Assembly: GCF_000741205.1 (NCBI RefSeq)
Contig: NZ_JGYW01000009.1
Coordinates: 80,140 to 144,139, forward strand
DNA length: 64,000 bases
Source of the DNA: Bifidobacterium gallicum DSM 20093 = LMG 11596
GTDB lineage: Bacteria > Actinomycetota > Actinomycetes > Actinomycetales > Bifidobacteriaceae
Direction: 5' to 3'
A program made the position numbers and the translations under genes. Positions 1-64,000 of the stretch are shown in pieces. The stretch's first letter is position 1. Each line of letters begins with the position of its first letter. The notes below the pieces were generated by a model that was not told the origin of the DNA, did no database searches, and worked only from the letters and a program-made list of their open reading frames with translations.

Positions 1-1103
1 TCATGCAGCATGTGCATGTAGCCGTCCAGGTAGGCGCTGTTGATGCCGTCGTAGGACGGGTCCTCACCAGCGTAGAACTCGTTGTCGCCTTGCACGTCCT
101 GGTAGGCATACGTCGTGAAGCGCATGTCGTAACGGCCCAGCGTCTTGCCTTCGTCCTTGAGCAGGTTCTTGCGGAACGTGTCAAGCTCGATGCGCAGACC
201 CTTGGCCATGATGAACTCGGCAGGCAGGCCGATCAGTTCGCTCATTTCGTTGGCCACAGCCTTCATGCGTTCCTGAGGCAGACGGTCACCCATCGTGATG
301 GCTTGCGAGAGCGTGTTGTCCACGAACTCGAACGCCTTGTCGAACCACTGGTGTTCGGTGTAGCCTTCGCCGGCCTTGCCGAAGTAGGCGGCGGTGGCCG
401 CATACACGGGCGTCATGCCCAGGTAATAAGCGTCGTTGCCCGACAGTGTTGGCGCATAGTCAAGAATCGTGGACTGTTCAATCACGCCGCGCACACCCAC
501 GCCATGCTCGCCGAGCATGCGGTAGACCACGGCGTTGCGCATCGTGCCGTAGGACTCGCCATACAGGTACAGCGGGCTGTTGAAACGGTTGTGCTTGCGC
601 AGCCACGCGATAATGCCACGCACAAACGCATCGCCATCACCGTCCACGCCCCAGACCTTCTTGCCGTCATACGACGGGTCAACACGCGAATAGCCCGTGC
701 CGAACGCGTCAATGAACACGAGGTCGGAAGCGCGCAGCAGCGTGTAGGGGTTGTCTTCGAGCTTGCCCACACCGTTGATATGCTTTTCGCCGTCATCAGG
801 CACGCGACGCGCACCCATGCCACCGATATTGACCATGTAGGAAGCGCCACCAGGGCCGCCATTCCAGCAGAATGTGACCGGACGGTCGCTCGTGTCGTCC
901 ATATCGGCGACCTGCGAGAACATGAACATGTTGCCAATGAACGCGTTGTCCTTGTCGCGCACGGGCAGCAGCTCGGCATAGGCCGTGTAGTCGATGCTTT
1001 CGCCGTCACCCTTCCAGGTCATCTTCTTGGAAGCGTCAGCCGGTTTCGCCTCTGGAGCCGGCTTCGGGGCTTCAGTGGTCTTTGTTGTAGTTTCGTCAGT
1101 CAT
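1..1103 (-). CDS. Peptidase S10 family serine carboxypeptidase, C-terminus outside window
   Basis: Reading from the ATG at 1103, the protein starts MTDETTTKTTEAPKPAPEAK and contains NGGPGGAS, the oxyanion-loop motif of serine carboxypeptidases, and GESYGT around the nucleophilic Ser. Both identify the S10 family, which removes C-terminal residues from peptides and sometimes acts as an acyltransferase. No signal peptide is visible, so action in the cytoplasm is likely; the first ~25 residues are Thr/Lys/Pro-rich. An AGGAG site lies 12 bases before the start. The gene lies 22 bp after the APC permease on the same strand, suggesting co-transcription with a peptide/amino-acid block (pepC and a C45 hydrolase lie further upstream). 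About 367 codons are seen; the 3' end is beyond base 1. The family call is firm, the substrate unknown. Confidence 0.88.
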   Translation of the reverse strand, partial: MTDETTTKTTEAPKPAPEAKPADASKKMTWKGDGESIDYTAYAELLPVRDKDNAFIGNMFMFSQVADMDDTSDRPVTFCWNGGPGGASYMVNIGGMGARRVPDDGEKHINGVGKLEDNPYTLLRASDLVFIDAFGTGYSRVDPSYDGKKVWGVDGDGDAFVRGIIAWLRKHNRFNSPLYLYGESYGTMRNAVVYRMLGEHGVGVRGVIEQSTILDYAPTLSGNDAYYLGMTPVYAATAAYFGKAGEGYTEHQWFDKAFEFVDNTLSQAITMGDRLPQERMKAVANEMSELIGLPAEFIMAKGLRIELDTFRKNLLKDEGKTLGRYDMRFTTYAYQDVQGDNEFYAGEDPSYDGINSAYLDGYMHMLH

Positions 1104-1125
1104 AATTGAGTAACACTCCTTGACA

Positions 1126-3384
1126 TTACTTGGTTGTGGAATCGGAATCCGTGGGGCTAGCCGTGGGCTTGGCTGCAGGCTTCGATGCGGGCTTGGCCGT
1201 GGTCGGCGTTGCCGGTTGGACTGGCGCGCTGGAGGCTGCCGGAGCTGCGGACTTCGCGTCGCTTGCGGCGGCGTGCGCCGCAGACTGTTGCAGCAGCTGC
1301 TCAGCGTACGTGGCCGACGCCTCAGCTTCACGAGCCTTCTGACGTGCGGCTTCAAGCAATGCGTCTTCCTCGGCACGGTTCTCTTCAGCCTGGGCGATGA
1401 CCTCATACTCATGGGCCTTGACGGAAGCGTCCTGGGCCGCGGCCTTCGCCTTGGCTTCGTCAGCAGCCGGATCGTCAGGCAGCTTGGCTGCGGCGATCAT
1501 GTCGGCAGGCGCCTGTGGCACATCAACTTCATCGCCGTGAGGTTCCATGACCACATGGTGCACAGGCTTGGGCGCGATGGCCACCGTCTTCATCTGGTTC
1601 ATGTTGCCAGTGAACACGGCGGCGCTGGTCTCAGCATCAGGCTCGCGTACACCTTCCTTTTCGAGCAGCTTCTCAACAGCGGCCGCATAGGCGGCCTGGT
1701 CCTTAGGATCAGGCAGGTCAATCTTCTCGTTCGGATCATAATGATGCTTGATCGGCATACCCATCGGGTCCTGGCCGGTAGACAGCAACGCCGTCGGAAT
1801 GTTCGATTCCACGCGGCCCGGCTTCTTCAAGCCTTCAATCTGCCAGGTGAACGGTGCGAACTGGTTCGACGGATCAACCCATTCCTTATGCTTGCGCGAA
1901 GCGCGGTACATCAGGAAGCACACGAACACCACGAATGCGATCAGGCAGATGATGATGATGTCGTATGCGGCGCCCGAACCGACTTCCTTCGCCAACTGTG
2001 CCGGAGGATACAAGGCCAACACAATCGCGAAGACCGAAGCGGCAATGCCCACAATCGTCACAATCCATGCGCCAACCATGCCGCCAGGCACCTTGAACGC
2101 ACGCGGACGGTTCGGCTGGTCGTAACGCAGCTTGATGAATGCCGTGAACATCAGGATGTAGTACATCATGTACAGGATCGTGATGGCCTGCGTGATCAAT
2201 GCGACAAAGCCTTCAACGTTCGGCAGGAAGAACACGACGAATGCGATCAACGTCATGAACAGCATCTGGAAGTACATCATGCGCGACGGCATGCCGTGCT
2301 TGTTGTTGTTCTGCAGGAACTTCGGCAGGAAGCCCGAACGGCCAGCCTGACCCAACATGTACGAAGGACCGGCAAGGTTCGTGATCAGGGCGGCGAACGA
2401 GTTCGCCATGCCCAAATACACAAACACGAGGTAGAGATCAGGGAAGCCGATTGTGGCGCCCAGGTCACGGTAGACCGTGTTCAGCGTGTACAGCAGGTTG
2501 ATCTGCGATTCAGGCACGATCATGGCGATGATCACGGTACCGATCACAAAGATCAAGAATGCGAGGATCATCGAGACGAACACGACAATCGGGAACTGCT
2601 TTCCAGGCTTCTTCAAGTCCTTGATATGGGCGGCGTTCATATCCACGCCAGCGAAGCTGAAGAACACGCCTGCAGCCAGCGACAGCGTAGCCATACCGTT
2701 CCACTTGGGCACAAAGCCCGACATTTCCATAGGAATAGCCGGATGATGGCCTTGGCACAGCCACACCACAGCCAGAATCATCATCACGGCCAACGGCAGG
2801 AATGTACCAAAAATCACACCATACTTGGCGATGTTCGCAAAAACCTTGACGCCCTTCGTGGCCAACCAGCAGATGAACCAGTAGTAGCACAGCCAACCGA
2901 GCATGATCGGCAAGGTCACGGTCCAGGGATGCGACTGTTCAGCAAAGTTCACAGCCCAGTCATAGTTGGTGGTGAAGAAGCCGATTGTGGCGGCCGAACC
3001 AGGAATGCCTGAACCGAACGAGAACGACGTCTGGAACCACAGGATCAACAAGCAGGAGATGGCCGGGAACGTGCCCAAGCCTTCACCGACCCATCGGAAG
3101 ATACCGCCACGCTGGCTCCAACCAGAAGCCAACTCTGCGGCGACCAGACCGGTCGGCACGAAGAACAAAATGCCACCGATCAGGAAGTAGGTAACAGCGG
3201 ACAGGCCGTAGAACGACATCTGCACGTCGTTGGCGATGCCGGCCAACGTCGTGACCGTCATCATGGTGAGCGCAAGCGTGGAAATCTTGCCAGTACCGGC
3301 TTGCACCGGTCGCTTGTCTGACTTGGCGGCTGCTACGTCCGCCTTGCTCGGTGTGTGCGCCGAGGCTGTTTGCGAATTACTCAT
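1126..3384 (-). CDS. APC superfamily amino acid permease, glutamate:GABA antiporter-like, with long charged C-terminal tail
   Basis: A 752-residue membrane protein. Residues ~35-505 hold about 12 hydrophobic segments with the APC-superfamily look, resembling the glutamate:GABA antiporter (GadC-like) branch. It would exchange or import amino acids across the cytoplasmic membrane. Residues ~510-752 form an unusual cytoplasmic tail, first Pro/Asp-rich, then Ala/Glu/Lys-rich with probable coiled coil (~640-700), ending in Pro/Ala/Thr/Ser repeats. That makes it ~250 residues longer than typical APC permeases. The start codon has a GGA seven bases upstream. It sits between pepC and a serine carboxypeptidase, so export or import of peptide-derived amino acids is a reasonable context reading. 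No gadB decarboxylase is present here, so true glutamate/GABA exchange is not shown. Confidence 0.85.
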   Translation of the reverse strand: MSNSQTASAHTPSKADVAAAKSDKRPVQAGTGKISTLALTMMTVTTLAGIANDVQMSFYGLSAVTYFLIGGILFFVPTGLVAAELASGWSQRGGIFRWVGEGLGTFPAISCLLILWFQTSFSFGSGIPGSAATIGFFTTNYDWAVNFAEQSHPWTVTLPIMLGWLCYYWFICWLATKGVKVFANIAKYGVIFGTFLPLAVMMILAVVWLCQGHHPAIPMEMSGFVPKWNGMATLSLAAGVFFSFAGVDMNAAHIKDLKKPGKQFPIVVFVSMILAFLIFVIGTVIIAMIVPESQINLLYTLNTVYRDLGATIGFPDLYLVFVYLGMANSFAALITNLAGPSYMLGQAGRSGFLPKFLQNNNKHGMPSRMMYFQMLFMTLIAFVVFFLPNVEGFVALITQAITILYMMYYILMFTAFIKLRYDQPNRPRAFKVPGGMVGAWIVTIVGIAASVFAIVLALYPPAQLAKEVGSGAAYDIIIICLIAFVVFVCFLMYRASRKHKEWVDPSNQFAPFTWQIEGLKKPGRVESNIPTALLSTGQDPMGMPIKHHYDPNEKIDLPDPKDQAAYAAAVEKLLEKEGVREPDAETSAAVFTGNMNQMKTVAIAPKPVHHVVMEPHGDEVDVPQAPADMIAAAKLPDDPAADEAKAKAAAQDASVKAHEYEVIAQAEENRAEEDALLEAARQKAREAEASATYAEQLLQQSAAHAAASDAKSAAPAASSAPVQPATPTTAKPASKPAAKPTASPTDSDSTTK

Positions 3385-3426
3385 GAGAATTCCGATGTTT
3401 AAAAATTTGGGGGGTTAATTGGTAGG

Positions 3427-3463
3427 GCGGAGGGCGGCCGGCTCACAGCCAGCCGTCCTCCGC
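3427..3463 (-). terminator. Stem-loop between pepC and the permease
   Basis: GCGGAGG (3427-3433) pairs with CCTCCGC (3457-3463). Inside it CGGC/GCCG and GGCT/AGCC pair around a CAC loop with two single mismatches. There is no clear U-tract, so it may be an attenuator or mRNA processing stem rather than a full terminator. Confidence 0.5.
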
Positions 3464-3479
3464 AGCAAGTGAGGAAGAC

Positions 3480-4835
3480 TCACGGTTCCGGGTTGAACGG
3501 GCTCCAGTACGGCATGACTTCGGGCTCAGTCTCGAGCACCTGCTGGTACTCCTGTGGCAGGAACTCCTTGCGCACGCCAATCTCGAACATGTATTCGTCG
3601 AACCACTTATCGTCCATGATGAAGTAGCCCTGATGGCCAACTTCCTTGTTATGGGCTTCGGTGCCCCACGAGTTCTCGATCTTCCAACGGATCGGCTTGC
3701 CATCGGCATCCATGTCAACGCCGGCAATCAGCATGGCGTGGGTCGGCAGCGCCTGGTATGTCACGAAGCGCTCGCCCTTGTCCATCGTCCACTTGATGCC
3801 GAACATCTTCTCGTAGTCATAGAGGTTGCACGACAGAATACCCTTCGTGAAGTCGGCATCCTGCGTCACGTCGCAGCCGAACCACACGGGCTCGCCAGCC
3901 TTGAGCTGCTCAATGGCTGCTGCCTTGAACACGTCCATCGGCACGTTCACATAGTGCAGGTAACGCTTGGAACCGATGATTTCACCAGTCATGTCGATCG
4001 TGTAGAGCTTGCCGTACGGCGTCTGCTCGGTCGGCAGGTTCATCACGCCCACGTAATCCTCAAGCTTGATGCCCACATACTTCTTGTAGAACTCAAGCGG
4101 CGTCAGGTTGCGGTCGACGTGGTAGTTGTTGTCCTTGTCGCGGTATTCGAAATCGAACTTCTCCGGCGGCTCACCCATGCTCACGGCGAGCACGCGGTAG
4201 ATTTCGTTGAGGAACGTCAGGCGGGCTTCGTTGAGCTTTTCTTCGCTGGCGCGCTCATGCACGAGGGCACGCAGAGCCAGTGCGTCCTGACGCAGCATCT
4301 TGTTGAGCACGGCGTTGAGTTCAGCCGTGTTCTTCGTCACCGCGGTGTCGGGCATGATGTTCAGCGGCATCACACCGTACTTTTCAACGAGGGCCACGAT
4401 CGGGTCGAAATCGCCGCCGTCCTGCTGCGGCGTCTGCATCAGGAAGGTCACGCGACGGTCGTTGATATCGGAATCAGCGCAGTCGATGATGCTCTTCATG
4501 AACAGGTTCGCCTTCTCGAGCTTGTCGAAGAAGAAGTTGTAGTTTTGCGAAAGCTGGAACTGTCCCTTGGGCAGCTTAAGGTCCTTCTCGACCTTGTGGC
4601 GCATCCAGTTCAGGCATGAATACATCCAGCAACGTCCCGACTGCTGCTGGTTGGAGACGGCTTCGTCATCCACGTCGATCGAGAACACGAACGGGTTGTC
4701 GGTCACGCTGACAACCTCGCGTTCCGAGCTGGCGTTGATGCCGTTGGCTTTGACGGCGATCTCAGCGATGTGCTGGGCCTCCGCCTTCTTGTAGGCTGCG
4801 GACATCGCCGCAAGATCCTGCTTGGTGAGTTCCAT
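3480..4835 (-). CDS. pepC: Aminopeptidase C (bleomycin hydrolase family, peptidase C1B)
   Basis: The 451-residue protein is the usual length for PepC, a cytoplasmic cysteine aminopeptidase that trims N-terminal residues from peptides and forms a hexameric barrel. The papain-like triad is visible: Cys69 in QSGRCWMYS, His367 in LPTHAMLIAG and Asn388 in KIENSWG. The C-terminus reaches into the active site in this family; here the protein ends NPEP. An AAGGG ribosome site precedes the ATG. It follows the C45 hydrolase gene and precedes the APC permease on the same strand, with a stem-loop after it. Identification is secure. Confidence 0.95.
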   Translation of the reverse strand: MELTKQDLAAMSAAYKKAEAQHIAEIAVKANGINASSEREVVSVTDNPFVFSIDVDDEAVSNQQQSGRCWMYSCLNWMRHKVEKDLKLPKGQFQLSQNYNFFFDKLEKANLFMKSIIDCADSDINDRRVTFLMQTPQQDGGDFDPIVALVEKYGVMPLNIMPDTAVTKNTAELNAVLNKMLRQDALALRALVHERASEEKLNEARLTFLNEIYRVLAVSMGEPPEKFDFEYRDKDNNYHVDRNLTPLEFYKKYVGIKLEDYVGVMNLPTEQTPYGKLYTIDMTGEIIGSKRYLHYVNVPMDVFKAAAIEQLKAGEPVWFGCDVTQDADFTKGILSCNLYDYEKMFGIKWTMDKGERFVTYQALPTHAMLIAGVDMDADGKPIRWKIENSWGTEAHNKEVGHQGYFIMDDKWFDEYMFEIGVRKEFLPQEYQQVLETEPEVMPYWSPFNPEP

Positions 4836-4870
4836 TGCTATTTACCCTTTCTCAAGTCCAGCAAGCTGGA

Positions 4871-4888
4871 CGCCCGTCCGGTCGGGCG
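4871..4888. terminator. Small palindromic stem between the C45 hydrolase gene and pepC
   Basis: CGCCCG (4871-4876) and CGGGCG (4883-4888) form a short GC stem around a six-base loop, in the 144-bp gap between two minus-strand genes. A weak terminator or processing site is possible; there is no U-run. Confidence 0.35.
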
Positions 4889-4979
4889 GGTTATGGTTGG
4901 TATTCCGCGGCCCGTACGTGGGTTGCGGAAGTATATATTGTTTTATTTCTGTGGCCGCTGCAGTGACGTTCCTGGCGAA

Positions 4980-6335
4980 TCAGTCGAACAACGTCCAAGG
5001 CTGGGACGGACGGGACTTGAGGTAGCCCTTCTGCCAATTCCACTGCGGATGCTGGGCCATGAACGCGTCGGCGTCGAACGGTTCGCCGTCAGCGCGGCCG
5101 AAAATGCCCCACATACGCAAGTTGTCGATGTCGTCTGCCGACGCGCACTTGCCGTCCACGGAACCTGCCGGATAGAACGGCGTGTTCCACACGGCGTGCG
5201 GATCGGAAACGTAAGGCTGCGGATCGCAGTCATAATGCGCGCAAATATCGCGCGAGCTGGCGCATTCATACCCCAGATACGGGTCGAACTTGTCAGCAAG
5301 AATGCGCTTGGCCACGTCGTCGTCGATCGTGCCCGAAACTTGCGGCATGAGCTGCTCGAAGCGGGCGCGACGGGCGCCTGTCTGCTGGCGCACGTCGTTG
5401 TAGCCGTTGTCCACACACTCGAGATTGCGGATCTTCGGGTTGTGACACGCGTTGCAGCCGTAGAAGTAGCCGTCCTTGGAACGCAGGACCTCGCTGAACT
5501 GCAGGCCTTGCTCGAACCGCGCGATGTCACCCGAATTGGCGTCGCACAGCAACCAAATGTTGGCGTAGCCGCCGTTGTTGCCCTTGTTGCAGATGTCAAT
5601 CCACTCGTCGATCGTGTCGGCGTACTGCGTGGCCTTGCGGGCGCGCACATACTCGGGGATGCCGTCAATGTCATAGCCCACGAAACCGGCGATTGTCGTC
5701 TCGGTGATACCCAAGCCGGCGTCCGTGACGTAGAAGTCCATCATCGACGCGATGTAGCCGGGCACCGTCTGCATCTTGATCGCGTGACCCTTGGCCGGCT
5801 TGATGCACTCGCAGACGTTGAAATACTGGCCGCTCCAGAACTCGTCAAAGCTCTCGTGCGCGATGACGGGGCGACCGTCCTTCGTGGCCGAACCAGTGGC
5901 CACAAAACCCGAGCAGTGCGAGCTCTTCGGCACGAGCGAGTTGTTGCCGTAGTTGGAAGCGACCATCGGCCACCAGTAGCCGGTCATTTCCATCCAGGCG
6001 TTCCAACCGATCACATCGTCGAGCGTGGTGGGCGTGCCGCCTGCAGTGAAGCCGTCGGCCATGCCCTGCATTTCGTCGAGGTATTCCTGCTCGATCTTGT
6101 CTTTATGCAGCTTGACAGCTTGATCTACGAAGAACGAGTAGTCCATGCCGAACGATTCGAGCGTCATATGCGTGTAGACGCGAATCGCGTCCGCGAACTC
6201 GTCGGCCAGCAGATAGCCATGCTGGAAGCCGATTTCATACGGCTCACCAGTCACTGTGATGTAGTGCCAACCGTTAATGTCTTGTCGTGTCGCCTTATCG
6301 ACGATTGCCTGTTGGGCTTGCGTCAAATCAGCCAT
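4980..6335 (-). CDS. C45-type Ntn hydrolase (acyltransferase/phospholipase B-like)
   Basis: A 451-residue protein of the N-terminal-nucleophile hydrolase fold. The key stretch is HCSGFVATGSATKDGRPVIA, where Cys141 is the expected nucleophile exposed by autocleavage, as in C45 (isopenicillin-N acyltransferase-like) and phospholipase B-like proteins. No signal peptide is seen. The N-terminal ~140 residues, with the conserved FQHGYLLADE element, would be the propeptide half. Substrate cannot be read from sequence; N-acyl amino acids or small peptides fit the neighbours (pepC, an amino acid permease, a carboxypeptidase). The ATG has AAGGGA nine bases upstream. It is probably the first gene of this minus-strand block, since a 0.5-kb non-coding region lies upstream. 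Confidence 0.75.
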   Translation of the reverse strand: MADLTQAQQAIVDKATRQDINGWHYITVTGEPYEIGFQHGYLLADEFADAIRVYTHMTLESFGMDYSFFVDQAVKLHKDKIEQEYLDEMQGMADGFTAGGTPTTLDDVIGWNAWMEMTGYWWPMVASNYGNNSLVPKSSHCSGFVATGSATKDGRPVIAHESFDEFWSGQYFNVCECIKPAKGHAIKMQTVPGYIASMMDFYVTDAGLGITETTIAGFVGYDIDGIPEYVRARKATQYADTIDEWIDICNKGNNGGYANIWLLCDANSGDIARFEQGLQFSEVLRSKDGYFYGCNACHNPKIRNLECVDNGYNDVRQQTGARRARFEQLMPQVSGTIDDDVAKRILADKFDPYLGYECASSRDICAHYDCDPQPYVSDPHAVWNTPFYPAGSVDGKCASADDIDNLRMWGIFGRADGEPFDADAFMAQHPQWNWQKGYLKSRPSQPWTLFD

Positions 6336-6861
6336 GTGCGTCCCTTAAGCGAGTCTGTGCGAAAAACCGGCATACCGCGCTCCCCCTGATTGCCGGGCAC
6401 CCGACCCTCATGGGCCGCGGCAGTTACCACAATCATGATGGGGGGCGCGACGCATCAGCTTCCAACAACCGGCAGGTTCCAACCTGTTGGCAGCCGATGC
6501 GCCGGCCACGCTTCTTGTTTCCCCAATCTCTAAATTAGGGCTTGGCGGCTGGCTGTATTCACAGGTTTCCCTGCGGCGCAACAGGCGCGATGCGGCGTAA
6601 AAAAGTACTCAAAGTTCGCTGAATCCCGCACCGATGACACAAAACCGCGCAACATTGCCGATTTAAGGAAGTTCATTGGTTGACCAATACAGAAAACATG
6701 CGCATGAAACAGTGGCATTTTCGAGCAATTATGCCGATTTTCCCAGCTTGTTTCAAGAAATATGCAAATGGTCGCGGCGTCATACCCCCGTGGCGATTAT
6801 CGGGATACATGGCGCCATGGCGTGCATGGTGACGCTGCCATGACGCACGCCAAATAACACA
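6336..6861. other. Non-coding region between def and the peptidase block
   Basis: About 525 bp without a credible gene on either strand. It should hold the promoter of the C45 hydrolase gene. Visible structure: a palindromic block at 6462-6490, an imperfect hairpin at 6819-6851 (GGCGTGC/GCACGCC), and AT-richer sequence at about 6595-6780. Confidence 0.6.
6462..6490. promoter_or_regulatory. Palindromic operator-like element upstream of the C45 hydrolase gene
   Basis: CAGGTT-CC-AACCTG is centred at 6479-6480 and is enclosed by CCAACA (6462-6467) and TGTTGG (6485-6490). It lies 127-155 bases upstream of the hydrolase start. This could be a regulator site or a leader-RNA stem; no promoter boxes were convincing. 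Confidence 0.3.
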
Positions 6862-6891
6862 GTGGGGATGCTCGCAAAGCGACATCCCCAC
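6862..6891 (-). terminator. Terminator hairpin after def
   Basis: GTGGGGATG (6862-6870) pairs perfectly with CATCCCCAC (6883-6891), and TCGC/GCGA extends the stem inside around an AAA loop. On the minus strand it starts 33 bases after the def stop and is followed by a moderately T-rich stretch. Confidence 0.75.
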
Positions 6892-6924
6892 AACAGCATT
6901 GAGGCAATAGGCCTGGTTGAATCG

Positions 6925-7572
6925 TTAGAGTGTGAAACCCAGTTCGACGGACGCGTCGACGGGCACGGGATCGTAACTCCAATACTCGTCGAGGTTCTCA
7001 TCGGTCGTCAACGAACGAATCTCAGCTTTGTCAATGTAGATTTCACCGCTCAAATGGTCGGTTTCATGCTGGAAGATGCGCGCGGGCCAACCATGCAACG
7101 GTTCGTCATGACGAACCCCCTGTTCATCGGTCCAATGCGCCATGATATCGACATAACGTTCGCGCACCGCTTGGAATCCCGGGAAACTCAAGCAGCCCTC
7201 AAAGAACTTGGCCGTCTTGTCTCCCACCGGGTCATACGACGGGTTGATAATCACATGGAACGGGAACTCGGCGAATTCACGCGGGTCGTCATCATATTCC
7301 TCGCTCGTATGGTCTTCCACCACGGCGAAAGCCAATGACAATCCGATTTGTGGCGCCGCCACACCCACGCCCGGAGCGTCCAGCATCGTCACACGCATGG
7401 CCTCAATCAGCTTGGCCAGTGTCTTGGCGCTCAACTGGCCCACATATGGTTCGGCTTGCGCGCGCAATACGGGGTCGCCCACTTCAACCATGGGCAGCGG
7501 TTGCGCCTTGTGGGCTTTGAGCAAGTGCTCAACTTCTCGGTTCAGTCCAAGATCGACTGATGAACGGTTCAT
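6925..7572 (-). CDS. def: Peptide deformylase
   Basis: This metalloenzyme removes the formyl group from the N-terminal Met of new proteins. All three motifs are present: GVGVAAPQIG (motif 1), EGCLSFPG (motif 2, Cys ligand) and QHETDHLSG (motif 3, two His ligands and catalytic Glu). The start chosen is the ATG at 7572, because GAAGGA lies six bases upstream; two in-frame ATGs at 7593 and 7590 lack a ribosome site. The resulting 215-residue protein fits an actinobacterial deformylase with a C-terminal extension. It follows glmM on the same strand but is separated from it by a very strong hairpin, so it may have its own promoter. Confidence 0.95.
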   Translation of the reverse strand: MNRSSVDLGLNREVEHLLKAHKAQPLPMVEVGDPVLRAQAEPYVGQLSAKTLAKLIEAMRVTMLDAPGVGVAAPQIGLSLAFAVVEDHTSEEYDDDPREFAEFPFHVIINPSYDPVGDKTAKFFEGCLSFPGFQAVRERYVDIMAHWTDEQGVRHDEPLHGWPARIFQHETDHLSGEIYIDKAEIRSLTTDENLDEYWSYDPVPVDASVELGFTL

Positions 7573-7610
7573 GAGGGGTCCTTCATTCATCACTATGACA
7601 TCAATGCTAC

Positions 7611-7661
7611 GGGCGGCGCATGGGCATGGAGCGGGATGCGCTCCATGCCCATGCGCCGCCC
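7611..7661. terminator. 22-bp perfect hairpin between glmM and def
   Basis: Bases 7611-7632 (starting GGGCGGCGCATGG) and 7640-7661 are perfect reverse complements around a seven-base loop. The stem is far longer than a normal terminator and has no U-tract. It lies downstream of the glmM stop and 39 bases upstream of the def start. It may end glmM transcripts or be a small mobile-type palindrome. Confidence 0.7.
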
Positions 7662-7777
7662 TACATCATGATGCCTGCGTAGGGGGTATAGCTATGATTC
7701 TAGGAACCGCCCCTGTACGAATGCTGCAAAATTGGTGCGCAGTTGCCCCGATACGGCTGATCAGTGTGATCGCATGC

Positions 7778-9163
7778 TCATAATGCCAACTCTTGTGCGA
7801 CGACCTGAGCCAATCGCGAACACACCTCATCGGCCTGCTCTTGCGTGGCGGCTTCGGCCATCACGCGCACCAACGGCTCGGTGCCTGAAGCGCGCAACAG
7901 CACACGGCCCGTCTCGCCAAGCAGCTGCTCTTCGCGTGCAATGGCTTGCTGGACTTTGGCATTGTCGTTGACTGCCGTCTTGTCAACATTGGGGACGTTG
8001 ACCAAGGTTTGTGGTAGTTGCGGGAAGTCCGCGGCCAGCTCTTTGAGGCTCTTGCCGGACTGTACCACCTCGTTGCATAGCGTCAAGGCTGTCAACGTGC
8101 CGTCACCTGTGGTCGCGAACTCGCGGTTGATCACATGGCCTGACTGCTCCCCTCCCAACGAGTAGTTGCCGCGCAACATTTCCTCAAGCACGTAACGGTC
8201 GCCCACGCCGGTTTCCACCGTGGCGATGCCCATGTCCTTGAGTGCGAGCTTGAGGCCAAGATTGCTCATAACGGTCACCACAAGCGTGTCGTGGTTGAGC
8301 TTGCCTTGACGCTTCTTCGCACGAGCCAGGATACCCATGATCTGGTCGCCGTTGACAAGGTTGCCATCCTCGTCCACCGCCAAACAGCGGTCGGCGTCAC
8401 CATCAAATGCCACGCCCAATGCCGCGTCGGAAGCCTTGACCATGGCCTGCAGCTGTTCAGGATGCGTCGATCCGGCGTTCTTGTTGATGTTGTAGCCGTC
8501 CGGAGACGCGTTGATCACAATCACATCGGCACCCGCACGGCGCAATGCTTCAGGAGCCACAACGGACGTCGCGCCGTTGGCGCAGTCGGCCACAATTTTC
8601 AATCCCTTGAGCGGCTTGGGCTGGACTTGGTCGGCGCCAATGGGTGCGATTGTTGACACGAGATGGTCAATATAAAGGTTCGTGGCTGTTGTTGAATCAT
8701 GGCTGATGCGGCCTACGCCCGCGCCGGTGGGACGCTCCCAATCCTGGCCCAGCACCTGTTCAATTTCGTCTTCCTTCGTATCGGGCAGTTTGAAGCCGCC
8801 ACGCGCGAAGAATTTGATGCCGTTGTCGGGCATCGGATTGTGGGAGGCGGAAATCACAGCGCCCATCTCCACGTTCAGCACGCTCGTCAAATACGCCACG
8901 CCCGGGGTCGGGATGATGCCCGCATCAATCACATCGAAACCGCCGGCGCTCATGCCTGCTGACAACGCTGCCGCAAGAAAATCGCCCGACACACGCGTAT
9001 CCCTGCCCACGAGCGCGCGGCGACGACCTTCGGGTTGGCCAGTGCGGTTGCCCTCGTCGCCGAGCACACGCACAGCCGCGTCTCCCAAATCCAAAGCCAA
9101 CTGGGCCGTCAGGGCACGGTTGGCCAATCCACGAACACCATCGGTTCCAAACATACGGGGCAT
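7778..9163 (-). CDS. glmM: Phosphoglucosamine mutase
   Basis: GlmM converts glucosamine-6-phosphate to glucosamine-1-phosphate for UDP-GlcNAc and peptidoglycan synthesis. The phosphohexomutase marks are all present: FGTDGVRG at the N-terminus, the phosphoserine loop ISASHNP (Ser107 from the chosen start), the metal loop DGDADR, the sugar-binding GEQSGH, and the phosphate-binding RASGTEPLVRV near the C-terminus. The start at 9163 (MPRMFGTDG) is chosen because GAGGA lies just upstream and the product (461 residues) matches the family; an upstream in-frame start would add 15 unrelated residues. It is read towards def. Confidence 0.95.
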   Translation of the reverse strand: MPRMFGTDGVRGLANRALTAQLALDLGDAAVRVLGDEGNRTGQPEGRRRALVGRDTRVSGDFLAAALSAGMSAGGFDVIDAGIIPTPGVAYLTSVLNVEMGAVISASHNPMPDNGIKFFARGGFKLPDTKEDEIEQVLGQDWERPTGAGVGRISHDSTTATNLYIDHLVSTIAPIGADQVQPKPLKGLKIVADCANGATSVVAPEALRRAGADVIVINASPDGYNINKNAGSTHPEQLQAMVKASDAALGVAFDGDADRCLAVDEDGNLVNGDQIMGILARAKKRQGKLNHDTLVVTVMSNLGLKLALKDMGIATVETGVGDRYVLEEMLRGNYSLGGEQSGHVINREFATTGDGTLTALTLCNEVVQSGKSLKELAADFPQLPQTLVNVPNVDKTAVNDNAKVQQAIAREEQLLGETGRVLLRASGTEPLVRVMAEAATQEQADEVCSRLAQVVAQELAL

Positions 9164-9364
9164 GTCATTCCTCACAGTCTGCGCTTTCGCGCACCACATA
9201 GCTGTCAACAGTCATCAAACAAATCTGTCGCTGTTGCCCATCGTAGTGCCCTCAATGCCATGATTGATACACGAAGCGAAATACTGTGGCTTCATGATGT
9301 GCTGATTGCTGCAGATGTTTGGGCTTGGCCTGCCTGGCGCGACTACGACAGTATGAGCGCTTAA

Positions 9365-9526
9365 TCATTGCCAAGGACCGCTACCCATGCATCCCAACCA
9401 CCCATCACACTTGCACCATTGACTGACGACAATGCATCAACCAAAACCATTGTGACGGTGTTGGCAATCATCACGTTGAGCGTATGTGCCACCAGTTGGC
9501 TCATCGGCTTGCGACGCAAGCGATAA
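9365..9526 (+). pseudogene. Possible remnant of a cell-wall-anchored protein C-terminus
   Basis: A 53-codon frame without a start, bounded by TAA on the left, encodes SLPRTA, then a linker, then a hydrophobic stretch (TIVTVLAIITLSVCATSWLI) and GLRRKR before the stop. That order (LPxTG-like, membrane span, basic tail) is the layout of a sortase signal, but the ~20-residue gap between motif and span is too long and the motif ends in Ala. It is either a decayed gene end or chance. Confidence 0.25.
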
Positions 9527-9699
9527 GCAAACACCTAGGCACTTGTCACCTCCAATTGCCAAGTAGTGTCAAACAGCGCCAAGCACTACCATGCCTATGG
9601 CGAAGGCGAGCATGTGTGCCGCATCAAGAAGATTAGGATGGGAGAGCATTCCTGCACTGCTATCCAACACTCAATTCACTACAGCATGCCGGAAATCAT

Positions 9700-9748
9700 G
9701 AATGCGGCCGTATCCACACCATCGTATGTTGTGAATACGGCCGCATTC
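9700..9748. terminator. Long hairpin downstream of pepN
   Basis: GAATGCGGCCGTAT (9700-9713) pairs with ATACGGCCGCATTC (9735-9748), and CACA/TGTG continues the stem past one mismatch. The plus-strand side is followed by a T-rich stretch. It lies about 110 bases beyond the pepN stop and may terminate transcription from either side. Confidence 0.55.
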
Positions 9749-9772
9749 GTTATTCGTCATTCATTCATCATT

Positions 9773-9824
9773 GTCATCTGCAGCCGTAGCTGCACACCGT
9801 CATCTGCAGCCGCAGCTGCACACC
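9773..9824. repeat. Two tandem 26-bp repeats
   Basis: The unit starting GTCATCTGCAGCCG occurs at 9773-9798 and 9799-9824 with a single T/C difference. Partial copies (CATCTGCAGC) continue at about 9844. It lies directly downstream of pepN. Confidence 0.8.
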
Positions 9825-9859
9825 GCCAGTCGCAATGTGCAGCCATCTGCAGCGACTGA

Positions 9860-12505
9860 TCACAGTTGATGATCAGTCGGTTGCATGCTGCAACGAGGCA
9901 TTGAATGCCGTGGCGGCCTGTGTGCGCTGGGAGGCTTCCACATTGGCACGCACCATGCGCTTGAGCGCGTTGTCGGCATCGGCATGGCCGTCGAGCCAGG
10001 CTTGACCAGCGGCAACAAGCTTGGACGGCGTCGCATAGCCTGGGTACAAGCCTTCAATGAGGCTTCCGCCATATGGAACGTGCGGTTGGACCAGATCCAG
10101 TCGAGCTCGTCAAAGTACTGTTGCACATACGCATCGGCCAATGCCACATCGGGTGTGGACGAGAATCCTGCGGCCACAGCCTCAAGCTGGCTGTTCGTCA
10201 AATCAAGGTTGTGCACGGCCTGTTGCCAAGCCCAATCCTTGGCCTGGGCAGTCGGACGCTTGGCACGCGCACCAAGCGCGAACTCGCGATTCTCCGTCGT
10301 CTCATTGGCCGCCAATTGTGCAGCCACCTCATCATCGCTCATCGCGTCAACACCAACGAGCGCACGAATAATCGTCCAACGGAAGTTGTTGTCGATCTGC
10401 AATCCGTTGAGCATCACCGTGCCATCGAGCAGACCCTTCGCATTGGCCACAAACTGCTCGTCGCCAACCACACCGTAGGTCAGGTAGGCGCTGATCAGCT
10501 GGAACTGTTCATCAGATCCGGCCTTGGCTTCGTTGGCCAGCTTGAATAGTTCACGGGCCACATGTTCGGCTACTTCGGCCCGGTGTGACGGATCGGTGTA
10601 ATGCCATACCGTCGTGGAAATCTGGGCCAGCGCATAACGGAATGTGGTCGACTCATGCTCCGTGGCCAACGCCTTGAGGCTCGTGTCAATAAACTGCTCA
10701 GCAGGCAATTCGGCATCACGCGTCATATCCCACAGGCTCAGCCAAATCACGGCACGGGCCAATGCATCATCGAAGCGATACAGGTTGTTGAGCACAAAAT
10801 CGAGGCTGCCCGCATCAAAGCGCAGTTTCGTGTAGGTCAAGTCATCATCGTTGGTCAGCAGGAAGTCCGGCACAGGTTTGCCCGCGGCTGCAACTACCTC
10901 AGTACGGTCGCCATCCACATCCAGTTCAATGCGGTCGGTACGCACCACGTTGCCCGTGGCGGCGTCTTCATTGTAGAAGCCCACAGCCAAACGGTGAGGA
11001 CGCAACACTGGATGCTCGGCGGGAGCCGTCTGCACAAGGGACAATTGTGCAATTGTGGCCTCGTCGCCCTCACCAGTGCTGACCAGTTCGGTCGTCATCG
11101 TGTTGATGCCCGACTGCTCAAGCCACAGGTTGCTCCATGTGGTCAAATCGCGACCCGACGTGCCTTCCAGCTCATGCAACAAGTCGGCCAGCGTGGCGTT
11201 TGAATACGCATAGCGGTCCAGATAGGCATGGATGCCCTTGAAGAACTGCTCGCGACCCACATATGCCACGAGCTGCTTAAGCACCGACGCGCCCTTGGCA
11301 TAGGTGATGCCGTCGAAGTTGACATAGGTGTCGTTGAGATCGTTGATCGGTGCCACAATCGGATGCGTGGTGCTCAGCTGGTCCTGGTTGAGCGCCCAGC
11401 TCTTCTCACCCGAGCAGAACGTGGCCCAAGCATCCTTCCAATCGGTGCATTCCGCAGTGGCCAGCGTGCTCGTGAACTCGGCGAACGATTCGTTGAGCCA
11501 CAAATCATTCCACCACTTCATCGTCACATAATCGCCGAACCACATGTGCGCGAGCTCATGCAGCACAGTGACCACGCGGCGTTCAGCCAACGCATCGGTG
11601 ACCTTGGAACCGAACACATAGGAATCGCGAATCGTGACCATGCCAATGTTTTCCATGGCGCCCGCGTTGTACTCGGGCACATAGATCTGGTCATACTTGG
11701 CATAGGGGTATGGCACTCCCCACGTCTTGGCATAGAACGCGAACCCCTTCTTCGTGATGTCGAACAGGTAATCCACGTCCTTCGCGAACGCATCCTTCAA
11801 TGCCTGGCGGCAATACATGGCCATCGGCACGGTACGACCGTCCTCGTTGGCGTATTCCGTATGCCACTGGGCATATGGGCCGGCGCAAATCGCCGTCAGA
11901 TACGAACTCATGATCGGCGTGGTCTCGAACACCCAGCGCTGGCACGCTTCATCAGCGTGATCGCCCATGGTTCCCGCTTCGGTCATCTGGTCAAGCGCCA
12001 CAGTCTCGTGTACAGGCATGTTGCTTGTCACAATCCAGCTTTGCGGCGCCACCACCGTGAAATCGAACACGGCCTTCAAATCAGGCTGGTCGAACACGGC
12101 ATAGACACGGCGCGCATCGGGCACTTCAAACTGCGAATACAAATAAATGTTGCCATCCGAAGGGTCCACACTGCGATGCAGTCCTTCTCCCGTATTGGAA
12201 TACTGGCAGCGCGCCACCACGGTCACCGTGTTGCGCTCGGCCAGATTGCTCAGCTCAATACGGTTGTCCACATACACTGCAGCCGGATCTTGCGCCACGC
12301 CATTGACTTCAATCGATTCAACCGTGTTCGCAATCAGGTCGAGAAATGTGGACACGCCCGGCTCAGCACCGAACTCGACAGTGGTGGTGGACAGGAAATC
12401 CTTGGGACCGCGCGTCAGGTCAAGCGCCACATTGTAATGGATTGGCGCCTTGACAACGTCCTTGCGTTCCTCAGCCTCGGTTCTGGTCAGGTTTGCGCCT
12501 GGCAT
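9860..12505 (-). CDS. pepN: Aminopeptidase N (M1 family), C-terminal end altered by a probable frameshift
   Basis: An M1 zinc aminopeptidase that releases N-terminal residues from peptides in the cytoplasm. GAMEN (substrate binding), HELAHMWFGD and the downstream NESFAE (HExxH-x18-E zinc site) are intact, and the ERAP1-like C-terminal domain follows. The start at 12505 (MPGANLTRT) has AGGAGGA seven bases upstream. After EASLK (about 10053) the reading becomes Met/Pro/Arg-rich and unlike a protein domain. Adding one base in the GG at 10051-10052 (coding-strand GG to GGG) restores GLYPGYATPSKLVAAGQAWL and a family-like C-terminus ending at 9873. So one G appears to be missing, by mutation or sequencing error. 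The catalytic domain is unaffected. Confidence 0.9.
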   Translation of the reverse strand: MPGANLTRTEAEERKDVVKAPIHYNVALDLTRGPKDFLSTTTVEFGAEPGVSTFLDLIANTVESIEVNGVAQDPAAVYVDNRIELSNLAERNTVTVVARCQYSNTGEGLHRSVDPSDGNIYLYSQFEVPDARRVYAVFDQPDLKAVFDFTVVAPQSWIVTSNMPVHETVALDQMTEAGTMGDHADEACQRWVFETTPIMSSYLTAICAGPYAQWHTEYANEDGRTVPMAMYCRQALKDAFAKDVDYLFDITKKGFAFYAKTWGVPYPYAKYDQIYVPEYNAGAMENIGMVTIRDSYVFGSKVTDALAERRVVTVLHELAHMWFGDYVTMKWWNDLWLNESFAEFTSTLATAECTDWKDAWATFCSGEKSWALNQDQLSTTHPIVAPINDLNDTYVNFDGITYAKGASVLKQLVAYVGREQFFKGIHAYLDRYAYSNATLADLLHELEGTSGRDLTTWSNLWLEQSGINTMTTELVSTGEGDEATIAQLSLVQTAPAEHPVLRPHRLAVGFYNEDAATGNVVRTDRIELDVDGDRTEVVAAAGKPVPDFLLTNDDDLTYTKLRFDAGSLDFVLNNLYRFDDALARAVIWLSLWDMTRDAELPAEQFIDTSLKALATEHESTTFRYALAQISTTVWHYTDPSHRAEVAEHVARELFKLANEAKAGSDEQFQLISAYLTYGVVGDEQFVANAKGLLDGTVMLNGLQIDNNFRWTIIRALVGVDAMSDDEVAAQLAANETTENREFALGARAKRPTAQAKDWAWQQAVHNLDLTNSQLEAVAAGFSSTPDVALADAYVQQYFDELDWIWSNRTFHMAEASLKACTQAMRRRPSLLPLVKPGSTAMPMPTTRSSAWCVPMWKPPSAHRPPRHSMPRCSMQPTDHQL

Positions 12506-12558
12506 GCTGTTCCTCCTTCTCAATGGGGCTGGTTATGGGATTTGGTACACAATCAACG

Positions 12559-12606
12559 GTCGCATTGCCGCCGTAGCAATAATGGCTGCAACGTCGGCAA
12601 TGCGAC
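12559..12606. terminator. Inverted repeat between rnj and pepN
   Basis: GTCGCATTGCCG (12559-12570) and CGGCAATGCGAC (12595-12606) are perfect 12-base inverted repeats separated by 24 bases. It lies between the RNase J stop and the pepN start on the minus strand and could end readthrough or form part of the pepN leader. Confidence 0.55.
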
Positions 12607-12616
12607 GTGTCTGAGG

Positions 12617-12646
12617 GCCCCGCCCTCATACAGCGAGCGGCGGGGC
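12617..12646 (-). terminator. GC-rich hairpin after the RNase J gene
   Basis: GCCCCGCC (12617-12624) pairs with GGCGGGGC (12639-12646), 13 bases past the RNase J stop on the minus strand. There is no U-run. Confidence 0.5.
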
Positions 12647-12658
12647 ATGGCCATGCGC

Positions 12659-14593
12659 TTAGTCGCGTTGCGAGAGCATGTTTTCCATGTCCGTGGCCAC
12701 ATCAGCCACCACAGGCACGATCATCGGCTTGCGATGCAGTTCACGCGCCACCCAGCTGCCGAGCGTGCGACGCATGATCTGCTGCAACTTGTAAGTGTCC
12801 TTCGTGCCCTGCATCATCGCGTCTTCCAGCTGCTGGATGACCTTGTGGCGCACCTGCTCGAATTCGCTTTCATCCTCGGCCACAGCGTTCAAATAGACCT
12901 TGGGGCCGGCCAGCACTTCGCAAGCTTCCGTGTCGACAACCACGAAGCACGACACGAACCCTTCCGAACCCAGAATACGGCGCTTTTCGAGCTCATCATC
13001 GGTCAGCTCACCCACGGAATCGCCATCCACATACACGTAGCCGCAAGGTACGGATCCCACGATGGCGGCCTGGCCATGATACAGGTCGATCACGTCGCCA
13101 TCTTCCGCAAGCACCACGTTCTGCGGTTCGATGCCCGTCTTCACAGCGATCAGGCCGTTGGCCACCAAGTGGCGGTTCTCACCGTGGATCGGCATGGCGC
13201 ACTTGGGCTTGACGATGTTGTACATGTAGAGCAGCTCGCCCTCATTGCAGTGGCCTGACACATGCACAGCGGCATTGTCTCGGTTGACCACGCGCGCGCC
13301 CTTCTGCACGAGCTTGTTGATGACCTTGTATACGCCATGCTCGTTGCCCGGAATCAGCGAGCTCGCGAGGATCACCGTGTCGAATTCGTTGATTGTGATG
13401 TCACGATGGTTGCCGTCCGCAATGCGGCCCAAGGCCGCCATCGGCTCACCTTGGGAGCCCGTGCACATGTAGACGAGTTTGTTGTCTGGGTAATCCTTGG
13501 CCTGCTTCAAGTCGATCACGGTGTCTTCCGGCAGGTGCAGATATCCGAGGTCCGCTGCGATCGACATGTTACGCACCATGGAACGGCCCACAAACACAAC
13601 CTTGCGTCCGTACTTGTGCGCCGCGTCCACGACTTGCTGCACACGGTGCACGTGGCTCGAGAAGCTCGCGACAATAATCTTGCGTGTCGCTTGGGCAAAC
13701 GCCATGTCAAGCGCCGGGCCAATCGACGTTTCGGGCTTGACAAAACCCGGCACTTCTGCGTTCGTCGAATCCATCATGAGCAGGTCCACGCCCTGCTCGC
13801 CGAGCTTGCCGAACTCCACGAGGTCGGTGATGCGATGGTCGAGCGGCAGCTGGTCGAGTTTGATATCGCCCGTGTCAATCAGAGAGCCCGCCGGCGTGCG
13901 TACGCACACGGCCAGCGCGTCCGGAATCGAGTGCGTCACGTTCACGAACTCCATGTTGAACGGACCGACCTTCATTTTGTCGCGGCCCGTCACCTCGTGC
14001 ATGATCGGTTCGATGCGGTGCTCCTTGCATTTGGCTTCCACAAATGCCAGCGTGAGCTTCGAACCGATCAGCGGGATGTCCTTGCGCAATTTGAGCAGGT
14101 ATGGTACGCCACCAATGTGGTCTTCATGGCCGTGCGTGAGCACGAGCGCGTCCACTTGGTCAAGCCTGTCCTTGATATAGTTGAAGTCGGGCAGGATCAG
14201 GTCCACGCCCGGCTGCTCTTCTTCCGGGAACAGCACGCCGCAATCGATCAGCAGGATGTGCCCGTTGTATTCGATCACGTTCATGTTGCGTCCGATTTCA
14301 CCGAGGCCGCCCAACGGCACGATACGCATGGAACCCTTGCGATACTTGGGGGGTGTGATCAGTTCGCGATGGTCACGCGGATCGGAGGCCGCGATAGTCG
14401 GCACGCTCTGTGCGGTTTTGGAGGTTTTGGCCGTGGACTTGCGCGGCTTTGTGGATTTCGCAGCCGCTTTCGTCGCGGACTTCTTCGCAGCCGCCCGGCG
14501 CGTTCCGTTCTGTGTATTCGCCGCGGCCGCCGCCGTCTTCTTGCGTGCAGAGCCACGCTTATGCGTGGTCGTTTCCTTCTGTTCTGTTGTCAT
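12659..14593 (-). CDS. rnj: Ribonuclease J
   Basis: A metallo-beta-lactamase/beta-CASP nuclease that acts in mRNA decay and rRNA maturation as 5' exonuclease and endonuclease. The zinc motif HGHEDH is at residues 154-159, and beta-CASP and C-terminal domains follow in the usual order. At 644 residues it is longer than Bacillus RNase J because the first ~85 residues are a Lys/Ala/Thr-rich basic extension, as in other actinobacteria. The ATG at 14593 lacks a strong ribosome site, so a slightly different start is possible. It lies downstream of dapA in the same direction, a common actinobacterial pairing, but ~500 bp with hairpins separate them. Confidence 0.93.
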   Translation of the reverse strand: MTTEQKETTTHKRGSARKKTAAAAANTQNGTRRAAAKKSATKAAAKSTKPRKSTAKTSKTAQSVPTIAASDPRDHRELITPPKYRKGSMRIVPLGGLGEIGRNMNVIEYNGHILLIDCGVLFPEEEQPGVDLILPDFNYIKDRLDQVDALVLTHGHEDHIGGVPYLLKLRKDIPLIGSKLTLAFVEAKCKEHRIEPIMHEVTGRDKMKVGPFNMEFVNVTHSIPDALAVCVRTPAGSLIDTGDIKLDQLPLDHRITDLVEFGKLGEQGVDLLMMDSTNAEVPGFVKPETSIGPALDMAFAQATRKIIVASFSSHVHRVQQVVDAAHKYGRKVVFVGRSMVRNMSIAADLGYLHLPEDTVIDLKQAKDYPDNKLVYMCTGSQGEPMAALGRIADGNHRDITINEFDTVILASSLIPGNEHGVYKVINKLVQKGARVVNRDNAAVHVSGHCNEGELLYMYNIVKPKCAMPIHGENRHLVANGLIAVKTGIEPQNVVLAEDGDVIDLYHGQAAIVGSVPCGYVYVDGDSVGELTDDELEKRRILGSEGFVSCFVVVDTEACEVLAGPKVYLNAVAEDESEFEQVRHKVIQQLEDAMMQGTKDTYKLQQIMRRTLGSWVARELHRKPMIVPVVADVATDMENMLSQRD

Positions 14594-15024
14594 GGTTTAC
14601 TTATTGATTTCTGTTCAGTGTCCTTCGCCTCTGCGAACGACTCGGTCCATATTCGTGAGGGTTTGTGGTCAATCGGTGGCATAACGGCTCACATGCCCTT
14701 CACCGGCACGTCTGCATGACGCAATCCCCTGGTTGTTTCCCCTGGATGCTCATGAACATGCCACGGTCACGGTCCTGTTGCATCGAATGCATGTGGCAGC
14801 GGAGCAGGTTGCTCAACGTCATCGCCTCATCTGCATAACGGCTCTGGGCCATGCAATGCAGGAACCGTCGCGGCACTGTGCCGCGATTCCTTCACCAGTT
14901 ATACACGCACCCGCGCTCAGCGCGCAGTAAACGGCATGGCGGCGGTACGTCACGTATACCCCCGTGGCCGCAGGCGTCATAGGCGACGCATAGCGTTGCG
15001 GCGGTACGGCGGCCATGGACGCAA
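14594..15024. other. Non-coding region between dapA and rnj
   Basis: About 430 bp, presumably holding the RNase J promoter and a 5' leader. A compact hairpin sits at 14861-14890 (CGCGGCAC-T-GTGCCGCG with GGAA/TTCC outside). Several short GGCGGTACG-like repeats occur around 14940 and 15000. No convincing ORF or tRNA was seen. Confidence 0.5.
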
Positions 15025-15061
15025 CAGCGGGAATCACTAGAAAAACCAGTAACTCCCGCTG
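15025..15061 (-). terminator. Terminator hairpin after dapA
   Basis: CAGCGGGA (15025-15032) pairs with TCCCGCTG (15054-15061). On the minus-strand RNA the stem extends to 16 pairs with three G-U wobbles around a five-U loop. It starts 28 bases past the dapA stop. Confidence 0.65.
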
Positions 15062-15088
15062 CAATCAACGTGACGGATGCACGAAACC

Positions 15089-16036
15089 TTAGAGCAAACC
15101 CGAGTTCTTTAAACCGTCGGTGACGTGCTGAATCTGCTCAGGCGTCGGACCCACGTTCGGCAGACGCATCATCGTGCAGTCAATGAGCCCGCGTGCATAG
15201 AGCGCGGCCTTGGCCATGCCGGCTTGGAAACCGGCACCGTTCATGGCCTCGACAGCCGGGGCGATGCGCCAAGCCAGCTGCTGGGCCTGGGCGATGTCAC
15301 CACGGTCGAATGCGGCGGCCAGATCACGCATGGGACCGGCGGCGGCGTGCGCGACAACGGAAATAATGCCGACGGCACCGATCGACAGGAACGGCAAATA
15401 CAACGCGTCGTCACCCGAATACCAAGTCAAACCAGTGTCCAAGCGCTTGCGCACAGCGCCGGCAATATCTCCCGTGGCATCCTTGACGGCCGTCACATGA
15501 TCGAGTTCGGCCAAACGGCAGTAAGTGTCGTGCTGGATGCGCACACCAGTGCGGCCCGGCACATCGTAAATGATGATCGGCTTGTCCGCCGAGGCTTCCA
15601 CGGCGGAATAATGCTGGAAAATACCCTCCTGAGACGGACGCGAGTAATACGGGCAGACTACGAGCACGGCGTCGGCACCGGCTTCCTGCGTCTGCTCGAC
15701 CATGCGCACCGTATGGGCCGTGTCGTTGGAACCGGCGCCGGAAATCACGGGAACGTCGACCGCTGATTTGACGGCCTTGACGAGCTCAACCTTCTCGTCC
15801 ATGTGAGTCGTCGGCGACTCGCCCGTCGTGCCGTTGACAACGATGCCGTCGGCACCGTCGGCCACAAGCTGCTTGGCGACACGCTGCGCGGCCTCAAAAT
15901 CGACGTCACCGTTGGGTGTCATCGGCGTGACCATGGCCGGAAGCACACGGCCGAACGGGGCCGGATCAAGCAAATGAATCGATGCGCCATCAGCACCCTG
16001 GGTCGGGGTGCCTGTTGTGGAAATACCGTCTGTCAT
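15089..16036 (-). CDS. dapA: 4-hydroxy-tetrahydrodipicolinate synthase
   Basis: First enzyme of the lysine/diaminopimelate branch, condensing pyruvate with aspartate semialdehyde. This 315-residue TIM-barrel protein shows the TTGE motif (70-73), Tyr157 in YDVPGRTG and the Schiff-base Lys185 in AVKDATGD, all expected for an active DapA. GGGAG precedes the ATG. It is divergent from dapB, so the two steps of the same pathway share the 280-bp region between their starts. A hairpin follows the stop. Confidence 0.96.
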   Translation of the reverse strand: MTDGISTTGTPTQGADGASIHLLDPAPFGRVLPAMVTPMTPNGDVDFEAAQRVAKQLVADGADGIVVNGTTGESPTTHMDEKVELVKAVKSAVDVPVISGAGSNDTAHTVRMVEQTQEAGADAVLVVCPYYSRPSQEGIFQHYSAVEASADKPIIIYDVPGRTGVRIQHDTYCRLAELDHVTAVKDATGDIAGAVRKRLDTGLTWYSGDDALYLPFLSIGAVGIISVVAHAAAGPMRDLAAAFDRGDIAQAQQLAWRIAPAVEAMNGAGFQAGMAKAALYARGLIDCTMMRLPNVGPTPEQIQHVTDGLKNSGLL

Positions 16037-16220
16037 GGCTCCCTACCGTAGCCGGTGGCCATGAACGCGGGGCCCATATGTCCAGTTTGCGGCGCGTATC
16101 GCGTGATTGGTCGGGTGAACGGCGGGAGGCTGTGCAATGGCCGTGACGAGTGGCCGCAGTGTGGCGAGGCGACGCTGTGGGTGCAGTGCGTTGGGTAAGG
16201 TGGGCCGCAAGCCGATGTCA

Positions 16221-16306
16221 CAACGCAAGACAGCGCAACGCAACGTAAGGCGGCGCAGCGCAACGCAAGACAGCGCAATGTCTAGACAACGCAACATAAG
16301 ACAATG
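16221..16306. repeat. Four ~20-bp tandem repeats in the dapB leader
   Basis: Units start at 16221, 16241, 16261 and 16287. The first and third share CAACGCAAGACAGCGCAA exactly; the second and fourth are diverged. The array ends 13 bases before the dapB start codon and would be in its 5' leader or promoter. Confidence 0.75.
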
Positions 16307-16319
16307 TGAGGAGCAGACA

Positions 16320-17060
16320 ATGATCAAAGTTTCCGTCGTGGGCGCCAAGGGGCGCATGGGATCGCACGTCGTCGAGGCCGTGAACGCGGCGGACGACATG
16401 GAACTGGCGCTGACACTGGATGCGGGTGATGACCTCACGCAGATCACACCCGTGAATACCGATGTGGTCGTGGAGTTCACGGTGCCGTCGCAGTCGTTGA
16501 ACAACGTGCTGACGCTCGTGGGGCAAGGTGTGGACGTGGTCGTCGGCACGACGGGCTGGACCGAAGACAAGCTCAATCAGGTGCGTGAGGCCGTGGCCGC
16601 GCAGCAGTCAGTGTTCATTGCGCCGAATTTTGCGATTTCGGCTGTGCTGGCCGACTACTTCGCGCGTGTGGCCGCACCATATTTCGAGTCGGTGGAAGTG
16701 CTGGAAATGCATCATCCCGACAAAGTCGATGCACCATCGGGCACGGCAATCCACACAGCCCAAGGCATTGCGGCGTCACGCAAGGCTGCGGGGCTGGGCC
16801 CCGTGCCAGACAACACGCAGACCGATGGCGGCTCGCGCGGGCAGGTTGTTGACGGTATCCATGTGCATGCCGTGCGGCTGCGCGGACTGAACGCACACGA
16901 GGAGGTGCTGTTCGGCAATGCAGGCGAGCAGCTCGTGTTGCGCGCCGACAGTTTTGACCGCACCTCATTCATGCCGGGCGTGCTGCTGGCCGTGCGCAAG
17001 GTTGAATCAGGCGAGTTCCCCGGAGTGACGGTCGGGCTCGACAACTTCCTCGATCTGTGA
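16320..17060 (+). CDS. dapB: 4-hydroxy-tetrahydrodipicolinate reductase
   Basis: Second enzyme of the diaminopimelate branch, reducing the DapA product with NAD(P)H. The 246-residue protein has the dinucleotide loop GAKGRMG (8-14) and the catalytic stretch EMHHPDKVDAPSGTA with His131/132 and Lys135. The ATG at 16320 is chosen because AGGAG is seven bases upstream and the product then starts MIKVSVVGA; an in-frame upstream extension would be encoded by a tandem repeat. It is transcribed away from dapA and towards the MFS gene, with a shared hairpin between their ends. Confidence 0.96.
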   Translation: MIKVSVVGAKGRMGSHVVEAVNAADDMELALTLDAGDDLTQITPVNTDVVVEFTVPSQSLNNVLTLVGQGVDVVVGTTGWTEDKLNQVREAVAAQQSVFIAPNFAISAVLADYFARVAAPYFESVEVLEMHHPDKVDAPSGTAIHTAQGIAASRKAAGLGPVPDNTQTDGGSRGQVVDGIHVHAVRLRGLNAHEEVLFGNAGEQLVLRADSFDRTSFMPGVLLAVRKVESGEFPGVTVGLDNFLDL

Positions 17061-17067
17061 AGGCGGC

Positions 17068-17130
17068 GCTGCAGTTTGCTGGCGTGACGTCGCGATGTAG
17101 TGACGCGGCGTCATGCCAGTAAACCGCAGC
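17068..17130. terminator. Bidirectional hairpin between dapB and the MFS gene
   Basis: The arms at about 17068-17092 and 17102-17130 pair as blocks GCTGC, GTTT, CTGGC, TGACG and CGCG with their complements, separated by single mismatches. It sits between the stops of two convergent genes. Confidence 0.7.
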
Positions 17131-17158
17131 AAACTATGGCGAACTGCAGGAAACCGCA

Positions 17159-18694
17159 TCAATCTTGGCGCAGTGCCAAATCGGTGCGGTTTTTGTTGGC
17201 CACAATGATCCAGCCGATGATGGCGAACGGAATCGAAGCTGCCACGACAATCCAGGTGACCATGACGCCCGAATAGGCGTCGAACTTGTCGACGACGATG
17301 CCGGCAACAATCGAGCCGAATGAGGAGCCCACGGCATTGGCCGTCGTCAGCCAAGACAAGCCTTCCGTAAGCTGCGAGTCGGGCACTGTGTCTTTGATAA
17401 TCAGGTTGCCTGTGGCCAGCAATGGCGCCACCACCAAGCCCGCCAACAGTTCAGTGATACCCAACACAGCGAAGTTGTCCATCGTCAACCGCATGCCAAC
17501 GAATCCCAAAGCCAGCAACGCCAAACAGATGACCATGCGGCGCCAATGCGAGCCGCGATGTGCGTGCGAACCGAACACGAGCGCGCCAATCAGCGAGCCG
17601 GCGGCCAGCATCGCAAGCTGCACGCCCAGGAACGCGTCCAGATGATGCAGTTCCATCCATGCAGTGATCGACACGTCGAACGCCGTGAAGCTCATGTTGA
17701 AAATCAGGAAGGTGAAGCAGAGCGGCAGAATGCCTACATACAGCAGCACGTTGCGCACCTGCTTGCGCGTGGCGGACTGTGATGGACGCGTGCGGCGTTG
17801 TGTGAAGAAGGTGTCGGCAGCCTTGTTGCCATCAAACTCGCCGCGTGCCAGACGCAACTCAGGGTCGTCGGCCGCAACGAGTTCAGGCGTGGCGACCACG
17901 GCATGCAACACCGGCGGCTGAGTGGAGCGCTGGGCGAAGAATATCGTGCCGCCGATGGCCGCGGCCGCCGTGGGCACAAACAGCTGACTGACGGGATGCA
18001 CACCTGTGGCCAACGAGGCAGCCAAAATGGGGCCGAAAATGTAAATAACCTCGTCAACGGCGGCCTCAAATGCATACGCCGTATCGAGCAGGTCTTCATT
18101 GTCGGTGCGTTCGAGCAGATACGCCCACCGCGTGCGCACGAGCGCGCCGAACGAGAATTGCGTGCCACCCATGATGATTGCGAGTACGAACAGCAGTGGA
18201 ATCGGCACACGCATCAGTGCCGCTATGGCGAACGCACACATCACCACGACTTGCACAGCCAGCACCACCGAACCCACGCGCCGTTGGCCGAAGCGGTCAA
18301 ACAAGCGCGCATACAACGGTGTGACCGCCGCCACGGCCAAAATGTAGGCACCGCTCATGGCGCCGGCAACCGTCCAATTGTTATACAAATGGTTGAGCGC
18401 GAGCACAATGCCGAGGCTCATCATCGACAATGGCAAACGGGCCAATGCGGCTGAAGCGCTAAACGCTTTGGCGCCGGGCAACGCGAACATGCGCGCATAC
18501 GGCGACTTGGCATGCGGCGACGGCTGCCTCCGCTGCGGTGGTTGCGACTGCTGACGTGGCTGCGACGGCTGTTGTTGTTGCCGCGGCTGCGGCTGCTGCT
18601 GTCGTTGTTGCGACGGCTGTCGGTCCTGTTGCCGGGATTGTTGCTGTTGCGGCTGCTGTTGTGACCGCCTAGTGATGGACAGTGAAGCGTTCAT
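17159..18694 (-). CDS. MFS permease with Gln-rich N-terminal extension
   Basis: A 511-residue major facilitator permease. About 12 hydrophobic segments run from residue ~75 to ~505, with an MFS-type RFGQRR loop after segment 2 and a charged central loop (~280-325). The substrate cannot be told; drug or metabolite efflux is the usual role. The first ~65 residues are mostly Gln, Pro, Arg and Ser (QQQPQQQQSRQQDRQPSQQR and similar), an unusual cytoplasmic tail. The start is supported by GGAGG nine bases upstream, so the Gln tract is probably translated. The gene shares a promoter-like block with the GNAT gene upstream, and a seven-unit palindrome array lies upstream of that block. Confidence 0.85.
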   Translation of the reverse strand: MNASLSITRRSQQQPQQQQSRQQDRQPSQQRQQQPQPRQQQQPSQPRQQSQPPQRRQPSPHAKSPYARMFALPGAKAFSASAALARLPLSMMSLGIVLALNHLYNNWTVAGAMSGAYILAVAAVTPLYARLFDRFGQRRVGSVVLAVQVVVMCAFAIAALMRVPIPLLFVLAIIMGGTQFSFGALVRTRWAYLLERTDNEDLLDTAYAFEAAVDEVIYIFGPILAASLATGVHPVSQLFVPTAAAAIGGTIFFAQRSTQPPVLHAVVATPELVAADDPELRLARGEFDGNKAADTFFTQRRTRPSQSATRKQVRNVLLYVGILPLCFTFLIFNMSFTAFDVSITAWMELHHLDAFLGVQLAMLAAGSLIGALVFGSHAHRGSHWRRMVICLALLALGFVGMRLTMDNFAVLGITELLAGLVVAPLLATGNLIIKDTVPDSQLTEGLSWLTTANAVGSSFGSIVAGIVVDKFDAYSGVMVTWIVVAASIPFAIIGWIIVANKNRTDLALRQD

Positions 18695-18717
18695 GCGGTG
18701 TAATCCTCCAGAACGCT

Positions 18718-18767
18718 ACCCTACTCGGCCGCGCCGCATCGCGCTCCGCCTCACGCACGCAGCCGAA
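18718..18767 (-). promoter_or_regulatory. Promoter-like block of the MFS gene, shared with the GNAT gene
   Basis: On the coding strand it runs from TTCGGCTGCGTGCGTGA to CGAGTAGGGT, ending ~24 bases before the ATG. The 17-base block and the CGAGTAG element recur at the same distance before the GNAT gene. TAGGGT is a possible -10. Confidence 0.5.
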
Positions 18768-18773
18768 TACCTC

Positions 18774-19126
18774 AAACTGCATCTTTCCGTACCAGCCTGG
18801 TCAGGAAAACCGCACTTTCCAGCCCAAAACTGCATCTCCGCTTACCAGCCTGGTCAGGGAAACTACCCTTCGCGTCCCAAAACTGCATCCTCGCTTACCA
18901 GCGTGGTCAGGATAGATACATTTCCGGTCACAAAACCGCATCTCCGTTTACCAGCGTGGTCAGGGGGGTTACGGTTTCTAGTTCAAACTGCACCTTTCCG
19001 TACCAGCCTGGTCAGGAAAGTTACCCTTCCCAGCCCAAAACTGCATCTCTCCGTACCAGCCTGGTCAGGAGGGTTACGGTTTCTAGTTCAAACTGCATCT
19101 CCGTTTACCAGCCTGGTCAGGGAAAC
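18774..19126. repeat. Array A: seven tandem 52-53 bp units with ACCAGCCTGGT palindromes
   Basis: Each unit has a conserved part (AAACTGCATCTCCG-like, then TACCAGCCTGGTCAGG) and a ~20-bp variable part. Palindrome centres are at about 18796, 18849, 18902, 18955, 19007, 19060 and 19112, so steps of 53, 53, 53, 52, 53 and 52. Copies 3 and 4 carry ACCAGCGTGGT. The variable parts of units 4 and 6 are nearly identical, as are parts of 2 and 5. It lies upstream of the MFS promoter and does not look coding. The spacing fits about five helical turns. Confidence 0.9.
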
Positions 19127-19145
19127 TACAGTTGGGCAAACAAAA

Positions 19146-19180
19146 CGGCCTCGCAGTACCGGACGGGTACGGCGAGGCCG
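19146..19180 (-). terminator. Rho-independent terminator of the GNAT gene
   Basis: CGGCCTCGC (19146-19154) pairs with GCGAGGCCG (19172-19180), with GTACC/GGTAC inside. On the minus strand the stem is followed by TTTTGTTTG. It separates the GNAT gene from array A. Confidence 0.85.
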
Positions 19181-19226
19181 CGAGTTGGGCTCGGTGCACA
19201 TCACCTCAGCGTCGCTGGTGGGCGGC

Positions 19227-20189
19227 TCAGACCAGGCGCACGGTTCCCATGTAGATATATTGGTCGTCGGTGAGCGTCACGGCTCCTGGAGCTAAATCAC
19301 CGGCCGCGCCCAGACCGTCAGCCGCGCCCGCGCCCGCGTCACCAGCCGCGTCCGCGCCACCAGACACGCCCGTATCCCCCGCAGCAGCATCCCCCGCAGC
19401 AGCATCCCCCGCAACCGCCTCGGCCTGCGCCTCCAGCCGCGCGATCTGCTGGTCGGTCAGATTGACCGGATATGGATCGCTGTCGTCATCTTCCGGATGG
19501 TCGGCATGTAGGCGCTGCGCCACGCGTTGCAGGCCCTTATGGTCGTAGAAGCTGTAGTCGCATGACGAATCGGTATGCAGGAAGAACGCCGTCACGCCCT
19601 CTGCGGCCAGGCTCTCGAGCATCTGCCGCCACAACGCGCCACCCACGCCCATGCCGCGCGTATCTGGGTTGACCATGAACAGTTCCAGCTCGGCTTGCGT
19701 ATCTTCACGCACGAGGCATTCGTCCTCAAGCTCGCGCTCCTGGGCAAAGAACTCCTGCAATTGCGCGAGTTTGCGCTGGCCTTTGGGTGATGTGCGCATC
19801 AACGCTTCGGTCAGTTCCAACGCTTCGCGCGCTTGCGTGAACAGTTGCGGTTGACCCACCACACGCGTCAACGTCAGCCCCGCAAACTCGCCATTGGGGG
19901 TACGTCCGATCGTGCCTTGCGTCGCCAGATCGAGATAGTGCAACGTCAGATATCGTGACGCCAACGCCGCCATCGGCGTGCCAACGATAGCCGGATCAGT
20001 GATCGGCCATGTGCGGTCGAATCCCGTGATGACGTCTTCCACATCATCCCACTGCACGGGCGCATACTGCACCATTTCGGGCCGCACGCTCGCTTTGGCG
20101 AGCGCCGCGATCCCGCCACGCCCGTTACGCACCTCTCCCCTTTGCCGATTTTTTGCACCATCTTGCATGCCGGCTTGTTCTGCACTCAT
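19227..20189 (-). CDS. GNAT-family N-acetyltransferase with Ala/Gly/Asp-rich insert
   Basis: An acetyl-CoA-dependent acyltransferase of unknown substrate. The GNAT signature is VNPDTRGMGVGGALW (motif A, acetyl-CoA pyrophosphate loop, residues ~173-187), followed by a helix and FFLHTDSSCDYSFYDHKG. The start at 20189 has AGGAGGA eight bases upstream, giving 320 residues. Residues ~255-305 are a low-complexity Ala/Gly/Asp stretch encoded by short GC-rich tandem repeats (about 19280-19430); only then comes the final strand YIYMGTVRLV. It is read towards the MFS gene but ends at a strong terminator, and the two share promoter-like sequence. Confidence 0.82.
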   Translation of the reverse strand: MSAEQAGMQDGAKNRQRGEVRNGRGGIAALAKASVRPEMVQYAPVQWDDVEDVITGFDRTWPITDPAIVGTPMAALASRYLTLHYLDLATQGTIGRTPNGEFAGLTLTRVVGQPQLFTQAREALELTEALMRTSPKGQRKLAQLQEFFAQERELEDECLVREDTQAELELFMVNPDTRGMGVGGALWRQMLESLAAEGVTAFFLHTDSSCDYSFYDHKGLQRVAQRLHADHPEDDDSDPYPVNLTDQQIARLEAQAEAVAGDAAAGDAAAGDTGVSGGADAAGDAGAGAADGLGAAGDLAPGAVTLTDDQYIYMGTVRLV

Positions 20190-20211
20190 ACGCGTTCCTC
20201 CTAGCTGCCAC

Positions 20212-20260
20212 ACTACTCGACCCGCGCCTGTGCCGTCCGACAGTCACGCACGCAGCCGAA
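20212..20260 (-). promoter_or_regulatory. Promoter-like block of the GNAT gene
   Basis: It holds the same TTCGGCTGCGTGCGTGA (20244-20260) and CGAGTAGTGT elements as the MFS gene at matching distance from the start. TAGTGT may be the -10. The palindrome CCGAACGTTCGG (20256-20267) overlaps its upstream edge. Confidence 0.5.
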
Positions 20261-20386
20261 CGTTCGGTCGCCTGCCAGCCCGGTTGTCACGCGGTTCCGT
20301 GTCTGCCGCCTGGGTATCTACCGAGGTCCCGGTTTCCGCTGGATTTCTAGCGTCACACGTGTCCCCGGTTCACCCCAATTTCCGCG

Positions 20387-23300
20387 TCACTCGTCGTCGC
20401 CGTCCACGCCTTGGGGAATGCCTTCGCGCAGTTCGTTGAGAATCTGCTGTTCGCTCTTGGGTTCGGCCGTGAGCGAGCGCCGGTTTTCGTCGGCTTCACT
20501 CACGTAGTAGAGCGTGGCATCGATGCGTTCAATCGGGATGTCTTGTGCGCGGGACCACAACAGCCGGTAAAAGTCAAGTTGTCGTAGTTTCTCTTGCACG
20601 TCCTCGGGTTTGACTGGTCGCCTGCCGGTTTTCCAGTCGACAATCGTGAAGCTATGTTCGGTATCGGAGCCGTCCAACCGTCCGCGGAAAATCGCGTCAA
20701 TTTTGCCTGGCATGATTGCCAGTTCGTTTGCCGCGCCGTCCGTCTCGGATTCGCCCGCCGATTTGGGCACGGCCATGACGACGCTTTGTTCGGCGGCTTC
20801 CAGTTGGCGCGCCGCCCATGGTGATTCGACGATGCGCTGCTGCCAGGTGAGCATGTCTCGTTCGGCTTGCAACGCTTTGGCCGTGTCCTTGTGATCTTCC
20901 AGACTGTCGGCTTCCAACTGCTGTTCGCGCATGTCGAGATTGCGCATCGCTTCGTGCATGTCGTTGATCATTGCGGCTTGCGATTCGAGCGTTTCGCCGC
21001 TTCCGGCTTTGAGGAACCGTTCGGCCCAGTTGTGTAGCCGCGTGCCGGCTTGTGCCGCGCTCGACGACGACACGTATGGGATTGGCCGCACGAGCGAGCG
21101 CGCAAATTCCAACCGTTCAGCTTCGTTATCATGTCCCGCGTAATGCTGCAACGTCGTCACGGTCAGGCGTTTCGTGCGCAGCACGGCTTGGGCTTTGCGC
21201 AGGATTTCCTTGTTGAGTTGCGCGCCGCGCAGTACGGCGGCCGCGCTCAGGTCAACGTCGTGCAAGATTTTCTGCGCTTGTGCCTGCAGCGTAGGCTGTG
21301 TTGCTTCTTTTGATTCCTGTGGTTGCGCCATACCCGCCGCAGCCACCCCGTCGCCACCCTGCGTATCGGCATCATGCAGCGTGGCCATGGCTTCGCGTAC
21401 GAGTTGTGCCGAATGGGCGAGACGCTGGGCCAACGCGGGGCTCAACTGTGTCGGGAATGGCAGTGTGCCGGCCGTGTCATCATCGGTTAGCGGCGCATTC
21501 CAAGCGTCCCCGACCACGACGTTTTCCCACGTTTGCGCGTCATCGCCCACAAAGAATCCTTGGGGCAGGTCGAATCCGAGGCCTTGCGGCGTGCGCAGCG
21601 TCTGGCCGCCTGCCGCGTCTTCGGCTGTGGCTGTCTCATGAAGGTTCGTTGGTGTGGACGCCCAATCCTGCTGGTTTGCATGATGGTAGGTCAGCACGTC
21701 CTCCACTTCGGCAAAGAAGTTGGAAACGGATTTGCCGCGTTCGTCGCCACTGAGCAGTGTTTCGTCACGCGTCAGTGCTGTGGGCAATGTGCTGGCCGTG
21801 AGCAATACGGCTTTCTTCGCGCGTGTGATGGCCACATACATCAGGCGTCGTTCGTCGGCGTGGTGGCGCCGGCCGTATTCTTCGAGTTGCGTCAAATACC
21901 AATTGTTCGCGTCGTCCGCATCGCCCTGCGCTTGCGCCATGGCCGAACGTGATTGGCGTAATGAGCCTTTGAGCTCGTCATCCAATGTTTCCAACGCATC
22001 CAAGCGGCGCAATGCGGCCAACGGGTCCACAGCGCCCGTCTCTTCGTCATCGCTGGAACCGTCCGCCGCATCATGCGGGAATTGCGGCAAAATGCCCGCG
22101 TCCACGCGCACGGGCACCGGCACGGCTTGCGGCATTGTCAGCCAGGTGTCGGCGGTTTCCTGATATTCGGGCGGCTGCCACATGGGCGCGTCTTCGACGG
22201 CACCCGAGCCTGGCGCATGGGTTTGGCCAAACAGTGTGTCTGGCGTTTCGATCTTCAAATGTTCGCCGACATTGCTTGGGAACGTGTTGGCTTCAAGGCT
22301 TGGGATCACGACGGCATCCCATTCCAAACCTTTGGACTGGTGGATCGTCATCAGCACCACGTCGCATACGGCATCCACGCCTTGTGCGGTTTCCTCTTGC
22401 GCGTCCTTGAGCGATTCCACCCAGGCGAGGAACCCGCGCAATGACACGGATTGGTCGTTGGAAATCTCCTGCACATACGTGCTCACCAAGTTGTGCAGCG
22501 ACCGCAATGGTGATTGGACGCTGGCCGCATGCTCATCACGACCTTGCAAACCGGCCGCCACAAGCATGTCGATGTCAAGGTTCAACGCTTCACTTGCCGC
22601 ACGGATCGCCTCATCAAGCGGCCCGTAAAGCGAGGCTTTGACGGCCTGCAATGCTTGCGCGGCTGAGAGCAACGATGCGCGTCCCTGCTCACTGATGTCG
22701 GTGGTTGTGAGCAATTGCGCCAAATCGTCGTGCAGCAACGTGTCGACGAGGAACACGCTGTTGGGCAGTTTATTGCGATACTCGCGTACCGCGGCTTTTT
22801 GATCGCGCAACGCCGTCGCGGCAATCGCCGCGTCAAGGTCGTCACCTTTGCCCGAGGGCTTCACCACGCCTGTTTCGCAGAGCAGCCGATAACGTTGCTG
22901 CATGTTCAACTGTTCAGCCAATTTGGCGAACGCCGCCAAGTCATGCGCGTTCACATGGTAACGGGCCGTGGCCAGCAAGCGCAGCATGTGGGCCGCGTCG
23001 GCATGGTCGCTGGCCGCATGCAGCAACGCGAGCACATCACGCACTTCAGCACGGTCAAGCAATGCCGATTTGCCGACGACTTGCACACTCAACCCTGCGG
23101 ATTCCAGCGCCGCACGATATTCATCCATATGCGTTTTGGACCTAAACAGCAGTGCCACATGCGGCGCTTGGGCGTCCACTCCCATCTCAGGGTCCACGCT
23201 GCCGTACTTGCGTTGCGCTTCATGCACAAACCGCACAATGCCATCAATCTCTTCACCGCGCGTCACATAGTGCTGCATGCCAATCACGCCACGATCCGCT

Positions 23301-24607
23301 GTGGCCATTGTGGTCAGTTCAGGCACATCCACTTCGCGCATCGGCGAACTGCTGCGACGTTTGGGCGCTTTACGCAACGACATGGTCAACGCGTTCGCCG
23401 CTTCAAGCACGAGCTTCGCGTTGCGTCGCGTCATCGTGATCGGCAGCGGCGCATAAGTAGGCGGCAAGCCAAAATCACGTTGGAACATGCGAAATGCGCC
23501 GGGACTGGCTCCTCGCCATGCGTAAATCGATTGGAACGGGTCACCCACGGCTCCCACCGCCGATGTGCCCGCGGGTTGCATACCGGCTTCATCGGCATGG
23601 GTGGGCGTGGAGTCGGGATGGAACAACGCGGCCAACAGTGACGCCTGCGTTGTGGACGTGTCTTGGTATTCGTCCAACAGCACATGCGTGTAACGACGGC
23701 GATACTGTTCACCGATCGACGGGAATTGCGTGACGAGCTGGTAGGCGGCGATTGTGAAATCGCCAAACTCGGCCATATGACGCTGCTGTTTGGCTTGCGC
23801 ATACAGCTGCACCAACGACAACAGCGTCTCGCGTTTGCGTGTCACCTCACGCAAATCCATGGCGGTTTGCAACGCCTTCTGCTCGCCAATCAGTTCGTTT
23901 TCAGCATTGATTTGCGCGACTTTTTCGGCATACTGCTGGTCGGTCTGTTTTTTGGTGCGCTTGGGCACGCTTTTGAAATTGGGGATTTTCTCAGGCAGTT
24001 CGCGCTCGCCGATCAGTTCATCGAGCAGGTCAAGGAACGCCTGGTCCCATTCATGCACGCGTTGCACGGCTTGGTCAAAGGTATGGCAATCGCCGCCAAT
24101 CATCGAACTGGCAATATTGTTGGACAGCGCATACACGTCGTTCACCATCGTCGAGAACGAACCATAATCTTTCGACGCTTCAAGCACCTGTTGCATGTTC
24201 GCGTCCACAACGTCGCTAATCAGCTGGTGTGCGCCAGCTTCACTCAACGGTTGCACGTTCTGGTCAAACCCGACGAGCAACCCGTATCGACGCACGATGC
24301 CTTGGAAAAACGCATCATAGGTCAACACTTCGGGCTTCATGAACCGTGCGGCGTTCGATGTATCATCCGCATGCAACGACTTCGTATACGCGCTCGTGAC
24401 GCGTTGCAACAGCTCGCTGGCCGCTTTGCGTGTGAATGTCAAGCCCAGAATATGCTGCGGCGGCACGCCTTGGTCAATCAGATGGATGATGCGTTCGGTC
24501 ATCGTATAGGTTTTGCCCGAACCTGCGCCAGCCACCACCAGGAACGTGTCGTCATGAGGCGCTTCAATAATCGCGGCCTGCTCCGCCGTCGGTGTTTTCT
24601 TGACCAT
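20387..24607 (-). CDS. adnB: UvrD-like helicase/RecB-type nuclease, AdnB-like
   Basis: A 1406-residue ATP-dependent DNA helicase fused to a nuclease. The SF1A motor has AGAGSGKT (Walker A, residues ~26-33), LLDEYQDTS (Walker B), GDPFQSIYAWRGA (motif III) and RLMYVAITRAKK (motif VI). The C-terminus has the PD-(D/E)xK nuclease core: Asp in GKIDAIF and IVDWKTG with its Lys. With the gene just upstream it matches the actinobacterial AdnAB pair that resects double-strand breaks for recombination. Its ATG lies four bases after the upstream stop and AAGGGG overlaps that gene's end, so translation is coupled. The exact ortholog assignment (AdnB versus AddA) rests on domain layout and pairing only. 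Confidence 0.85.
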   Translation of the reverse strand: MVKKTPTAEQAAIIEAPHDDTFLVVAGAGSGKTYTMTERIIHLIDQGVPPQHILGLTFTRKAASELLQRVTSAYTKSLHADDTSNAARFMKPEVLTYDAFFQGIVRRYGLLVGFDQNVQPLSEAGAHQLISDVVDANMQQVLEASKDYGSFSTMVNDVYALSNNIASSMIGGDCHTFDQAVQRVHEWDQAFLDLLDELIGERELPEKIPNFKSVPKRTKKQTDQQYAEKVAQINAENELIGEQKALQTAMDLREVTRKRETLLSLVQLYAQAKQQRHMAEFGDFTIAAYQLVTQFPSIGEQYRRRYTHVLLDEYQDTSTTQASLLAALFHPDSTPTHADEAGMQPAGTSAVGAVGDPFQSIYAWRGASPGAFRMFQRDFGLPPTYAPLPITMTRRNAKLVLEAANALTMSLRKAPKRRSSSPMREVDVPELTTMATADRGVIGMQHYVTRGEEIDGIVRFVHEAQRKYGSVDPEMGVDAQAPHVALLFRSKTHMDEYRAALESAGLSVQVVGKSALLDRAEVRDVLALLHAASDHADAAHMLRLLATARYHVNAHDLAAFAKLAEQLNMQQRYRLLCETGVVKPSGKGDDLDAAIAATALRDQKAAVREYRNKLPNSVFLVDTLLHDDLAQLLTTTDISEQGRASLLSAAQALQAVKASLYGPLDEAIRAASEALNLDIDMLVAAGLQGRDEHAASVQSPLRSLHNLVSTYVQEISNDQSVSLRGFLAWVESLKDAQEETAQGVDAVCDVVLMTIHQSKGLEWDAVVIPSLEANTFPSNVGEHLKIETPDTLFGQTHAPGSGAVEDAPMWQPPEYQETADTWLTMPQAVPVPVRVDAGILPQFPHDAADGSSDDEETGAVDPLAALRRLDALETLDDELKGSLRQSRSAMAQAQGDADDANNWYLTQLEEYGRRHHADERRLMYVAITRAKKAVLLTASTLPTALTRDETLLSGDERGKSVSNFFAEVEDVLTYHHANQQDWASTPTNLHETATAEDAAGGQTLRTPQGLGFDLPQGFFVGDDAQTWENVVVGDAWNAPLTDDDTAGTLPFPTQLSPALAQRLAHSAQLVREAMATLHDADTQGGDGVAAAGMAQPQESKEATQPTLQAQAQKILHDVDLSAAAVLRGAQLNKEILRKAQAVLRTKRLTVTTLQHYAGHDNEAERLEFARSLVRPIPYVSSSSAAQAGTRLHNWAERFLKAGSGETLESQAAMINDMHEAMRNLDMREQQLEADSLEDHKDTAKALQAERDMLTWQQRIVESPWAARQLEAAEQSVVMAVPKSAGESETDGAANELAIMPGKIDAIFRGRLDGSDTEHSFTIVDWKTGRRPVKPEDVQEKLRQLDFYRLLWSRAQDIPIERIDATLYYVSEADENRRSLTAEPKSEQQILNELREGIPQGVDGDDE

Positions 24608-24611
24608 CGTT

Positions 24612-27600
24612 TCAGCCCCTTCTCGTTTCGAATACCGTGTCGGCGCCTTGGCCGCACGCCGGACAAATCGTATGGTTCACACTGCGCGAGCAATATGACA
24701 TATGTCCGGCAACGGGATGTGCTGTCAACTGTTCGGACACACTGGCCGCCGCCGCATAGCACACGCGCGCAATCATCGTCAACGCCCAGATGGCAAACGT
24801 GCCACGCAACGCAAGGAACTGTTGCCAAGCCTCGTCAGGCACACCCTCTGGCGCTTCCTGCGGCAACGATATGTCAAACAGTGCAGACAATTCCTTGAAA
24901 TACGGCCGCGGTTCATAGGCGCTGCTGTTGAGCGCGCCACGCTTGAACAATGCGGGCTGCGACAACGCTTCGGCACTGCGTGATTGCGCAGGCAGCTGCA
25001 GCTTGCCGTCCTTGTCGGTGGGATAGAACAAATCACATTGCGTGATCACGGGCATATGCTGCAAATCGCGCACGCGTCGGCCTTGCTCGTTCGATGGGAA
25101 TGCGAACCCCAATTGGTAACAAATAAGCTGCAAATCCTGGAACTGTTCAGGCCCTGTGCGCCTATGGCCGGTTTTATAGTCCACAATGCGCAGCGTGTGC
25201 GTGCCGTCCGGCTGTTCACGCCATTCTTCACGGTCAATGCGGCCTGTCAGCTCAATGCGCAAGCCTTGCGGCGTGACCTGCGGCCAACCATCCACGAGCA
25301 CACCCATCATTGCGATAAGCGTGGATTCGTCAATCGCATCAACTTCGGGCATCGCGTTATAGGCGTCGAGCACATCGGCAAGCGTGAACGAAGCCCTGAA
25401 CGGTGATTCGGCATGCGATTGCACAAGTTTGCCCAGCGGCGGGCAGCCTTTGTATGCGGGATAATCCGCTTGGTCGCTCAACACAAAATATCGTGCGATT
25501 GCATAGAGCACGTCGTGGGCACGCAGCTTGTCTTGTTGCATGGTGTAGCGCTCTTTCGCGGTTTTCGGTTCAGGCTCTGCGGCCATGCGCTGCTCAAACT
25601 CGGTCATCATCAGGTCGCTGATCGCTTTGATGCGTGCATCCTGGCCAAGCTTGGTCAAATCTGAATCAGGTTTCGGATTGTCCCAATGCTGTTCGGTGGC
25701 ATGGGCGGCCACATCATGGATGATTGTGCCGAACGAGGTGCTGACCGATCCGCGTTGCGGACCCGCATAGACTTTGTCAAGTTTGGCGCAAATCGGGCAT
25801 TCCCAGTAACTGTCGACTTGCGAAGGCGAAAGCACGACCGTTTGCATGCCATTGGCGGTTGCCAGCACGGTTGAGGAAGCCGCATCATGCGGGCGCATGG
25901 CTGCCGCTACAGATGACTGTGCTGCAGCTGATGGTTGTGCTGCAGCTGACTGCTGCATTGATGGCATGGTTGGACCACTCTGGGCAGCGGTCGCGCTATC
26001 AGTTGCATCCATTGACGTCGGCATCATGATTGACGCGGCACGAGCCACACTGGCAGCGCTGGCCATACTGGCATTCGCGGCCGTATTGCCAACCGTATTG
26101 TCGCCAGCTGGCAACGTAGCATTGGACTGTGCTGTGGTATCCGATTGCATGGTGTCCGATTGCGTGTCATCCACAAACGGCCAGTTGGCCGGATCAGCCG
26201 CACTGACGCCTCCTGCAGCCAACCGGGCGAGCGCCATCGCCGCGTCACGTACTCGCGGATCGTTGAGCGAAGCTGTCTCATCGGTCAACACCATGCGTGC
26301 GAGCGCAATGATACCGCGTGCGTCCTCGTTCAAATCCTTGAGCTGCTGCGCTGCCACATGATCGGTGTCGTCGGTTTCACCCATGGCTGCCAAGCGTTGC
26401 AATGGCTGCCAATATGGGTTTTCACGGTCGTTGAACCATTCGGGCGCATATGCGAAGAGGAATTCAGATGGAGCGGTGTCTTCGCTGGCCACGGCGCTGA
26501 GCCATACGCTGCCGCCTTGGGCAGTCGGGTCGACGCGTGTCAACGCGACGAGGAAGCTTTTTTGCTCGTTGGCCAGCACTTCGCGTACGGCCAGGTCATG
26601 TTGGCCGCCTTGCGTTTCACGCATGAACGTTGGTGCGCCGTAGAGTGCGACTTGCACAAGGTCGTCGCCACCAAACATCGTGCCTCGTGGCACGAGGTTC
26701 GGCCATGTGCCTTCTTGCACGGCCGGCATGAACACATGCGTCCAATGCCGTCCGGCGGCTCCGGCTGGTGTCGTCAATGTGACGGCCTGGTCGATCGGTG
26801 CCACTTTGGCCAGTGAGTCGGCTTCAATCTGCAGTTGGCGGACTTGGTCGATGAACGCTGTGATCGTCGTGCCTTCGCTTGCACCATTGGCATATTCAAA
26901 CAGACGCATCGCCACATCGAGCCGGTCGTTGGCTGCGCGTCCGGCCGCATTGTTCGTGAACGCGGCTGTTTGCCAACGTTTGGCCACGTTCGTGGCGTTC
27001 CATGCGCAGGCGAGCGCATCAGCCGGCATCATACGCGGTTGGGTGGCGAATTGTTGCGCGATTGTGTGCACGAGCGACCACAGCCGGCGGTACATCATGA
27101 TTGTGCGCGACTGGCCCATGATTAGTTGCAACGCGTCAAGCAGCTTGGGGGCTCCGTCATGCATCAGCATCAGCGTCATCGCATCCGATCCGAAGCTCAA
27201 TGGTTCTTCGTTACGCGCGGATTCGTCGAAGTTGGAGTTGTCAATGGTCAGTGTGGGGAAATCATCATGATGTTGCCGCGCGGACGCAACAAAGTCGGCG
27301 TGTAGAGCCTGCCACTGCTCTTCCAGCGAAGTGAGCAGCGTGGAGTCGGTGGCAGCGGGAGCATGCTTGACCACGCTGGAAAGCGAGTCGATGGCCTGCA
27401 TGGCCGTCTCGATTGTTTCCAAATGCAACGGCTGGTCGGCAGTGTCTTGCGCGCGTCCTGCCGGTTGCAGCAGCGCGCTGGCGGCGATGCTGCGCACGCG
27501 AGAGGCCACCCACGCCACGGCCTGGCGCTCGCCCATGCCGGAACGGGCGATGCCTGCGTTGCGCATCTGCGCGAGCTCAATCAGCGCGAACAGCGCTTGC

Positions 27601-29189
27601 ACGAACGGCTCTTCAATCAGCGCACGCGTGACAGATGAGAAGCGCACAGGCACGCCGTCGCGACGCAAGCGCGCACCCAACGTGCGGATCGCCGCGTTGT
27701 CGTGCATGATGACGGCAATGTTGTTCCACGGCACGGCATGGTCCAAATGCAGCGATTTGATACGCCACACCACATTGTCTTCCTCTTCTTGTGCCGAACG
27801 GTAGACCAGCCCTTTGAACGTGCCGTCAAGCAGACGCGCGTCCGTGTTGTCCAACGTACGGATCGGCCATGCGCCCTCATGCGCGGGGAGTTTGCCCAAG
27901 CGGTGCGGCATGGCCGTGTCGGTCGGTTCGATCGCTTCGATCGACAATGAAACGCGTGAGGCCACGGTGTCGAGCATCGTGGGCGTGACCGATGGGCTCG
28001 AGTCGTGACGCAACGGCTGCAAGTGTGTGACTTGTGCATGCATCTGGTCGCGCAGCACGCGGAACACATATTCCGGGTAGGAACCGCGGAACGTCTGCAC
28101 GGATTCGTCAGGGTTGCCGGCCAACGTCAGCCGCACCCCCCTGCTGGCCAAGGCTTGCAGGAACGCCAGTCCGGCGAGTGTCAAATCCTGCACGTCATCC
28201 ATGATCAGCTCACGCAACATCGGCGGCTCGGCCTGGTCGCGTACGAGTCGGGCGGCTGCTCCAAGCAGTTCCGACGGGTCGAGACGATACTCATGCGGGA
28301 ACGCACGCGCCACTTCGCTCGCGTATTCGCGGCGCAACGCCCATGCCAGATGCCATTGCGTGCGCAAACGCTCGCCCGTCAGCCCCGTATCGCGCACGGC
28401 ATCGAGATACTCGCTCTCCTGAACGTCAGTCAACCCGATTTCGGCCATGCGCGCCAACATGTCGCGCATTTGCGCAATGAATTCACCATCAATGCCTTCC
28501 AAAAACAGGCTGGCCGTCGTCTGCGGCTGCAACGTCAGCACATTGGCGTTGGCGTTGGAACCGGACATGTCAGGCGTTTCTTGCGCCAGCGTCTGCGCTG
28601 CCGTTGGTGCGGCCGCGTCAACAGGCGCGCTCTGGTTGCAAATGACGCGCTCCCAATGATCTTGCTCAAAATAAGCGCGCAACTGTTCGCACGTCGCGCA
28701 CGTCTCTCCCGCTTGTGCTTGCGCAATATGGCGTCCCAACACGCGGCGCAACAGCAAATCCTGTTCGGCGCCGTTGATCAGGCGCGGCAACGTGCGGTTC
28801 TCTCGCTCGCGCTGCTCAGTGATTAGACGGAACGCTACGGCGTTCAACGTGGTGACAGGCCTGGCCTGCGAAGTCACGCCCAATTGGCGGATCAAATCGT
28901 CCGACAATGCGTCGGCAATTTGACGATTGGTCACAGCCATGACCACGCGATCATCACCTTCAGTTCGGCATGCGTCCACCATATGTGTGAACAGTGTGCG
29001 CGTCTTGCCGCTGGCCGGGGGACCAACAACCAGTCGAATTGCAGCGCTCTGCGTGGCTTCGCTGCCTGTTTCTCTGGCGTGAGTATTGTGTGTACGCTGC
29101 TGCAAGAGACCCTCCCAACATTGCGATTCCAGCCAAAACTGCCCGTATGAGTCTGAGCTCCCCGTGCCAATATTGAGCTTAGCGTGCAT
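24612..29189 (-). CDS. adnA: Helicase-like/RecB-type nuclease, AdnA-like partner subunit
   Basis: A ~1525-residue protein with an N-terminal P-loop GPPASGKT (~57-64), a Walker B-like MDDVQDLT in place of the usual DExQD, and a C-terminal PD-(D/E)xK nuclease (GRIDREEW, then IVDYKTGHRR, then Gln/Tyr motif). Cysteines in WECPIC before the nuclease and in SYC and ICPAC at the C-terminus could bind a metal or Fe-S cluster. A ~130-residue Ala/Ser/Thr/Met/Gln-rich linker joins motor and nuclease halves, which is unusual. The start is the ATG at 29189; only a distant GAGG precedes it. The pairing with the next gene makes an AdnAB-type complex likely. Confidence 0.8.
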   Translation of the reverse strand: MHAKLNIGTGSSDSYGQFWLESQCWEGLLQQRTHNTHARETGSEATQSAAIRLVVGPPASGKTRTLFTHMVDACRTEGDDRVVMAVTNRQIADALSDDLIRQLGVTSQARPVTTLNAVAFRLITEQRERENRTLPRLINGAEQDLLLRRVLGRHIAQAQAGETCATCEQLRAYFEQDHWERVICNQSAPVDAAAPTAAQTLAQETPDMSGSNANANVLTLQPQTTASLFLEGIDGEFIAQMRDMLARMAEIGLTDVQESEYLDAVRDTGLTGERLRTQWHLAWALRREYASEVARAFPHEYRLDPSELLGAAARLVRDQAEPPMLRELIMDDVQDLTLAGLAFLQALASRGVRLTLAGNPDESVQTFRGSYPEYVFRVLRDQMHAQVTHLQPLRHDSSPSVTPTMLDTVASRVSLSIEAIEPTDTAMPHRLGKLPAHEGAWPIRTLDNTDARLLDGTFKGLVYRSAQEEEDNVVWRIKSLHLDHAVPWNNIAVIMHDNAAIRTLGARLRRDGVPVRFSSVTRALIEEPFVQALFALIELAQMRNAGIARSGMGERQAVAWVASRVRSIAASALLQPAGRAQDTADQPLHLETIETAMQAIDSLSSVVKHAPAATDSTLLTSLEEQWQALHADFVASARQHHDDFPTLTIDNSNFDESARNEEPLSFGSDAMTLMLMHDGAPKLLDALQLIMGQSRTIMMYRRLWSLVHTIAQQFATQPRMMPADALACAWNATNVAKRWQTAAFTNNAAGRAANDRLDVAMRLFEYANGASEGTTITAFIDQVRQLQIEADSLAKVAPIDQAVTLTTPAGAAGRHWTHVFMPAVQEGTWPNLVPRGTMFGGDDLVQVALYGAPTFMRETQGGQHDLAVREVLANEQKSFLVALTRVDPTAQGGSVWLSAVASEDTAPSEFLFAYAPEWFNDRENPYWQPLQRLAAMGETDDTDHVAAQQLKDLNEDARGIIALARMVLTDETASLNDPRVRDAAMALARLAAGGVSAADPANWPFVDDTQSDTMQSDTTAQSNATLPAGDNTVGNTAANASMASAASVARAASIMMPTSMDATDSATAAQSGPTMPSMQQSAAAQPSAAAQSSVAAAMRPHDAASSTVLATANGMQTVVLSPSQVDSYWECPICAKLDKVYAGPQRGSVSTSFGTIIHDVAAHATEQHWDNPKPDSDLTKLGQDARIKAISDLMMTEFEQRMAAEPEPKTAKERYTMQQDKLRAHDVLYAIARYFVLSDQADYPAYKGCPPLGKLVQSHAESPFRASFTLADVLDAYNAMPEVDAIDESTLIAMMGVLVDGWPQVTPQGLRIELTGRIDREEWREQPDGTHTLRIVDYKTGHRRTGPEQFQDLQLICYQLGFAFPSNEQGRRVRDLQHMPVITQCDLFYPTDKDGKLQLPAQSRSAEALSQPALFKRGALNSSAYEPRPYFKELSALFDISLPQEAPEGVPDEAWQQFLALRGTFAIWALTMIARVCYAAAASVSEQLTAHPVAGHMSYCSRSVNHTICPACGQGADTVFETRRG

Positions 29190-29387
29190 CAAAAAATGTT
29201 TCTACCTCAACATGAGTTAATTTCTAAAAATATTGAACTACCGCTTGCACCGCCATAGGATGCCCCCATAGACTATCAGCGGGGCTTCCATCCATATGCG
29301 CATAGGTCGTGATCATGCCGTGATCATGTACCGAAGCAGTACCGTCAACCAGCGGATACTGAGCCGGCGCCGACCTGTTATGCGCAC

Positions 29388-30911
29388 ATGAACGAAAGGA
29401 CAACATCGGCTATGGCTGCGCAGAACACGCCAATGAGAGGACACACACGACGTCCCTCGACGTCAGCGCATGCGGGCAAACGTGCCCCGGTGCAGCCGCC
29501 CAAGCTTAATGGATACAGTTATGTGCGCGCTTTGGGTGAAGGCACGACGGCGGCCGTGTTCCTCTACGAGCAGCATGGCACCGAACGGCAAGTGGCGATC
29601 AAAGTCAGCCGAGGACGCTTGGACCCGCGCGCGGGGGCACGGTTCCGCACGGAAGCCAATTTCATGGCCAAACTCTCAACGCACCCTTATATCCTTTCGA
29701 TTTATGAAACAGGCGTGACCGATGACGGCCGCAGTTTCATCGTGTTCGAATACGCCACGCGCGGCAACATGAAAGACTTGCTCGACCATGGCACGTATGG
29801 CGTGGACGAAACGCTCGACATCGGCATCAATCTGGCCAGCGCGCTGTATACGGCACATCGCGCGGGCATTGTGCACCGCGACATCAAAACCAGCAACGTG
29901 CTGATCAGCGACCAGGGACTGCCCGCATTGGCTGATTTCGGCATCGCCACAAACATTTACGACCATCGCGCCACCGGCTATTCGCTGCCATGGGCGCCTC
30001 CGGAAGTGTTGCGCTCGCAAGGAGGAGGCGACGAGAAAAGCGACATGTATTCGCTGGCCGCCACATTGTATGCGATGCTCGCGGGCAAATCGCCTTATGA
30101 ATACGGCTACCATCCGCATACGCAACAGGAGTTGGCGTCAGCCATCATGAACCGTCCACTGCCGGCACTCAACCGGGCCGACGTGCCTGAGGAAGTCGAG
30201 CATGTGCTCGCGCGGGCGCTGAGCAAAAACCGTGAAGACCGCTACTACTCGGTCTTGGAATTCGCATATGCCTTACAAGAGGCGCAGCAACATGCGTTCG
30301 GCCATGCCACACCCGTGACTGTGGAAGGTGTGGAACGGTTCTCGCGCGCGTTGACCAGGCAGCAGGCCGCGGCCACAGCCGCAGCCACGGGAGCACTTGG
30401 AGCCGGCATGCCTGGCGCGGCAGGGGCAAGCGCAGCAGTCAATGGCGCTTCAGGCGCGCAGATGCGTCGCGGCATCGTCATTGCGTCAAGCATTGTGGCC
30501 GCATTCGCATTGATTGCACTCGTCGTCGTGCTCGTTGTGTTGCCCAATATCGACCGTGGCCAATCGAGTTCCGTGGCCGTCGTCAATCCCAATGCCACCG
30601 CCTCACAATCGACCAATGCCGACACTGGCGATTACGCGGGTTCTGCCGTGGTGCCCGGTCCGGAAGCGTTGTCCGGCTCGATTCGTGGAGACTCGGCCGT
30701 GTTCAGCTGGTCGAATCCCGATCCGCAAACGGGTGACAAATACAGCTGGAATCTGCTCGATGGTGCGAACTCCTCCGAAGCGGCCACAATCACCACAGAC
30801 ACGCATGTCAGCGTACCGGCCTCACCAGGAGCCCAGACCTGCATCCAGGTCAGCATCATCCGCGCCGACCGCAGCATGTCGCAAGCCGTGCCCGTATGCG
30901 CCACGCGCTAA
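29388..30911 (+). CDS. pkb2: Membrane Ser/Thr protein kinase of the PFNA cluster (Pkb2-like)
   Basis: A Hanks-type kinase: glycine loop LGEGTTAAV, ATP-binding Lys72, catalytic HRDIKTSN (Asp165), DFG at 183-185 and an APPEV motif. After an Ala/Gly linker comes one membrane span (362-385) and an extracellular ~120-residue domain with an FN3-like pattern. It would phosphorylate cytoplasmic proteins in response to an outside signal. It heads the bifidobacterial PFNA cluster and its likely counter-enzyme, a PP2C phosphatase, is in the same cluster. The start is uncertain: ATG 29388 lacks a ribosome site, while ATG 29412 has AAAGGA about 12 bases upstream. It is divergent from the adnA-like gene. 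Confidence 0.92.
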   Translation: MNERTTSAMAAQNTPMRGHTRRPSTSAHAGKRAPVQPPKLNGYSYVRALGEGTTAAVFLYEQHGTERQVAIKVSRGRLDPRAGARFRTEANFMAKLSTHPYILSIYETGVTDDGRSFIVFEYATRGNMKDLLDHGTYGVDETLDIGINLASALYTAHRAGIVHRDIKTSNVLISDQGLPALADFGIATNIYDHRATGYSLPWAPPEVLRSQGGGDEKSDMYSLAATLYAMLAGKSPYEYGYHPHTQQELASAIMNRPLPALNRADVPEEVEHVLARALSKNREDRYYSVLEFAYALQEAQQHAFGHATPVTVEGVERFSRALTRQQAAATAAATGALGAGMPGAAGASAAVNGASGAQMRRGIVIASSIVAAFALIALVVVLVVLPNIDRGQSSSVAVVNPNATASQSTNADTGDYAGSAVVPGPEALSGSIRGDSAVFSWSNPDPQTGDKYSWNLLDGANSSEAATITTDTHVSVPASPGAQTCIQVSIIRADRSMSQAVPVCATR

Positions 30912-30987
30912 CGCCAACCATTCACTGATCCGAGATTGAACCACGCCACTTGAGAGAAGCACAAGACGAGAGAGGGTGACGCGAATC

Positions 30988-33900
30988 ATGGCCTTATTCA
31001 ACAAGCCGCAAGGACCACAATCAGCGCAATCCTATGAGCGCACGCAACGCCGCAGCGCACGGCTGCAAGCGTTGATCAGCAATTGCAAGCGCCCTTGGCT
31101 GCTGCCTGTGGTCGCGCTGCTCGCGATGGTTGCAATGATTGTGGGCGCGATCATCATCAGTTCGGTAACACAACGCCATTTGCAGCTCGATGACGGCACC
31201 GTATGGGTGACCTCCACCGCCAATGGCAAAGCCGCACGTTATAACGCACGCCTCAAGGAGGCCGATGCTTCGGTGCGCGCCGGTTCACCACAGTTCGACG
31301 TGGCGCAATACAACGGCACCACCATGCTGGCCGAAGATGCGCAAACCAGCGCCATTGAAGCATCCACGATTGCGATGAGCGATTCGACGGCGACCAAAAC
31401 CGGCATGCACACGCTGATTGGCGGCGACACGGTGGCGTTCGTTGACACGACGCGTGGCAACATGTGGGTTGCCGACGCTGCCGATGTGACCACGGCCAAG
31501 CCGGCCGATGCCGATCCCGACTTGAAACTGGGTGCCAATGGCATGGCTGTGGTCACGCATGACGGCACCGTGTACGGGTATCGTCCGGCTGATGGCGCAG
31601 TGCTCAAAGTCGAGCAGCGCAATACCGACAAACCCGTCACGATTGACTCGCCTACGGGTGGCAAGGCCATGGAAGTGGATTCGTTCACCGTGGTGAACGA
31701 CGTACCATTCGTCACGCATGACGACCAGGTGTTCTGGCCCGGACACAGCGCTCAGTTTGAAGGCGTGAAATCCATGACATTGCAAGCGCCTCCTGCCGAT
31801 GATCAGCAGTCGGATTGGGTGGCTGTGTCCTATGCGGGCGGCACGGGCACGATCGACGTGAAGAAAGGCACGCCCGTCTCGCTGCCCTCGGGCGGCAATG
31901 GCGAGGCTGCACAGCCGGTGTCGGTCAATGGATGCGCGTATGCCGCGTTCAGCCAGCAATCCCGCAATTTCTTGCGCGTGTGCGCGGCCAACGATGCACA
32001 ACCGGCGTATCAGACGTTGCAAGAGATCACGGCCACATCCAAACTGCGTTTCCGTGTGAACCATCGTTTGGTGGTGCTCAACGACACGACGAACGGGTAT
32101 TTGTGGAATCCTGATGATTCGACCGACGTGATCAAACTGCAATGGCAGAAGATGCAAACCGAGGAAACACGCACCGAGCAAAGCAATGATCAGACCACCA
32201 CGAACACGAACGACTTCGCGAAGGAATGCTCGGCAACATCAGGCAAGATCAAAGCCGAAGACGATTCGTTCGGCGTGCGCCCGGGCAGCCATGAAGTGCT
32301 TGACGTGCTGCGCAATGACCAGCAAACCGATTGCTCCGTGTTGCGCATCACTGAGGTGAGCGCTCCCAAAGACAGCAGCGTGAAACCTTCCATCGCGTAT
32401 GACGGCAGGTTCATCCAGCTTGACGCCACGGCGGCGTCTTCGGGCAAGGCAAGTTTCACCTACACGATTTCCGACGGCCATGAGCAGACGTCGCAAGCCA
32501 CTGTGCACCTCGATGTGACGCGTGCGGGCAATCGCGCACCTCAAAGTCATGAGAAGCCTGAGGAAATCATGGTTGAGCAGAACGCGTCGTATACGATGAA
32601 CGCGTTGGGCACGTTCAAAGATCCCGACGGCGATCCGTTGACATTGCTGTCCGCCACTGTTGACAACAGTGACAAGGCCACTGTGTCCACGCGTGCCGAC
32701 GGCCAGCTCACGTTCAATTCGGGCGGCATGGAACAAGGCAACGCCACTGTCAACGTCACGGTCACCGACGGCACCGACACAGCCACGCAATCGATTTATT
32801 TCTCCGTGCGTCCGGCACATACGTTGCCCGCACATATTGATCCCGTGCTTAAGCGCACGACGCCGAACACGCCCACACGCGTGGATTTGCGGCCGTATGT
32901 GCATGGCACGAGCGCCGATCCGGCACAGTTGACGAGCGTTGACAAAGTCGACAAAGTCAGCACGTCGATGCTGGCTTCCGAAATGGCGTTCACGTTCACA
33001 GCCCAGACGCCAGGCACGTATTACGTGCCGTACACGATCACACAGGGCACGATTCCCGCCACGGGTCTGGTGCGTGTGGAAGTCGAACCGATGACCGAAG
33101 ACCAGGCCAAGCCAATCGCCGTCAACGATACGGCGTTGCTGGGCGCCGATAACACGGCGATTGTGGAACCGTTGACGAACGATATCGATCCGTTGGGCGG
33201 CGTGTTGTCGGTCACCTCGGTCAAAGCGCCCACGGCTGACGGCACGAACGTCAAAGTCGGTATGGTCGCGAACAAACGCGTCTATATCACGGCAATCACA
33301 GCCCCAACCAAGCCCGTCTCAATCCGCTACGAAGTCGCCAATGGCGCAGGACGTTCCACAGGCACGATTGTGTTGCAGCCCGCAAACTTTGAACGTTCCA
33401 GCAGCATGCCGAAAGCTTCGAATGTGAAGGTTTCCGTGCGTACGGGCGGCATTGTGTCGGTGGATGTGCCCGACCATGTTTCGTATAGTGACGGCACGTC
33501 GATTAGCGTGGACAACGAGCTCAAATATGATGAGGCCACGTTCAAAGGTTTGGCGTTCGTTTCGGCCGACGTGGTGCGTTACCTGGCTCCCACAGAGCCC
33601 GGCACCTACCCCGTGACCTATACGGTGCGCGACAATTTGGGCTATACGGCTTCGGCCACGATCACGTTTGACGTGCATCGTGCTGATGCGGAAAACAAGA
33701 ACGCCCCCTCGCCTATCGCAACGGAAGCCCAGGTGGCGGCCGGGCAGAAAATCCGTGTGCCCGTAACGCTGCGTGGCATTGATCCCGATGGCGACGATGT
33801 GCAGTTGACCGGTTTGGGCAACAAAGCGCCAACCAAGGGCCGTGTCACTGAAGTCGGCTCCGATTATTTGGTCTACGAAGCCTATGACGATAGTTTCGGC

Positions 33901-36900
33901 ACTGATGAATTCACCTATGCCGTTGAGGATTGGACGGGACGGCGTGCCCAGGCTACGGCTCGCGTCGGCATTTTCAGTGATGGCGCGAATTCCAACGTGT
34001 ATGCGCGCAACGATGAGATCACGTTGCGTCCGCACACGTCAACGACCGTGCCCGTGCTGATCAATGACGTGTCGAGTGATGATTCCGAATTGACGTTGTC
34101 GAAAGATGTGGAGGTCACGAATCTTGATGACGTGACCGTGCACGACAACCAGATTTCGTTCACGACCAAAGGCAAAGCGGGTATCGGATATATCACGTAT
34201 ACGATTTCGAACGATGCGGGCATCACTGATACGGCCACATTGAGTGTGACCGTGGACCCGGATGCGAAAATCCAAGCCCCGACAGCCTACGATTACCGTG
34301 TGCCGGCCATCGCGACGATTGATAAGCGCAGCGTGGACGTGGACGTTTCCCCGTGGATTGCCAATCCGTCGGGCTCGTTGGATGAGCTGAAAGTGGCTGT
34401 GGATCCGTCAGCCACCGACCATGCCTCGTTGGTTTCTGGCAGTACGACCACGATCAATGTGGAATTGACCGATGAAGCGCGTGCCGTGCCTTACACGGTC
34501 ACGAACACGACACATGGCATCACGTCGACGGCGTTCATCCAAGTGCCTGCCTATGGCGTGTTCCCGCCATTGCTGCGTAAGGCTCCGCCGATCAGCGTGA
34601 ATGCGGGCGAACCCGTCACGCTTAAAGTCGCCGATTATGTGCGCGTGGGCGCCGGCAAGACGCCTGTTATTGAAAAGGGTTCGGTCAGTGCCACCAAGGG
34701 TTCCGGCCAGCTCAAGGATGACCAGACGATGGTGTTTACAGCCGACAAAGACTATGGCGGCCCGGCCTCGATCACGTTCACTGTGACTGACGGCAAGAGT
34801 GAAGGCACGAATGCTGGATCGGTCAAGCATGTCAATTCAAGCGTGATCACATTGCCAATCACCGTGATTGGCCATGAGATTCCAGCACCTACATTCTCGA
34901 CGACCACCGTGGACGTGGAAGCTGGCGAACAACCGACCACAGTGGATTTGACGGCGTTGACGCATTCCACTGCCGCTGAGGAAGACCGCAAGTTCACGTA
35001 TGCGGGCGGTCAGGGCGGCAACGGTATCGAGTCGTCACTGACCTCGGACGGCAAGCTGACCGTGAGCGCTCCGGCTGGCACGAAGCCTGGTGCGCAAACC
35101 TCAATCACGTTCACGATTGAATACGGCAAGGGCACGCCGATCACGGCCGGTGTGACGGCACGCGTTGTGGCATCGAAGAAACCGTTGGCCCAAGTGCCGA
35201 ATCAGACAGTGGAACTCAACGCTGGTGAAACCAAAAAGGTCAATGTGTTGGAGCAGGCGCAAAACCCGTTCTCCGATAAGCCGTTGAAGATTATGTCGGC
35301 CACGGCCGCTGAAGGCTCCAAGCTCAGCGTGGCCGTGGAGGGCGATTCGATTGCGGTGACTGCGGCCAAGGATTTGAACCGCACGCAGTCGTCCGTCGTC
35401 GTCACTGTGGCCGATGCCACGAACGACCAGAACCGTTATGTGACGGCAACCATCACGTTCGCGGTGATTGGCAAGCCGATGGCTCCGATTCTGGCGGCCG
35501 CCAAAGCCGCGGATGGTTCAGTCACGCTCAACTGGTCGATGCCGCAAAACGGTGAGGGTGGCAGCCCGATCACAAAGTATGAAGTGGTGTGGGCCAATGG
35601 TTCCCAGGACTGCGGCACCGCCATGCAATGCAACATCACTGGTTTGGCCAATGGCACCGAATACACGTTCCGTGTCACAGCGGCGAACAAAGTCGGCGTT
35701 TCCGAACCCTCCAACGAGCTAAAAGCCACGCCGGATCGTGCGTCCGACAAACCCGAGATCACGAGCGCTGTGGTCACCGGTGGCAACACGGTGAAGGTGA
35801 CTTGGAACAAACCCAAATATACCGACAAGCAGTTCAGCGGGTACACCGTGTATATCGGTGCCTCTGCGAACGAAAAGCTTGCTGAATCATCCGCATCCGT
35901 AGGCGCGACCAGCTGCGACCTTAGTGTTGATCCCGACGCGATCAACAAGGCGACCACGTATCAAGCTTATGTTGTCGCTGAAAGCAAGAACGCTGATTTT
36001 GGCCCGGTCACTTCTGAGGGTCATAAGTTGTCGGGTGATTTCTATGGCACGCCGGAGGAACCGAGCATAAACGCTTCGTTCAATCCGCAAGACGAAATCA
36101 TCACGGTCACAGTCAATACCGGCAATGACCACAATGCCGGCTGCAAAGCGATTGAAGTGACCGATGCCAAGGAAGGTCCGCAATCTTGCGGCAATCAGAC
36201 ATTCACCATTGATGTCCGTGAGCAAATCAATGAGAGTCCAACCTATACCGTGACCGGTAGCGTGACGTACGCACATAGTGCAACGAAGCCAATCAGCAAA
36301 GAGGTACCTACCCCTCTGTCGGCGTCCGCTGTTGGAAATCCGAAGTTTGACGGTTTGACCCCCAATGAGGATAAAACCGAAGGTACTTGCGTTTATACTT
36401 GGACGAATCCTGGGAAGAGCACTGGCATTACCGTCAGCGACAATGCGACGCTTGACCCATCCGGAACTCGTGCGACGGCCAAGATTGGACGATGGCAACC
36501 ATGCCCCACGATTAGGGTGACCAATCACTATAAGCAACACTCTAAGAACACAACGGAGATTGTTGCCCACAGTGATGCGGTATTGAAGGTTGAACCTGAG
36601 GTGAATGCCAATGACTCCAGTGTTGAATGGACCGACCGCAATACAATCAGGCTCCATATTCAAGACAATGCGTTTGATCGCAAGGGCTACGATGGCGCAT
36701 CCACCGCTTCAATCATGTTCTTCAAGAAAGCTGACAACAGTCCTCTGAAGACCATTGACTCCCCTTATGATGGCCAAACGCTGACTGTGCATGAAGATTG
36801 GAATTGGCCTGATGATGTGCAGTGGAAGCTGACGTTGCAAACTGACCCTTCATTGAGAACAGCCCAGTCCGGTCCATATGACACCACAAACTCACGTCCG

Positions 36901-37065
36901 GCTGCCCCAACCCCAGACCCCGAGCCTTCAGACTCGTCCTCCTCAACCGACCCGCCGCAGCGTCGCCGAGTGCGTGGCATACACCGCGCACATCGCGCAC
37001 ATCGCGCTTGCAGTCGCCGTCTGTGTTCCGCCAATTATGGCAGCAACAAGGATTCCTGCCCGTGA
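30988..37065 (+). CDS. fn3: Giant membrane-anchored surface protein with FN3 domains (PFNA cluster)
   Basis: About 2025 residues. A short basic cytoplasmic end is followed by one membrane span (~36-60) and a long extracellular part: a propeller-like N-terminal region (~70-400), many Ig/cadherin-like repeats with DPDGDPL and VNDTALLGADN-type motifs (~430-1490), then two fibronectin type III domains (about 1496-1580 and 1587-1677). The last ~340 residues are Cys-containing beta-rich sequence with looser base composition and an Arg/His-rich end with HRA repeats. ATG 30988 is preferred over GTG 30976 because GAGAGGG lies upstream. In bifidobacteria this cluster's FN3 protein is proposed to act in host contact. 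No sortase motif is present; the N-terminal span is the anchor. Confidence 0.9.
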   Translation: MALFNKPQGPQSAQSYERTQRRSARLQALISNCKRPWLLPVVALLAMVAMIVGAIIISSVTQRHLQLDDGTVWVTSTANGKAARYNARLKEADASVRAGSPQFDVAQYNGTTMLAEDAQTSAIEASTIAMSDSTATKTGMHTLIGGDTVAFVDTTRGNMWVADAADVTTAKPADADPDLKLGANGMAVVTHDGTVYGYRPADGAVLKVEQRNTDKPVTIDSPTGGKAMEVDSFTVVNDVPFVTHDDQVFWPGHSAQFEGVKSMTLQAPPADDQQSDWVAVSYAGGTGTIDVKKGTPVSLPSGGNGEAAQPVSVNGCAYAAFSQQSRNFLRVCAANDAQPAYQTLQEITATSKLRFRVNHRLVVLNDTTNGYLWNPDDSTDVIKLQWQKMQTEETRTEQSNDQTTTNTNDFAKECSATSGKIKAEDDSFGVRPGSHEVLDVLRNDQQTDCSVLRITEVSAPKDSSVKPSIAYDGRFIQLDATAASSGKASFTYTISDGHEQTSQATVHLDVTRAGNRAPQSHEKPEEIMVEQNASYTMNALGTFKDPDGDPLTLLSATVDNSDKATVSTRADGQLTFNSGGMEQGNATVNVTVTDGTDTATQSIYFSVRPAHTLPAHIDPVLKRTTPNTPTRVDLRPYVHGTSADPAQLTSVDKVDKVSTSMLASEMAFTFTAQTPGTYYVPYTITQGTIPATGLVRVEVEPMTEDQAKPIAVNDTALLGADNTAIVEPLTNDIDPLGGVLSVTSVKAPTADGTNVKVGMVANKRVYITAITAPTKPVSIRYEVANGAGRSTGTIVLQPANFERSSSMPKASNVKVSVRTGGIVSVDVPDHVSYSDGTSISVDNELKYDEATFKGLAFVSADVVRYLAPTEPGTYPVTYTVRDNLGYTASATITFDVHRADAENKNAPSPIATEAQVAAGQKIRVPVTLRGIDPDGDDVQLTGLGNKAPTKGRVTEVGSDYLVYEAYDDSFGTDEFTYAVEDWTGRRAQATARVGIFSDGANSNVYARNDEITLRPHTSTTVPVLINDVSSDDSELTLSKDVEVTNLDDVTVHDNQISFTTKGKAGIGYITYTISNDAGITDTATLSVTVDPDAKIQAPTAYDYRVPAIATIDKRSVDVDVSPWIANPSGSLDELKVAVDPSATDHASLVSGSTTTINVELTDEARAVPYTVTNTTHGITSTAFIQVPAYGVFPPLLRKAPPISVNAGEPVTLKVADYVRVGAGKTPVIEKGSVSATKGSGQLKDDQTMVFTADKDYGGPASITFTVTDGKSEGTNAGSVKHVNSSVITLPITVIGHEIPAPTFSTTTVDVEAGEQPTTVDLTALTHSTAAEEDRKFTYAGGQGGNGIESSLTSDGKLTVSAPAGTKPGAQTSITFTIEYGKGTPITAGVTARVVASKKPLAQVPNQTVELNAGETKKVNVLEQAQNPFSDKPLKIMSATAAEGSKLSVAVEGDSIAVTAAKDLNRTQSSVVVTVADATNDQNRYVTATITFAVIGKPMAPILAAAKAADGSVTLNWSMPQNGEGGSPITKYEVVWANGSQDCGTAMQCNITGLANGTEYTFRVTAANKVGVSEPSNELKATPDRASDKPEITSAVVTGGNTVKVTWNKPKYTDKQFSGYTVYIGASANEKLAESSASVGATSCDLSVDPDAINKATTYQAYVVAESKNADFGPVTSEGHKLSGDFYGTPEEPSINASFNPQDEIITVTVNTGNDHNAGCKAIEVTDAKEGPQSCGNQTFTIDVREQINESPTYTVTGSVTYAHSATKPISKEVPTPLSASAVGNPKFDGLTPNEDKTEGTCVYTWTNPGKSTGITVSDNATLDPSGTRATAKIGRWQPCPTIRVTNHYKQHSKNTTEIVAHSDAVLKVEPEVNANDSSVEWTDRNTIRLHIQDNAFDRKGYDGASTASIMFFKKADNSPLKTIDSPYDGQTLTVHEDWNWPDDVQWKLTLQTDPSLRTAQSGPYDTTNSRPAAPTPDPEPSDSSSSTDPPQRRRVRGIHRAHRAHRACSRRLCSANYGSNKDSCP

Positions 37066-37197
37066 ACACAGTCAAGTTCATCTGATTTGCGGCGGCAGGC
37101 ATCATTCGCTTGCCGCCCGATCGGGCAACCGCATAGCTTACGCATCGTGGATGCCATGATGCATGGAAACGTCAGAACCCCATAAGGAGAAATAATC

Positions 37198-38730
37198 ATG
37201 AATCAAGCAGCGAACCAGCCGCAGAACGTTTCTGAAGAAACGATCCTCGCCTCCCAACCGGACGTGTCGGAAGAGACGATTCTGGCCGATCAAACCGCCG
37301 CGCAGCCTGGGCCGGCGGCCGCTGCGGATTCCACGGTGCTGGCCGACGCGACCTCACATGCGGACGCAACGGCGCTCGCAAGCTCAGCGAGCGCGACGGC
37401 ATCTCACATGCCGCATGTGCAGATGCCCGACCTGCCGCCGCGCACGCACGGCACCACCGACATGTCGAATGCCACGGCCTCCGCTGCTTCTTCCATCTCC
37501 CCCACCTCCCCGCAGCCCACGCCACTGTCGACCCCGCAGACGCACGCCCAACCCGCCGCTCAGCCCACCCACCCGATGCCGGCGATGCCCGCCAAGCCGA
37601 CGCCCTCCACGCAGCCAGCAACCTCCACGCAGCCCGCTGCAACCTCTCCCCAGCCCGCTGCAACCTCCCCCCAGCCCGCAACCTCCACCACAAACACGAC
37701 GCTCGCGGTCCTGCCGCCGCTCGGAGTGCAGGCCGGAGCCTCGACGGCCAGCAAGGAGGACATCGCACGCTTTGCACAGGATTTCCAGAAGATCCAGGAG
37801 AACGTGTCGCAAGTCGTCGTCGGCAAGGATGTGCCCGTGCGCCAGTGCATCACGGCGCTGATTGCGGGCGGTCATATTCTGTTGGAAGACAACCCGGGCA
37901 CGGGTAAAACGCAGCTCGCGCGCGGTATGGCGCATTCGCTAGCTGATGACAACGCGGACGAAGCGTTCAAGCGCATCCAGTTCACACCCGATCTGCTGCC
38001 GTCCGATGTGGTGGGCGTGACGTTCTACGACCAGAAAACGGGTGATTTCACGTTCCGCAAGGGTCCCGTGTTCGCGTCCGTCGTGCTCGCGGACGAGATC
38101 AACCGTGCTTCACCGAAAACGCAGTCGGCGTTACTTGAGGTGATGGAAGAGCAAAAGGTGACGGTGGACGGCGTCACGTATGCCGTGCCGCAACCATTCA
38201 TTGTGATCGCGACGCAGAATCCGGTGGAACAGCTCGGCACCTACAAGCTGCCGGAAGCGCAGATGGACCGTTTCCTGATCAAGACAACAATCGGCTACCC
38301 GGCACACGAGTTCAGCATCGACCTGCTCAAGCAAGTCAACATCCGCGACCGCGCATCGAGCGTCTCCCCTGTTATTTCACGCAAGGAAATCCTTGAGATG
38401 CGCCAAATCGCCGAGCAGGTATTCATTGATGATGTGCTGCTCGAATATATTGTGCGACTCGTGGAAGCCACGCGCCATCATGCCGACGTTGCGGTGGGTT
38501 CCTCGATGCGTGGCGCGCTCGCGTTGACGCGCTGCGCTCGCGTGTGGGCCGCGTCGCAGGGCCGCGGCTATGTGGTGCCCGACGACATCAACGCGCTGGC
38601 CGTGCCTGTGCTCGCGCACCGCATGGTGTTGACGAGCGAAGCGCTGTTCACGGCCGTGACGCCCGAGAACATCATCGAACGCATCGTGGAGGAAGTGCCG
38701 GCACCGCAGATGGGCGCGTCGGCGGTCTGA
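37198..38730 (+). CDS. MoxR-family AAA ATPase with Thr-motif N-terminal tail
   Basis: A 510-residue protein. Residues ~185-505 are a MoxR AAA+ ATPase: Walker A EDNPGTGKT (230-238), Walker B VVLADEINRAS (Asp298/Glu299) and a sensor region IVIATQNPVEQLGTY. MoxR proteins act as chaperones, usually with a DUF58/VWA partner encoded next door, as here. The first ~180 residues are disordered Ala/Pro/Thr/Ser sequence, with repeats of VSEETILA (Thr15, Thr27) and ADSTVLAD (Thr46) and Pro-rich repeats near 140-165. AAGGAGA lies before the ATG. It corresponds to the AAA-ATPase gene of the PFNA cluster. Confidence 0.93.
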   Translation: MNQAANQPQNVSEETILASQPDVSEETILADQTAAQPGPAAAADSTVLADATSHADATALASSASATASHMPHVQMPDLPPRTHGTTDMSNATASAASSISPTSPQPTPLSTPQTHAQPAAQPTHPMPAMPAKPTPSTQPATSTQPAATSPQPAATSPQPATSTTNTTLAVLPPLGVQAGASTASKEDIARFAQDFQKIQENVSQVVVGKDVPVRQCITALIAGGHILLEDNPGTGKTQLARGMAHSLADDNADEAFKRIQFTPDLLPSDVVGVTFYDQKTGDFTFRKGPVFASVVLADEINRASPKTQSALLEVMEEQKVTVDGVTYAVPQPFIVIATQNPVEQLGTYKLPEAQMDRFLIKTTIGYPAHEFSIDLLKQVNIRDRASSVSPVISRKEILEMRQIAEQVFIDDVLLEYIVRLVEATRHHADVAVGSSMRGALALTRCARVWAASQGRGYVVPDDINALAVPVLAHRMVLTSEALFTAVTPENIIERIVEEVPAPQMGASAV

Positions 38731-38791
38731 ACCAGCAGGGTTGCTGCCCGCCCCCACCGTCCACCACAAACCTGAGGGATAAGACAAGAAC

Positions 38792-40060
38792 ATGACGGAC
38801 TCAGCACGCGCTCCCCGCGCTCCCCGCGCCACTCGCGCTTCACGCACTGCACGCGCCATTCACCGCCGCCGCGACCTTATGCGGCGCCTGCACCGGCTGC
38901 ATCGGCATATTCGCCGCTGGCTGCGCGCCTACGTCTCCCCATTGGGATGGGCCACGCTCGCACTGGCCATCATGTTGTGGGTCACGTTCGGCTGTTTTGG
39001 CTGGCATGAGCTGTTGGCCGCGGCGATCGTGTGCACAGTCATGCTGTTGGCCGCGCTCGTGATGAGCCTGGGCAACACGGCGTTTGACGCAACGATCAGC
39101 GTTTCGCAGTTGCGCGTGAGCATCAATGACGAGGTCAACGTGCAGGTTGACGTGCGCAATCCGGGCTCAGCTCCCACGGCGAGCGCGCGTGCCGACCTGC
39201 CGATGGGTGACATGCATGAACGTTTCAACATTCCGATGCTCGGTTCGCACCAGTCGAAGCACACGTCAGTCAGTTTCAAAGCGGTGACGAGAGCTGTGCT
39301 GCCCGTGGGTCCGTTGATGATTCGCAAGGGCGACCCGTTTGGCCTGATGCGTCATGAACACAAGCTTGCGCAGCGCGTGACTGTGTTCATTCATCCCGAC
39401 ATTGTGATTCTGGACCGCTTGCATGCTGGCATTCCGCGTGATCTTGAGGGCAATCCGAGCGGCGACATTGTGGATGACGACCTTGATTTTTATGGCTTGC
39501 GTGAGTATGAGCCCGGCGATGACGTGCGCAACGTGCACTGGTTGAGTTCGGCGAAGACACGCACGTTGATGATTCGCCAGTTTGAGGCGACGAGGCGTAC
39601 CGACACGTCGATCACGTGCGATGTGAATCCTGATGATTACCCGGATTCTCGCGCGTTCGAGCTGGCCGTGAGCGTGCACGCCTCGCTTGGCGTGCAGGCG
39701 TTGCGTGAGGGTCGTCCGCTCTACATGAACGCAGGTTCAACGCATGTCAAGCCCGCGAATCCCACGCAGTTTTTGGACCAGTGCAGTGCGATTGAACCCG
39801 ATTTTCAGGATGAACGCAATTTGGTGCGTGGCGCGTTGATGTTCACGCCCGACGCTTCGTTCTATGCGATTACGGTCGGCGCGTTCAAACCGTTGGACGA
39901 TATTCGTCATATGGTCATGGCGCTTCCGGCGGCTGCCACCTGTTTGGTTGTGCAGGTCGCTCCGGGGGCTCCGCGCGCTCTGCATGTGTTCCCCGAGTTC
40001 ACGCTGGCTACCGTGGGTTCGCTTGATGATTTGCCGCCGGTGATGGGAGCGTTGCGATGA
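38792..40060 (+). CDS. DUF58 membrane protein
   Basis: A 422-residue protein. After a basic Arg/Ala-rich N-terminus there are two membrane spans (~50-90), then a cytoplasmic domain with the DUF58 signature YGLREYEPGDDVRNVHW followed by a VWA-like region. DUF58 proteins are partners of MoxR ATPases in envelope-linked chaperone systems. The upstream GAGG is ~14 bases from the ATG, so a later start is possible. Its stop overlaps the ATG of the transglutaminase-like gene by four bases, showing tight operon coupling. Confidence 0.9.
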   Translation: MTDSARAPRAPRATRASRTARAIHRRRDLMRRLHRLHRHIRRWLRAYVSPLGWATLALAIMLWVTFGCFGWHELLAAAIVCTVMLLAALVMSLGNTAFDATISVSQLRVSINDEVNVQVDVRNPGSAPTASARADLPMGDMHERFNIPMLGSHQSKHTSVSFKAVTRAVLPVGPLMIRKGDPFGLMRHEHKLAQRVTVFIHPDIVILDRLHAGIPRDLEGNPSGDIVDDDLDFYGLREYEPGDDVRNVHWLSSAKTRTLMIRQFEATRRTDTSITCDVNPDDYPDSRAFELAVSVHASLGVQALREGRPLYMNAGSTHVKPANPTQFLDQCSAIEPDFQDERNLVRGALMFTPDASFYAITVGAFKPLDDIRHMVMALPAAATCLVVQVAPGAPRALHVFPEFTLATVGSLDDLPPVMGALR

Positions 40061-42630
40061 CCAAAGACAACAAGCAACCTTCACTGCCTGATTTTTCGTT
40101 CACGGGCACCGGTACCGGCACGTTCACTGGCACCGGTTTTACGGGCACGAGCACCACGGGGTCGTGGGCGCAAGACACGCATTCGGTCATTTGGATGACG
40201 AACACGAACGGCCCCGGCTCGCGTCTTGACGTGTCGGGCGTGCAGTGGCGTCGTATGGCTGTCAACGCGGCCATCGTTGTGTTGGCCACGCTGATTGCGT
40301 CCACAGCGTTGATTGCCGTGTATGGGTCGGTTGGCGTGTGGGCGCGCGCCGCTGTGCCTGCGGCCGTGCTTGCGTTTGGCATTGTGATGGCCGGCGCGCT
40401 GCGTTCACTGCGTTTGTGGTGGCAGTTGTTCTTCCTCGTGGTCGCGCAGTGGGTGATCGGCCCGGTGGTGTGTCTCAACGACACGGCCATCGGCCATGTG
40501 TTGCCGAGTTTGCGAACGCTGCATGATGGTTGGTTCGCCACGTTCGGTTCGTTCAAATATCTCGTCGCCATCGCACCGCCCGTTTCCGACACGCAGGGCG
40601 CGTTGATGGCGGTGTGGACGCTCGTGCTGTGGGTTGGCGTGATCGCCGGTTTTGTGGGTTCGTTGAACAACGGCAAGCTTTCGATTGTTTCAACATTGCT
40701 CGTGCTGCTTGAGTTCTGCGGTTGCGCACTGCTCGGCACGCAAGACGGCTGGTTCCCGTCCGTCACAGGTTTGGTGGCGATGCTGATGCTTGTGGCCTGG
40801 ATGTCGTGGCGTTGGCAGCTGCTTGAGGCCGGACGGTTGCTCTCGTGCATTGTTATTGTGGTGACGGCCGGCGCCATTGCGTTTGGCGGTTGTCTGCTGC
40901 TGCCCCAGCATCGCACAATCTTGCGTGACGTTTATGAACCGCCGTTGAGCCCATATGATTACACGAGTCCGTTGAGTGGCATGCGCGCGTTTGTGCGCGA
41001 TCACAAAGACGACACGTTGCTGACCGTCAGGAATCTGCCCGAGGGCACTGCCGTGCGTTTGGCTGTGATGGACCGTTTCGATGGCAATGTTTGGAATCTT
41101 TCTGATTCCCGCGAAGCCTCAGATTCCTCAAATTACACGCGTGTCGGCACGAATATACATGCTGATACCACGGGTACGAAGTTCACCGCGCAATACACGG
41201 TGCATACAGGCATGCGTGACGACTGGTTGCCGTTGGCCGGAGCCGCCACGAGTGTGACATTTGACCCGACCGATTTGGAATCGTCGTTCTACTACAACAC
41301 GGGCACCGACACGGGCCTGCTGACAACCGGGTTGAAGGACGGCTTGACGTACACCGAAACCGGTGTGATTCCCGAACAGCCCACTGATGAGCAGATTGCG
41401 AAAGCTTCAGTCGCTTCAATCAAGCAACCGACCGCCCAGGATGTGCCGAACAGTATCAGCAAACTGGCCACGGCCACGGCTGGCGGCAAATCCCAAGGTG
41501 GTGAAGCCGCGCAGGATTTGGCGCAAATGCTGCGTGACCAAGGCTGGTTCTCGCATGGTCTTGGTGGCGAACACGAGTCGCTGCCAGGTCATGGCAACTA
41601 TCGTTTGACGAAACTGCTGGCTGGCACGGCCATGGTAGGCGATAGTGAACAGTACGCTTCAGCCATGGCGCTGATGGCGCGCGAGCTGGGTTTGCCGAGT
41701 CGCGTTGTCATGGGATTCCTGCCGAAGAATCAGGATGGCGACATTGACGACAGCCGCACGCAAAAACATGCCGATGGCACAGTGATTGACTTCACGGGCA
41801 ACGATGTGACGGCTTGGGTTGAGATTCATCTGGCCCATTACGGTTGGGTGCCGTTCTATCCGACACCGAAGGAGACGAAGATTCCTGACGAGGACCAGGA
41901 TTTGACGCCGCCAAACCCGGAGACGCTCGTGCATCAGCCGCCGTTGCCGTTGACCGACCCGTTGCGCGATGAACAGAACACGACGGGCCAGTCGTCGCTC
42001 GACGGTGACGAAGCCACTGAAGATACGGGTCCGAACGGCTGGGCCACGTTCTGGCATGTGACAGGACAAGTGGCGCTCTACGGCTCTCCGCTGTGGATTG
42101 TGCTTGGCATCGCGGGATTGATTCTGCTGATCAAAGCGTTACAGCTGGCCTATGTCAGGCGTCACGGCAATGCACAAGTGCGCGTGGGTGCCGGATGGCA
42201 GTCCGTCGCGAATCTCGCGTTGCAAAGTGGCATGGACTTGCATGGCACACGCTCCGAGCAAGCCTTGCAAATTTCGCAGCAGCTGCATGTCAAAGGCCGC
42301 GCATTGCATGATGCGCAGAGTACAGCCGATTATGCGGCGTTCTCGGGCATGCCCGTCAGTGAAGAGCAGGTGCGTGCATACTGGCAGACGGTGGACGCGT
42401 TGCGCAAACGCATGTTGTTCGCGTTGCCGCGTTGGCGCCGGTTGCGCACACGATTGTCGTTGCGCGGTGTATGGCACGCGTCAGCGAAGCGGCCGTTAAA
42501 GGATTCGGCCGTGCATGAGAAATCAAAAGACACTGCTCAATCCACGCGTACGATGAACGACGCCAAGCGAGGCGGCACCAAGCCGGCCACAACCAAGCAA
42601 CGCAAGCGTCGCGGAAAGGAGCGCTCATGA
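40057..42630 (+). CDS. TgpA-like membrane protein with transglutaminase-type domain lacking the catalytic triad
   Basis: An 857-residue protein with a Gly/Thr repeat near the N-terminus, about seven membrane spans (~70-285), an extracellular transglutaminase-like core (~480-605), another span (~690-715) and a basic cytoplasmic tail. The core aligns by pattern with Cys-His-Asp transglutaminases, but the three positions read Ser530 (GDSEQYASAM), Thr585 (DVTAWVE) and Tyr601 (FYPTP) instead of Cys, His and Asp. It is therefore probably not a working transglutaminase; a binding or scaffolding role is likely. This corresponds to tgm of the PFNA cluster. It overlaps both neighbours by ATGA. Confidence 0.88.
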   Translation: MTKDNKQPSLPDFSFTGTGTGTFTGTGFTGTSTTGSWAQDTHSVIWMTNTNGPGSRLDVSGVQWRRMAVNAAIVVLATLIASTALIAVYGSVGVWARAAVPAAVLAFGIVMAGALRSLRLWWQLFFLVVAQWVIGPVVCLNDTAIGHVLPSLRTLHDGWFATFGSFKYLVAIAPPVSDTQGALMAVWTLVLWVGVIAGFVGSLNNGKLSIVSTLLVLLEFCGCALLGTQDGWFPSVTGLVAMLMLVAWMSWRWQLLEAGRLLSCIVIVVTAGAIAFGGCLLLPQHRTILRDVYEPPLSPYDYTSPLSGMRAFVRDHKDDTLLTVRNLPEGTAVRLAVMDRFDGNVWNLSDSREASDSSNYTRVGTNIHADTTGTKFTAQYTVHTGMRDDWLPLAGAATSVTFDPTDLESSFYYNTGTDTGLLTTGLKDGLTYTETGVIPEQPTDEQIAKASVASIKQPTAQDVPNSISKLATATAGGKSQGGEAAQDLAQMLRDQGWFSHGLGGEHESLPGHGNYRLTKLLAGTAMVGDSEQYASAMALMARELGLPSRVVMGFLPKNQDGDIDDSRTQKHADGTVIDFTGNDVTAWVEIHLAHYGWVPFYPTPKETKIPDEDQDLTPPNPETLVHQPPLPLTDPLRDEQNTTGQSSLDGDEATEDTGPNGWATFWHVTGQVALYGSPLWIVLGIAGLILLIKALQLAYVRRHGNAQVRVGAGWQSVANLALQSGMDLHGTRSEQALQISQQLHVKGRALHDAQSTADYAAFSGMPVSEEQVRAYWQTVDALRKRMLFALPRWRRLRTRLSLRGVWHASAKRPLKDSAVHEKSKDTAQSTRTMNDAKRGGTKPATTKQRKRRGKERS

Positions 42631-43799
42631 ACGCGCAAGCAATCGCGGCATACGGATGCAGTGACATTGGCAAACGCCGCGCAACCAACCAAGACAGTTT
42701 TGTCGTGTCGTCGGGCGTCTACCTGGTCTGTGATGGCATGGGCGGCGCGCAAGGTGGTGAACGGGCGAGCGCACTCACAGCCCAGCAGATGGCCACCCTC
42801 GCCCAGATGCCGTGCCGTGAACCGGCCGACATTCGCGAGGCGTTGCGCCAAGCCCAGGTGCAAACGCTGGCATTGGGTCGTGAACTCGGCGGCGTGGCCG
42901 GCACGACGGTCACGGGCATTGTCTGCGAGTACGCGCCGCAACCGAACGCAGCTGGCGCGCGAGGCGAATCGGATGAGGCTGGCGAGTATCTCGATGAGAA
43001 TCTTGACGGCCCTACGTTGACTGATCTGTCCCCGATTAGTGCGAACGGCCAGCAGGCTGCGGCAGGTCAACCCGATCACGCGGCTCAGCCCGATGCCACT
43101 GCCTTGCTTGGCCAGGGCGAACACCCCGCACAGGGCGCCCAATCGACAGATACCGACCACTCAGCGCACGCCAACCACCCGACGCACGCGAGGCACGCGA
43201 GGCACGCCACTCACCGCAAGGCTGCCCTCGACGCGGACGCCACGCTGACCAGCGAGGAAGCGCGCCAGTTCGCAGTCCACGATGCGTTGTCGGCTGGCGA
43301 ATCGGGTCCCGGCACGGTGTTTGTGGTCAACGTCGGCGATTCACGCACCTACCATTTGGACCGGTTTCCCGACGGATCGTTCAACCCGGCGACGTTGCGG
43401 CAGTTGACGAAGGACCATTCGCGCCGCCAGGAAGCGTTGGATAGCGGCATGAGCGTGCAAGAAGTCAATCGCACAATCGCACGCAATGTCATCACGCAAT
43501 GCGTGGGCGCGCCAGCCGGCATCCGGCCCGACGTCACGCCCGTGCCGGCCACAGGCCGGTTCATTATTTGTTCCGATGGACTTCATGCGTTGGTCGATGA
43601 CGAGACGATCGCGCATATTGCGTCGAGCCATCAGGATGTGGCGCAAACTGCCCGATTGCTGATCGATGCGGCACTCGACGGGGGTGGCGATGATAACGTT
43701 AGCGTCGTAGTGGTTGATATGCCGACCACGCAGCCTACAGTTGGCGCATGGACCGTCCCCAATGACGATGACGACATGGACAGCACGATGCAGTCATAG
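42627..43799 (+). CDS. prpC: PP2C-type Ser/Thr protein phosphatase
   Basis: The likely antagonist of the cluster's kinase. Metal-binding motifs are present: NQDSF (21-25), CDGMGG (Asp36), VNVGDSRTY, CSDGLHALVDDE and GGGDDNVSVVVVD. There is no membrane span, so it acts in the cytoplasm. Residues ~110-215 form an inserted low-complexity stretch rich in Ala, Gln and His (HANHPTHARHARHATH) that splits the PP2C fold between strands. Its ATG overlaps the stop of the transglutaminase-like gene. Confidence 0.93.
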   Translation: MNAQAIAAYGCSDIGKRRATNQDSFVVSSGVYLVCDGMGGAQGGERASALTAQQMATLAQMPCREPADIREALRQAQVQTLALGRELGGVAGTTVTGIVCEYAPQPNAAGARGESDEAGEYLDENLDGPTLTDLSPISANGQQAAAGQPDHAAQPDATALLGQGEHPAQGAQSTDTDHSAHANHPTHARHARHATHRKAALDADATLTSEEARQFAVHDALSAGESGPGTVFVVNVGDSRTYHLDRFPDGSFNPATLRQLTKDHSRRQEALDSGMSVQEVNRTIARNVITQCVGAPAGIRPDVTPVPATGRFIICSDGLHALVDDETIAHIASSHQDVAQTARLLIDAALDGGGDDNVSVVVVDMPTTQPTVGAWTVPNDDDDMDSTMQS

Positions 43800-43907
43800 C
43801 CGCCACGGCACGACTGTGGGAGAGTTGGCATGGGTGCAAGACGAAACGATACAACGCCAACGCTTGACGAAGGGCAAGCCAAGTTTTAGGTAAGGAAGGA
43901 CATCAGC

Positions 43908-44687
43908 ATGGTGGATTATGACGAAGCCGTAAGGATTATCCAAGACACGAACGCGGATCCCGTTCTGCTGGCCAAAGTCACGTATGAGAATCCTGAGTTT
44001 GGAGCCAATGTGGCCGCGCATCCGCGCGCGTATCCGGGTTTGCTGCGTTGGATTGCCGAGTTCGGTGACGAGCGCGCACGCCAGATGGCCGCCAGCTTGG
44101 GCTACGTGGCTGCCGACGGTGGCGTCGAGGACCGCTATGTCGAGGAGGGCGTCGCGGTGTCGCAAGCCCAGCCCGCTCAGGGGTACGCAGAGGGTTACGC
44201 CGAGCCCTACGCTGAGACTGACGGTGAGGCGTCCGCCCAGGCTGACGCTGATGCCCAGCCAGCCCAGCCTGCTGCCGAAGCTCAGCCCGCGGCCGCACAG
44301 GAGTCGGGTCTCGCCCAGCTTCAGCAGGAATACGATCAGGCATCGATGGAACCCGCGGCCAACTACATGGCCCAGCCCGTCTACACGCAGCCCGATCAGG
44401 CTGTGCAAGACGCCCAGGCCGCCCAGGCCGCTCAAGTCCAGCCCACCGCCCAATCGGTTGCGCAGTCCGTGCTGCAGATCCAGGCCACGAACCCGTACGG
44501 TTTCACTGCCGAGTTGGCTGCGACGACCACGGATTCCACGCAGATGCAACAGATTGCACAATACGCTCCTGAATTGCATCCGGCGCTGGCCATAAATCCA
44601 AATCTGTATTCAGCGCTCGTCGACTGGCTGTACCAGCTCAACGAACCGGCCACCATCGAGGCCCTGCAAACGCGGGCGGCCCAGTAA
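43908..44687 (+). CDS. Leucine-rich-repeat-variant (LRV) protein
   Basis: A 259-residue protein with two similar ends. Residues ~15-70 (NPEFGANVAAHPRAYPGLLR) and ~190-257 (PELHPALAINPNLYSALVDW) both follow the variant leucine-rich repeat pattern seen in many actinobacterial proteins. The middle ~110 residues are a disordered Ala/Gln/Pro/Glu linker. No catalytic residues or membrane segment are seen. A good AAGGAAGG site precedes the ATG. As last gene of the PFNA operon, before a strong terminator, it may be an adaptor in the phosphorylation circuit; that is inference. Confidence 0.75.
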   Translation: MVDYDEAVRIIQDTNADPVLLAKVTYENPEFGANVAAHPRAYPGLLRWIAEFGDERARQMAASLGYVAADGGVEDRYVEEGVAVSQAQPAQGYAEGYAEPYAETDGEASAQADADAQPAQPAAEAQPAAAQESGLAQLQQEYDQASMEPAANYMAQPVYTQPDQAVQDAQAAQAAQVQPTAQSVAQSVLQIQATNPYGFTAELAATTTDSTQMQQIAQYAPELHPALAINPNLYSALVDWLYQLNEPATIEALQTRAAQ

Positions 44688-44719
44688 CTGCCCGCCGTCA
44701 ACGCTCAGCAGCTCCGTTT

Positions 44720-44764
44720 GAAGGGAACGTCCCCCAACGTTCCCTTCTGTTTATTTTTATTTCT
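44720..44764 (+). terminator. Rho-independent terminator of the PFNA operon
   Basis: GAAGGGAACG (44720-44729) pairs with CGTTCCCTTC (44738-44747), followed by TGTTTATTTTTATTT. Confidence 0.93.
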
Positions 44765-44774
44765 GTAGTTGCCC

Positions 44775-44824
44775 AAAAAAACAAGCCGTTGCACGCAGGT
44801 CAATACCATGCGTACAACGGCTTT
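44775..44824 (-). terminator. Rho-independent terminator of the FHA gene
   Basis: AAGCCGTTG (44783-44791) pairs with CAACGGCTT (44815-44823), with a further ACGCA/TGCGT pairing inside. On the minus strand the stem is followed by GTTTTTTT. Confidence 0.93.
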
Positions 44825-44855
44825 GTACTAGTTCAGAAAGCGCAACTGCTGCGGA

Positions 44856-45605
44856 TTATTTCCGATCGAAATCAAAAATCTGATCGCCAATGCGCACCTT
44901 GACGGGCGGCACAAGCTGGACGGGCGTGCCCTGCTGCACTTTGTGTTCCCCCTCGTCGTCAATGATGAACGTGCCGTTGAGCGAACCGTAATCCTCAATC
45001 CACAACGAACCATCCTGGTCGAAACTGATGGCCGCATGGTTGCGTGACACCGTGCGTGTAGGATCAATCAGCCGCACGGCTTTGGCGCCTTGCGGAATGT
45101 CTTGAGACGGCTTGCGGCCCATTAGCACGCCCATGTCGACGACAATCTGCTGGCCCGTTGCCGGGTTCGTCATCTGATAGACGGTCTGCGGCGTCTCATC
45201 GGGCATGAACACGCTTGACAACACGGTGCCATCCCACTCCTCACTGCCCGTGGCCCCTTCCTCGGCAGTGTATTCGAGCGGTTCGCCTTCGTCGACGTCA
45301 TCATGGTCGTCCGATACAGCCGGGTCGGCGTAAGCATTCGCTGCGTAAGTGTCTGCTGCGTAAGCGTCTGCGGCAGAGTTCTGTACGAAAGCGTTCTCGG
45401 CGGCCGGATTCTCGGCGGCAGTATTGAAGCCCGCAGCGCTCGCGGAATGATCAACGAAGGAATCCTGCACGCTGGCATCCGCGGCCGCGGCGCCCGCAAC
45501 ATCGTCGTTGTAGCACCCAAATTCTGGTGGCGGAGGGTACGGTAATTTTTGCTGCATACGTTCTGTCTTATCACAGATCACGGGTGCCGTGCGCAAGCTC
45601 TTCAT
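44856..45605 (-). CDS. FHA-domain phosphothreonine reader
   Basis: A 249-residue soluble protein. Residues ~150-245 form a forkhead-associated domain with the phosphothreonine-binding GR (163-164), SRNH (187-190) and NGT (210-212). Before it lies SEEWDGTVLSSVF (Thr127), which resembles the N-terminal kinase target of the mycobacterial FHA protein GarA (an ETTSVF-type site). The first ~110 residues are Ala/Asp/Asn-rich and disordered. It probably binds phosphorylated partners of the cluster's kinase and may self-bind when phosphorylated. The start could be 45605 or the Met at 45557 (MQQKLPYPPPP); neither has a clear ribosome site. It converges with the PFNA operon. Confidence 0.88.
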   Translation of the reverse strand: MKSLRTAPVICDKTERMQQKLPYPPPPEFGCYNDDVAGAAAADASVQDSFVDHSASAAGFNTAAENPAAENAFVQNSAADAYAADTYAANAYADPAVSDDHDDVDEGEPLEYTAEEGATGSEEWDGTVLSSVFMPDETPQTVYQMTNPATGQQIVVDMGVLMGRKPSQDIPQGAKAVRLIDPTRTVSRNHAAISFDQDGSLWIEDYGSLNGTFIIDDEGEHKVQQGTPVQLVPPVKVRIGDQIFDFDRK

Positions 45606-45731
45606 CTAATGAAATAGCCAAAGGGACTGCAGTAGAGGGGGCGTGGCGGGTGACATGAGAAGAGAGCGGGCAACTCAACCACAACTCGGCCACACGATAA
45701 GAGCACCGCACAATAGCATCCCGGCAAAGCG

Positions 45732-45774
45732 CAAGGGGCGCTCCCCGCTGGTATCAGCGGAAAAGCGCCCCTTG
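45732..45774 (-). terminator. Terminator of the rpoBC operon
   Basis: CAAGGGGCGCT (45732-45742) pairs with AGCGCCCCTTG (45764-45774), with CCGCTG/CAGCGG continuing inside. It lies 18 bases past the rpoC stop on the minus strand. There is no long U-tract, but the stem is very stable. Confidence 0.8.
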
Positions 45775-45791
45775 TGTGAGGTGTTCTGGGA

Positions 45792-48700
45792 TCAGAGCAA
45801 GAAGTCGTCACCCAAGTCCATCTGGCCTCCGTTGTCGTTCAGGAAGTCATCCGGGTTGAAGTCGTCGCCGAGCTTCAAATCACCGAAGTCGATGCTGGAG
45901 AAGTCCACATCAGACAGGTCGGCGTCCGAGAAGTCCGTGGCCAGATCGCCGTCTTCGGTCAGGCCGAAGTTCGGGTAGATCGTGTCGCGGATCGCCTTGT
46001 CGGGCTCCACCACGGCGTTACGGTAGCGAGCCAGGCCGGTGCCGGCCGGGATCAGCTTACCGATGATCACGTTCTCCTTGAGGCCCTTGAGGTCATCTTC
46101 CTTCTGCGACAGCGCGGCTTCAGTGAGCACGCGCGTCGTTTCCTGGAACGAAGCGGCCGACAGCCACGAATCGGTGGCCAGCGACGCCTTTGTGATGCCC
46201 ATGAGTTCCGGACGGCCCACAGCCGGCTTGCCGCCATTGGCGACAGCGGCCTTGTTGGCCTCCTTGAACTTCATCTGGTCCACGAGTTCGCCAGGCAGCA
46301 GCGTCGTGTCACCAGAGTCGATGACGGTCCCACGGCGCAGCATCTGGTGCACAATGACCTCGATGTGCTTGTCGTGAATGTCAACGCCCTGCGAGCGGTA
46401 CACGTTGTGCACTTCTTCGACGATGTTCATCTGGGCGGCACGCGGGCCGAGGATGCGCAGGATCTTCTTCGGATCAACCGAACCCTCGATCAGCTGCGTA
46501 CCAGCTGCCACATGTTCGCCATCCTTGACGAGCATCGGCGCACGACGTGTCACGGGATACGTGATCGGCTCGACTGCCGTGTCATCGGGCGTCAACGTGA
46601 CCTGGCGGCCGCGCTCGGTGTCTTCGACCTTGATCGTGCCGGCGAACTCGGCGATCGGCGCCTCACCCTTAGGAGTACGGGCTTCGAACAACTCGGTCAC
46701 ACGAGGCAGACCCTGCGTGATATCGGAAGCCGAAGCGACGCCACCCGAGTGGAACGAACGCAGCGTCAACTGCGTACCAGGCTCACCAATCGACTGGGCT
46801 GCCACAATGCCGACGGCCTCGCCAACGTCCACGAGCTTGTTCGTGGCCAGCGACCAGCCATAGCACTTGGCGCACACGCCGCGCTTGGATTCGCAGGTCA
46901 GCACCGAACGGCCCTTGACCTCTTCGACACCGTGGTCCACGAGGTCGCGCAGCACGTCCATACCGAGCGCATCGCCCGCATGGTAGAGCACTTCACCCGT
47001 TTGCGGGTCGAGCACGTCGGCGGCGAGCAGACGCGAGTACGGGCCACCGTCAGCGGCCTTGACGAGCACGAGGTTGCCGAGGGCGTCGCGTTCAGCGACC
47101 TTCATCGGCAGACCGCGCTTCGTACCGCAGTCTTCCTCACGCACAATGACTTCCTGCGACACGTCCACGAGTCGACGCGTCAGATAACCCGACTCTGCCG
47201 TACGCAATGCCGTATCGGCCAGACCCTTACGGGCGCCGTGCTGCGAGATGAAGTACTCGAGCACCGACAGGCCTTCACGGTAGTTGGACTTGACAGGACG
47301 CGGAATGATCTCGCCCTTCGGGTTAGCCACGAGGCCTCGCATACCCGCGATCTGGCGGATCTGCATCCAGTTGCCTCGAGCGCCCGACTGCACCATGATG
47401 TTCACGTTGTTGTCGTCATGGAAGTTCTCACGCATGGCGTCAGCGACCTTGTCGGTGCATTCGGTCCACAGGTTGATCAGCTCCTGACGGCGCTCCTCCT
47501 CAGTCAACAGACCCATGTCGTACTGGTTGTTGACCTTGGCGGCCTGGTCCTCATAGCCCTTGATGATCTCGTCACCTTCCGGTGGGGCCACGATGTCGGA
47601 GAAGGCCATCGTCACGCCCGACCATGGGGCGCGCGTGAAGCCCAGATCCTTCAATGCGTCGAGCACTGCGGCCACCTGCTGCGTCGAGTAACGCGTAGCG
47701 ATGTCGTCCACGATCTTCGAGAGCTTGCCCTTCGGGGCCTGCTCGTTGATGAACGGGTAGTCGGTCGGCAGTGTTTCGTTGAACAGCAAACGGCCCATCG
47801 ACGTAGCGAACAGCACGGAACCGTCAGTGAAACGCTCCTCCTTGACCACTTCGGGGCTGCCCGGCTCAGGATCGACCACCGTGACTTCGCCCGGCTCCCA
47901 ATCGGTAGGCAGCACGAAGTCCTGCGGCAGACGGATCAGCACCTTGGCCTGCATGTCAATCTCGTGCAGGTCGAGCGCCATCTGCGCTTCCTCAAGCGAC
48001 GAGAACACGCGGCCCTGGCCCTTGGCGCCGTCCACAATGGTGGACAGGTAGTACAGACCCAGGATCATATCCTGCGAAGGCATCGTGACCGTGTGGCCGT
48101 CAGCCGGCTTCAGAATGTTGTCGGACGCCATCATCAGCGAACGGGCCTCAGCCTGCGCTTCAGCCGACAGCGGCAGGTGCACTGCCATCTGGTCGCCATC
48201 GAAGTCAGCGTTGAAAGCCGCGCACGCCAGCGGCGGCAGGTGGATGGCCTTACCTTCCACGAGGATCGGCTCGAACGCCTGGATGCCCAGACGGTGCAGC
48301 GTAGGTGCACGGTTGAGCAGCACAGGATGCTCGGCAATGACCTCTTCGAGCACGCCCCACACCTCGGCGTCACCGCGGTCCACGAGACGCTTGGCGCTCT
48401 TCATGTTCTGCGCGTAGTTCAAGTCCACAAGGCGCTTGATCACGAACGGCTTGAACAGTTCGAGAGCCATCGGCTTGGGCAGACCGCACTGGTGCATACG
48501 CAGGCTCGGGCCGACGACGATGACGGAACGGCCGGAGTAGTCCACGCGCTTACCGAGCAGGTTCTGACGGAAACGGCCCTGCTTGCCCTTGAGCATGTCG
48601 CTCAACGACTTGAGCGGACGGTTCGACGCGCCCGTCACCGGGCGGCCACGACGGCCGTTGTCGAACAGCGAATCCACAGCTTCCTGCAGCATGCGCTTTT

Positions 48701-49811
48701 CGTTGTTCAGCATGATCTCAGGGGCGCCGAGCTCAATCAGTCGCTTGAGTCGGTTGTTACGGTTGATCACGCGGCGGTACAGGTCGTTCAAATCCGACGT
48801 GGCGAAACGGCCACCGTCGAGCTGCACCATCGGGCGCAGGTCCGGCGGGATGACCGGGATCACGTCGAGCACCATGGCCTCAGGCTTGTTGCCCGTGGTC
48901 AGGAACGCGTTGACGACCTTGAGGCGCTTCAACGCGCGAGCCTTGCGCTGGCCCGTACCCGTCTCGATTTCCTCACGCAGTTCCTTGGCCGCGCCTTCCA
49001 GATCGAAATCCTGCAGACGCTTCTTGATCGCCTCGGCACCCATGCAGCCCTCGAAGTAATCGCCGTAACGATCCTTCATTTCGAGCCACAGGTCCACGTC
49101 GTTTTCCATGTCGCCGGGCTTGAGTCCCTTGAAATGCGTGAACACGGTGTTCAAACGTGCGATCTGGTCATCGAAACGCTGGCGGATGGCCGCCATGTCG
49201 CGCTCGGCCCCGTTGCGCAGCTTCGTGCGCTGGCTGCCCTTGACCTCGCCTTCAGCTTCGAGGGCCGCCAGGTCCTCCTCCACTTTCTTGGCGCGGGCTT
49301 CGATTTCGAGGTCGCGACGGCGTTCGAGGTTCTTGATTTCGGTGTCGAACTCGTCCTGCAGGTCCGGCATGTCGTTGTGACGTGCCTCTTCATCGACGCC
49401 CGTGACCATATAGGAGGCGAAGTAGATGACCTTCTCGAGTTCCTTCGGCGCGATACCGAGCAGGTAACCCAAACGGCTCGGCACACCCTTGAAGAACCAG
49501 ATGTGCGTGACTGGTGCGGCCAGTTCAATGTGGCCCATGCGTTCACGGCGCACGCGGCTACGCGTCACTTCCACACCGCAGCGTTCGCACACGATGCCCT
49601 TGAAACGCACGCGCTTGTACTTGCCGCACGCGCATTCCCAATCTCGCGTCGGTCCAAAGATCTGTTCGCCGAACAGACCGTCTTTTTCTGGCTTGAGCGT
49701 ACGGTAATTGATGGTTTCCGGCTTCTTGACCTCGCCGTGGCTCCAGCCGCGGATATCGTCGGCGGTGGCCAGGCCGATCTTCAGTTTGTCAAAAGCGTTG
49801 ACGTCCAGCAC
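45792..49811 (-). CDS. rpoC: RNA polymerase beta' subunit
   Basis: The 1339-residue largest catalytic subunit. The active-site Mg loop [12 protein letters not shown] is intact. The N-terminal zinc ribbon is [11 protein letters not shown]...CERC, the bridge/trigger regions are in order, and the C-terminus is acidic (Asp-rich), as in actinobacteria. The start is GTG at 49811 with AAGGATG upstream. It follows rpoB after a 176-bp gap with two hairpins. Confidence 0.98.
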
Positions 49812-49878
49812 TGATTACATCCTTCTTACGAATCGTGTGGTTGTTGTCTTCTGGACTGCGTTACGTTACGGGGTGGTT

Positions 49879-49900
49879 CAGTGGGTTTGTTAACCCACTG
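49879..49900. promoter_or_regulatory. Second stem-loop in the rpoB-rpoC gap
   Basis: CAGTGGGTT (49879-49887) and AACCCACTG (49892-49900) pair around a four-base loop, ~70 bases before the rpoC start. It could be an attenuator or processing site. Confidence 0.55.
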
Positions 49901-49903
49901 AGG

Positions 49904-49945
49904 GTGGGCAGAAATACCAATAATTATGTATTTATTTCTGCCCAC
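49904..49945. promoter_or_regulatory. First stem-loop in the rpoB-rpoC gap
   Basis: GTGGGCAGAAATA (49904-49916) and TATTTCTGCCCAC (49933-49945) form a perfect 13-bp stem with a 16-base AT-rich loop, 43 bases after the rpoB stop. It may partly terminate transcription between the two genes. Confidence 0.6.
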
Positions 49946-49987
49946 GCTCCGTAACTTCTCGCAGCTACTTCGTGCAGTTGGTCGGTA

Positions 49988-52900
49988 TCACTGGTACTCG
50001 GGTGCGTCAACAATCTGATCAGCCTTGGCAGCGGCATCCGGACGGGCGCCGATGTTGAAGCCCAGATCGTTGGAGGAGGAAACCGGGTCGTCGTCCTCGT
50101 CCTTCATGTCGATGGCCACGCCTTCGGCGTTGAGCACCTCGACGTTCAGCGAGAGCGACTGCATTTCCTTAAGCAGCACCTTGAAGGATTCGGGGATACC
50201 TGCCGGCGGCAGATTATCGCCCTTCACAATGGCGCCGTAAACGCGCACGCGGCCGTCCACGTCGTCGGACTTGGTCGTCATCATCTCATGCAGCGTGTAA
50301 GCGGCACCGTAAGCCTCGAGCGCCCACACCTCCATCTCGCCGAAACGCTGGCCACCGAACTGGGCCTTACCACCCAACGGCTGCTGCGTAATCATCGAGT
50401 ACGGACCGGTGGAACGCGCGTGAATCTTGTCGTCGACCAAGTGGTGGAGCTTAAGCATGTACATGTAGCCCACGGAAATCGGCTTCGGGAACGGCTCGCC
50501 GGTGCGGCCGTCGAACAGCGTCGCCTTGCCGTTGTCGCCGACGAGCTTGTTGCCGTCACGGTCGGCAAGAGTCGTGGACAGCAAGCCCTTGAGCGTTTCC
50601 TGCTTGACACCGTCGAACACAGGCGTGGCCACCGGAGTGCCGGGCTCAGCCTTCTCGGCGCCCTTGGGCACGTACTGCTTCCACTCAGCCTCAAGATCGG
50701 GATCAAGCGAGATGTCCCAGCCCTGGTGAGCGACCCAGCCCAAGTGCAGTTCGAGCACCTGGCCGAGGTTCATTCGAGACGGCACACCCAGCGGGTTGAG
50801 CATGATGTCAACCGGCGTGCCATCCGCCAGGAACGGCATATCCTCTTCCGGAAGGATGCGCGAAATGACACCCTTGTTGCCGTGACGGCCCGAAAGCTTG
50901 TCACCCTGCGTGATCTTGCGGTGCTGAGCGATGTAAACGCGAATCATCTGATTGACGCCGCTGGGCAGCTCGTCGCCGTCCTCCTCAGCGTCCTCACGCG
51001 TAATCTCCTTGACAGCGATAACGGTACCCGTCTCACCATGAGGCACACGCAGCGACGTGTCACGCACTTCGCGGCTCTTCTCGCCGAAGATGGCGCGCAG
51101 CAAGCGCTCTTCGGGAGTCAGCTCGGTCTCGCCCTTCGGTGTGACCTTGCCCACGAGAATGTCGCCGGCCTCAACCTCGGCGCCGATGCGGATGATACCG
51201 CGCTCGTCCAAGTTGGCCACAGCGTCCTCGCCAACGTTCGGCAAGTCGCGCGTAATCTCCTCGGCACCCAGCTTGGTTTCGCGGGCGTCAATCTCGTACT
51301 CCTCAATGTGGATCGACGAAAGCGTGTCGTCCTGCACGAGGCGCTGCGAAATGATGACGGCGTCCTCATAGTTGTAGCCGTTCCACGGCATGAACGCGAC
51401 GAGCAGGTTCTTACCCAGAGCCATTTCGCCCTTCTCGGTGGCCGGACCGTCAGCCAGCACAGTGCCCTTCTCCACGCGCTCGCCGTCCTTGATCAGCGGC
51501 ACCTGGTTGTAGCACGTCGTCTGGTTCGAACGCTGGAACTTGGCGAGCTTGTAGGAGCTTGTCGTGCCATCGTCGTTCATCACGCGGATGATGTCGGCGG
51601 ACACGTAGACCACAACGCCGGGCTTTTCAGCCAAAATCACGTCGCCCGAATCCACAGCCGAACGCCATTCGGCGCCCGTGCCCACGAGCGGACGCTCGGA
51701 CTTGATCAGCGGCACGGCCTGGCGCTGCATGTTCGTACCCATCAGCGCTCGGTGGCCCTCATCGTGCTCAAGGAACGGAATCAGCGAAGCGCCGACGGAC
51801 ACCATCTGGCGCGGGGAGACGTCCATGTAGTCGACCATGTCGACGGGCACATCCTCAGCCTCGCCAGCGGCGTCTCGCACGAGCGCGTCCTTCTCGACGA
51901 AGTCGCCGTTCTTGTCAAGCTTCTGGTTGGCCTGGGCGATCACGTGGTCCATATCGCGGTCGGCAGTCATGTAGACGACCTCGTCGGTAACGTGGCCGTT
52001 GACCACCTTGCGGTACGGCGTCTCAATGAAGCCGAACGGGTTGATGCGGCCGAACGTTGCGAGCGAGCCGATCAGACCGATGTTCGGGCCTTCAGGGGAT
52101 TCGATCGGGCACATGCGGCCGAAGTGGGACGGGTGCACGTCTCGCACTTCCATCGACGCGCGGTCGCGCGACAGGCCGCCGGGGCCCAGAGCCGACAGAC
52201 GGCGCTTGTTCGTCACGCCGGCCAGCGGGTTGTTCTGGTCCATGAACTGCGAGAGCTGCGAAGTGCCGAAGAACTCCTTGATCGTGGCGTTCACGGGGCG
52301 GATGTTGATCAGTGACTGTGGCGTGATCGCTTCGGCGTCCTGCGTCGTCATGCGTTCGCGCACCACGCGCTCCATGCGGCTCAGGCCCGTGCGCAGCTGG
52401 TTCTGGATCAGCTCACCGACCTGGCGGATACGACGGTTGCCAAAGTGGTCGATATCGTCCACGTCTACGCGCAGCTCAACGTCTTCGCCGTCACGCTTGC
52501 CAGCGAACGTTGCGCCACCGGCATGCAGCGTCACAAGGTACTTGATCGTGGCCACAATGTCTTCCTGAGACAGGCTGCGATCGTTGTAATCCTTCTCTAG
52601 ACCAAGCTTGCGGTTGATCTTGTAGCGGCCCACGCGAGCCAAGTCGTAACGCTTCGTGTTGAAGTAGAACGAGTCGAGCAGGTTGCGGCCGGCTTCCGGC
52701 GTGGCCGTGTCGGCCGGACGGATCTTGCGGTACAGGTCGGTCAGAGCCTCGTCCTGCGTCTCGATTGTCTCGTTCTCCAGAGCGTCGAGCACGAGCGGGT
52801 AGCCTTCAAACGCTTCACGGATTTCAGGCTTCGTCATGCCAATGGCCATCAGGAACACAATGGCCGACTGCTTGCGCTTGCGGTCCACGCGCACACCAAG

Positions 52901-53554
52901 GAAGTCGCGCTTGTCGATTTCGAACTCGAGCCATGCGCCACGGCTCGGGATGATCTTGGCGCCGAACACTTCCTTGTCGGATGAACGGTCCGGCGTACGG
53001 TCGAAGTACACGCCAGGCGAGCGCACGAGCTGCGAGACGATGACGCGCTCGGTGCCGCCGATGATGAACGTGCCGTGTGGGGTCTGCAGCGGGAAGTCGC
53101 CCATGAACACGGTCTGCGACTTGATTTCGCCGGTCTCGCCGTTTTCGAACTCGGCGTTCACATACAGCGGTGCGGAATAGGTGTAATCCTTCTCCTTGCA
53201 CTCCTGGACTGTATGGCGCGGTTCCTCGAAGTACGGGTCGGAGAAGGTCAGGCTCATGGTCTGAGCAAAGTTTTCAATTGGGGAAATTTCCTGGAAGACT
53301 TCGTCGAGGCCTGAGATGTGTGCCACGGTGTTCGTGCCGTTCTTCTCGTCTTCCTCAACGCGCTTGGCCCAACGCTCGTTGCCGACCAGCCAGTCAAAGC
53401 TGTCGGTCTGCACGCCGAGCAGGTAGGGCACATCGATGGGTTCCTTGATGGAGCCGAAATTCACACGGTCCGATGCCTTGTGCAGATCGATATCTTTTTG
53501 GTCGGCGCGTGCGATGATTTCAGTGGTATTCGTCGTAGCTTGAGTTTCAGCCAA
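49988..53554 (-). CDS. rpoB: RNA polymerase beta subunit
   Basis: Catalytic beta subunit of RNA polymerase. The rifampicin-pocket region reads [20 protein letters not shown] then [10 protein letters not shown]; the residue matching E. coli His526 is Asn449 here (codon 52208-52210). The DRDGNK and GRHGNKG regions and the C-terminal beta clamp are normal. The start is taken as TTG at 53554 because AAGGA lies eight bases upstream, giving [16 protein letters not shown] and 1188 residues. A TTG at 53590 in the same frame has no ribosome site. A ~0.5-kb upstream region lacks genes. Confidence 0.97.
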
Positions 53555-54067
53555 TGGACGTTCCTTATCGCTCTCTAAAATAATCGTCAATCATGTACGG
53601 GGAAGCGTCATGGGCATTGGCCGCCATATGCCTATATGCGGGCGCTTCGTCGTTGCAAGCATGCCCGCTATTTGACATACCGCTATACGCAACTAACAAA
53701 CAGTACTATTGTCCGTTGACAATCAACCATTCCGAAGCGCCCATTATTCCGGTTTTTCTGTGACGGCGTGTCGCGTGTAATACCAACGTTTGTTGGGGGT
53801 TGCATCCATGCAGCTGCCGGATAGTCCTGATGCATCTGCAGAGACATCTGGCATACACCTGTCGTACCTGATGTTGTACCTGAGTATGCCATTCTCCCGT
53901 GAGCTCGTACATGCCGATACACACAATCCCCCTACACAGCAACCAAAGACGCCCATACACTATTGCTCACCAATTGCTAACCAATCGTCAACCAGTCCAG
54001 ATCCCAGATCAGCCGCAACCGCCACCCGCTCCAAGGCGCGTACGCGGGCACAGGCCAGCACATGCAC
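53555..54067. other. rpoB upstream/leader region
   Basis: About 510 bp with no credible gene; it should carry the rpoB promoter(s) and a leader. A small TTGTC/GACAA repeat sits at 53709-53722, and GGCATAC (53850-53856) and GTATGCC (53884-53890) bracket a block with repeated GTACCTG. Promoter boxes could not be fixed with confidence. Confidence 0.5.
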
Positions 54068-54913
54068 CTATTCGACGGTCACAGTTACCGGATCGCTGGC
54101 CACTTTCGGATTGTCTTTCATCACGAGGCGTGCCACATAGGTGCCGCGGTCCACGTGCGGCAAATCGGCTTCGGCCACGCATTCATTGGAACTGCGCGTT
54201 GTGTTCCATACGATTTGCTGCTCATCCTTTTGTCCGGCGAACATCAGCAACGGACGATACTGCGCTTCGCAGGCGTCGGAACGCCATACCGTGTCGTTGC
54301 CCGAAGTGATCACGAGCACACGCTCATCGTCGGCACCGTTGACAAAACATCCCGACGGGCTGCTGCCCGTATAGCTGATTGTGGCCGTGAAATCGATGGC
54401 ACCGCCCACGCCTGTTGACGTCGACGATGGTGTCAATGTCATGTTCACATCATTGGGCCCGCAATCGGGCACATTGCTTTTCTTGGGGGCTTGTGGCGCT
54501 TCGCCTCGTGTCAATGCCATCGTGTCGGCGCGCTGGGCGTTCTCATGGATGCGCACGGCACCGCGAATCAACGACACCACGCAAAAGATCACGACGGCCA
54601 ATGCCGCCAACGCCGCCACCAGCGCCACAGCCCTGCGCCGCCTATACATCCACTTCTTCGACTTGCGCGACTTGCGCGACTTGGAACCCTTTTTCTTGCC
54701 AATGAAGTTTTTGGACATATTGGACTTATTGGACTTGGAGGATCCCTTCGAAGCGGATGCTTTCCCCGTCACCCCAGCCTCCCCGCGCTTTGCAGACCCT
54801 CCACGACGCACAGCATCATCGCCACGTCGCCCATCCCGAGATGGTGCACCCGTGCGTGAACGGGCGCTGCTTGATGTGCGCGGCTTGTTCGAATGCGATG
54901 ACTCCTGACCCAT
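54068..54913 (-). CDS. Single-span membrane protein with very basic N-terminus and Ig-like outer domain
   Basis: A 281-residue protein of unknown function. Residues 1-93 are Ser/Arg/Lys-rich (KKKGSKSRKSRKSKKWMYRR near the end), cytoplasmic and likely to bind nucleic acid or acidic membrane lipid. One span covers ~95-117. The outer ~160 residues have four to five Cys and the beta-strand pattern of an Ig-like domain, ending KVASDPVTVTVE. The tail of such proteins is often annotated only as hypothetical in bifidobacteria. It lies upstream of rpoB in the same direction, but 513 bp lie between. The ATG at 54913 has only a weak GGGCAG upstream. Confidence 0.75.
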   Translation of the reverse strand: MGQESSHSNKPRTSSSARSRTGAPSRDGRRGDDAVRRGGSAKRGEAGVTGKASASKGSSKSNKSNMSKNFIGKKKGSKSRKSRKSKKWMYRRRRAVALVAALAALAVVIFCVVSLIRGAVRIHENAQRADTMALTRGEAPQAPKKSNVPDCGPNDVNMTLTPSSTSTGVGGAIDFTATISYTGSSPSGCFVNGADDERVLVITSGNDTVWRSDACEAQYRPLLMFAGQKDEQQIVWNTTRSSNECVAEADLPHVDRGTYVARLVMKDNPKVASDPVTVTVE

Positions 54914-55040
54914 GCTGCCCAGTGTACCGTCCCACCTCCGCTTTTCCGCGAGCCGACCTCCCTGCTCATCAACCCGCTCATCAACCTCCTCTGACCGTCA
55001 ACCGCTCCTCTCCATCAACTCCCCCATCTCATCCTTGACA

Positions 55041-55250
55041 GATGTATCGCGTTTGTACCACGGTGGAACGTTGACGCTACGGATTTCACCTCGTTTTGCA
55101 CGCGTCTGTACCACGGTGGTACAAACGCATGCATTTTGGGCCAAAATCCGTATCGCCGCTGTACCACCGTGGTACGTTCGCGATACAGATTCGCTGCAAA
55201 CAGCCAAAGATGTGTCGCGTTTGTACCGCCGTGGTACGTTCGCGATGCAT
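55041..55250. repeat. Array B: four GTACCAC-S-GTGGTAC palindromes
   Basis: The 15-base palindromes are centred at about 55062, 55115, 55168 and 55230 (steps 53, 53, 62). Copies 1 and 4 have one or two changes. The flanks extend some copies (GTTTGTACC...GGTACAAAC). The array is nearly the reverse complement of the inner part of array C on the far side of the gene at 55352-56479; between copies 2 and 3 the two are identical. No ORF is supported. Confidence 0.9.
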
Positions 55251-55351
55251 CTTGGGCATCCGGATGGGTCTACTCCGGCTCAAGCCACATCGTCGTGATG
55301 GAGCAAACTGTTCACCTGTGCCGTTCGTCAACTGTGCCGAACCGGCAATCG

Positions 55352-56479
55352 CTAGTTTCCATGCTTATTGAGCAGTGGGGCAATCCGTGGGAAGTTTGAG
55401 GCTTTGGGAATACCGGCATCTGCGAGCTTCCTGCGCAATGGCGCTTTGTTGATGGCTTCCGGAACGGTGAAATGTGTGACCTTGCGAACGCCGGTTTCCA
55501 AGATTTGCTTATCACGCAGCAACTGATCCGACACTCTGTTGTTGATGATTCTGTTGGTTTCAGGGTCCACGTATTTTTGCATGCCGTCGCATTCGAATAC
55601 CTGCCATGTGCCATCTGGCAAAATCCACACATAGTCAAGGCGACGCATCTGATTTTCTGGTTGCACACAAATAACCACTTGCAACAACGGCACGACATAG
55701 CCCATTTCAATCATCGTGCCCCTACTGAACGATTCGCCGCCACTCTCGCTAGCTTGATCCGTGTATCGCAACACATCAACGAGTTGCGGCGTGCAGTGGT
55801 CGTTTGCAGCGGCGTAGATATCTGCGAAATATCCGCCCGACCTCAGATAGGAATCGGCCACACCCAACGCATCGCGGAACTCGTAGTTATTGGCGCAATC
55901 CACAACCGTCCGCGCACCTGTCGCCACCTTGATGCCTTGGATTTCTTCATATTCGATTGCAGCCACATGATGTCGTTTGACATGAGTCCTATCCGCCGGA
56001 CCAGTTCCGCGAGTGGTAAGGATATGGATTCCTCTTTTGCCCAGTACCAACGTGGAATAGTACAGATTATGCAGCATTGCGGCATGCATGCCAGTGAACA
56101 CCCATTGCGGATGTTGTATCTGTAAGGAACGCAGAAGCATAAGCGTCTGACCCTGTACGCTAAGTTGGTTCCACGCATCGGTCGGATAGTAGATACCGGG
56201 CATGATTTGGGTGAATTCACCGGTGGCCGTGCGATCACGTACTGTTCGACGAACCTCTCCTGAAGTGATCAAGCAACGGCCAGCCTCTTGGGCCTCTCCC
56301 ATGGCACGCTGCAGATTGGCACTCCAGCGTTTGGGTGGTTTATGAACGATGAGACGTGGCTGCGGACGCACCGATGCCATAGGGGAAGACGCCATATGGG
56401 AAGCAGTCTGGTGAGGTGGTCGGGTGAGATTATTCGCATGCGCGGTTTGCGCTGCATGCTGTGTATTTTGATTTGCCAT
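55352..56479 (-). CDS. AbiEi-like winged-helix protein with PD-(D/E)xK nuclease-like C-terminal domain
   Basis: A 375-residue protein. After a disordered ~50-residue tail, residues ~55-140 follow the AbiEi antitoxin-type pattern (winged helix, then GIYYPTDAW and VFTGMHAAMLHNL). The C-terminal ~130 residues carry GGES (Glu249), RRLDYVW (Asp282), FECDG (Glu296/Asp298) and Lys302 in QKYV, which matches the very-short-patch-repair/DUF559 type of PD-(D/E)xK fold. Such two-part proteins are common in actinobacteria and are often annotated as type IV antitoxin domain proteins; no AbiEii-like toxin gene is next to it. It stands alone between arrays B and C. GGAAGG directly abuts the ATG, so the start is uncertain. 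Confidence 0.7.
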   Translation of the reverse strand: MANQNTQHAAQTAHANNLTRPPHQTASHMASSPMASVRPQPRLIVHKPPKRWSANLQRAMGEAQEAGRCLITSGEVRRTVRDRTATGEFTQIMPGIYYPTDAWNQLSVQGQTLMLLRSLQIQHPQWVFTGMHAAMLHNLYYSTLVLGKRGIHILTTRGTGPADRTHVKRHHVAAIEYEEIQGIKVATGARTVVDCANNYEFRDALGVADSYLRSGGYFADIYAAANDHCTPQLVDVLRYTDQASESGGESFSRGTMIEMGYVVPLLQVVICVQPENQMRRLDYVWILPDGTWQVFECDGMQKYVDPETNRIINNRVSDQLLRDKQILETGVRKVTHFTVPEAINKAPLRRKLADAGIPKASNFPRIAPLLNKHGN

Positions 56480-56654
56480 CCTTCCACGCTAAAGAGTTTT
56501 TTATCGCAGCGCCATTCACCCCGAACAATGTGTATAACCAAGTCGCCGGGCCCGGTTATGTGGATAACTTGCCTAGACGGCGCCAGCATCGTCGCAATGG
56601 TGCTGCGTTCTACGTGCCAGCGTGGAAATGACGGTTCAGCATGGCAGAAGATGT

Positions 56655-56910
56655 AGCGCGTTTGTACCATCGTGGTACAAACGCGACACACTTTTGGCTC
56701 CCGAAGGCGAATCTGTATCGCGAACGTACCACGGTGGTACAGCGGCGATACGGATTTTGGCCCAAAATGCATGCGTTTGTACCACCGTGGTACAGACGCG
56801 TGCAAAACGAGGCGAAATCCGTAGCGTCAACGTACCACCGTGGTACAAACGCGCTACATCCAGGCCCCATCCGTAGCGTGAATGTACCACGGTGGTACAA
56901 ACGCGACACA
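56655..56910. repeat. Array C: five GTACCAC-S-GTGGTAC palindromes
   Basis: Centres at about 56671, 56733, 56786, 56839 and 56891 (steps 62, 53, 53, 52). Copy 1 is GTACCATCGTGGTAC with perfect 12-base arms GCGTTTGTACCA/TGGTACAAACGC. The spacers share short elements (ATCCGTAGCG and its inverse). The array is inverted relative to array B, begins ~175 bp upstream of the AbiEi-like gene start and ends ~100 bp past the mutY stop. Confidence 0.9.
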
Positions 56911-56990
56911 TCCGCACACACGCCAGCCCCATCCCGACGGCCGATAGACCCCGCAACGGCGCAAAAGCGCCACCAACGGGAAGTCCCAAC

Positions 56991-58016
56991 TCATTCGGGC
57001 AGCATAATGGAGCGGTCAGGCAGCATTTCGATCAGGCCGTCTTCGTCGAGCGAAGCCACGCAGCGGTCCAACTGGTTCTCGTCCTTCCACAGCGCGCGCA
57101 CGGCATCGGCATCGAGCACCACACGCAACACCGGTTGCGCCACGCCGCCCTCCGAAGCAGCAGCACCCATGCCCGCAGCAGCCCCGGCATCAGCCAGCAA
57201 CTCGGCACGTCGGTCGCGCAGCGCCTGCATGACCAGGCCGCGCACCATGCGATCGGTGCCGGCAAACCGCTGGCGCGGCCGCGTGCGCTTAAGCCCCAAC
57301 CCCGGCAGCCCGCGCTGTAGGAACAAGCAGCATTCACGAATCGGACAGCTCTCACACAACGGGGCCTTAGCCGTACACACCACAGCACCAAGCTCCATGA
57401 CCGACTCGTTCCACACCACTGATTGCGCGGCATCTTGCGGCAACAACTCCCATGCCAGTTCGCGCTCGGCCCGGCTCGCCGCGCCACCTAGCGATTCCTC
57501 GCCAACGAACACGCGACTCAATACGCGTCGGATGTTCGTATCAATCACGGCGATGCGCTCGCCGAACGCGAAGCTCATGACGGCGCTGGCCGTGTAGTCC
57601 CCAATACCAGGCAAAGCTGTGAGCTCGTCATACGTGCGCGGCAGCACATCGTCATACTGGCTGGCCACCACTTGGGCACATTCCTGCAACCTCAACGCCC
57701 GCCTCGGGTAGCCAAGCCGCCCCCACGCGGCAATCACATCGGCTTTGGCAGCCGCCGCAAGCGAGCGCGCATCAGGCCACTGGTTCATCCAGGCCGTCCA
57801 ATACGGCACCACGCGCGACATTTGCGTCTGCTGGCTCATGACTTCCGACACGAGCACACCCCACGGCGTCGTGCGTCCGAACCGCCAGGGCAAGTCGCGC
57901 GCCGAGACTTCCCACCATACCGCAAGCCTGTGGCGCACATCGTCACGTTGTTCTTCACGCTGCCGGTTCACCGCTTGTTCATCCATGCCACCCATTGTTC
58001 CATGAACATGATCCAT
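56991..58016 (-). CDS. mutY: A/G-specific adenine glycosylase
   Basis: MutY removes adenine mispaired with 8-oxoguanine. Catalytic Glu58 is in SEVMSQQTQ, the helix-hairpin-helix is LPGIGDYTASAV, catalytic Asp159 is in VIDTNIRRV, and the 4Fe-4S ligands are Cys214, Cys221, Cys224 and Cys230. The start at 58016 is chosen for the AAGGAAGGGGG site just upstream; it gives 341 residues, with a shortened C-terminal 8-oxoG-recognition region. Extending the frame further upstream would translate a purine-rich low-complexity stretch. It is divergent from trmL. Confidence 0.95.
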   Translation of the reverse strand: MDHVHGTMGGMDEQAVNRQREEQRDDVRHRLAVWWEVSARDLPWRFGRTTPWGVLVSEVMSQQTQMSRVVPYWTAWMNQWPDARSLAAAAKADVIAAWGRLGYPRRALRLQECAQVVASQYDDVLPRTYDELTALPGIGDYTASAVMSFAFGERIAVIDTNIRRVLSRVFVGEESLGGAASRAERELAWELLPQDAAQSVVWNESVMELGAVVCTAKAPLCESCPIRECCLFLQRGLPGLGLKRTRPRQRFAGTDRMVRGLVMQALRDRRAELLADAGAAAGMGAAASEGGVAQPVLRVVLDADAVRALWKDENQLDRCVASLDEDGLIEMLPDRSIMLPE

Positions 58017-58017
58017 A

Positions 58018-58155
58018 CGGCCCCCTTCCTTTCCAGCTCCCTTCCCTTCCAGCCTCTTCCACACATATCCCTTCCCACCCCTTCCGCCCACGTCCTCCCT
58101 CCAGCCCTTTCCCTCCCGTTCCGCCACACCGCTCCCCTCCACCCATCTCCCGTGT
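58018..58155. other. Polypyrimidine tract in the mutY-trmL divergent region
   Basis: About 135 bases in which the plus strand is mostly C and T, with TTCCAGC and CCCTTCC repeats, and the minus strand is G/A-rich. It occupies the space where the mutY promoter should be. Confidence 0.7.
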
Positions 58156-58222
58156 CGTTCAGCCGCAATACTCTGGAGCGGTTGGACCCCGGTTAAGTTG
58201 AGAAGGTTGAGAAGGAGCACTC

Positions 58223-58891
58223 ATGGCCGAAGACCCGCAGGCGACGCCAGCCAACGAGAACACGCAAGATCCCGAGGCGCAGGTTGAGCAGATGTTCGAG
58301 TACGGATATCGCAAATCGAATTATGGTCCCGATGAGCTCGTCACCGATTCGCACGGCAACCCGATTTCTGTGGTCGACGCGATGTTGAAGCCGCAGGATG
58401 CCGCCAAAATGCAGACGTCCACTCCGCACCTGTGCTATTACTCGCCGCGCATTCCCGGCAACACGGGTTCAGCCATCCGCCTGTGCGCTGTGACGGGCAC
58501 GATTCTGCATCTTGTGGAGCCGCTCGGCTTCAATCTCAAAGACACGAAGTTGCGTCGCGCCGGCTTGGATTATCATGATATGGCGCATGTGGTGCTGCAT
58601 CCGAATTTCGAATCGCTCGTCGAGTCGATGCCTGATTCCCGCATCATCGCGTTCACGGCCCACGCCACCAAGCTGTATACGGAAGTTGAGTATCGTCCGA
58701 ACGACATTCTGCTGTTCGGTCCCGAGCCCGGCAATATTCCCGATCCGACCGACATCATGTTCGGTCCGCATGTGGCTGAGCAGGTGCGTTTGCCGATGCG
58801 TCCGAGCTTGCGCAGCTTGAATCTGACAAACTGCGCGTCGATCGCCATTTACGAAGCCTGGCGCCAGCTCGGCTTCCAAGGCGGCGAGTAA
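58223..58891 (+). CDS. trmL: tRNA (cytidine/uridine-34-2'-O)-methyltransferase, SpoU family
   Basis: A SPOUT-fold enzyme that methylates the ribose of wobble base 34 in certain tRNAs. The three family motifs are present: PRIPGNTGSAIRL (motif 1), LLFGPEPGNIP (motif 2) and RSLNLTNCASIAIYEAWRQ (motif 3, knot and SAM site). At 222 residues it is ~60 longer than E. coli TrmL because of an acidic N-terminal stretch (EDPQATPANENTQDPEAQ). AAGGAG is seven bases before the ATG. It ends at a strong terminator. Confidence 0.92.
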   Translation: MAEDPQATPANENTQDPEAQVEQMFEYGYRKSNYGPDELVTDSHGNPISVVDAMLKPQDAAKMQTSTPHLCYYSPRIPGNTGSAIRLCAVTGTILHLVEPLGFNLKDTKLRRAGLDYHDMAHVVLHPNFESLVESMPDSRIIAFTAHATKLYTEVEYRPNDILLFGPEPGNIPDPTDIMFGPHVAEQVRLPMRPSLRSLNLTNCASIAIYEAWRQLGFQGGE

Positions 58892-58925
58892 CCACAAGCA
58901 CGCACACAAGCAAGCACATACACAA

Positions 58926-58966
58926 ACGCGGCGCTGGAACATCGTACGTTCCAGCGCCGCGTTTTG
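58926..58966. terminator. Bidirectional terminator between trmL and the UPF0210 gene
   Basis: ACGCGGCGCTGGAAC (58926-58940) and GTTCCAGCGCCGCGT (58948-58962) form a 15-bp stem, followed on the plus strand by TTTTGCG. It separates convergent genes. Confidence 0.9.
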
Positions 58967-58982
58967 CGTTGACCAGTGCCTC

Positions 58983-60347
58983 TCAGTTCTTGAAGCTATG
59001 GATTGGCGCCGGAATGCGCCCCTTACGCGACACGAACGCTTCACAGCTGGCCGTGTTGACCGGCATGATCGGCGCGTAGCCCATCAGGCCGCCGAAGTTC
59101 GCCATTTCGCCCACGCCCTTGCCGACGACTGGGATGATGCGCACGGCAGTCGTCTTCTGGTTGACCATGCCGATGGCCGCTTCGTCAGCAATGATGCCCG
59201 AGATTGTTGAGGCCGGCGTGTCTCCCGGGATCGCAATCATGTCAAGACCCACCGAGCACACGCACGTCATGGCTTCGAGCTTTTCAATCGTCAGGCATCC
59301 GTTCTTCGCGGCGTCGATCATGTTCTTGTCTTCCGACACGGGAATGAACGCGCCCGACAGTCCGCCCACGTACGACGACGCCATGATGCCGCCCTTCTTG
59401 ACCTGGTCATTGAGCATTGCGAGCGCGGCCGTCGTTCCAGGCGCGCCGACCTGTGCCAGACCGATCTTCTCGAGCACTTCGCCCACCGAGTCGCCCACGG
59501 CCGGCGTCGGCGCCAGCGACAGGTCGATGATGCCGAACGGAATACCGAGGCGGTTCGACGCTTCCTGCGCGACGAGCTGGCCCACTCGCGTAATCTTGAA
59601 CGCCGTGCGCTTGATCGTTTCGCACAGGAACTCAAAGTCACGTCCGATTGCCGCGTCGAGTGCGCGCGAGACGACGCCCGGTCCCGACACGCCCACGTTG
59701 ATCACAGCGTCACCTTCTGTCACACCGTGGAATCCGCCAGCCATGAACGGGTTGTCGTCTGGCGCGTTGCAGAACGCCACGAACTTCACGCAGCCGTAGG
59801 AATCAATGTCGCGTGAGTTCCACGCGATGTCTTTGATAATGCCGCCGAGCATGTTCACGGCGTTCATGTCGATGCCCGTGCGCGTCGATCCCACGTTCAC
59901 GGATGAGCAGACGATGTCGGTTTCGGTCAGCGCTTGCGGCAGCGAGCGAATCAGCAGTTCTTCCGCCGGCGTCATCGATTTTGAGACGAGCGCCGAGTAT
60001 CCGCCGATCAGGTCCACGCCCACTTCTTTGGCCGCGCGGTCCAGCGCGTGCGCAATCTGGACGAAGTCCTCGCTCGTTTTGCAGCAGCTTGCGCCCACGA
60101 GCGCGATTGGCGTCACTGTGATGCGCTTGTTGACGATCGGGATTCCGAAGTCACGCTCGATTGACTCGCCCGTCGCCACAAGGTCCTTGGCGTACAACAC
60201 GATTTTGTCGTAAATGTTCTGGCAGGTGCGCTCCAGGCTTTCGTCTGCGCAGTCCACGAGGCTGATTCCCATCGTGATTGTGCGCACGTCGAGCTTTTCC
60301 TGCTCAATCATCTGATTCGTCTCATGGACTTCCATGATGTTCAGCAT
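58983..60347 (-). CDS. UPF0210 (DUF711) family protein
   Basis: A 454-residue soluble protein of the conserved UPF0210/PFL family, related in fold to pyruvate-formate-lyase-like barrels but with no proven reaction. Conserved Gly-rich stretches [16 protein letters not shown] and [20 protein letters not shown] and several Cys (GASCC, VCSS, MTCVCS) are present. It is the second gene after an ACT-domain regulator, the usual pairing in Gram-positive bacteria, which suggests that an amino acid or similar ligand controls the pair. No strong ribosome site precedes the chosen ATG at 60347. Confidence 0.92.
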
Positions 60348-60447
60348 GGGTGGTGTTCTCCCGTTCCGGCCGTGTTCAAGAATTATTTGTTGTTATTTCC
60401 GCTTCGCCGCGCCATGACATCCACGCCCCGCGCAACGCCAACCATGC

Positions 60448-60720
60448 TCAGACGCGATGCATTTTTGTGAAGATTTCTTCGCGCTGGCAGCGGATGCGCA
60501 CACCAATGTCTTCACCCAGAGCGTCCAGATCTTCCACGATTGTTTCAAACGCCACGTCCGTGGCTGAGTAGTCCACAATCATCATCATGTTGAAGAATCC
60601 GTCAATAATGGTCTGCGAGATGTCGAGCACATTGGCTGAATGGTCGGAGAGGTAGGTGCACACGCGAGCGATGATGCCAACGGTGTCTTGTCCTACCACG
60701 GTGATGATTGCCTTGTTCAT
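60448..60720 (-). CDS. ACT-domain protein, UPF0237 family
   Basis: A 90-residue protein made of a single ACT ligand-binding domain (ITVVGQDTVGIIARV at the N-terminus, the Gly-containing loop). Related to GcvR-type regulators. It is read into the UPF0210 gene ~100 bp downstream; this two-gene unit is conserved in Firmicutes and Actinobacteria. AGGGAG lies just upstream of the ATG. Confidence 0.93.
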   Translation of the reverse strand: MNKAIITVVGQDTVGIIARVCTYLSDHSANVLDISQTIIDGFFNMMMIVDYSATDVAFETIVEDLDALGEDIGVRIRCQREEIFTKMHRV

Positions 60721-60890
60721 GAATCTCCCTGTTCGCCTCGGCCCTGGTCACATCAGTTGACGGGCTGTTCGTTTCATTGAGGAATCCGCCTGACTGGCGG
60801 GCTCCCCCTACAGTATCCATACCAGCGGTCTTCATGCGCCACTCGTCCATCTGGCGGGCTAGCGAATACCACAGTGTGCCACCATACGAG

Positions 60891-60927
60891 CGCGGGCGGC
60901 AACCGGCATCGGTTGTCGCCCGCGTTT
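60891..60927. terminator. Hairpin downstream of the sortase gene
   Basis: CGCGGGCGGCAACCG (60891-60905) pairs with CGGTTGTCGCCCGCG (60910-60924) with one G-T wobble; TTT follows on the plus strand. It lies 23 bases past the sortase stop and upstream of the ACT gene. Confidence 0.75.
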
Positions 60928-60946
60928 GTGGCTGAACCGCCTATGT

Positions 60947-62059
60947 TCAGCGCTTGGCGCCCATATGCTTGATCTGACCTTGTCTCATGCGACGGCCACG
61001 CCAGAAGATCAGCGAAACCGCGACTATGACGGCCACGATGGCCACAATGATCAGCGTCATATCTTTGACAACAGCCTTTTCAGCCACCTTGGCCGGATCA
61101 TGGGCTTCAGGCGTCGGAATGCGATGGCCTGTCACAATGAGTCGATGCGAGTTGACGCCGTAGGGTGTACAGGTGATCAGGCTCATCAGGTCTTCGCCTT
61201 CTTTGATTTCCAATGGAGACACATCGGTGGGCAAGACCACATTGATGTCACTGACTTCATAAGTCAAAGTTTCGTCATACACGGAAACCGAGAACGTATC
61301 ACCCTTTTCAAGCCGGTCCAATCCCGTGAACAGCATGGCCGACGGCAACCCTGTGTGTCCGGAAACAGCGGCATGCGTGGACGGGCCTCCCACAGGGAAA
61401 CTTGAACCTTCCAAATGGCCTGCCGCAATCTGCAACACGGTATCTGACGTGCCGTGGTAGATCGGCACACGCAAATCAAGCTTGGGTACGGTCAAATACG
61501 CCATGATGCCCGTGCCCGTCACGTCAAGGATTGAGAAATACTGTTTGTTTTCTTCCTCATTGGGCACAAAGCGGCCATTGCCTTGCCCCACAAGCGTTTC
61601 GTTGTATTCATGGGCGAGTTTGAGCTGCTTGTCGCGTTCGGGCTTGCTTGTGTCTTTGACGGCTTCGACGTAGCTGGCCACAGCACGAGAAGAAATGCTG
61701 CGATTGTACAAGTCAGCCACAGTCGGGTAGAGTACGAGGCCCAATCCCACGAGCAGCAGCACGATCATTGAAATCACGAGTGCGCGAAACTTGCGTTTCT
61801 CACGTTTGCGTTTGCGCTGCAATTCCTCAGCGGTCAACGTGCGCACAGCCGGTTCGGCCGAGCCCTGTGCTGGCGCAACATCAGTATGTTGCGTGGCCGG
61901 CCCATCTGCGTTATTCGCACCATTCATGCCATCCGCGCCAGCCGTAGTGTCAGCGTCATCCGCAATATCAGCGCGGTCCATATCCGTAGCATTGTCGGAA
62001 CTCAGCGCTTCCAGGGCGTCGCGCAGCTGCCCGTCATCGCCGTTGTTGTGATCTGCCAT
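60947..62059 (-). CDS. Class C (pilus-type) sortase
   Basis: A transpeptidase that joins LPxTG-type pilins or anchors them to the wall. The 370-residue protein has an acidic disordered N-terminus (~75 residues), a basic stretch, a membrane span (~93-115), the sortase domain with His235 (SGHTGLP), Cys297 (LITCTPYG) and Arg306 (SHRL), and a second span near the C-terminus followed by Arg/Lys residues. Two spans and the TPYGVNSHRL block are typical of class C. GGGAGG lies just upstream of the ATG at 62059. The gene before it encodes an LPSAG-ended surface protein, the expected substrate. Confidence 0.93.
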   Translation of the reverse strand: MADHNNGDDGQLRDALEALSSDNATDMDRADIADDADTTAGADGMNGANNADGPATQHTDVAPAQGSAEPAVRTLTAEELQRKRKREKRKFRALVISMIVLLLVGLGLVLYPTVADLYNRSISSRAVASYVEAVKDTSKPERDKQLKLAHEYNETLVGQGNGRFVPNEEENKQYFSILDVTGTGIMAYLTVPKLDLRVPIYHGTSDTVLQIAAGHLEGSSFPVGGPSTHAAVSGHTGLPSAMLFTGLDRLEKGDTFSVSVYDETLTYEVSDINVVLPTDVSPLEIKEGEDLMSLITCTPYGVNSHRLIVTGHRIPTPEAHDPAKVAEKAVVKDMTLIIVAIVAVIVAVSLIFWRGRRMRQGQIKHMGAKR

Positions 62060-62177
62060 AGCGTCCTCCCCCGTTGGCCTCATCGTCGAATACTACCGGC
62101 TCGACTCTAAACACATGGCATTGCCGTGTCAATGCAACAATCACAACCTGTGCAAGGTCATCACGTTGTCGACGCAC

Positions 62178-62218
62178 CATGATGAAGGGGGTATGTAACT
62201 CATACCCCCTTCATCATG
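62178..62218. terminator. 18-bp perfect hairpin between the surface protein and sortase genes
   Basis: CATGATGAAGGGGGTATG (62178-62195) and its exact complement (62201-62218) surround a five-base loop. A second stem, GACCT/AGGTC (62217-62234), lies next to it. There is no U-tract; it may act as an attenuator or mRNA-stabilising stem that sets the surface protein to sortase ratio. Confidence 0.7.
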
Positions 62219-62238
62219 ACCTGTTACACAAGGTCAAA

Positions 62239-63639
62239 TCAGGCATACGCCTTATGCCGTGGCACACGACGACGCATGGCTTTGTGCCGTGGAGCCATCG
62301 TGAACTGCAATATGCGATCATATGCAACGAGCGACAGCACAATAGCCAACGCCCCCATCTGCCAGAACAACCGCGTCATCGGCAACGATCCCGCCGACGG
62401 CAACGTGGGTTCGGGCTCCGGTTCCGGTTCAGGCGTACTGTTCTTGCTGTTGCCCACGGGATACTGGTATCCGACTCCTTCAACCGTACCAATGTCAACA
62501 AGTCCCACCGTATCGAGATTAATATCTTCGAGTTCAAGCCGCTCATTGGGGTTGACGTTCTTTCGTTCAGCGATCTTCATATGGCCCGCGTCATCGATAT
62601 AGAGGAACCACCAGTATCCTACGCGCTGGTAGCCGTCGGGCGCATCGGCCTCATTAAGCCAATAGCGGCCTGGAGCGAGATTGGAGAACGTCACCAAACC
62701 GTCGCCATCCGTCGGGGCACAATCTTGCGCATGACCTCTTTGCTTTTGGGCTTGATCGCATACGTGTAGCCAAAATAGAACGCGTTGTCGTAATAGTCGG
62801 GCCATAGATTATTCCCGGGTTGAGGAAACTTCAATATCAGCTTCCCGCCCTCTATGTAAATGTACGACTGGTACGCGGGATAAGCGCCGAACCGTCCAGA
62901 CGGTCCAGACCAAGTACCATCTTCCTTATTTCATAACAGTAGTTCCCGTCAGTGGCAGGAACATCAGAGATAAACTGTGTCCCTGGAGGTGCTCCAACCG
63001 TGCGCCTATCCACCTCAGTACCTTCGGCATTCTTGACGACAATAGCAATATCGCCTTTGTATGCGCCCAACGACAATGTATCAGTAATGGGGGTTCCCGC
63101 CAACGAGCCCTTGCATTCAGGATTGACCGTGGCCTTCCATTCAATGGTTCGGACATTGCCTTGCTGATCGACCACTTCTCCTGATTTGCGAATCGACGAT
63201 GCCACATCGATCCAAGGCATCGGTTCCACAGTATCTTGAGAAGTAAGCCCCTCAGCCTGATACGTCACCGTGTTCTTGTTATTCTGTCCGACTTGCCAGC
63301 AGCCGCTGTTGCTCTTGACTGATTCGAGATAAGCCTCATTATTGAGCGTGGCTTCGTAATGCAACACAATGGTCTCACCATCACCCAAACTATTAGCCTT
63401 GCACGCAAGTGTCGTAGCCGTCGTTTCACATGTCGCGCCACCCTCAATGAGAAGGCTAGCGGGATTGAACGTCAACACACCAGGTTCAAACTGCATGACA
63501 TCGTCAATGACCACATTGTTCGTATTGCCATCGCCTGTAACCGTCACCGTATATTGCACAACGCCACGCGCACTATCCCACGTCGCCCGTTTCGTAGCGT
63601 TGAGTGCGCCAGGTTTTGACTCAAATATCACCAAAATTA
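62239..63639 (-). pseudogene. Sortase-anchored surface protein (pilin-like), frameshifted twice and missing its N-terminus
   Basis: Three frames together encode one protein. First (63634-62930): a beta-rich surface domain ending CYEI. One base is missing at about 62928; the next frame then reads KEDGTWSGPSGRFGAYPAYQ and continues to KSKEVMRKIVP. A second base appears missing in the CCCC at 62714-62717, after which comes TDGDGLVTFSNLAPGRYWLN (SpaA/prealbumin-type pilin domain), a Glu-Pro repeat, LPSAG, a membrane span and a basic tail: a complete sorting signal. The 5' part stops at the IS-like end at 63640, with no start codon or signal peptide. It is the probable substrate of the sortase downstream. 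The gaps could be real mutations or sequencing errors. Confidence 0.82.
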
Positions 63640-63679
63640 GGCGCGGAAGCCCCGCCGTTCACGGCGGGGAGGAAGCGCC
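63640..63679. mobile_element. IS200/IS605-like terminal hairpin
   Basis: GGCGC (63640-63644), GGAAG, then CCCCGCCG-TTCA-CGGCGGGG (63650-63669), AGGAA and GCGCC (63675-63679) form a stem with an internal loop. This GAAGCCCC...GGGGAGGAAG form is like the imperfect palindromes at the ends of IS200/IS605-family elements (and the end of their guide RNAs). It sits exactly where the surface protein gene is cut off. No matching second end is in the window. Confidence 0.55.
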
Positions 63680-63732
63680 ATTATTCTTTGCTTTACCTAC
63701 TCTCATTATACGCATAGTGATATACTGTAGTC

Positions 63733-64000
63733 ATGTCTCAAAAAGTCGTCATTGAGCGCGTGCGGTTGCGGGGTGCGGCCCCGTATCTTGGCATGTGCAA
63801 GATTGACGACGGCGGATACGCCCCCTTCTATTCCGAGAACCCCGATGTGGTGATGGACTGGTTGTGTGACGCTTGGCGTTGCCGGTACAACCAGTTGCGT
63901 TCCCGCAGGCAGAAATGGGACAGGGAAAAGGAAGGTCTGGTGCCGGTGGGACGCGATACGGACATGCGCACGGACAGGCAGGTCCGTGAGGAATGCTCAT
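63733..64000 (+). CDS. Unidentified ORF, possibly the N-terminus of an IS-encoded (TnpB-like?) protein
   Basis: It runs from ATG 63733 off the right edge: 89 codons, starting MSQKVVIERVRLRGAAPYLG and containing a basic helix-like stretch (CRYNQLRSRRQKWDREKEG). The composition is charged, without signal or membrane segments. No family is recognised with confidence. Its place ~55 bp after an IS200/IS605-like hairpin and the helical, Arg-rich start make a TnpB-type RNA-guided nuclease possible, but no catalytic motif is in view. TATACT at 63721-63726 lies seven bases before the ATG, consistent with a leaderless transcript. Confidence 0.45.
   Translation, partial: MSQKVVIERVRLRGAAPYLGMCKIDDGGYAPFYSENPDVVMDWLCDAWRCRYNQLRSRRQKWDREKEGLVPVGRDTDMRTDRQVREECS

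Follow-up and report, generated by a model that had tools for sequence, protein, structure and literature searches.

A gene for an AbiEi-like, nuclease-like protein amid its own phased palindrome arrays: a candidate enzyme-repeat pairing in Bifidobacterium

AbiEi proteins are known from abortive infection. According to the available part of PMC7319586, AbiEi binds two 23-bp inverted repeats lying 3 bp apart, and Rv2827c binds two repeat pairs, 4 bp apart, each with an internal gap of 13 bp. In REP/RAYT systems the repeats that flank the gene are always inverted, as stated in the available part of PMC2817692. We analysed a window of 64,000 nucleotides from Bifidobacterium gallicum DSM 20093 = LMG 11596, in which a gene for a DNA-binding, nuclease-like protein lies amid its own phased palindrome arrays. 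The arrangement looks like an undescribed enzyme-repeat pairing; its component parts are of known kinds. We favour, with moderate confidence, the reading that each array serves as a multi-site operator of the AbiEi type for a protein that maintains the arrays and perhaps spreads them, a REP/RAYT-like arrangement served by an unrelated enzyme.

Two near-identical arrays in reverse orientation, here called B and C, had been proposed in the initial annotation to frame a single gene, and a repeat search of the window bears this out by delimiting two long, nearly complementary arms with one intact ORF between them (Table 1). The window contains 11 matches to GTACCRCSGYGGTAC with at most two mismatches, all within arrays B and C, two of them (55150 and 56737) weak and overlapping others; dinucleotide shuffles of the window gave a mean of 0.29 and a maximum of 2. 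Core palindromes with one mismatch stand at 55055 in array B and at 56664 in array C. The 38 nt between palindromes 2 and 3 of B (55123-55160) form the exact reverse complement of 56741-56778 in C, so that the base-for-base identity claimed earlier can be read directly from the window sequence. This 38-nt unit recurs in a third array, on contig 11 (L056), which has no gene and matches array B with 93% identity along 197 nt, indicating that the identity between B and C is not special to gene flanks. A unit common to all three arrays agrees with the recent duplication or gene conversion suggested for B and C. A promoter and terminator scan of 54800-57100 returned one site each, fewer than the shuffle means. 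Elsewhere in the window, a perfect inverted repeat with 23-bp arms and a 5-nt loop (7611-7661) is unrelated to the arrays, and a hairpin with 18-bp arms (62178-62218) lies close to ORFs at 60947-63634 that, by their motifs, look sortase-like and surface-protein-like.

Table 1. Features of the index locus in window coordinates.
Feature	Position	Strand	Description
Gene plus arrays segment	54914..56990		2,077 bp, between neighbour gene (54068-54913) and mutY (56991-58220)
Array B	55041..55253	n/a	Four phased palindromes, 3' of gene; dyad centre ~55115
Array B palindromes	55055, 55108, 55161, 55223		Core GTACCACSGTGGTAC and near variants; spacing 53, 53, 62
Array C	56648..56912	n/a	Five phased palindromes, 5' of gene; dyad centre ~56786
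Array C palindromes	56664, 56726, 56779, 56832, 56884		Spacing 62, 53, 53, 52
Left inverted arm	55041..55194	+	154 nt, 98% complementary to right arm
Right inverted arm	56707..56860	-	154 nt; 1512 nt between arms
Solitary gene	55352..56479	-	375 aa; AbiEi-like winged helix and C-terminal domain joined to Vsr/homing-endonuclease-like domain
Winged helix-turn-helix part	56183..56320	-	Model residues 53-98; from model secondary structure
AbiEi C-terminal-domain-like part	55757..56182	-	Model residues 99-240; from predicted structure and fold match
Nuclease-like domain	55406..55744	-	Model residues 245-357; from predicted structure, fold match and conserved residues

The labels AbiEi-like and nuclease-like, given at first from the sequence, are upheld on separate grounds. 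The PADLOC AbiEi profile matches the window protein (E 1.6e-4) and 27 of 40 family members. In a fold comparison the AbiEi structure 6y8q aligns over model residues 50-240 (model numbering omits Met1), and the model contains the AbiEi fold, a winged helix-turn-helix plus C-terminal domain. By fold match, the model also contains a nuclease core of the Vsr-like/EDxHD type, in whose domain D281, E295, D297, G298, K301 and R321 are invariant in 40/40 aligned proteins, which suggests that catalysis may have been kept. A PDB sequence search with the family alignment returned one weak row, a polyketide synthase. Transposase families are absent from the Pfam matches of the 40 members, whose fold matches are to AbiEi and Vsr-like proteins, and AbiEii (DUF1814) was found in 0/10 neighbour ORFs at six loci and 0/2 at the index locus. 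We found no earlier description among the literature titles and abstract openings listed, a coverage outside which most subscription journals fall; a term search of the available part of PMC12306157 gave no mention of Bifidobacterium. Because the enzyme is not of the RAYT kind, the neighbours checked do not form an AbiE operon, and no earlier description was found, we place the pairing in a category of its own.

The palindromes are dispersed well beyond the index locus. In the B. gallicum genome (2.0 Mb, 12 contigs) there are 51 core palindromes, against none for the reversed-pattern control. They sit at 16 places, 15 of which have no gene nearby, as judged in stretches of 8.5-11 kb around each place and including tblastn; widespread arrays without the gene, which the initial annotation had named as counting against a flipping segment or cassette, are thus the rule in this genome. 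A slightly stricter core pattern was found in 2 of 112 Bifidobacterium genomes, the own one (47) and G003 (1). The exact tandem core had no match in genome-contig and viral-contig collections, from which the own records are perhaps excluded. By eye, on a simple ORF list, the own arrays are intergenic in convergent, divergent and same-direction settings. Five-unit arrays are spaced 52/53/53/52, or have 62 or 63 at one or both outer steps. For all 12 own arrays of at least four units, a comparison of flanks 30-125 bp out from each candidate centre placed the best dyad centre at the unit with 53 bp on either side. Dyad identity at this unit ranged from 0.40 to 0.71. Random positions reached at most 0.42, with a 99th percentile of 0.37; all centres but one exceed this random maximum (11 of 12), the exception being L049 (0.40), and two non-centre units reach 0.42 and 0.39. 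Beyond the own species the whole-array dyad is weaker, and many loci are without one clear centre. A consensus of 53 units spans ~45 bp and consists of two half-sites of ~22 bp, a symmetry partly built in by pooling units with their reverse complements. The own 52/53-bp arrays mostly have five pairs, with more at L015.

A paralogue on contig C3, 59% identical to the window protein, is adjoined by its own palindrome, CTGACCA-N3-TGGTCAG, a slightly looser pattern of which has 110 matches in the own genome. At C3:19975-21646 (L046, 4476-4720 onward) a GTACC array lies directly beside a long CTGACCA-N3-TGGTCAG array; both repeat families thus occupy a single region there, in which a search detected neither gene.

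Recurrence of the gene-plus-repeats unit elsewhere, which the initial annotation had offered as a check, was found across the genus. Of 59 genomes searched, the own one among them, 42 have homologues, as do 32 of the 37 within Bifidobacterium, at one to twelve copies per Bifidobacterium genome with a match. We examined 91 loci: 2 own, 87 from other Bifidobacterium and 2 from other families. In the most sensitive of our tests, the upstream and downstream kilobases resemble each other at 54/89 Bifidobacterium loci and 0/2 loci of other families, compared with 0/91 for mismatched flank pairs and 1/29 for mutY loci (adjacent 1000-bp flanks). A first unbiased look revealed palindrome chains at 5- or 6-turn spacing beside several loci, and a fixed periodicity test detected a near-gene periodic stretch in 46/91. 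The lag was 51-53 bp in 15 of these and 61-63 bp in 22, and the other nine had lags of 30 (three loci), 31, 37, 39, 42, 73 and 82. Within 900 bp, periodic flanks occur at 40/89 Bifidobacterium loci compared with 1/58 mutY flanks, and 49 of 55 periodic flanks have a lag of 51-53 or 61-63 bp; a laxer lag test was positive at 2/29 mutY loci. At least three exact-arm palindromes were present at 22/91 loci, against 0/91 single-base shuffles and 0/29 mutY loci. The palindrome sequence varies between lineages, loci and genomes, and some arrays are plain direct repeats. On contig 1 of genome G024, three gene copies (L014, L118 and L120) have their own periodic flanks, with periods of 51, 53 and 63 bp.

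Dispersal was also observed in other species. The own motif of G035 has 57 copies there and 0-1 in five other genomes; G024 has 31 copies of one motif and, for a second, 14 copies in forward and 11 in reverse orientation; G025 has 134 copies of its motif. Reversed-pattern controls gave none in the carrier genomes (own, G035, G024 and G025). The 61-bp family is found in B. scaligerum, B. olomucense and G026, and its dispersed arrays occupy orthologous positions in two of these species or in all three. They form seven groups (L169=L177, L171=L178=L188, L172=L181=L186, L173=L185, L174=L184, L175=L179 and L176=L182) that take in 16 of the 20 stretches fetched; only motif-bearing stretches were compared, which leaves gains and losses uncounted, and some groups include one species whose units are weak. 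Arrays at orthologous sites across species indicate that many arrays are old and inherited. The 61-bp half-site pattern, with three mismatches allowed, also gave nine mostly weak matches in G021 and single ones in G036 and G001. The dispersed 61-bp arrays of G026 (L183-L188) mostly have about three inverted pairs each. In G003, diverged GTACCGTACCACNGTGGTAC arrays occur at L058 141-430 and L065 1388-1570, one of them by eye beside a tRNA-like stretch; the only gene relative detected in G003 has a different repeat, and these arrays are perhaps orphans. In G018, palindromes CTGCACACTGTGCAG, present twice, and GCCCTCGGAA units adjoin mutY (L092 2382-2900) and may be a separate array family without its gene.

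Shared sites of this kind could also be expected of a domesticated chromosome organiser or silencer, whose binding to dispersed arrays would shape or repress the chromosome, with the nuclease fold regulatory or conditional and the arrays persisting because the sites are useful, not through spreading. The intergenic placement of the own arrays in all three transcriptional settings fits such a role, as does one chromosomal distribution. In G024, whose sequence we take to start at a dnaA-like gene identified by inspection, the 16 clusters of the first motif avoid the terminus half (KS p 0.0038; 0.02 with coarser clustering) and leave a gap of 1.12 Mb centred at 1347 kb, near the expected terminus at 1318 kb. 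However, the bias is weak or absent in two others, the second G024 motif (p 0.31) and the G025 motif (p 0.015 or 0.14 by clustering), so that origin-proximal clustering is a lead and not a result. The inconstancy of palindrome sequence between lineages and genomes, and the invariant nuclease-motif residues, also weigh against an organiser, which we regard as unlikely.

Still less probable is a defence device, in which a nuclease held on self arrays would be released onto phage or plasmid DNA. The association of AbiEi with abortive infection, the PADLOC matches, and the one to twelve gene copies in most Bifidobacterium genomes speak for it; the lack of AbiEii in the neighbours checked and the array sites common to several species speak against it.

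Next, we considered helical phasing. Neighbour spacings fit periods of 10.28-10.60 bp in six motif/genome sets, with phase coherence R of 0.94, 0.91, 0.97, 0.97, 1.00 and 0.61, each above all 300 jittered controls. Units within one array are not independent, and the six sets represent different motifs. The test used the matches listed, namely 48 of 110 for the own second motif, 45 of 57 for G035, 22 of 31 and 17 of 25 for G024, and the listed part of the 134 for G025, with isolated places excluded. When the period class (5 versus 6 turns) was mapped on the protein tree for 37 loci, 3 changes were required compared with 12.3 expected, and none of 500 shuffles was as low; close relatives help this result, and most of those relatives have come to differ in motif sequence. 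The tree omits ten of the 46 periodic loci, nine with lags that are not 5 or 6 turns (L039, L126, L129, L132, L134, L136, L163, L165 and L168) and L156, whose array lies 1.2 kb away; L036 was added. Whether an array has 5 or 6 turns thus follows the protein tree. That tandem repeats simply expanded, independently of the gene, would suit the tandem units and the plain direct repeats of some arrays, but is very improbable in view of a period limited to 5 or 6 turns across unrelated motifs, a period class that tracks the protein tree, and two-sided repeats far commoner at gene loci than at mutY controls. A reading at the RNA level was set aside: the upstream array folds strongly (z -8.6), as expected of a palindrome array, and phasing points to DNA. 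No Rfam family matched within 53600-58300.

Flank orientation bears on the initial suggestion that the segment might flip. Assigned by best BLAST score, with some near-ties because the units are palindromic, orientation at the 54 two-sided loci was direct at 38, inverted at 14 and tied at 2; direct copies cannot invert a gene, and flipping is rejected as a general model. That recombination between B and C inverts the gene at the index locus is, on the one genome available for this species, the least credible reading of all, for despite the length and identity of the arms and the 14 loci with a like layout, the sole gene has no recombinase match, the 228 bp upstream of its start codon lie inside the arms so that a nearby promoter would presumably turn with it, and the shared unit also occurs in the gene-less third array.

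We then turned to the history of the index site. At all 29 mutY loci examined in relatives, the interval from mutY to the neighbour is free of gene relatives, and the gap between the mutY and neighbour matches is at most 460 bp in 25 and 739-1026 bp in 4; at one locus a gene relative lies on the far side, beyond a spoU-like gene. The ~2 kb of gene plus arrays may have been gained in this lineage or lost elsewhere. Insertion of gene and arrays as a unit, in line with the earlier idea of a transferable cassette, is partly supported: the absence from relatives at all 29 loci fits a gain here or losses elsewhere. An origin from a phage or plasmid was set aside, there being no phage match and one plasmid match (Collinsella, 30% identity), and viral contigs held no relative of the one Bifidobacterium homologue searched.

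Relatives of the gene are common in the class: a class-wide sample of 148 genomes, the own one among them, yielded matches at E <= 1e-10 in 105. Of 29 loci fetched outside the genus, six were too short for flank comparison; the adjacent kilobases carry similar repeats on both sides at 19 of the 23 compared, and 16 of these 19 are inverted. With flanks taken 50 bp further out, 17 of 23 were two-sided, 15 of them inverted, eight of the 17 belonging to one family and not being independent. Many of these repeats are visibly palindromic, and several share a TGATCACGTT-like start. Inspection by eye of 15 loci from outside the genus showed no clear target-site duplication of the kind expected of a classical IS or transposon, the repeat ends having been set by BLAST and being uncertain. 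Periodic flanks were detected at 4/29 loci, with best lags of 30, 30, 33 and 75; within this sample, phasing at 5 or 6 turns is confined to Bifidobacterium. Searches of 400-kb samples located the gene's flanking repeat at low numbers of places, two in G193 and one clear one in G189, and weak matches also turned up in one of the two cross-controls. In its inverted layout the index locus resembles the loci outside the genus, and the arrays may be a Bifidobacterium elaboration of that layout. More tentatively, and with less confidence than the operator reading, we suggest that a class-wide repeat family is kept by a homing-type, non-transposase enzyme, whose AbiEi module would read inverted-repeat sites and whose Vsr-like nuclease would copy them from place to place by cutting and repair, with co-evolution of enzyme and repeats, the helically phased, dyad-symmetric arrays of bifidobacteria having arisen from ancestral inverted flanks.

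Operator geometry adds to the case for multi-site operators. The repeats and gaps reported for Rv2827c in the available part of PMC7319586 sum to a pair period of 63 bp, which would fit one class here, and AbiEi pairs as given there, if repeated with a similar gap, would have a period of ~52-53 bp, fitting the other. By analogy, summed periods of 52-53 and 63 bp suggest that the arrays fit multi-pair AbiEi-type operators. Taking the operator reading further, the locus would be one copy of a bifidobacterial enzyme-plus-repeat system that has relatives elsewhere in the class, in other families. The AbiEi-type winged helix would recognise half-sites of ~22 bp set as inverted pairs, and pairs recurring at intervals of 5 helical turns (51-53 bp) or 6 turns (61-63 bp) would place all dimers on one face of the DNA; the standard element of the own genome would be a five-pair dyad with a special central pair. 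Each protein lineage would have its own palindromes, in gene-side arrays and at dispersed intergenic sites, some vertically inherited. The fold, together with the invariant residues and the units shared between arrays, leads us to infer a nuclease step and copying: the joined Vsr/homing-type domain probably nicks or cuts at arrays, and repair would copy units between arrays, thereby keeping their match to the protein and occasionally seeding new sites. The association of gene and arrays, their phasing, the tie of period class to protein lineage, the dispersal in the genomes searched, the sites common to several species and the domain composition are computational results; binding, cutting and copying are predictions from them.

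If this is correct, the common and unexplained AbiEi/nuclease-like genes of actinobacteria gain a partner, their own palindromic repeats, and a testable job. Repeat maintenance would then extend beyond the RAYT family, with an operator geometry of 5 or 6 helical turns kept while operator sequence changes. A gut-commensal genus would hold sets of DNA-binding proteins with matched sites, and the maintenance of dispersed bacterial palindromes would become directly testable.

Cumulatively, the pairing can be set against three known systems as follows: 1) like REP/RAYT as described in the available part of PMC2817692, it couples palindromic repeats on both sides of a gene with gene-less copies dispersed over intergenic sites and with palindromes specific to the gene lineage, and outside the genus its flanks are mostly inverted; in contrast, most two-sided Bifidobacterium loci are direct, helical phasing of the repeats into arrays is frequent there, and the RAYT enzyme is a Y1/HUH (IS200/IS605-like) transposase whereas here an AbiEi-type wHTH is joined to a Vsr-like nuclease fold; 2) with AbiE type IV toxin-antitoxin systems (AbiEi, Rv2827c) it shares the AbiEi fold, but it has an extra C-terminal nuclease-like domain, no AbiEii in the neighbours checked, and arrays spread over the genome where AbiE has one operator; and 3) its likeness to Vsr/EDxHD homing endonucleases (the I-Bth0305I catalytic domain) is one of fold, and unlike them its nuclease-like domain is joined to an AbiEi module and lies beside multi-copy arrays.
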